A DNA stretch of 21,399 nt from Neisseriaceae bacterium (GTDB taxonomy: Bacteria > Pseudomonadota > Gammaproteobacteria > Burkholderiales > UBA11063). The position numbers were made by a program, and so were the translations under genes. Shown piece by piece: positions 1 through 21,399 of the stretch (position 1 is the first letter of the stretch; each line of letters starts with the position of its first letter). The stretch is from positions 1-21,399 of the forward strand of contig CANISK010000005.1 in the NCBI GenBank assembly GCA_947470205.1, given 5' to 3'. The notes below the pieces were generated by a model, which did no database searches, was not told the origin of the DNA, and saw nothing but the letters and a program-made list of their open reading frames with translations.

Positions 1-330
1 AAAATCTAGCTCATCATGTATTACCAATATTTCATGTGGTAATATTTTATAAAATGTTGCAAGCGCACCAACTGATTTACCAGATAAATTCATATATGTA
101 TGTGGCTTTAGTAAGATCATATCATGATTATGTGATTTAAATTTAACATATTCACCAAAAAATTTATTGTCAAATTTTAAATTAAGTTTATATTTTTCAG
201 TTAAATAATCAATAAACCAAAAACCAGCGTTATGTCTTGTGTCTTCGTATTCGTGACCATAGTTCCCTAAGCCCACTATGAGTTTTATTTTATCCAAAGG
301 AATGTTTTGAGTATTATTTACATTTGTCAT
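1..330 (-). CDS. pth: Peptidyl-tRNA hydrolase, N-terminal 110 residues (cut by window edge)
   Basis: Pth cleaves the ester bond of peptidyl-tRNAs that drop off the ribosome and recycles the tRNA in the cytoplasm. Reading the minus strand from the ATG at 330-328 gives 110 codons with no stop. The family motifs appear in order: [21 protein letters not shown], whose His is the catalytic base and whose first Asn lines the active site; the PHTYMNLSG substrate-binding loop; and HDELDF, which holds the catalytic-site Asp. About 80-90 C-terminal residues lie outside the window. The start is one base after the tyrP stop, so the gene is probably translated from the tyrP transcript. Identification is secure; a start a few codons further in (before KIKLIVG) cannot be excluded. 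Confidence 0.95.
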
Positions 331-331
331 G

Positions 332-1543
332 TTATTTGATATAAGAAATTGATAATTGAATCACAACGACCACAACACCCAATATTAAAGATAACCATAA
401 TAAAAAAGGATGATTTATGAATTTAATCTTAAAAGAATGATTTTTTTTATTAAGATTTTGCATCATAAAAAATGGTATTATGATGAGTAAAATAGAGCAA
501 CACAAACCAACATAACCAAGCGCTTTAATAAAAATATCTGGCGCGTGCCATACCACTATCAACGGCAATACAAATGTTAGTATTGATGCAGCTAAGTTTT
601 TTTTAAATTTTGATAATCTATGCAATTTGAAAGCATCAATTAGAAAATAAAACAATGCAAGAGATACCCCTAAAAATGATGTAGTGACTGATATATTTGA
701 AAATATTGATACTGGAAGATATATAAAAGAACTATGAATGTTAAAATTCATGAGGTTTAATACGTCCCCCACATTTGGATTGCGTGATTGATTAAATAAA
801 CTATAAAAGCTATTAATACCAGTATGGGGTATTATTCCCATTACACCAATTATCCATATAATATATAGTATAAGGGGAATGATGCTACCAATTAACACCG
901 TACGTACCAAAATTTTTGTATCTGATTTAAGGTAAGTACGAAGTGGTGGGATGATAAGGTGTGAAGTAAAAGCAGTTATGAAAACTGGAATAGATCCAAT
1001 AAATGATCTCATAGTAAAAAATGAATATGTGAGATTTGCCGGTTTAATGTGTGACAATAAAACAAAACCCACTGAAATAAGTGCAATAAGCTTTGCGCCC
1101 AATAAAAGTCTATTAACCCAATCTACCACACTAGTGCCTAACACTACGCAGGTACCCAATACAAATACAAATAATATAGAAATAATATGCGAATTAATTT
1201 TTAATTCTGTACTAAAGGCAGATACTGCTCCTGAAATATAGGCAACAATAATAGCGTATAATAAAAATAAAAAACTACCCCAAATAACCATTTGTCCAAA
1301 TGGATTTAATAAGTTACGTCCAATCCCTGCAAAACTTACACCATCAACAGAAGCAAGAGTAGTTTCACATACCAGTAAAGCTGTATATGTCATAAGCAAC
1401 CACGAGATAAACATTACAATAGATCCAGCCAATAAACCAATCTGTGCGATGATTATAGGGAGTGCCAATACCCCAGCTCCAATCTCTGTACCTACTACTA
1501 CTAAAACACTACCAATTTGTTTGTTTAGCGATATGGAAGTCAT
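332..1543 (-). CDS. tyrP: Aromatic amino acid permease, TyrP type (HAAAP family)
   Basis: This inner-membrane symporter should import tyrosine or another aromatic amino acid with protons. The 403 residues match the length of Escherichia coli TyrP and form about eleven hydrophobic segments. Family hallmarks are the N-terminal [19 protein letters not shown], the [16 protein letters not shown] segment in the middle and ATSFLGVALG-like [12 protein letters not shown] near residue 290. TyrP fits better than Mtr or TnaB by overall pattern, but substrate specificity cannot be read from sequence. It lies downstream of tRNA-Arg on the same strand and ends one base before pth. The ribosome site is weak (AAAAGAA about 8 nt upstream of the ATG). 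Confidence 0.9.
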
Positions 1544-1581
1544 TTATAAATTCTTTTTAAGCAATTATTTAAGTAATTGTT

Positions 1582-1658
1582 TGGCGCACCCAACAGGAGT
1601 CGAACCTGTGACCTTCAGTTTCGGAAACTGACACTCTATCCAACTGAGCTATGGATGC
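1582..1658 (-). tRNA. tRNA-Arg, anticodon CCG
   Basis: The minus strand folds into a full cloverleaf of 77 nt. The acceptor stem is GCATCCA with TGGGTGC (one T-G wobble), the D stem GCTC with GAGT, the anticodon stem TCAGT with ACTGA around loop TTCCGAA, and the T stem ACAGG with CCTGT around TTCGACT. Positions 34-36 are CCG, which reads the arginine codon CGG. The 3' CCA is encoded in the DNA. No other tRNA was found in the window. Confidence 0.97.
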
Positions 1659-1712
1659 TCTTCAAATACTGTGAGTATATTTTAGATAACCGCTTATTAT
1701 ATCATTATTTAA

Positions 1713-1732
1713 GCGAAATATGGGCGAAATAT
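1713..1732. repeat. Tandem GCGAAATAT pair at the -35 position of typA
   Basis: GCGAAATAT occurs at 1713-1721 and again at 1724-1732, 11 bp start to start. The second copy covers the place where the -35 box of the typA promoter should be. One-turn spacing would suit a protein binding one DNA face. This is inference from position only. Confidence 0.45.
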
Positions 1733-1742
1733 TAGCATATTG

Positions 1743-1751
1743 TGGTATAAT
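1743..1751 (+). promoter_or_regulatory. Extended -10 promoter of the typA operon
   Basis: TGGTATAAT is a perfect extended -10 element, 37 nt upstream of the typA ATG. No good -35 lies 16-18 bp upstream (GGCGAA at 1723), which is usual for extended -10 promoters. Predicted transcription start is about 1758, giving a leader of about 30 nt. Confidence 0.6.
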
Positions 1752-1787
1752 AATTCTAATGAATTATTTTTTGTATCGGATACTACC

Positions 1788-3599
1788 ATGAAAAGAAATT
1801 TACGTAATCTTGCAATCATAGCCCATGTGGATCATGGCAAAACCACCATGGTGGATAAATTACTTCACGAATGTGGAACTTTTTCCGCGCACCAACAAGT
1901 TAGTGAACGTGTAATGGATAGTAACGACCTTGAAAAAGAGCGTGGAATTACTATTCTTGCTAAAAATGTATCTTTAGAATATAACGGCACCAGAATAAAT
2001 GTAGTAGACACCCCAGGACATGCAGATTTCGGTGGTGAGGTAGAGCGTGTATTAGGTATGGTAGATGGTGTGTTACTTTTAGTGGATGCAGTGGAAGGGC
2101 CAATGCCACAGACTAGATTTGTAACTAAAAAAGCACTTTCTCTAGGACTTAAACCAATTGTTGTGATTAATAAAATTGATAGACCGGGAGCACGTGCAAC
2201 TTGGGTTATTGATCAAACTTTTGATTTATTCGATAAATTAGGTGCTTCAGAGCAACAGCTAGATTTTCCAGTAGTTTATGCATCTGCATTGCAAGGTTTT
2301 GCCACTCTTGATATCTCTAAAACCACAACCAATATGAAGGATTTATTTGAAACCATATTAAAATATGTACCAGCTCCAGATGCAAATATAGATGCACCAC
2401 TCCAATTGCAGATATCAGCACTAGATTACTCTAGTTTTGTAGGAAGAATTGGGGTCGGGAGAATAACACAAGGTACGATTAAACCCAATCAACAAGTGAT
2501 TGTGGCAACTGGTACTGATGGTGGGCAAAAAACCGCCAAAATTAACCAAGTGCAGGTATTAAAAGGGCTAGAGAAAGTAAATGTTAATGAGGCGGTATCT
2601 GGGGACATCGTATTGATAAATGGAATTGAAGAATTAAACATTGGGCAGACTATTTGTGATGTAAATAATCCACAACCACTACCGATGCTAAATATAGATG
2701 AACCAACTCTGAGTATGAACTTCCAAGTAAATACCTCTCCACTAGCTGGTACTGAGGGGAAATTTGTGACTAGCCGTCAAATCAGAGATAGACTAACTAA
2801 AGAGCTATTAATAAACGTGGCACTTAAGGTTGAAGACACTGATAACACTGATGTATTTTTAGTATCAGGGCGTGGAGAGCTTCATTTAACGATTTTACTT
2901 GAAAACATGAGGCGTGAAGGCTATGAACTTGCAGTAGCCAAACCACATGTGGTGATGAAAGTGATAAATGGTGAAAAATGTGAGCCGTATGAAATGCTAA
3001 CCATAGATCTTGAAGATGAACATCAGGGAGCTGTAATGGAGGAGCTAGGTAGAAGACGTGGGGATTTACATGATATGTCATCGGATAGTAAAGGACGTAG
3101 TCGTTTAGAATATCGTATTCCAGCTCGTGGGCTTATTGGCTTTCAAGGCGAATTTCTAACCCTTACTCGCGGAACCGGTATTATGGCACATGTTTTTGAT
3201 GCTTATGATGTAGTAAAAGCAGATATACCCGGTAGACGTAATGGAGTGCTTGTTTCTCAAGAAAATGGCGAAGCTGTTGCCTATGCTCTATGGAATTTAG
3301 AAGACCGTGGACGCATGTTTGTATCTCCCGGAGATAAACTATACGAAGGTATGGTAATTGGTATACACACTCGCGATAACGATTTAATAGTAAACCCAAT
3401 TCGTGGTAAAAAACTTACCAACGTGCGTGCATCAGGTAAAGATGAAGCAATAAGTCTAACAACTCCAATAAAGCTATCTTTAGAGCGTGCGATTGAGTTT
3501 ATTGATGATGACGAATTAGTTGAAATTACACCGAAGTCAATTCGTATTCGTAAACGTTATTTGTCTGAAAATGATAGAAAAAAAGCAATGCGTAGTTAG
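1788..3599 (+). CDS. typA: Ribosome-associated GTPase TypA/BipA
   Basis: TypA is an EF-G-like translational GTPase that binds the 70S ribosome and supports ribosome assembly and growth under stress. At 603 residues it matches the family. The G domain has AHVDHGKTT (residues 11-19), DTPGH (74-78) and NKID (128-131). EF-G-like domains follow, then the BipA C-terminal region with [20 protein letters not shown] chose the ATG at 1788 because [18 protein letters not shown] is the standard N-terminus; an in-frame TTG at 1740 overlaps the promoter. Only 31 nt separate its stop from the next gene, so it probably leads the downstream operon. Most residues look typical of a housekeeping gene. Confidence 0.97.
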
Positions 3600-3630
3600 T
3601 CTACTTTTGTCTTTGAAGAAAATTGTATTG

Positions 3631-4824
3631 ATGAATGAAACCATGAGAAATGAATATTTAGACCATGAAGATGATAAAGATATGGATGTGCTTGATGAAG
3701 AAGGGGAAAACTCTCTAAAACCAGACAAAATAGCAATTGATAATGGAACGATATATCCAACAAAAGTGATTTTCTCGCGTGAAATGTTTTCTGTGTATGA
3801 GCTAAAAAGAAGATGTGAGGATAGAAAATCTTTGATATTAGACCCAGATTATCAACGAGATGATGTTTGGAATAATAAACGAAAATCAGAATTAATTGAA
3901 TCTATACTCATGGGTATGCCATTACCAATGTTTTATTTTTTTGCAGATGAAAATGGTGAATGGCAAGTAATTGATGGCAGACAAAGATTAACTACATTAT
4001 TTGATTATATAAATGGTGAATTTAAACTTATTAATCAATTGAATATTTTGCATGCTATTCGTCAAAAATACTTTAAAGACTTAAAACCAATAGAACAGGG
4101 TATTATTGAGGATTACTCATTACAGATAAATATTATTAAACCACCAACTCCAGATCGAGTAAAATTTGATATATTTGATAGAGTAAACCGTGGGGGCATT
4201 AGGTTAAATAATCAAGAAATGAGGAATGCTATCTATCAAGGACAAGCAACAGAATTATTAAACAAATTATCTAAAAATCCAGATTTTTTAAGCAATATTG
4301 ATAATATTGAATCCGCGCCACTTAGCAAACGCATGAAAGATAAATATATTATATTAAGATTTCTTGGGTTTTATTTATTAAAATCTTGTAAATATGATGG
4401 TATATTGTTGGATAAAAATAGTGGTAAAATTGATTATTTAAGTGATATTGACGATTTTCTTGGGAAAATAATGTATTTTCTTAATCATAGCACAGGGGCA
4501 TTCATTAAGGAGATGAAACAAATATTTTCTCAGGCAATGGCAAATGCAAAAACAATTTTTGGCGACGGGTGTTTTAGACTTTCCAAATACAGTTCAAAAC
4601 CAAGAAAATTACCAGTTAATATGGCGCTTTTTGAATCATTATCATATCTATGTGCCGATAATGCTGTACTTATAAATATAGAAAAGACTAAACGACTTGT
4701 GGATGAATTATTTACTGCGGGTGAATTTATTAATACCATAAGCACCAATTCAATTGATAGTTCCGCAAATGTAAATGGCAGATTTAAAATTATGCGAGAA
4801 ACTCTGGAGAAACTTCATCAATGA
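3631..4824 (+). CDS. DUF262 (GmrSD N-terminal-like, ParB-fold) protein
   Basis: DUF262 is a ParB/Srx-fold domain found in GmrSD-type modification-dependent nucleases and other defence proteins, where DGQQR-like motifs bind or hydrolyse nucleotide. This 397-residue protein shows the family pattern: DPDYQRDDVW (71-80), ELIESILMGMPLPMFYF, IDGRQRLTTL with the key DGRQR at 115-119, and FDRVNRGGIRLNNQEMRNA (182-200). The remaining 200 residues are helical-looking and unrecognised. No HNH motif (DUF1524) is visible, so this is not a complete GmrSD enzyme. The start at 3631 has GAAGAA 10 nt upstream; an in-frame ATG at 3643 is possible, and one at 3520 lies inside typA. The acidic N-terminal 25 residues may be unstructured. 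It overlaps the ATPase gene by 4 nt (ATGA). Confidence 0.85.
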   Translation: MNETMRNEYLDHEDDKDMDVLDEEGENSLKPDKIAIDNGTIYPTKVIFSREMFSVYELKRRCEDRKSLILDPDYQRDDVWNNKRKSELIESILMGMPLPMFYFFADENGEWQVIDGRQRLTTLFDYINGEFKLINQLNILHAIRQKYFKDLKPIEQGIIEDYSLQINIIKPPTPDRVKFDIFDRVNRGGIRLNNQEMRNAIYQGQATELLNKLSKNPDFLSNIDNIESAPLSKRMKDKYIILRFLGFYLLKSCKYDGILLDKNSGKIDYLSDIDDFLGKIMYFLNHSTGAFIKEMKQIFSQAMANAKTIFGDGCFRLSKYSSKPRKLPVNMALFESLSYLCADNAVLINIEKTKRLVDELFTAGEFINTISTNSIDSSANVNGRFKIMRETLEKLHQ

Positions 4825-5915
4825 TTAAACAAGTAATAATTAGGGGTTTTAAATGTTTTTTTAATGAAACAATAGATTTTAAACCACTTACAGTTATCAC
4901 AGGTCCTAATTCTAGTGGCAAATCTTCCCTTATTCAAGCAATTCTTATAAATTTATCTCGTATTAATCATATTAATCCATCATCAGAATTGGAGTTATAT
5001 TTGCAAAACTTAGGAGGGTTCATTGATTTAAAAAATAAAACTCAAAATCCAAGTTCTTATGAAATTGATATTTGCTTCATAACTAACGACTGTATAAAAT
5101 ATATCAGAGACTTACATATATCTAAAGTAGACGTAATATATAACAGCAATGACACCTCCCTTCACACTATGGAATATCTACGAAACATTATTAATGTACA
5201 TTATTTATCTGCAAATCGTGCTCCTATCAAAGATTTTGCTCCAGAAAACACTTCATCTGAGATACAAAATTGTGGCATCTATGGACAATTTATTGAGCAA
5301 TATTATTATTTAAATAAAACAGAAGTAATTGCTGAAGAATTGCGCCATAAAAGTGTATACAATGGCAATACATTAGAGGCTCATGTATATTATTGGTTAA
5401 GTTATATTTGTGATATTAAAGATTTATCGTTAGATGTAGAGCGGTTACCGGCTAATAGGTATCGAACATATTATAAATTAGGCACCCAAGAATATACACC
5501 TCAAAATTTGGGCAGTGGCGTTAGTTATCTTATTGCCATCCTTACCCACGCTCTACTAATGCATAAACAAAAAGATGTATTTATTATTGAAAATCCAGAA
5601 ATACATTTACATCCACTCTCACAAGCTAGACTTGGAGAATTTTTTGCATTTGTTGCCAATACTGGAAGACAAATAATTATTGAAACTCACTCCGAACATT
5701 TAATTAGCAAATTAAGATATTGTGTATATAAGGATGTTTTGCAATCTACAGATGTAATAATTCACTACCGCACTACCAATCAAAGATTTGAAAAGATAGA
5801 AATTTTAGAAAATGGCAAAATATTAAATGAAGATAATGAGCATTGTTTTCCATTTGGATTTTTTGATGCCACACTGGATGATATTTTTGAAATAAATAGC
5901 AATGCCAAGTCGTGA
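4821..5915 (+). CDS. AAA/ABC-type ATPase with DUF3696-like C-terminus
   Basis: This 364-residue protein is a RecF/OLD-like ATPase of the AAA_15/AAA_21 group. Walker A is GPNSSGKSS (28-36), the ABC signature-like GSGVSYL is at 231-237, Walker B is VFIIENPEIHLHP (253-265) and ETHSEHLI follows at 288-295. The tail, FPFGFFDATLDDIF, resembles the GFFD motif that ends DUF3696 proteins. No TOPRIM domain follows, unlike true OLD nucleases, so the effector is probably another protein. GGAGA at 4806-4810 and the ATGA overlap with the DUF262 gene indicate tight co-translation. Such ATPases beside DUF262 genes occur in defence cassettes; role here is inferred from that context. Confidence 0.85.
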   Translation: MIKQVIIRGFKCFFNETIDFKPLTVITGPNSSGKSSLIQAILINLSRINHINPSSELELYLQNLGGFIDLKNKTQNPSSYEIDICFITNDCIKYIRDLHISKVDVIYNSNDTSLHTMEYLRNIINVHYLSANRAPIKDFAPENTSSEIQNCGIYGQFIEQYYYLNKTEVIAEELRHKSVYNGNTLEAHVYYWLSYICDIKDLSLDVERLPANRYRTYYKLGTQEYTPQNLGSGVSYLIAILTHALLMHKQKDVFIIENPEIHLHPLSQARLGEFFAFVANTGRQIIIETHSEHLISKLRYCVYKDVLQSTDVIIHYRTTNQRFEKIEILENGKILNEDNEHCFPFGFFDATLDDIFEINSNAKS

Positions 5916-6720
5916 AAATTCATTATCACATGTAGTATTGTCTGATAAACTCTTCAAATTATATTATCAGTTTCATCGTCTAGGCATTACAACTGATTTG
6001 GAAAATAAAAATAATACCAGTAAGCGATTATTGATTAAGCTATTATCATCATTACAAACATTTTGTACTAATCAAGCTCAGTTAATACGTATAGGATTCG
6101 AAAAAAGTATGATAGAAGGTTTTGAACCTACGAGTATGCCGTTATTAGTACAAATATATCGGGATGATGAATCATTGGATAAATTGGTATTAAAAAGCAA
6201 ATTGAAATTATTACTTATTAGCAAGCATGATGAATGCACAGATCCAGATATACTAACCTACAATATTTTAAATGATAAACAATGTGGATTTTATTATACT
6301 AAAACATTTAACGTGAATGATGATAAAACATTTGCTATTAATCATATTAATAAATTAATTGCAGATAGTACAAAAGTTGACATTGTTGATGCATATTTTT
6401 TCGCCGATGAAACACAAGCTACAGAAAATATAAACTTATTACAACAAATGAATTTCAATCCATCTGCTGTAGTGCATATTTATTGTTATAAAGATTATTG
6501 CGAAAATCAATACTCCATATCAGAAAACTTAACAAGCATACTAAAATGCAAAAACATTATTTATGAAGATTTCCCAAAACGTGCTCATGACAGACATATT
6601 GCAACTTCTGAGGTTAAAATTCGCTTACCTAATGGGATATATTCACTCACACAAAAAAACAAAGAAGTAACTTATGCAATAGAGGTTATAACTCCAGAAA
6701 GCAAAACGGTTCGTCTATGA
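5902..6720 (+). CDS. Unrecognised protein, possible PLD-like/MIT_C-like C-terminal half
   Basis: I do not recognise this 272-residue protein. The N-terminal half (to about residue 150) is leucine- and lysine-rich with no clear motif. The C-terminal half has VDIVDAYFF (159-167) followed 60 residues later by HDRHIATSEVKI (229-240). A hydrophobic strand ending in D-x-Y-F, then an H-D-R-x-I segment, resembles degenerate phospholipase-D-like domains of the MIT C-terminal type. The canonical HxKxxxxD motif is absent, so catalysis is uncertain. It overlaps the ATPase gene by 14 nt and the fusion-enzyme gene by 4 nt, so it should work with one or both. No signal peptide or membrane segment is visible. 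It may be the effector or adaptor of a three-gene defence cassette. Confidence 0.6.
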   Translation: MPSRENSLSHVVLSDKLFKLYYQFHRLGITTDLENKNNTSKRLLIKLLSSLQTFCTNQAQLIRIGFEKSMIEGFEPTSMPLLVQIYRDDESLDKLVLKSKLKLLLISKHDECTDPDILTYNILNDKQCGFYYTKTFNVNDDKTFAINHINKLIADSTKVDIVDAYFFADETQATENINLLQQMNFNPSAVVHIYCYKDYCENQYSISENLTSILKCKNIIYEDFPKRAHDRHIATSEVKIRLPNGIYSLTQKNKEVTYAIEVITPESKTVRL

Positions 6721-9700
6721 ACAATCAATTACATCAAAAAACAGAAAATCAAAAGACAGAAGATTTACTGCAATTATATAAATTTATGGTTGCATCCAGA
6801 GAAGTAGATATTATTGAATCTGAACTTGTCAATAGCGGAGAGGCAAATTTTCTTGCATCCAGCAAAGGACATGAAGGTTGTGCAATATTTGCACCATTTT
6901 TAATTAAATCAGATTACCTTCATTGTCATTATCGCGATAAAGCCCTTATGTTAGCTCGTGGCATTTCCCCGACAATGTTTTTTTATTCGGCTCTTGCTAA
7001 AGCTGAGTCTCATTCATCTGGTAGGCAGATGGTGTCTCACATGAGTGCTCCAGAGCTTAATATCACAAGTATTGTAGCGGCTGTGGGCAGTAATGCATTA
7101 CAAGCCACTGGAGTTGCCTCTGCCATTAAAAATAACCCCGATAACCCGATTGTGATTTGTCTCATAGGGGATGGAACCACCCAACAAGGAGAGGTATTAG
7201 AAGCGATCGCTGAGGCTACACGTTCAAATTTACCATTATTATTTGTGGTACATGATAACCACTATGCAATATCTACCAAAACCACTGGCAAGACATTTTT
7301 TTCATTACCAAATGATTCACACCCACAGTCATTCTACGGAGTACCCATCCATCATATTGATGGAGTGAATATCTTTGATTCATATAATACTATAGAGCAT
7401 ATTATTGATAATATGCGATTTAATAAATCCCCTCAAATTATAATATTAAATGTGGATAGATTAGATAACCACTCAAATGCAGATGATCAAAAACTATATC
7501 GTAGTGATGAAGAAATTTTAAATAGTAAAAATAATGACCCATTAGTTTTTGCATATAATTATTTATCTCAAATTGGAGTCTCATTAGATAAAATACATCA
7601 AGCTAAAGAAGAAGCAATACTTGAAGTGCGAAATGCAATACACACAGCAAGATCTGGCAGTATTCCACAAATTTGTATTGATGCAATAAACCCATTACCA
7701 GATTACCAATCTTTAAATATCACCGAATACAGAGGCACTAAAAATAATACAACCTCACAAATAGACCCAGAAAAACGCTATACCATGTTAGAGGCAATGC
7801 GTGAGACATTTAATTATCATCTTAAAACCAATCCAGAAGTATATTTATTTGGTGAAGATATTGAAGATAAAAAAGGTGATGTATTTGGTGTAACAAAAGG
7901 ATTATCTACTAAATATCCAAATCAAGTAAAAAATAGCCCATTAAGTGAATCTACCATCATAGGTATGTCTATTGGCATGGCATTGACCAAAAAAATACCA
8001 GTAGCGTTTATCCAATTTGCCGATTTTCTCGCTCCAGCGTTTAATCAAATATATACCGAACTTGCAACGATGTATTGGCGTACTAATGGCGGTTGGAATA
8101 CACCAGTGATTATTTTTGCAGCATGTGGTGGTTATAGACCAGGGCTTGGCCCATTTCATTCTCAAACTAATGAAGCAACTTATGCGCATATACCAGGAAT
8201 AGATGTATTTATGCCATCTAATGCAGCAGATGCCGCAGGGTTGTTAAATGCTGCATTTCATTCACATCGCCCAAGTTTATTTTTATACCCAAAAAAACTT
8301 TTAAATAATAGCGGTATAACGGATACCACTTCTCGTGATATTGAACGACACATTGTCCCAATTGGCGTTGGAAGAATTATAGCTCACGGACAAGATATTA
8401 CAATGGTAGCTTGGGGCAATACTGTTTCCTTATGCATTGAAGTTGCAAATACTTTAGAAGAACATGATATTTCATGTGAAATAATCGACCTTCGCACCAT
8501 AAAACCTTTTGATAAAAAACTTATCCTACAATCTACTGCAAAAACTAAACATTTATTAGTGGTGCATGAAGATAATATGATGTGTGGGGTAGGGAGTGAA
8601 ATTTTAGCGTTTGTGATGGAAAATAGTAAAATCCCCATTAAAGCTAAGCGTATCGCAAGACCAGATACCTACACTCCGTGTAATTTTATTAATCAAATGG
8701 AGATATTGCCTTCATATGAGACTATTTTAGAGGGTGCATGTCAAATTCTTGGATATGATATCCAGTGGAATATAGATAACAACCTCGATGACACATTGTA
8801 TTATGTCAATGTTATAGGTGCCAGCCCATCTGATGAAAGTATACTAATAACTCACATATATGTAAAAGTGGGAGATGTGGTAAATACACAAGATAGATTG
8901 GTAGATATTGAAGCCAGTAAGGCCTCTGGTGAAATCTTGTCACCAACTTCTGGGGTAGTTCATGAAATTATGGTTACTCAAGATGAAAAAGCTTTAGTTG
9001 GAAGCATATTGCTTACTTTAAAAATAGACCGCAATACGCAAAATCAAATTAAAAATATTACCAAAACCCCAATCATTAAAAAACAAATTAATAATTACAC
9101 GTCACCCATGAGTCATGCTAATAAAAATAATATCCATAAGGTTGGAATAAACATACCACTTTTTCAAACCGGATCAAGATTAGTTAAAAATGATGAATTA
9201 TTAAAACAATTCCCAGGCTTTAATAATGATGATATTGTACAACGCACTGGGATCTATCAACGTTATTGGTTAGATGATAACGAAAATATTCTTGATATTG
9301 CAGCCAATGTTACGCACCGAACTTTGGAAAAATATCAACTTCAATTAGCCGATATTGATATGATAATATGTGCTACATGTACGCAAGATGTCTATAAATC
9401 TCCCTCAATGGCATGTTTAATATTAAATAAACTATATAAAATTTATGGTGAGCATTCTTTAATCGCATATGATATCAACGCTGCATGCAGTGGGTACCTG
9501 TATGCCCTACAAAATGCTACAGATTACTTAAAAACCAGACCAGATAAAAGGGTATTATTAATTACTGCCGAATATTTATCTAATCATATTAATATCAAAG
9601 ATTTTGATACTGCATTTTTATTTGGAGATGGTGTCACTGCTACTATTATTTCAGGGGAAAATTATCTTGATAGCACATTTGCTACGGTAGATAATATTTA

Positions 9701-10100
9701 CTTAAGTGGTATTGGAGAAAGTGGAGATATTTTAAATATTTCTTGTGATAAATCTGTTGGAATTAAATTATCAGGTAAAAAATTATTTACTTTTGCTGTA
9801 AAATCAATGGCAAATGCTACTAAAAAATGTTGTGAACAACATGGGGTGACCCTTAGTGATATTGATGTAGTTATTCCACATCAAGCAAATCAACGCATTA
9901 TTGATGCAATAGAACACAGGTTAAAAATAAAATCAGGTTCTATGTATAGCAATGTTGCTAAATATGGCAACACTTCATCTTGTTCCATTCCTATTGCCAT
10001 GAATGAATCTCTAGATAACTGCACATCAGGTAACACGATTTTATTGGCTGCATTTGGTGGAGGATTTACCTTCGGCTCTGTAATTCTGACTTGTAGATAA
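6717..10100 (+). CDS. Fusion enzyme: 2-oxoacid dehydrogenase E1 alpha + E1 beta + lipoyl domain + KAS III
   Basis: Four enzyme modules lie in one 1127-residue chain. Residues 15-340 are E1 alpha, with the thiamine-diphosphate motif GDGTTQQGE (151-159) through N181. Residues 354-690 are E1 beta, starting KRYTMLEAMRETF and holding the conserved His in FHSQ (480-483). Residues 694-770 form a lipoyl domain with IEASKASGE, K735 being the likely lipoylated lysine. An N/K/T-rich linker leads to a full KAS III domain (806-1127). This has C924 in NAACSG, H1055 in PHQANQR and N1085 in GNTSS, with spacing matching E. coli FabH C112-H244-N274. No E2 acyltransferase or E3 domain is present. Expected chemistry is decarboxylation of a (branched-chain?) 2-oxoacid, transfer to lipoate, then condensation, probably with malonyl-ACP. 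The ATG overlaps the previous stop (ATGA) and lacks a good ribosome site, implying translational coupling. Confidence 0.93.
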   Translation: MNNQLHQKTENQKTEDLLQLYKFMVASREVDIIESELVNSGEANFLASSKGHEGCAIFAPFLIKSDYLHCHYRDKALMLARGISPTMFFYSALAKAESHSSGRQMVSHMSAPELNITSIVAAVGSNALQATGVASAIKNNPDNPIVICLIGDGTTQQGEVLEAIAEATRSNLPLLFVVHDNHYAISTKTTGKTFFSLPNDSHPQSFYGVPIHHIDGVNIFDSYNTIEHIIDNMRFNKSPQIIILNVDRLDNHSNADDQKLYRSDEEILNSKNNDPLVFAYNYLSQIGVSLDKIHQAKEEAILEVRNAIHTARSGSIPQICIDAINPLPDYQSLNITEYRGTKNNTTSQIDPEKRYTMLEAMRETFNYHLKTNPEVYLFGEDIEDKKGDVFGVTKGLSTKYPNQVKNSPLSESTIIGMSIGMALTKKIPVAFIQFADFLAPAFNQIYTELATMYWRTNGGWNTPVIIFAACGGYRPGLGPFHSQTNEATYAHIPGIDVFMPSNAADAAGLLNAAFHSHRPSLFLYPKKLLNNSGITDTTSRDIERHIVPIGVGRIIAHGQDITMVAWGNTVSLCIEVANTLEEHDISCEIIDLRTIKPFDKKLILQSTAKTKHLLVVHEDNMMCGVGSEILAFVMENSKIPIKAKRIARPDTYTPCNFINQMEILPSYETILEGACQILGYDIQWNIDNNLDDTLYYVNVIGASPSDESILITHIYVKVGDVVNTQDRLVDIEASKASGEILSPTSGVVHEIMVTQDEKALVGSILLTLKIDRNTQNQIKNITKTPIIKKQINNYTSPMSHANKNNIHKVGINIPLFQTGSRLVKNDELLKQFPGFNNDDIVQRTGIYQRYWLDDNENILDIAANVTHRTLEKYQLQLADIDMIICATCTQDVYKSPSMACLILNKLYKIYGEHSLIAYDINAACSGYLYALQNATDYLKTRPDKRVLLITAEYLSNHINIKDFDTAFLFGDGVTATIISGENYLDSTFATVDNIYLSGIGESGDILNISCDKSVGIKLSGKKLFTFAVKSMANATKKCCEQHGVTLSDIDVVIPHQANQRIIDAIEHRLKIKSGSMYSNVAKYGNTSSCSIPIAMNESLDNCTSGNTILLAAFGGGFTFGSVILTCR

Positions 10101-10136
10101 TCCGAAAATAATAGGTGTATAAATTCTTTATCAATC

Positions 10137-10173
10137 GTTAGGTATGTGCATTATAGATAACACACATACCAAC
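10137..10173. terminator. Hairpin between convergent genes, possible bidirectional terminator
   Basis: GTT-A-GGTATGTG (10137-10148) pairs with CACATACC-AAC (10163-10173) around a 14-nt loop, with one bulged A. It lies in the only gap between the convergent genes ending at 10100 and 10192. Neither side carries a proper T-run, so termination efficiency is doubtful. Confidence 0.4.
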
Positions 10174-10191
10174 ATACTGTCTGCCATGTTT

Positions 10192-11211
10192 TTACATTTC
10201 CACCTTATTTAAAATTTCTAACAATTTACTTCCACACACTATATCACCAATACCATAAAATTCTTTGGTATAAAAATTTTGCCAAGGCGTATCTTTGATG
10301 GAGTCTAAATTAAATAAATCAATTACTCCATTAGTTCTAGGAATGCCTATAATTGGTTGTGTGGTATCAACCATCTCGTACGCAATAGTATCAATTATTG
10401 ATAATTTATTATACTGTGCACCATTGATGTCTGTGGCTATAAACTGTAATTCGTTCATACCAAATTGTATCACTTCACCTTTATTCTCTAAATTTTGCCT
10501 AATCTCATTTATTTTATTACCTATGTCATCTTTTTTAGAATTGTACATCGCGGTGAATAAATCAAGTGGATTGGTAAGCGGAACTGACGTGATGATTGCT
10601 TTGTCAATTGATCCCAATAAGAACATCCTCCAATCTTGGTGCACCTCAAAGTTAATCGGAGCAATTTCAGTTGGATCTTGTATTAATTTACCATACAAAA
10701 CAGGACTTCTATGTAATTTTATATAATTACAAATTAGCTTACAGAATGTTTTAGGCAGGTATGGCTTAAAAAATAGGCTATTCTCTTTCACGAGTATAAG
10801 TAATTTCTTTTTGTCTACTTCCTCAAGTTTTTCGCATGCTCTACTTAATAATTGCCCCAACTCTGCGTTATTATAATATCCTACATGATTTTGAATTTTT
10901 TTAGAATATTTAAACAAAATAATATTGCGTAATATTCGAAATACGTCATCATCTGATTTATTTTGTAGAGTTGCCACAATATCATTTGCAATGTCTAGCT
11001 TATAGTTACTTGGTTTTTTCTTTAAGCCCAGTTTACTAATGTTGTTATACATGTTTAATAATCTAAAACCTTCATGATGTTGACCCTGATTAACCTGAAT
11101 ATTGTTTTCAAGATCAACACCAAATAATGGCACGTCTGCCATCACTGGTATATTATTCAAAAAATTACCCCAAACACCATTGTTATTGATATTATTATTA
11201 TCTTGTATCAT
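10192..11211 (-). CDS. Hypothetical protein, 339 residues, no recognised family
   Basis: I recognise no domain. The first 12 residues are Asn-rich (QDNNNINNN). The rest looks soluble and mixed helical, with Lys/Ile-rich stretches, no signal peptide, no transmembrane segment and no obvious catalytic motif. Translation is well supported: AAAGGAG (complement of 11219-11225) lies 7 nt from the ATG, the best ribosome site in the window. It is a single-gene unit convergent with the operon on its other side, behind its own promoter and a large palindrome. An intracellular regulator or a secreted effector without a classical signal are both possible, and nothing in the sequence decides between them. 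Confidence 0.75.
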   Translation of the reverse strand: MIQDNNNINNNGVWGNFLNNIPVMADVPLFGVDLENNIQVNQGQHHEGFRLLNMYNNISKLGLKKKPSNYKLDIANDIVATLQNKSDDDVFRILRNIILFKYSKKIQNHVGYYNNAELGQLLSRACEKLEEVDKKKLLILVKENSLFFKPYLPKTFCKLICNYIKLHRSPVLYGKLIQDPTEIAPINFEVHQDWRMFLLGSIDKAIITSVPLTNPLDLFTAMYNSKKDDIGNKINEIRQNLENKGEVIQFGMNELQFIATDINGAQYNKLSIIDTIAYEMVDTTQPIIGIPRTNGVIDLFNLDSIKDTPWQNFYTKEFYGIGDIVCGSKLLEILNKVEM

Positions 11212-11238
11212 GATAGTTCTCCTTTGTAAGATACAAAT

Positions 11239-11268
11239 ATTGTAAAATTCAGTTTATGTGACTGTAAA
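11239..11268 (-). promoter_or_regulatory. Sigma70-like promoter of the 339-residue hypothetical gene
   Basis: On the minus strand TTTACA (complement of 11263-11268) and TACAAT (complement of 11239-11244) are separated by 18 bp, each 5/6 to consensus. Predicted start of transcription is near 11232, leaving a leader of about 20 nt that contains the strong AAAGGAG. The -35 box lies in one arm of the palindrome at 11250-11295. Confidence 0.55.
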
Positions 11269-11295
11269 GATTAGTTTTTACAATCAAATAAACTG
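11250..11295. promoter_or_regulatory. Large imperfect palindrome, 19-bp arms, overlapping a -35 box
   Basis: CAGTTTATGTGACTGTAAA (11250-11268) and TTTACAATCAAATAAACTG (11277-11295) are inverted repeats matching at 17 of 19 positions around an 8-nt centre. The centre is about 40 bp upstream of the predicted transcription start, a position typical of activator sites. It could instead extrude as a cruciform or bind two repressor dimers. Confidence 0.65.
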
Positions 11296-11396
11296 ACAAG
11301 AGGATTATGATATAGATAATAAAAAAAGTCAAGGGACAAAAATGTGTCATTATGTAAGTAATTGATTTACTGAATAATAATTAATAGCATACGGTA

Positions 11397-11552
11397 AATT
11401 TATTTATAGTGAAATAACAAATACTCGTCTATCGTCATTGCGAGGCTTTAGCCGTGGCAATCCCCCATAGAAAAGTGAGATTACCACGAACCCTGTGGGT
11501 TCTCGTAATGACGGCTGAGTAGTAACAATTTATTTATAGTAAAATAACAAAT
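11397..11552. repeat. 26-nt direct repeat pair flanking a palindromic element
   Basis: AATTTATTTATAGTGAAATA plus CAAAT context at 11397-11422 recurs at 11527-11552 with one difference (25/26). A second exact 20-nt pair, CTCGTCTATCGTCATTGCGA, occurs at 11424-11443 and 11588-11607. The second series is interrupted by about 35 nt after the 26-mer. This indicates local duplication of a repeat-bearing segment followed by insertion. Confidence 0.75.
11434..11512. repeat. Paired hairpin repeat units in inverted orientation (79 bp)
   Basis: The element begins GTCATTGCGAG and ends CTCGTAATGAC. It holds two units of the plan GTCATT-CGAG-[variable stem-loop]-CGTGG-AATC facing each other. Unit 1 (11434-11462) has base stem ATTGC/GCAAT and tip GGC-TTTA-GCC. 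Unit 2 (11479-11512, minus) has base stem ATTAC/GTAAT and tip AACCC/GGGTT. No coding potential is evident. It resembles short dispersed repeats seen in host-associated bacteria; I cannot name the family. Confidence 0.75.
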
Positions 11553-11676
11553 GCTATGCGCTAGATACAATCCAATAATAATAAATGCTCGTCTATCGTC
11601 ATTGCGAACCATGATTTATCATGGTGTGGCAATCTCACACTTAGGATTTTATTGTTTTAGCTATGCGCTAGAGACA
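11553..11676. repeat. 17-bp direct repeat of the pmbA stop region flanking a repeat unit
   Basis: GCTATGCGCTAGATACA (11553-11569) recurs as GCTATGCGCTAGAGACA (11660-11676), 16/17 identical. The second copy contains the pmbA stop codon and its last three codons. The roughly 90 bp between them hold one hairpin unit. This looks like a target duplication or slippage product. Confidence 0.65.
11598..11634 (+). repeat. Single hairpin repeat unit
   Basis: This is a third copy of the unit at 11434-11462: GTCATTGCGA, then a perfect 7-bp stem ACCATGA/TCATGGT, then GTGGCAATC. The base stem ATTGC/GCAAT is conserved and the tip stem differs completely from the other two copies. Confidence 0.75.
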
Positions 11677-13013
11677 TTCATACTCTTTACTAACATTGCA
11701 CCACAATGCATTGAGGAATTATCTGTATCATCTTCGGTGATGTAAACAATATCTTTAAATATTTGTTTTAAGTTACCAGAGATGGTGATGTTATCTACAA
11801 ATTGTCCAATTTTGCCATTTTGCACGAGGATTCCACTTGCACCTACGGAGTAATCCCCAGTCACCATATTTAATCCATGACCAATAGTATCGATAATAAT
11901 CACCCCATTATTCATCTGTTGTGCCAGTGCCATCACTCCACCAGTGAAATTATTTTTAACCACTACATTGTGCGTGCCACCACTGTTCCCTGTGAGTTCC
12001 ATATTCATTTTTTTGGCAGTATAGTTAGATAAAACATATCCACACACTGTGCCATTTTTTACAATCTCACGTGGTTTTACTATCACGCCCTCATTATCAA
12101 AATAACAACTGCCAAGACCTTTTTTTATAAATGGATCTTCAGATATATTCATCCAATCTGGAAATATTTGAGTATTAATCGAGTCATTTAAAAAACTCAG
12201 ACGTCTAAATAAACTACCCCCACTAATCGCACCCAAGAAATTACCAATAATAGATTTCGCAATATCATTATCAAATATTACCGGATATTGTCCGTTTTGT
12301 ATTACCCCTTTATCCAATCTGCGTAACACTCTTTGAGTGGTAATATCGGCTAATTTGGTGTCTAACATTAAAGTACCAAAATCACGGGATGCAGAATACC
12401 AATAATCTGTTTGCATGCCATCTGTGGTATTGGCAATCAGACTTAAACTTGTGCTAAATCTTGTAGTTTTATAGCCCAAATTCAATCCAGAGCTATTTGC
12501 AATCACAAAATTGTGTTTATTAAGACTAACAGATGCACCGTCTGATGAGGTTATTAGGGGATTTTTCAAGCCCAACGCTTCAATATTATAAGCTTTTTCA
12601 ATTAATTTTTGGTTAGTAACTTCATTGTCATTTGGTATATTATAAAGCTCTAGTTCTCTGTCAATGGATTGACATAAATATTTTACATCTGGCAAAGACT
12701 GATAAGGGTCTTCTTCGGTATATGTAGCAATTTGAAGTGCCTTTGCAACCAAGTCCTCTATATTTTGTTGTTTTATATTGGTAACTGCAATACTACCTCT
12801 TTTATTGTTAAGATATACCGTGAGTGAGATAGATCTTTCATAGCTATTTTCAAAATGATCAATATGTGTATTTAAAACATCAACATTAGTGGCAATGTTC
12901 TCGTTAATTTCGAGCTGGCTATCTTTTGCACCCATTTTTTTGGCACATTCAATAATATCGTTTGCAATTGTCTGTAGTTGTGTTTGGCTGTATTCAAAAT
13001 CAAGTATAGTCAT
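11661..13013 (-). CDS. pmbA: Metalloprotease-like protein PmbA/TldE
   Basis: TldE pairs with TldD in a cytoplasmic heterodimer that degrades unfolded peptides and matures some peptides such as microcin B17; TldD carries the zinc site. The 450 residues equal the length of E. coli PmbA. Typical features are the N-terminal helix followed by LEINENIATNVDVLN, an SISLTVYLNNKRGSIA strand, the middle GSLFRRLSFL region, SGGTHNVVV and the closing GDYSVGASGILVQNGKI segment. No HExxH motif is present, as expected for TldE. Its 3' end is unusual: the stop codon lies inside a 17-bp repeat beside a palindromic repeat cluster, so the last residues (SSA) may be repeat-derived. The upstream region faces the amidohydrolase, whereas the usual neighbour darP is 8.2 kb away. 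The ribosome site is weak. Confidence 0.95.
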   Translation of the reverse strand: MTILDFEYSQTQLQTIANDIIECAKKMGAKDSQLEINENIATNVDVLNTHIDHFENSYERSISLTVYLNNKRGSIAVTNIKQQNIEDLVAKALQIATYTEEDPYQSLPDVKYLCQSIDRELELYNIPNDNEVTNQKLIEKAYNIEALGLKNPLITSSDGASVSLNKHNFVIANSSGLNLGYKTTRFSTSLSLIANTTDGMQTDYWYSASRDFGTLMLDTKLADITTQRVLRRLDKGVIQNGQYPVIFDNDIAKSIIGNFLGAISGGSLFRRLSFLNDSINTQIFPDWMNISEDPFIKKGLGSCYFDNEGVIVKPREIVKNGTVCGYVLSNYTAKKMNMELTGNSGGTHNVVVKNNFTGGVMALAQQMNNGVIIIDTIGHGLNMVTGDYSVGASGILVQNGKIGQFVDNITISGNLKQIFKDIVYITEDDTDNSSMHCGAMLVKSMNVSSA

Positions 13014-13043
13014 AATAAAACTTTAAAAAAATATATCCATTAA

Positions 13044-13061
13044 GTAAATATTATCACACAA
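13044..13061 (+). repeat. 18-bp direct repeat, left copy (flanks 8.2-kb segment)
   Basis: GTAAATATTATCACACAA is identical to 21231-21248. A further TTACAATA follows in both copies after a few differing bases. The left copy lies 31 bp upstream of pmbA, in the 261-nt gap before the amidohydrolase gene. Confidence 0.7.
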
Positions 13062-13169
13062 TTAATTACAATACATTAATTTATCTACTCTAAGCAATCA
13101 TATAACCACCTATAAATTATAAAAAATCATCATTTTATGTTTCTCACAGATCAAATCGTGATAATTTAT

Positions 13170-13198
13170 TTGACAATAGGTGCATAATATTAGATAAT
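13170..13198 (+). promoter_or_regulatory. Sigma70-like promoter for the amidohydrolase-marC pair
   Basis: TTGACA (13170-13175) and GATAAT (13193-13198) are 17 bp apart, a near-consensus promoter 77 nt upstream of the gene. A second -10 candidate, TATAAT at 13233-13238, has a poorer partner (TTGAAT, 15 bp). The rest of the 13014-13274 gap holds only AT-rich sequence and the 18-bp repeat. Confidence 0.65.
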
Positions 13199-13274
13199 AT
13201 ATTTATCGTCTTTGAATTTATGACTATTTGGGTATAATATTTTACTTTATTGGTGTTTATTGTAAAAGGGATGA

Positions 13275-14513
13275 ATGATGACCAAGTTTTTATTTTCCAA
13301 CTGTACGCTTGTTGATGCTGTGCATTATAAAACCCAACCTAATATGCATTTATTGGTGGAAAATAATCTCATAAAACAGATTAGTCGAGATGTGATTGAT
13401 GTTGATAACGCCACAATAATAGATTTGCATAATAAAATTTTAATGCCGGGCTTGATTGATGCTCATGTACATGTAACCGCCAGTGCTTTTGATTTAGCAA
13501 ATGATTATATACCAGTTAGTGAAGTTACAATTCAAACAGAGAGATTTCTTCAAAATATGTTGCAACGTGGATTTACAACTATACGTGATGCAGGTGGTGC
13601 TGATATTGGTTTATATGATGCAATAGAAAGTGATTTAATCGCAGGCCCGCGTTTATTTTATTGTGGTAAAGCATTAAGTCAAACTGGTGGACATGGGGAT
13701 TTTAGAAAAGCAAATATTGGTGGTGATTCATATCGTTGTCCATGTTCCGCAAGTAACATATCACGCATAGCAGATGGAATTACCGAAGTAAGAAAAGCGG
13801 TTCGTGATGAAGTTAGAAAAGGCGCTACCCATATTAAAATTATGGGATCAGGTGGTGTGGCATCTCCTACAGATAGAATCACAAATTTGCAATATTCTCG
13901 CGAAGAAATTGCGGCTATTGTTGAAGAGGCAACCAATGCCGGTATTTACGTTATGGCTCATGCCTATTCACCACAGGCAATTATCAGATGTGTCGAACTT
14001 GGAGTGCGAACAATAGAACATGGAAATTTATTAAATGAAGAAAGCGCTAAAGTTATGTCATCCAAAGGTGCATATTTAGTGCCAACTTTAGTAATCTATG
14101 ATGCATTAAAAAATCTTGGAAAACAAAACGGCATATCTCCAGAGAGTATGGCAAAAGTTGATATTGTTAAAAATCAGGGTTTGGCAGCAATTAAGATTGC
14201 TCGAGAGTATGGTATTAAAATTGGATTTGGAACTGATTTATTAGGCGTAGTAGGTCAATTGTTGGAAAGTCAAGAATTTACAATTCGTTCTCAAGTTGAA
14301 TCTGCATTGCAAATTTTAGAATCTGCAACTGCTGTGAATGCTGATATAATAAATCAAAAGGATAAACTTGGCGTAATTAAGGAAGGGGCATTTGCAGATT
14401 TATTGGTTGTGAATAAAAACCCACTAGATGATATCACAACATTAACTCATCCGGAAAAATACTTAGAATTAGTGATGAAAAATGGCGTTATTTATAAAAA
14501 TAAATTGTTCTAA
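13275..14513 (+). CDS. Metal-dependent amidohydrolase (COG1228-like, possible Xaa-amino acid dipeptidase)
   Basis: The 412-residue protein has all metal ligands of the binuclear amidohydrolase superfamily. These are H64 and H66 in DAHVHV, K188 in IKIMGSGG (the lysine that is carboxylated), H229 in MAHAY, H249 in EHGN and D321 in GTDLLG. The C-terminal LGVIKEGAFADLLVVNKNPL returns to the small beta-sandwich domain, as in imidazolonepropionase-like enzymes. Several characterised members of this subgroup hydrolyse Xaa-Pro or Xaa-Arg dipeptides or N-acyl amino acids; the substrate here is unknown. No signal peptide is visible, so it acts in the cytoplasm. Two starts are possible: AAAGGG at 13265-13270 is 4 nt from the ATG at 13275 and 7 nt from the ATG at 13278, which is better spaced. 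marC follows after 29 nt. Confidence 0.9.
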   Translation: MMTKFLFSNCTLVDAVHYKTQPNMHLLVENNLIKQISRDVIDVDNATIIDLHNKILMPGLIDAHVHVTASAFDLANDYIPVSEVTIQTERFLQNMLQRGFTTIRDAGGADIGLYDAIESDLIAGPRLFYCGKALSQTGGHGDFRKANIGGDSYRCPCSASNISRIADGITEVRKAVRDEVRKGATHIKIMGSGGVASPTDRITNLQYSREEIAAIVEEATNAGIYVMAHAYSPQAIIRCVELGVRTIEHGNLLNEESAKVMSSKGAYLVPTLVIYDALKNLGKQNGISPESMAKVDIVKNQGLAAIKIAREYGIKIGFGTDLLGVVGQLLESQEFTIRSQVESALQILESATAVNADIINQKDKLGVIKEGAFADLLVVNKNPLDDITTLTHPEKYLELVMKNGVIYKNKLF

Positions 14514-14542
14514 ATTACCTGTATTGTTTTAAGGGGTGAAAT

Positions 14543-15181
14543 ATGTTTGAAGGATCATACCAACATTATTTATTGGGATTAATTGCAGTTGCCAACAACA
14601 TTCCAGCGTTAGCACCATTTATCGCGCTTACCAATGGTGCGAATAAAATCACAATACATAAATTAGCTATAGTAAGCACGATAAGTGCATTTATTGTAAT
14701 GATGGTATCTATGTTTTTTGGAACATTAATTTTAAAATTTTTTGGCATTTCGATTAGTGCATTTCAAATTGCTGGTGGTATTCTTTTGTGTAGCACTGGA
14801 ACCAGTATGTTGAATGCTCAAAACTCAAACGATGTAAGCGGTAAACAAATTACAGATACACAATTGGAATATTCTAAATTTGTGTCTGTCGCTATTGTAC
14901 CCATCGCACTTCCTCTCACCACTGGAGCTGGGACTATTTCTACAATTACACTCTTTGCAGCTATGGCATCAAAAAGCCATACACATATAGAATTATTTGT
15001 TGCTATTTTAACTATCACGTTGATTATATTTTTAGGGTTTTATTTTGCAAATAATGTTGTAAAAAAATTGGGCAATATTGGCATGAGTGTGTTAATTAAA
15101 GTTATGGGACTGTTTACGCTTGCTCTGGGTGTGCAATTTATTGTGACTGGGGTATCTACTGTGTATAAAGGATTAATATAA
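14543..15181 (+). CDS. MarC-family (UPF0056) integral membrane protein
   Basis: This 212-residue protein has about six transmembrane segments and the family pattern: an N-terminal ANNIPALAPFIALT, a central AFQIAGGILLCSTGTSML helix, and VPIALPLTTGAGTIST in the second half. MarC-type proteins are inner-membrane proteins of uncertain function, once linked to multiple antibiotic resistance, a link later disputed. AAGGGG at 14531-14536 gives a good ribosome site. It follows the amidohydrolase by 29 nt and is probably co-transcribed. Its last 9 nt overlap the end of the porin-like gene on the other strand. Confidence 0.9.
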   Translation: MFEGSYQHYLLGLIAVANNIPALAPFIALTNGANKITIHKLAIVSTISAFIVMMVSMFFGTLILKFFGISISAFQIAGGILLCSTGTSMLNAQNSNDVSGKQITDTQLEYSKFVSVAIVPIALPLTTGAGTISTITLFAAMASKSHTHIELFVAILTITLIIFLGFYFANNVVKKLGNIGMSVLIKVMGLFTLALGVQFIVTGVSTVYKGLI

Positions 15182-16609
15182 ATAACTTAGCATGATTTGT
15201 ATTACATAATTATTTCCTGAAGAATTAGATGGGGGGTTTTGTTGATAGGCATATACTCCAAAAATATTTAACCCTTTAATTTTCGGAGTTGCATAGGTTG
15301 TAATCAAATCATATTCGTGTGTGTTATTCCATTGCGACACTCCAGTTTTAAAAGCCGTCATGGATGGTGATATGGTTAATGATTTATCTAATAAATTAAT
15401 TGAAGCTCCTACTTTATATGCAGCACCAGAACTCCCCATGTCAACAAGACCAGCTATATATGGAGTGGTATATAAAGGATCATCTGCCATGCCATATGTA
15501 TAAGGTGACACAATTGCACCATGACCATAACCAGTTTCATTTCCCCACACATTATTGTAACTCACATTTAAGCTATAGCATTTATAAGTAATATTTCCTT
15601 GTATCCCCAAAAAATTACTTGAAATTTGCCCATAACTGCCTCCGTTTAATCCATTTCCAGGATCATTAATTGCATTAATATTATTTGCATTTCCATTTGA
15701 CATATCCATTCCGGCTTGAGTGTTTAGATTAAATGATAAGTCAGAATTTAGTGTAAATTTGCTATTGTCATTAGCATACAACAATTCACCATAATTGGCA
15801 AAATTATAGCCCCATATTTGAATAGTGTTTTGATGATTGAATAATTCACCATTTAAACCAACTGCAATTGTTCCGGCAGAGGCTCCAGTAACAGTATTAT
15901 TTGCAATAATACCGCTCAAGAAATCATACCCTGTATTATAATTTGTAAGACCAGTAAAAGATGATGACGAAATTCCTTGTGCACCGTTAAATCCTATCCC
16001 TGTTAATGTCCAATTTTTATTTATATTGACATTTATCATTGCTCCTTGATAACTATATGGAGTTGCTATCATGTTATTAAAATAATTTGGTGTGAGCCAT
16101 GGACTATTATTAATCCCAATTAATCCAGCATCCACTTGTAATAAATTATTATATTGATACTCAACAAATGCCTCAGATGGAGCCACCTGTTTCTGTGATG
16201 GCAAAAAATATGCTTGTGTGTTTGGGTTGTTGCCATTTATGTTGGTTGCAAAAAAGGGATTTACAATATCAATTAATCCACCAAAAGTAAAACCATACAA
16301 TTGACCAGTCTGAGCAAATAAATCTACCCCATAGCCATAATTTGTAAAACTTGACTGTGTACCGGTATATTGCATAGATACCGCACCGAAAGCATTCCAC
16401 TCACCATCACAAAACAAATGCTTGATGATACCATCTGTATTTGTTTGGGTATTATTGGTAACTTTTAAAGAGTGTATCCATGGGTTTTCGGTGTATATGG
16501 ATTGTTGAGTGATTATTGTATTATTAGATGATGGATTAATCTCCATGCTATCACCAAATGCCATTTGATGAAATATTAAAACTATTAAACATGAATATAT
16601 TAATTTCAT
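15173..16609 (-). CDS. Porin-like outer-membrane beta-barrel protein
   Basis: The 478-residue product starts with a short secretion signal (MKLIYSCLIVLIFHQMAFG, cleavage likely near FG-DS). It then shows many amphipathic, Asn/Gly/Tyr-rich strands and ends in YVIQIMLSYLY, the alternating, aromatic-terminated last strand typical of outer-membrane barrels. The family is not certain. The closing region (EYDLITTYATPKIKGLNIFGVYAY) loosely recalls OprD-type substrate-specific porins, but I cannot confirm that. It lies 41 nt downstream of the split FUSC exporter in the same direction, so it may be the last gene of the export operon, though an own promoter cannot be excluded. It overlaps marC convergently by 9 nt. 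Confidence 0.75.
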   Translation of the reverse strand: MKLIYSCLIVLIFHQMAFGDSMEINPSSNNTIITQQSIYTENPWIHSLKVTNNTQTNTDGIIKHLFCDGEWNAFGAVSMQYTGTQSSFTNYGYGVDLFAQTGQLYGFTFGGLIDIVNPFFATNINGNNPNTQAYFLPSQKQVAPSEAFVEYQYNNLLQVDAGLIGINNSPWLTPNYFNNMIATPYSYQGAMINVNINKNWTLTGIGFNGAQGISSSSFTGLTNYNTGYDFLSGIIANNTVTGASAGTIAVGLNGELFNHQNTIQIWGYNFANYGELLYANDNSKFTLNSDLSFNLNTQAGMDMSNGNANNINAINDPGNGLNGGSYGQISSNFLGIQGNITYKCYSLNVSYNNVWGNETGYGHGAIVSPYTYGMADDPLYTTPYIAGLVDMGSSGAAYKVGASINLLDKSLTISPSMTAFKTGVSQWNNTHEYDLITTYATPKIKGLNIFGVYAYQQNPPSNSSGNNYVIQIMLSYLY

Positions 16610-16650
16610 ATTGATTTTTTATTGTTGAATGATTTTATAATTATCGTTCA

Positions 16651-17517
16651 TTATTGCAATAGCAATGTATCTCTTGCGGTTTCTAAAAAAATATTTAATT
16701 TATTAAGACAACTTTCATAAGACTGTTCATTTTTATTATTAATAAATACAACCACGTATAATTCATCTATTGTAGTTTTTAAATTCCAAGCAATTTGAGT
16801 AAATTGATTGACTGTCAGTTTAGCTTTCTCACTTGAAGATGGTGAATTAAGAATCCCTGTTCCACTAAGCATAATTTCATTAAAAATTTCATTAAAATGA
16901 TCATAAATATGTGTTTTTATGATTAATCGATTATTAAACCTACTGTGATTGATAAAGTATGCTTTTATTTTATTATCCATTACCGTAAGTAGCTCCTCTT
17001 GTAGCATGCGATACATTTTTTCTGAATAACGAAAATTATTGAAAATAAGATAATCAGCAATAATGCATATTGCAATACCAATAATGGTACACAGCATACG
17101 GTTAATCGCAAGTTCCATTGGGCCTTCCAATAAAGATGATGAATTGGAAAACGCATCATTTAAAAATACAAGTACAGTCATTGCTGTAACTGACAAATCA
17201 TAATGTTTTTGGTTGGGTACATTCATCAATATTATTGATAACATTAATACAATTGATACCAATCTATAATTAAAATGAAATAAATATACCAATAATATCG
17301 ACAATAGAATACCAATAAAAGTACCGCGTCCTCGGTGAATTGATTTCACTATAATATGACCTGGGTGAACAGCACCCATAATCATAAGTACAGTTAATAA
17401 CACCCACCAGTTATGTGGAATATGTGTAAAAATGTAAAAAATCAGCCCAGTAGCATAAATCAATGATAATTGCAAAAATCTAACGTTGCGTAACTTCTGT
17501 TTTAAAGAGATCTGCAT
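16651..17517 (-). CDS. FUSC-type exporter, second half (membrane + cytoplasmic domain)
   Basis: This 288-residue protein begins with four to six membrane segments, including GAVHPGHIIVKSIHRGRGTFIGILLS, whose R-x-GT-x-G pattern marks the FUSC/FUSC_2 fold of fusaric-acid and aromatic-acid exporters (AaeB-like). A soluble helical C-terminal domain follows from about residue 165. On its own it is about half an AaeB protein (about 650 residues). The other half is the gene upstream, which it overlaps by 16 nt in a different frame. A weak GGAA site precedes the ATG. I read the pair as a functional two-subunit exporter, although a recent frameshift in a single gene is possible. Confidence 0.75.
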   Translation of the reverse strand: MQISLKQKLRNVRFLQLSLIYATGLIFYIFTHIPHNWWVLLTVLMIMGAVHPGHIIVKSIHRGRGTFIGILLSILLVYLFHFNYRLVSIVLMLSIILMNVPNQKHYDLSVTAMTVLVFLNDAFSNSSSLLEGPMELAINRMLCTIIGIAICIIADYLIFNNFRYSEKMYRMLQEELLTVMDNKIKAYFINHSRFNNRLIIKTHIYDHFNEIFNEIMLSGTGILNSPSSSEKAKLTVNQFTQIAWNLKTTIDELYVVVFINNKNEQSYESCLNKLNIFLETARDTLLLQ

Positions 17518-18437
17518 AGTTTATTCCAATTATCAATGGTTATATTTAGGTGTTTGATGAAGTATAGTTCAACCTTAGTTAAATCATGCAATAATTCAAC
17601 ATTAAGTGCGCTTGTAGTGCAGTTTTTTTTAATGTTATTGTAAAATTTTTGTATATGTTGGTTCAACGTAGACCAAGTCGATGTATTTTTTTTGCAATTA
17701 ACAAGATAAGTTGCAACAATAAACATATTGTTAATTGAAAAATTTATACGCATAACGTTAAATTTAATAGATTTTTTAACCAATTTACGATAAGCGTGCA
17801 TTGTTTTAAAATGCACATCATAGAGCATTAATTGTATATAATTGCTATTAATATTTGTACTGTCAATGTTTAATATATTTGTCAATCCAGCAAGATATAA
17901 AATAAATGCTCGTTGCCATACTTTATGATATATATTTGGAAAGCTAATTATTGATAAATAACAAATTATCATTGATAACATAATAGTACCAAACATACTG
18001 GTTGCAATTTGAAAGATTCCAGTTGGATGATATGACATATTCATAGAGCAAATAACAATAAACAAAACAACAAAAGCGCGTAATTTTGGTATATATTTGA
18101 TATATAACACATAAAGTGTACCAAAAAACCCTAACGATACAAATAATAATGCGAGTTTATATTGAAATACCATGTAAAAAAGTACCGAACCAAGCGCAAT
18201 CGTAAAATAAGTGATCACAAAAATGAATTTTTTTTCCTTATAGGATGTAAATAATGGATTTTCATAAATAGTTGCCACTAATGCTGTTGTGTATGTATGA
18301 GCAATAAACTGTGTTTTTATATGAAATATCCAGTCGATGTATACAAATATTGTAACAATATAAAGAGATTTATATAATATTAGACGTTGTGTGAAGTATG
18401 GGTCAATTTTCTCAAGATAGAGTGATATAGATTTCAT
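17502..18437 (-). CDS. FUSC-type exporter, first half (membrane + cytoplasmic domain)
   Basis: The 311-residue protein has about six hydrophobic segments in residues 20-180, then a soluble helical region rich in Asn, Ile and Lys. This matches the order of an AaeB N-terminal half: six membrane helices and a cytoplasmic domain. Sequence identity to known FUSC motifs is weaker here than in the downstream partner, so the call rests partly on context. It follows the HlyD adaptor gene by 20 nt and overlaps the partner gene by 16 nt. The likely role is the inner-membrane pump subunit of the export operon. No good ribosome site precedes the ATG. Confidence 0.65.
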   Translation of the reverse strand: MKSISLYLEKIDPYFTQRLILYKSLYIVTIFVYIDWIFHIKTQFIAHTYTTALVATIYENPLFTSYKEKKFIFVITYFTIALGSVLFYMVFQYKLALLFVSLGFFGTLYVLYIKYIPKLRAFVVLFIVICSMNMSYHPTGIFQIATSMFGTIMLSMIICYLSIISFPNIYHKVWQRAFILYLAGLTNILNIDSTNINSNYIQLMLYDVHFKTMHAYRKLVKKSIKFNVMRINFSINNMFIVATYLVNCKKNTSTWSTLNQHIQKFYNNIKKNCTTSALNVELLHDLTKVELYFIKHLNITIDNWNKLCRSL

Positions 18438-18457
18438 AATTTATAATACACCGCTTA

Positions 18458-19435
18458 CTAAGATTGAATATAAACATAAGCACTGCTACCAGCTCTCAAT
18501 GGATACTTATAATCTGGGTCTAATACCTTAATTTGAACTGGTAAACGTTGTGGCAATAATATCCATTCATTTTCATTAACTACATTTTGCATTTGTGTTT
18601 TTGTGTCGGTATTTTGACGGTTAACTCCCCAGTAATCTGATGTTACTATTCCGTGAAATATTTTAATACCTAAGTACATTCTTGGAAAAATTAATACTTT
18701 TGAACCATTGTGTACTCGTGTTAAATCAGTTTCATTGAAGTTTGCTTGAAAATAAACATCATCCGTATCAACAAAAGAAAATAGCGGTTGATTAATGTTA
18801 ACCGGTGAAGATATTGAAATGAACATGTTTTGAATTACGCCATTACTGGCGGCGTAAACAATTGTAGCACCTAATTTAATTTTTTCAATGTTGAGTTTGG
18901 CATTCATGCTAATAATCTCCTGTTGTTGGGCTTTGATATTTTCTTCATCAATACTTAATTGTTCTTTGCTGGCTTTCATTAATGACATCGCTGCGATTGT
19001 TTCTTGTTTGCTGTGTTGTAATTCCATAAGTGATATTGCCCGAATGTTATATGCTTGTTGATATTTTTCATCATCTTCCATTGATTTAATGTACATAGCC
19101 TTATGATTATTAAAAATATTTCTATCTTTCTCTAGGGTTTTTTTCAATGATGCTAACTTGGCGGTAGATTCTTGTAAGTTTGCTGTCAATTGCATGACTG
19201 AATAATAATAAGGTTTATCAAATACAGTAAATAATTTCTCTCCTTTTTTGACGTATTGACCATTTTTTACATATAAATTTGTTATAAATCCATTTACTTG
19301 TGCTGCTACTGGACGTATATTGTTGATTACAAATGCATCATCAGTAATTGGAAATAAATAAGAAAACATATAAACAAAAGTGGTTAATATTCCCAGTGTA
19401 ATTACAATATTTGCAAATGAAAAATATTTTTTCAT
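18458..19435 (-). CDS. HlyD/EmrA-type periplasmic adaptor (membrane fusion protein)
   Basis: The adaptor bridges an inner-membrane pump and an outer-membrane channel across the periplasm. The 325 residues contain one N-terminal membrane anchor (about 8-28). The first half of a lipoyl-like domain (VAAQVNGFITNLYVKNGQYVK, 45-65) comes next, then a long coiled coil (about 80-185). The second lipoyl half (GATIVYAASNGVIQNMFI) and a beta-barrel domain with NFNETDLTRVHNGSKV complete it. The length and layout match AaeA/EmrA-like adaptors. GGAGG (complement of 19444-19448) 8 nt upstream of the ATG is a strong ribosome site. It lies 68 nt after the channel gene and 20 nt before the pump genes. Confidence 0.92.
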   Translation of the reverse strand: MKKYFSFANIVITLGILTTFVYMFSYLFPITDDAFVINNIRPVAAQVNGFITNLYVKNGQYVKKGEKLFTVFDKPYYYSVMQLTANLQESTAKLASLKKTLEKDRNIFNNHKAMYIKSMEDDEKYQQAYNIRAISLMELQHSKQETIAAMSLMKASKEQLSIDEENIKAQQQEIISMNAKLNIEKIKLGATIVYAASNGVIQNMFISISSPVNINQPLFSFVDTDDVYFQANFNETDLTRVHNGSKVLIFPRMYLGIKIFHGIVTSDYWGVNRQNTDTKTQMQNVVNENEWILLPQRLPVQIKVLDPDYKYPLRAGSSAYVYIQS

Positions 19436-19503
19436 TATCTTGTCCTCCGATTTTTAAATATATGTGCTTGAGGTTTGAAGTATAAATTAACAATAAATAT
19501 TTA

Positions 19504-20877
19504 TTACCTTTTAGAGTGAGCGGTATTATATTTATATCCACCAGATAAGTTTTGATATAAATTTACCAGTGCAATAGCTTGACTCAGCTTAGCTTGATTT
19601 AACAAAATCTCCAATTCATCCAAACGAAGTTTATTGATAATTAGCGTACTATATGACATAATGCCAATTTGATATAATTTGTACTGTAAGTGATAATTAT
19701 GCAGCACATCTTTATATGCCTTATATGTGTTATCATAATTTTTATTGGCTGTCTGATGATTAACATAGCTATCCTCCACCTCTCTGAGAATTTTGTGTAC
19801 TGTTTGAATGTATTGATAGACGCTATTTTTGTAGGCACTCTTTTGCGTTTGTAAGTGACCAAAAAAAGTTGGATTAATTTGCCAATTCAAATATGCATCA
19901 TTCATATTCATATGTTGATTAGGACTTGCCACGGTGCCATTTGTACTACCAGCCCCAAAAAAAGTGTCCAATTGTGCCGTGGGAAATAAATCGGAATAAG
20001 CAACGCCAATTCCTTCATAATTTGCTCTCAATGTATTTTCAGCAATCAATAAATCTGGACGGTTATGTATTACCTCCATAGGAAGTGCACCAGGTTTAAA
20101 TATATTAAAATTAATTTTGTTGAAATTATCGCCGTCTGTAATAGCTACATTACCAGGGTTTTCGTTTATTAGATATTTAAGTGAATTTTGACTAAGTTTT
20201 ATATTTTGTATAGTTTGATTAATTTGTTGGTTGATTAATTCATAATTAGCGGATAGTGTATTTAATTCAATCTTGGTGTTTATACCAATTTTTATTTGCT
20301 GTTTAATTAGATTAATTAATATTTGATTATCATCACGCATCGTTGTTAATAGTTTGAGGTTATTTTTATATGCGACAAGTGTGAAATAACTACTTGTTAT
20401 CTGACTAATTAATGTTATTTTTACCCCGTCAACTATTGCTTTGCTCACTTCTACATTATATTTAGCTTGCTGTTGTTCTTTGTAAATTTTGAAAATATTT
20501 GGTACGTATTCTGGCCATATTCCATAAAATACACCAGGATTGCCAAAAGATGGATTTCCTGAGTATCCAGCATACAAACTTACAAAAGGAATAAAGCTAA
20601 GTTGTATTGCCTGGAGCAATCCTTGAGATTGCTCCACATTGCTAATTGCCATTTTAATATCAAGATTATCGTCTAGTCCATTATCAATTATCGTGTTTAA
20701 ATCTTTATTTTTAAATTGTTTCCACCACGCCAAATAGGGTAAATTATTAGTAATGACATAATCATCATTAATGGCGTTAAATGAGTTTGAAATATGTACT
20801 TGTGGCACAACCGTTGATTCTTGTGTGCTACTACATGCACCAACTAACATGGTTAGTAATATTAATAAATTACGCAT
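19504..20877 (-). CDS. NodT-family outer-membrane efflux channel lipoprotein (TolC-like)
   Basis: This 457-residue protein is the outer-membrane channel of the export operon. The N-terminus (MRNLLILLTMLVGACSS) is a lipoprotein signal with lipobox VGAC, so C15 should be acylated. The mature protein opens with the family's LAWWKQFKNKDLNTIIDNGL and has two outer-membrane efflux domains: about residues 60-235, and 265-445 with RPDLLIAENTLRANYEGIGVA. Coiled-coil repeats are rich in Gln and Asn. AGGAA 7-8 nt upstream of the ATG serves as ribosome site. It is the first gene of the minus-strand operon that continues with the adaptor, the split pump and the porin. The operator candidate at 20913 lies 36 nt upstream. 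Confidence 0.93.
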   Translation of the reverse strand: MRNLLILLTMLVGACSSTQESTVVPQVHISNSFNAINDDYVITNNLPYLAWWKQFKNKDLNTIIDNGLDDNLDIKMAISNVEQSQGLLQAIQLSFIPFVSLYAGYSGNPSFGNPGVFYGIWPEYVPNIFKIYKEQQQAKYNVEVSKAIVDGVKITLISQITSSYFTLVAYKNNLKLLTTMRDDNQILINLIKQQIKIGINTKIELNTLSANYELINQQINQTIQNIKLSQNSLKYLINENPGNVAITDGDNFNKINFNIFKPGALPMEVIHNRPDLLIAENTLRANYEGIGVAYSDLFPTAQLDTFFGAGSTNGTVASPNQHMNMNDAYLNWQINPTFFGHLQTQKSAYKNSVYQYIQTVHKILREVEDSYVNHQTANKNYDNTYKAYKDVLHNYHLQYKLYQIGIMSYSTLIINKLRLDELEILLNQAKLSQAIALVNLYQNLSGGYKYNTAHSKR

Positions 20878-20912
20878 AAATTTTTCCTAAAATTTATCGT
20901 GAGTTGATTGAT

Positions 20913-20926
20913 TGTAAACGTTCACT
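20913..20926. promoter_or_regulatory. LacI-family operator candidate upstream of the export operon
   Basis: TGTAAACGTTCACT is close to the palindrome TGTAAACGTTTACA bound by many LacI/GalR regulators, including the central AACGTT. It lies 36 nt before the first gene of the export operon, where a repressor would block transcription. No LacI-type gene lies in the window, and a -35/-10 pair is not clear. Confidence 0.4.
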
Positions 20927-20996
20927 TCATTGGGTTGGTTACATTTTAATGAATTTTATTATGAACGCCAGTTCGACATAAGAAACCAATAAACAC

Positions 20997-21097
20997 TGTC
21001 ATTCCCGCGCAGGCGGGAATCTATTTGATATAAATACTCACGTTCTTATAAGAGTTGGGCGTTATAGAACTGGATTCCCGCATTCGCGGGAATGACA
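20997..21097. repeat. Paired dRS3-like palindromes forming a 101-bp inverted repeat
   Basis: The element starts TGTCATTCCCGCG and ends in its exact complement CGCGGGAATGACA. Each end holds a 20-bp palindrome of the form ATTCCC-N8-GGGAAT (21001-21020 and 21074-21093). This is the dRS3 layout known from Neisseria, although similar repeats occur elsewhere. The 50 bp between them is AT-rich and non-coding. It occupies the gap 20878-21292, which otherwise holds the operator candidate and the 18-bp repeat. Confidence 0.8.
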
Positions 21098-21230
21098 TAC
21101 TAGCATTTATGCCGTTAAATATCAATACTTTATTTGTAAGTCTTATGTCTAATTTGTGTTATGAGTGCATAATGGTATTTATTATCACATACCTTATTCT
21201 CTTAGTGTAATAAAATTTATTAATAGATTG

Positions 21231-21248
21231 GTAAATATTATCACACAA
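21231..21248 (+). repeat. 18-bp direct repeat, right copy (upstream of darP)
   Basis: This is identical to 13044-13061 and lies 45 nt upstream of the darP start. TACAAT at 21255-21260 just after it could be the darP -10 box, so the repeat may be part of the darP promoter. Confidence 0.7.
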
Positions 21249-21292
21249 CTATGTTACAATATGGCTAAATATATTTAATATAAAAACAATAA

Positions 21293-21399
21293 TATGCAAA
21301 ACAACAATACCACAGATATCAATATTAGTAAAACTAAGATGAAAGAACACATGGAGAGTTTGCAGTCTTTGGGCGTGGAATTAATTAAATTATCCAATG
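21293..21399 (+). CDS. darP: Ribosome-associated protein DarP (YjgA, DUF615), N-terminal 35 residues
   Basis: DarP is a helical protein that binds late 50S assembly intermediates. Only 35 residues are present before the window ends. ISKTKMKEHMESLQSLGVEL aligns with the YjgA N-terminal pattern [20 protein letters not shown], and the following hydrophobic residues continue it. The short polar leader before it (QNNNTTDIN) is usual. In many beta- and gammaproteobacteria darP lies divergently beside pmbA, which supports the call and makes the 8.2-kb separation here notable. No clear ribosome site precedes the ATG. Confidence 0.8.

Follow-up and report, generated by a model that had tools for sequence, protein, structure and literature searches.

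A single-chain E1-alpha/E1-beta/lipoyl/KAS III protein as a probable CoA-bypassing starter enzyme of branched fatty acid synthesis

Introduction

In many bacteria membrane fluidity is set by branched fatty acids, whose starters, in the textbook account, are free acyl-CoAs that Bkd makes and FabH consumes. In this classical initiation, the Bkd complex acts together with a free-standing FabH, and free acyl-CoA is released between the two enzyme systems. FabHs of B. subtilis and S. aureus use branched primers, and special starters are typically served by a second KAS III beside the housekeeping FabH.

Here we analyse a protein from a Neisseriaceae bacterium, encoded in a stretch of 21,399 nucleotides (the window, i.e. 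the whole stretch of DNA that was analysed), which joins modules for both halves of this chemistry. With the branched-chain 2-oxoacid dehydrogenase complex (e.g. Thermus thermophilus, 1um9) it shares ThDP-dependent E1-alpha/E1-beta domains, their catalytic residues and a lipoyl-lysine acyl carrier, but E1-alpha, E1-beta and lipoyl domain lie in one chain, the E2 catalytic core and the E3-binding domain are absent, and a condensing enzyme, rather than CoA, probably accepts the acyl group. Compared with FabH/KAS III of E. coli, S. aureus, Aquifex and B. subtilis, the fused KAS III has lost the CoA-adenine clamp, has in nearly all members lost Lys214 and exchanged Phe87 for Ser/Thr, and is covalently attached to its likely acyl source. 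The overall chemistry is likely that of the Bkd and FabH route, from a branched 2-oxoacid to a branched beta-ketoacyl-ACP, but the intermediate probably stays on the fused polypeptide.

Results

The earlier note on this DNA had described four complete modules with their key residues in one chain, and the open reading frame, domain scans and aligned residues all agree with this description (Table 1). The frame of the window copy is open and every catalytic residue is present. The protein has the E1_dh, Transket_pyr and Transketolase_C domains, the GDG...N motif and the E1-beta His of an alpha/beta-type E1, a lipoyl fold with the invariant Lys735, whose lipoylation is predicted and for which LipA and LipB are encoded in the genome, and a KAS III fold with the Cys-His-Asn triad. 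Foldseek and VIA-align both gave matches to CoA-using FabHs, the VIA-align comparison covering E1-beta and KAS III. The E2 catalytic domain PF00198 and the E3-binding domain PF02817 were found in none of the 27 fused proteins scanned, and without PF00198 the fused protein does not amount to a complete 2-oxoacid dehydrogenase complex.

Table 1. Features of the fused gene and its product (positions in the window)
Feature	Position (nt)	Strand	Basis
Fused E1-alpha/E1-beta/lipoyl/KAS III protein	6717..10100	+	Intact ORF, 1127 aa; domain scans; structure model pLDDT 88
E1-alpha (E1_dh), residues 21-319	6777..7673	+	Pfam PF00676, 129 bits
ThDP motif G151-D-G ... N181 in E1-alpha	7167-7259	+	G151 198/199, N181 198/199 aligned proteins
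E1-beta: Transket_pyr 356-530 and Transketolase_C 552-656	7782..8684	+	Catalytic His481 = nt 8157-8159
Lipoyl domain, residues 708-768	8838..9020	+	Pfam PF00364
Lys735, predicted lipoyl acceptor	8919-8921	+	Lys in 199/199 aligned proteins
KAS III module, residues 820-1126	9174..10094	+	NCBIfam NF006829, 270 bits
KAS III triad	Cys924 9486-9488, His1055 9879-9881, Asn1085 9969-9971	+	Aligned domains
Asp839 = E. coli FabH Trp32 position (CoA-adenine stacking)	9231..9233	+	Alignment
Ser895 = E. coli FabH Phe87 position	9399..9401	+	Alignment
Phe963 = E. coli FabH Arg151 position (CoA-adenine stacking)	9603..9605	+	Alignment

The module order recurs in Neisseriaceae-like MAGs and in Fastidiosibacteraceae, Spirochaetota, Planctomycetota and Kiritimatiellota, among others, and it was conserved in all 27 members scanned for domains. 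Hence the question of whether the order was a one-off assembly artefact is settled in favour of conservation, across several phyla and in isolates as well as MAGs. Catalytic residues are almost invariant among 199 aligned fused proteins (P0112, 856 aa, was set aside), with the motif counts for G151, N181 and Lys735 taken from aligned columns. All three residues of the KAS III triad are present in 197 of 198 aligned domains, a set that excludes L076 (which begins at residue 266), and the exception, L129, runs off its contig; 186 of these 198 domains are distinct because database proteins overlap named loci. In a tree of 79 rows, without L076 and L129, the branch leading to the window copy is fairly long (0.64). 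Public annotation labels single pieces of the protein, as 2-oxoisovalerate dehydrogenase, transketolase or beta-ketoacyl-ACP synthase 3, and thus hides the whole system. The earlier note had allowed that many characterised homologues might already be known; in the open-licence PMC literature, searched with several words required together, no account of a characterised homologue of the fusion was found, and PMC5011732, in the part available, deals with free-standing FabH.

The clearest departure from known KAS III enzymes is at the CoA site. In the available part of PMC4606726, where CoA from E. coli FabH is superposed on Yersinia pestis FabH, the adenine seems to form a hydrogen bond with Thr28 and is stacked between the side chains of Trp32 and Arg151. 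None of these three residues, by which we judged acyl-CoA primer binding, is held by any of the 198 aligned fused KAS III domains (0/198 each); the Trp32 position is Asp in 178 and the Arg151 position Phe in 160. Moreover, Lys214 is lost in 194 domains, and Arg249 (197/198), Asn247 (198/198) and Arg36 (174/198) are retained. Free-standing FabHs of the window's genus have Thr28, Trp32 and Arg151 in six of six cases each and Phe87 in four of six, and five solved free-standing FabHs have Trp, Arg and Phe at positions 32, 151 and 87. These controls are a small set (the six FabHs of the genus, E. coli FabH and five PDB sequences); a wider list of free-standing relatives was discarded, many of its entries being truncated pieces of the fused family. 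At position 87, where the Phe of E. coli FabH is the gate of the acyl pocket, Ser or Thr stands in 194 of the 198 fused domains and Phe in none, which suggests a larger acyl pocket. FabHs of B. subtilis and S. aureus retain Phe87, and therefore the change is not required for branched acyl groups; the part of PMC10054515 at hand held nothing of use on this residue.

The window's genome is small (1.4 Mb, 88% complete, in 197 contigs) and encodes LipA (435 bits), LipB (196 bits) and the branched-chain aminotransferase (BCAT) IlvE (308 bits). No match to E2 or GcvH, and no E3 (lipoamide dehydrogenase) above cut-off, was found in this 88%-complete genome, and its only two PF00364 matches are AccB, the biotin carrier, and the fused protein. 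Across the genus, E3 is above cut-off in 21 of 23 genomes. For the window's own genome a partner for dihydrolipoyl re-oxidation was not found, which counts against our reading. So does the distribution of IlvE, which is above cut-off in only 13 of the 23 genus genomes; among the 11 with a completeness of 90% or more, it is so in 8. An ordinary FabH (G000:C160), 51% identical to E. coli FabH, is encoded in the same genome, making the fused module a second KAS III; a free-standing FabH-like match was found in 21 of the 23 genus genomes.

The sequence of the E1 part draws no clear line between BCKDH and PDH. The best PDB match of E1-alpha is the T. thermophilus 2-oxo acid dehydrogenase (126 bits), with human BCKDH at 87 bits against 72 for PDH 1w85, and P. 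putida BCKDH at 46 bits lies under the PDH scores. E1-beta scores 169 bits with T. thermophilus and 168 with human BCKDH against 160 and 159 with two PDHs. Best NCBIfam E1 models are those of PDH, far under their cut-off.

Ten recurrent neighbours annotated across 80 named loci are mostly housekeeping genes that vary by clade, among them topoisomerase I, malic enzyme, aconitase, seryl-tRNA synthetase, RelA/SpoT, MsrB, a PEP-utilising enzyme and NeuB. No PKS or NRPS was found among these ten, most neighbours falling outside this annotation. An NADP malic enzyme is the immediate upstream neighbour, in the same orientation, at 5 of the 80 loci, in relatives of the window's clade, to which this neighbour is confined among the 80, and malic enzyme pieces adjoin the fused gene in several loci of genus genomes. 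A short-chain dehydrogenase/reductase lies 3′ of the gene on the same strand at 8 loci, seven of them from spirochaetes. BLAST of neighbour ORFs with the E3 and E2 of the genus found two of the 80 loci with an E3-like ORF, in one case a 120-aa piece, and a single locus with an E2-like ORF, hence no conserved E3/E2 partner. Reading the function from a gene cluster was rejected, as most recurrent neighbours annotated are housekeeping genes and differ between clades; their housekeeping nature makes membrane fatty acids likelier than a dedicated small-molecule pathway.

Even-chain iso fatty acids arise from isobutyryl starters. The fused enzyme is carried by Pontiella desulfatans (1109 aa) and P. 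sulfatireligans (1108 aa), whose major fatty acids, according to the available part of PMC7356697, are C18:0, i-C12:0, i-C14:0 and i-C18:0 in the former and C18:0, i-C12:0, i-C14:0, i-C16:0 and i-C18:0 in the latter. Even-chain iso acids in two carriers are what an isobutyryl starter leads one to expect and thus support the branched reading; straight-chain C18:0, the most abundant in both species by the same source, counts against it. Rhizobium lusitanum and R. freirei also encode the enzyme, and rhizobia are not known for branched fatty acids, which again counts against it. For Fangia and Cysteiniphilum, no fatty acid profiles were found in the literature searched, including the part of PMC12213064 at hand.

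Discussion

We propose, with a probability of roughly 0.7, that the fused protein is a 2-oxoacid-to-beta-ketoacyl-ACP synthase which bypasses CoA and primes branched fatty acids, where direct transfer, substrate, acceptor and dimer are what we infer. A branched-chain aminotransferase would supply the branched 2-oxoacid, for which 2-oxoisovalerate or a close relative is the likeliest candidate. The fused E1-alpha/beta would decarboxylate this acid with thiamine diphosphate and reductively acylate the lipoyl-lysine at Lys735. The lipoyl arm would then swing to the KAS III of its own chain or of the other chain in a dimer and pass the acyl group directly to Cys924, so that KAS III would substitute for the E2 transacylase and free acyl-CoA would not be formed. 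KAS III would join the acyl group to malonyl-ACP, giving the first branched beta-ketoacyl-ACP of the fatty acid, and the dihydrolipoyl arm would be re-oxidised in trans, by E3 where the genome encodes one. This starter-unit reading is supported by the family-wide loss of the CoA-adenine clamp, by the retention of lipoate synthesis though no other lipoyl-type domain except AccB was found in the window's genome, and by the even-chain iso acids of the two Pontiella carriers. The earlier note had seen here a dedicated starter-unit synthase for a branched lipid or small molecule: clamp loss, lipoate genes and the iso acids of Pontiella favour its joining of 2-oxoacid decarboxylation to KAS III condensation, whereas the mostly housekeeping neighbours speak against its small-molecule pathway.

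The same mechanism could instead run on pyruvate, acetyl-lipoyl giving acetoacetyl-ACP and straight-chain synthesis starting without acetyl-CoA or a PDH complex. This has only a small chance: a pyruvate-making malic enzyme upstream in relatives of the window's clade, the E2 not found in the window's genome, PDH as top NCBIfam E1 models and C18:0 as top fatty acid of Pontiella are all in its favour, but that neighbour is limited to one clade, the PDH matches are far under cut-off, BCAT is retained, position 87 suggests a larger acyl pocket, and both Pontiella carriers make iso-even acids. It is unlikely that the starter unit is dedicated to a secondary lipid, signal or polyketide rather than to membrane fatty acids, as the free-standing FabH-like matches in the genus, the presence of the enzyme in rhizobia and the adjoining short-chain dehydrogenase/reductase might suggest, since most annotated neighbours are housekeeping and clade-dependent, none is a PKS or NRPS, and the gene is retained in a genome of only 1.4 Mb.

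Intact triad and phosphopantetheine-contact residues, together with structural matches to CoA-using FabHs, would also fit a KAS III that still takes acyl-CoA made elsewhere, the fusion serving co-expression only and no hand-over from lipoyl to KAS taking place; we regard this as very improbable, given that the Thr28/Trp32/Arg151 clamp is absent throughout and that an E2 transacylase to move the acyl group from lipoyl to CoA is absent from the 27 scanned proteins and was not found in the window's genome. An assembly or gene-calling artefact, or a decaying gene, to which the fragmented genome and the fairly long branch might point, has next to no chance with an open frame and intact catalytic residues in the window, and is rejected by the recurrence of the module order in isolates and MAGs of several phyla.

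Returning to the CoA-bypassing synthase, we lean slightly towards a broader statement, that a condensing enzyme replaces E2 and leads from 2-oxoacid to beta-ketoacyl-ACP on one polypeptide without acyl-CoA, and that in the window's organism this protein is the sole client of lipoate, re-oxidised by some agent other than a classical E3. An acyl-lipoyl spent by a condensing enzyme would be a new way of using this intermediate. Cultured carriers such as Pontiella and Fangia make the role of the enzyme directly testable, and the fused enzyme would be a compact part for iso-fatty acid production. If our reading is true, the protein gives fatty acid synthesis a CoA-free entry point and acts as a substrate-channelling device, and would account for the persistence of lipoate synthesis in an organism that seems to have lost its other lipoyl enzymes.

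Conservation and distribution of the fused enzyme

The fused enzyme is a conserved family. Among the best 120 of 1616 matches in a protein search, E1, lipoyl and KAS III Pfam domains occur together in 119, the exception being an 856-aa partial protein, and length lies between 1095 and 1162 aa in 118, which rules out that the four-module order described in the earlier note is a one-off artefact. The key residues named there are near-invariant, each being kept in at least 191 of 199 aligned fused proteins: in the ThDP motif, Gly151 in 198, Asp152 in 191 (Glu in 7) and Asn181 in 198; His481 of E1-beta in 198; lipoyl Lys735 in 199; and in the KAS III triad, Cys924 and His1055 in 199 each and Asn1085 in 198, with one gap. 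All six core domains were found in 27 of 27 members scanned, and neither the E2 catalytic domain (PF00198) nor the E3-binding domain (PF02817) in any of these 27.

Named carriers among the best 120 of 1616 matches included Neisseriaceae, Burkholderiales, Francisellaceae, Fangia, Cysteiniphilum, Caedibacter and Planctomycetales. In a species-genome collection, a relative was encoded in 337 of 413 candidate stretches, and the best 80 of the 337 form the set of named loci. Of the 79 rows in a quick tree, built from the window and 78 of these loci, 27 belong to Pseudomonadota, 20 to Planctomycetota, 19 to Spirochaetota, 5 to Kiritimatiellota, 2 each to Lentisphaerota and Verrucomicrobiota, and 1 to Sumerlaeota; one further row is a cyanobacterial MAG, and 2 rows have no group. 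The Accumulibacter rows (L113, L127) are nested in Spirochaetota (support 98–99), and the Rhizobium rows (L123, L125, L138) form a long branch adjoining Planctomycetota (support 81). This suggests horizontal transfer behind these isolated proteobacterial carriers, although tree position alone is not proof. A sample of 150 genomes from the order to which the window belongs contained 4 with the fused enzyme, all of one genus; of the 23 genomes of this genus, 17 have a full-length copy, 3 have pieces and 3, which are 52–81% complete, have none. Two of the 17 full-length copies have one stop flagged in the aligned span, yet each has an open frame of 1113 aa.

The CoA site of the KAS III module

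Positions in this section are numbered from Escherichia coli FabH. In an account of Yersinia pestis FabH with CoA superposed from the E. coli enzyme, the adenine apparently hydrogen-bonds Thr28 and is sandwiched by Trp32 and Arg151 (PMC4606726). None of 198 aligned fused KAS III domains retains Thr28, Trp32 (replaced by Asp in 178 and Glu in 11) or Arg151 (Phe in 160). Phe87, presumably the acyl-pocket gate, is likewise found in 0 of 198 (Ser in 121, Thr in 73), and Lys214, which we take to be part of the ACP side, in only 4; Arg36 (174 of 198), Asn247 (198) and Arg249 (197), the last presumably serving ACP docking, are retained. The Pontiella copies have Ala at 32, Gln at 151 and Thr at 87, with Lys214 present. 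As a control, six free-standing FabHs of the window's genus were fetched, out of 21 genomes having one; Thr28, Trp32, Arg151, Lys214 and Arg249 are present in 6/6 and Phe87 in 4/6, and five solved free-standing FabHs likewise align Trp, Arg and Phe at 32, 151 and 87.

The fused KAS III thus appears, from these alignments, to have lost its CoA site. The absence of Thr28, Trp32 and Arg151, with Arg36, Asn247 and Arg249 still present, is most simply explained if the primer is no longer delivered via CoA and the carrier-protein side is mostly retained; the loss of Lys214 weighs a little against the latter.

Proposed reaction and its substrate

In the proposed mechanism, the E1 module would decarboxylate a branched 2-oxoacid, the acyl group would pass onto Lys735 and then onto Cys924, where it would be condensed with malonyl-ACP, and the lipoyl arm would be reset by E3 or another oxidant. 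Its observed basis consists of the modules, their conservation, the clamp loss, the gene inventory and the occurrence in Pontiella. Least certain in this scheme is the identity of the substrate: BCKDH and PDH are not clearly told apart by E1 score, and a pyruvate-using variant is possible. Iso chains of even length are expected when synthesis starts with isobutyryl, which derives from 2-oxoisovalerate. When the Pontiellaceae copy was used as query, the fused enzyme was recovered from Pontiella desulfatans (P0243, 1109 aa) and P. sulfatireligans (P0265, 1108 aa). The major fatty acids reported for both are i-C12:0, i-C14:0, i-C18:0 and, in greatest amount, C18:0, with i-C16:0 also major in P. 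sulfatireligans (PMC7356697); P. agarivorans, compared by fatty acid profile, is similar (PMC10880615). The link between enzyme and even-iso fatty acids in Pontiella is a correlation, and the genus may also possess a separate BCKDH.

Database entries give the fused proteins piecemeal names. The earlier note had allowed that many characterised homologues might already be known; none was found in a library of open-licence papers, nor any account of the fusion. The modules are known and the joint is new, and the acyl hand-over is probably of a new type.

Gene surroundings

Features around the fused gene in the window and in named loci of relatives
Locus	Feature	Coordinates	Strand	Remarks
Window	Three genes with matches to NsnA, NsnB, NsnC, in order	3610-6720	+	between typA and fused gene; PADLOC 347, 272, 69 bits
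Window	Fused gene	6717-10100	+	1127 aa
Window	339-aa protein	10192-11211	-	convergent with fused gene; no Pfam, NCBIfam or PADLOC match
Window	Outer-membrane barrel, two FUSC-like membrane proteins, HlyD-type adaptor, outer-membrane efflux factor	15173-20877	-	all putative, by reading alone
L060	NADP malic enzyme	1996-4278		immediately upstream, same strand as fused gene; also L059, L061, L074, L075 (relatives of window's clade)
L094	Short-chain dehydrogenase/reductase	5114-5962		1-2 ORFs downstream, same strand as fused gene; also L074, L077, L087, L089, L090, L100, L107

The end of the NsnC frame and the start of the fused gene, at its ATG, share four bases. In L071, the closest named relative, the ORF next upstream of the fused gene is TypA-like (85% identity to TypA of the window), and no Nsn-like ORF adjoining the fused gene was found in the 80 named loci; the module was therefore probably acquired within the window's lineage. 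The module resembles a defence insertion specific to this lineage and most likely has nothing to do with what the fused enzyme does.

Across the 80 loci, neighbours vary by clade: malic enzyme in the window's clade, topoisomerase I in Fastidiosibacteraceae, and aconitase, seryl-tRNA synthetase, RelA/SpoT and MsrB mainly in Spirochaetes, among others. The earlier note had proposed looking for lipid genes near homologues; one neighbour with a potential role in lipids is the short-chain dehydrogenase/reductase of 8 of the 80 loci. This protein, which met no cut-off among the 25 NCBIfam families listed, is a possible partner reductase, and the NADP malic enzyme may be tied to fatty acid synthesis via pyruvate or NADPH.

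Lipoyl enzymes of the window's organism

The genome of the window's organism (G000; 1,428,274 bases, 88% complete) gave no match to E2 (PF00198) or GcvH (PF01597) and no E3 above cut-off, the best of six weak matches scoring 47 bits against 409 required. PF00364 occurs twice, in AccB, adjoining AccC, and in the fused protein; LipA (435 bits), LipB (196 bits) and the BCAT IlvE (308 bits) are present. GcvH, LipA and LipB were searched in this genome only. Across the genus, E2 was found in 20 of 23 genomes and E3 above cut-off in 21; both are missing from G000 and G161 (74% complete), and E2 alone from G168. IlvE is above cut-off in 13 of the 23 and in 8 of the 11 that are at least 90% complete. 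Because G000 has no E2, GcvH or above-cut-off E3 and its only PF00364 proteins are AccB and the fused protein, the other lipoyl enzymes have probably been lost from this organism, at 88% genome completeness. If they are truly lost, the fused protein would be what sustains lipoate synthesis.
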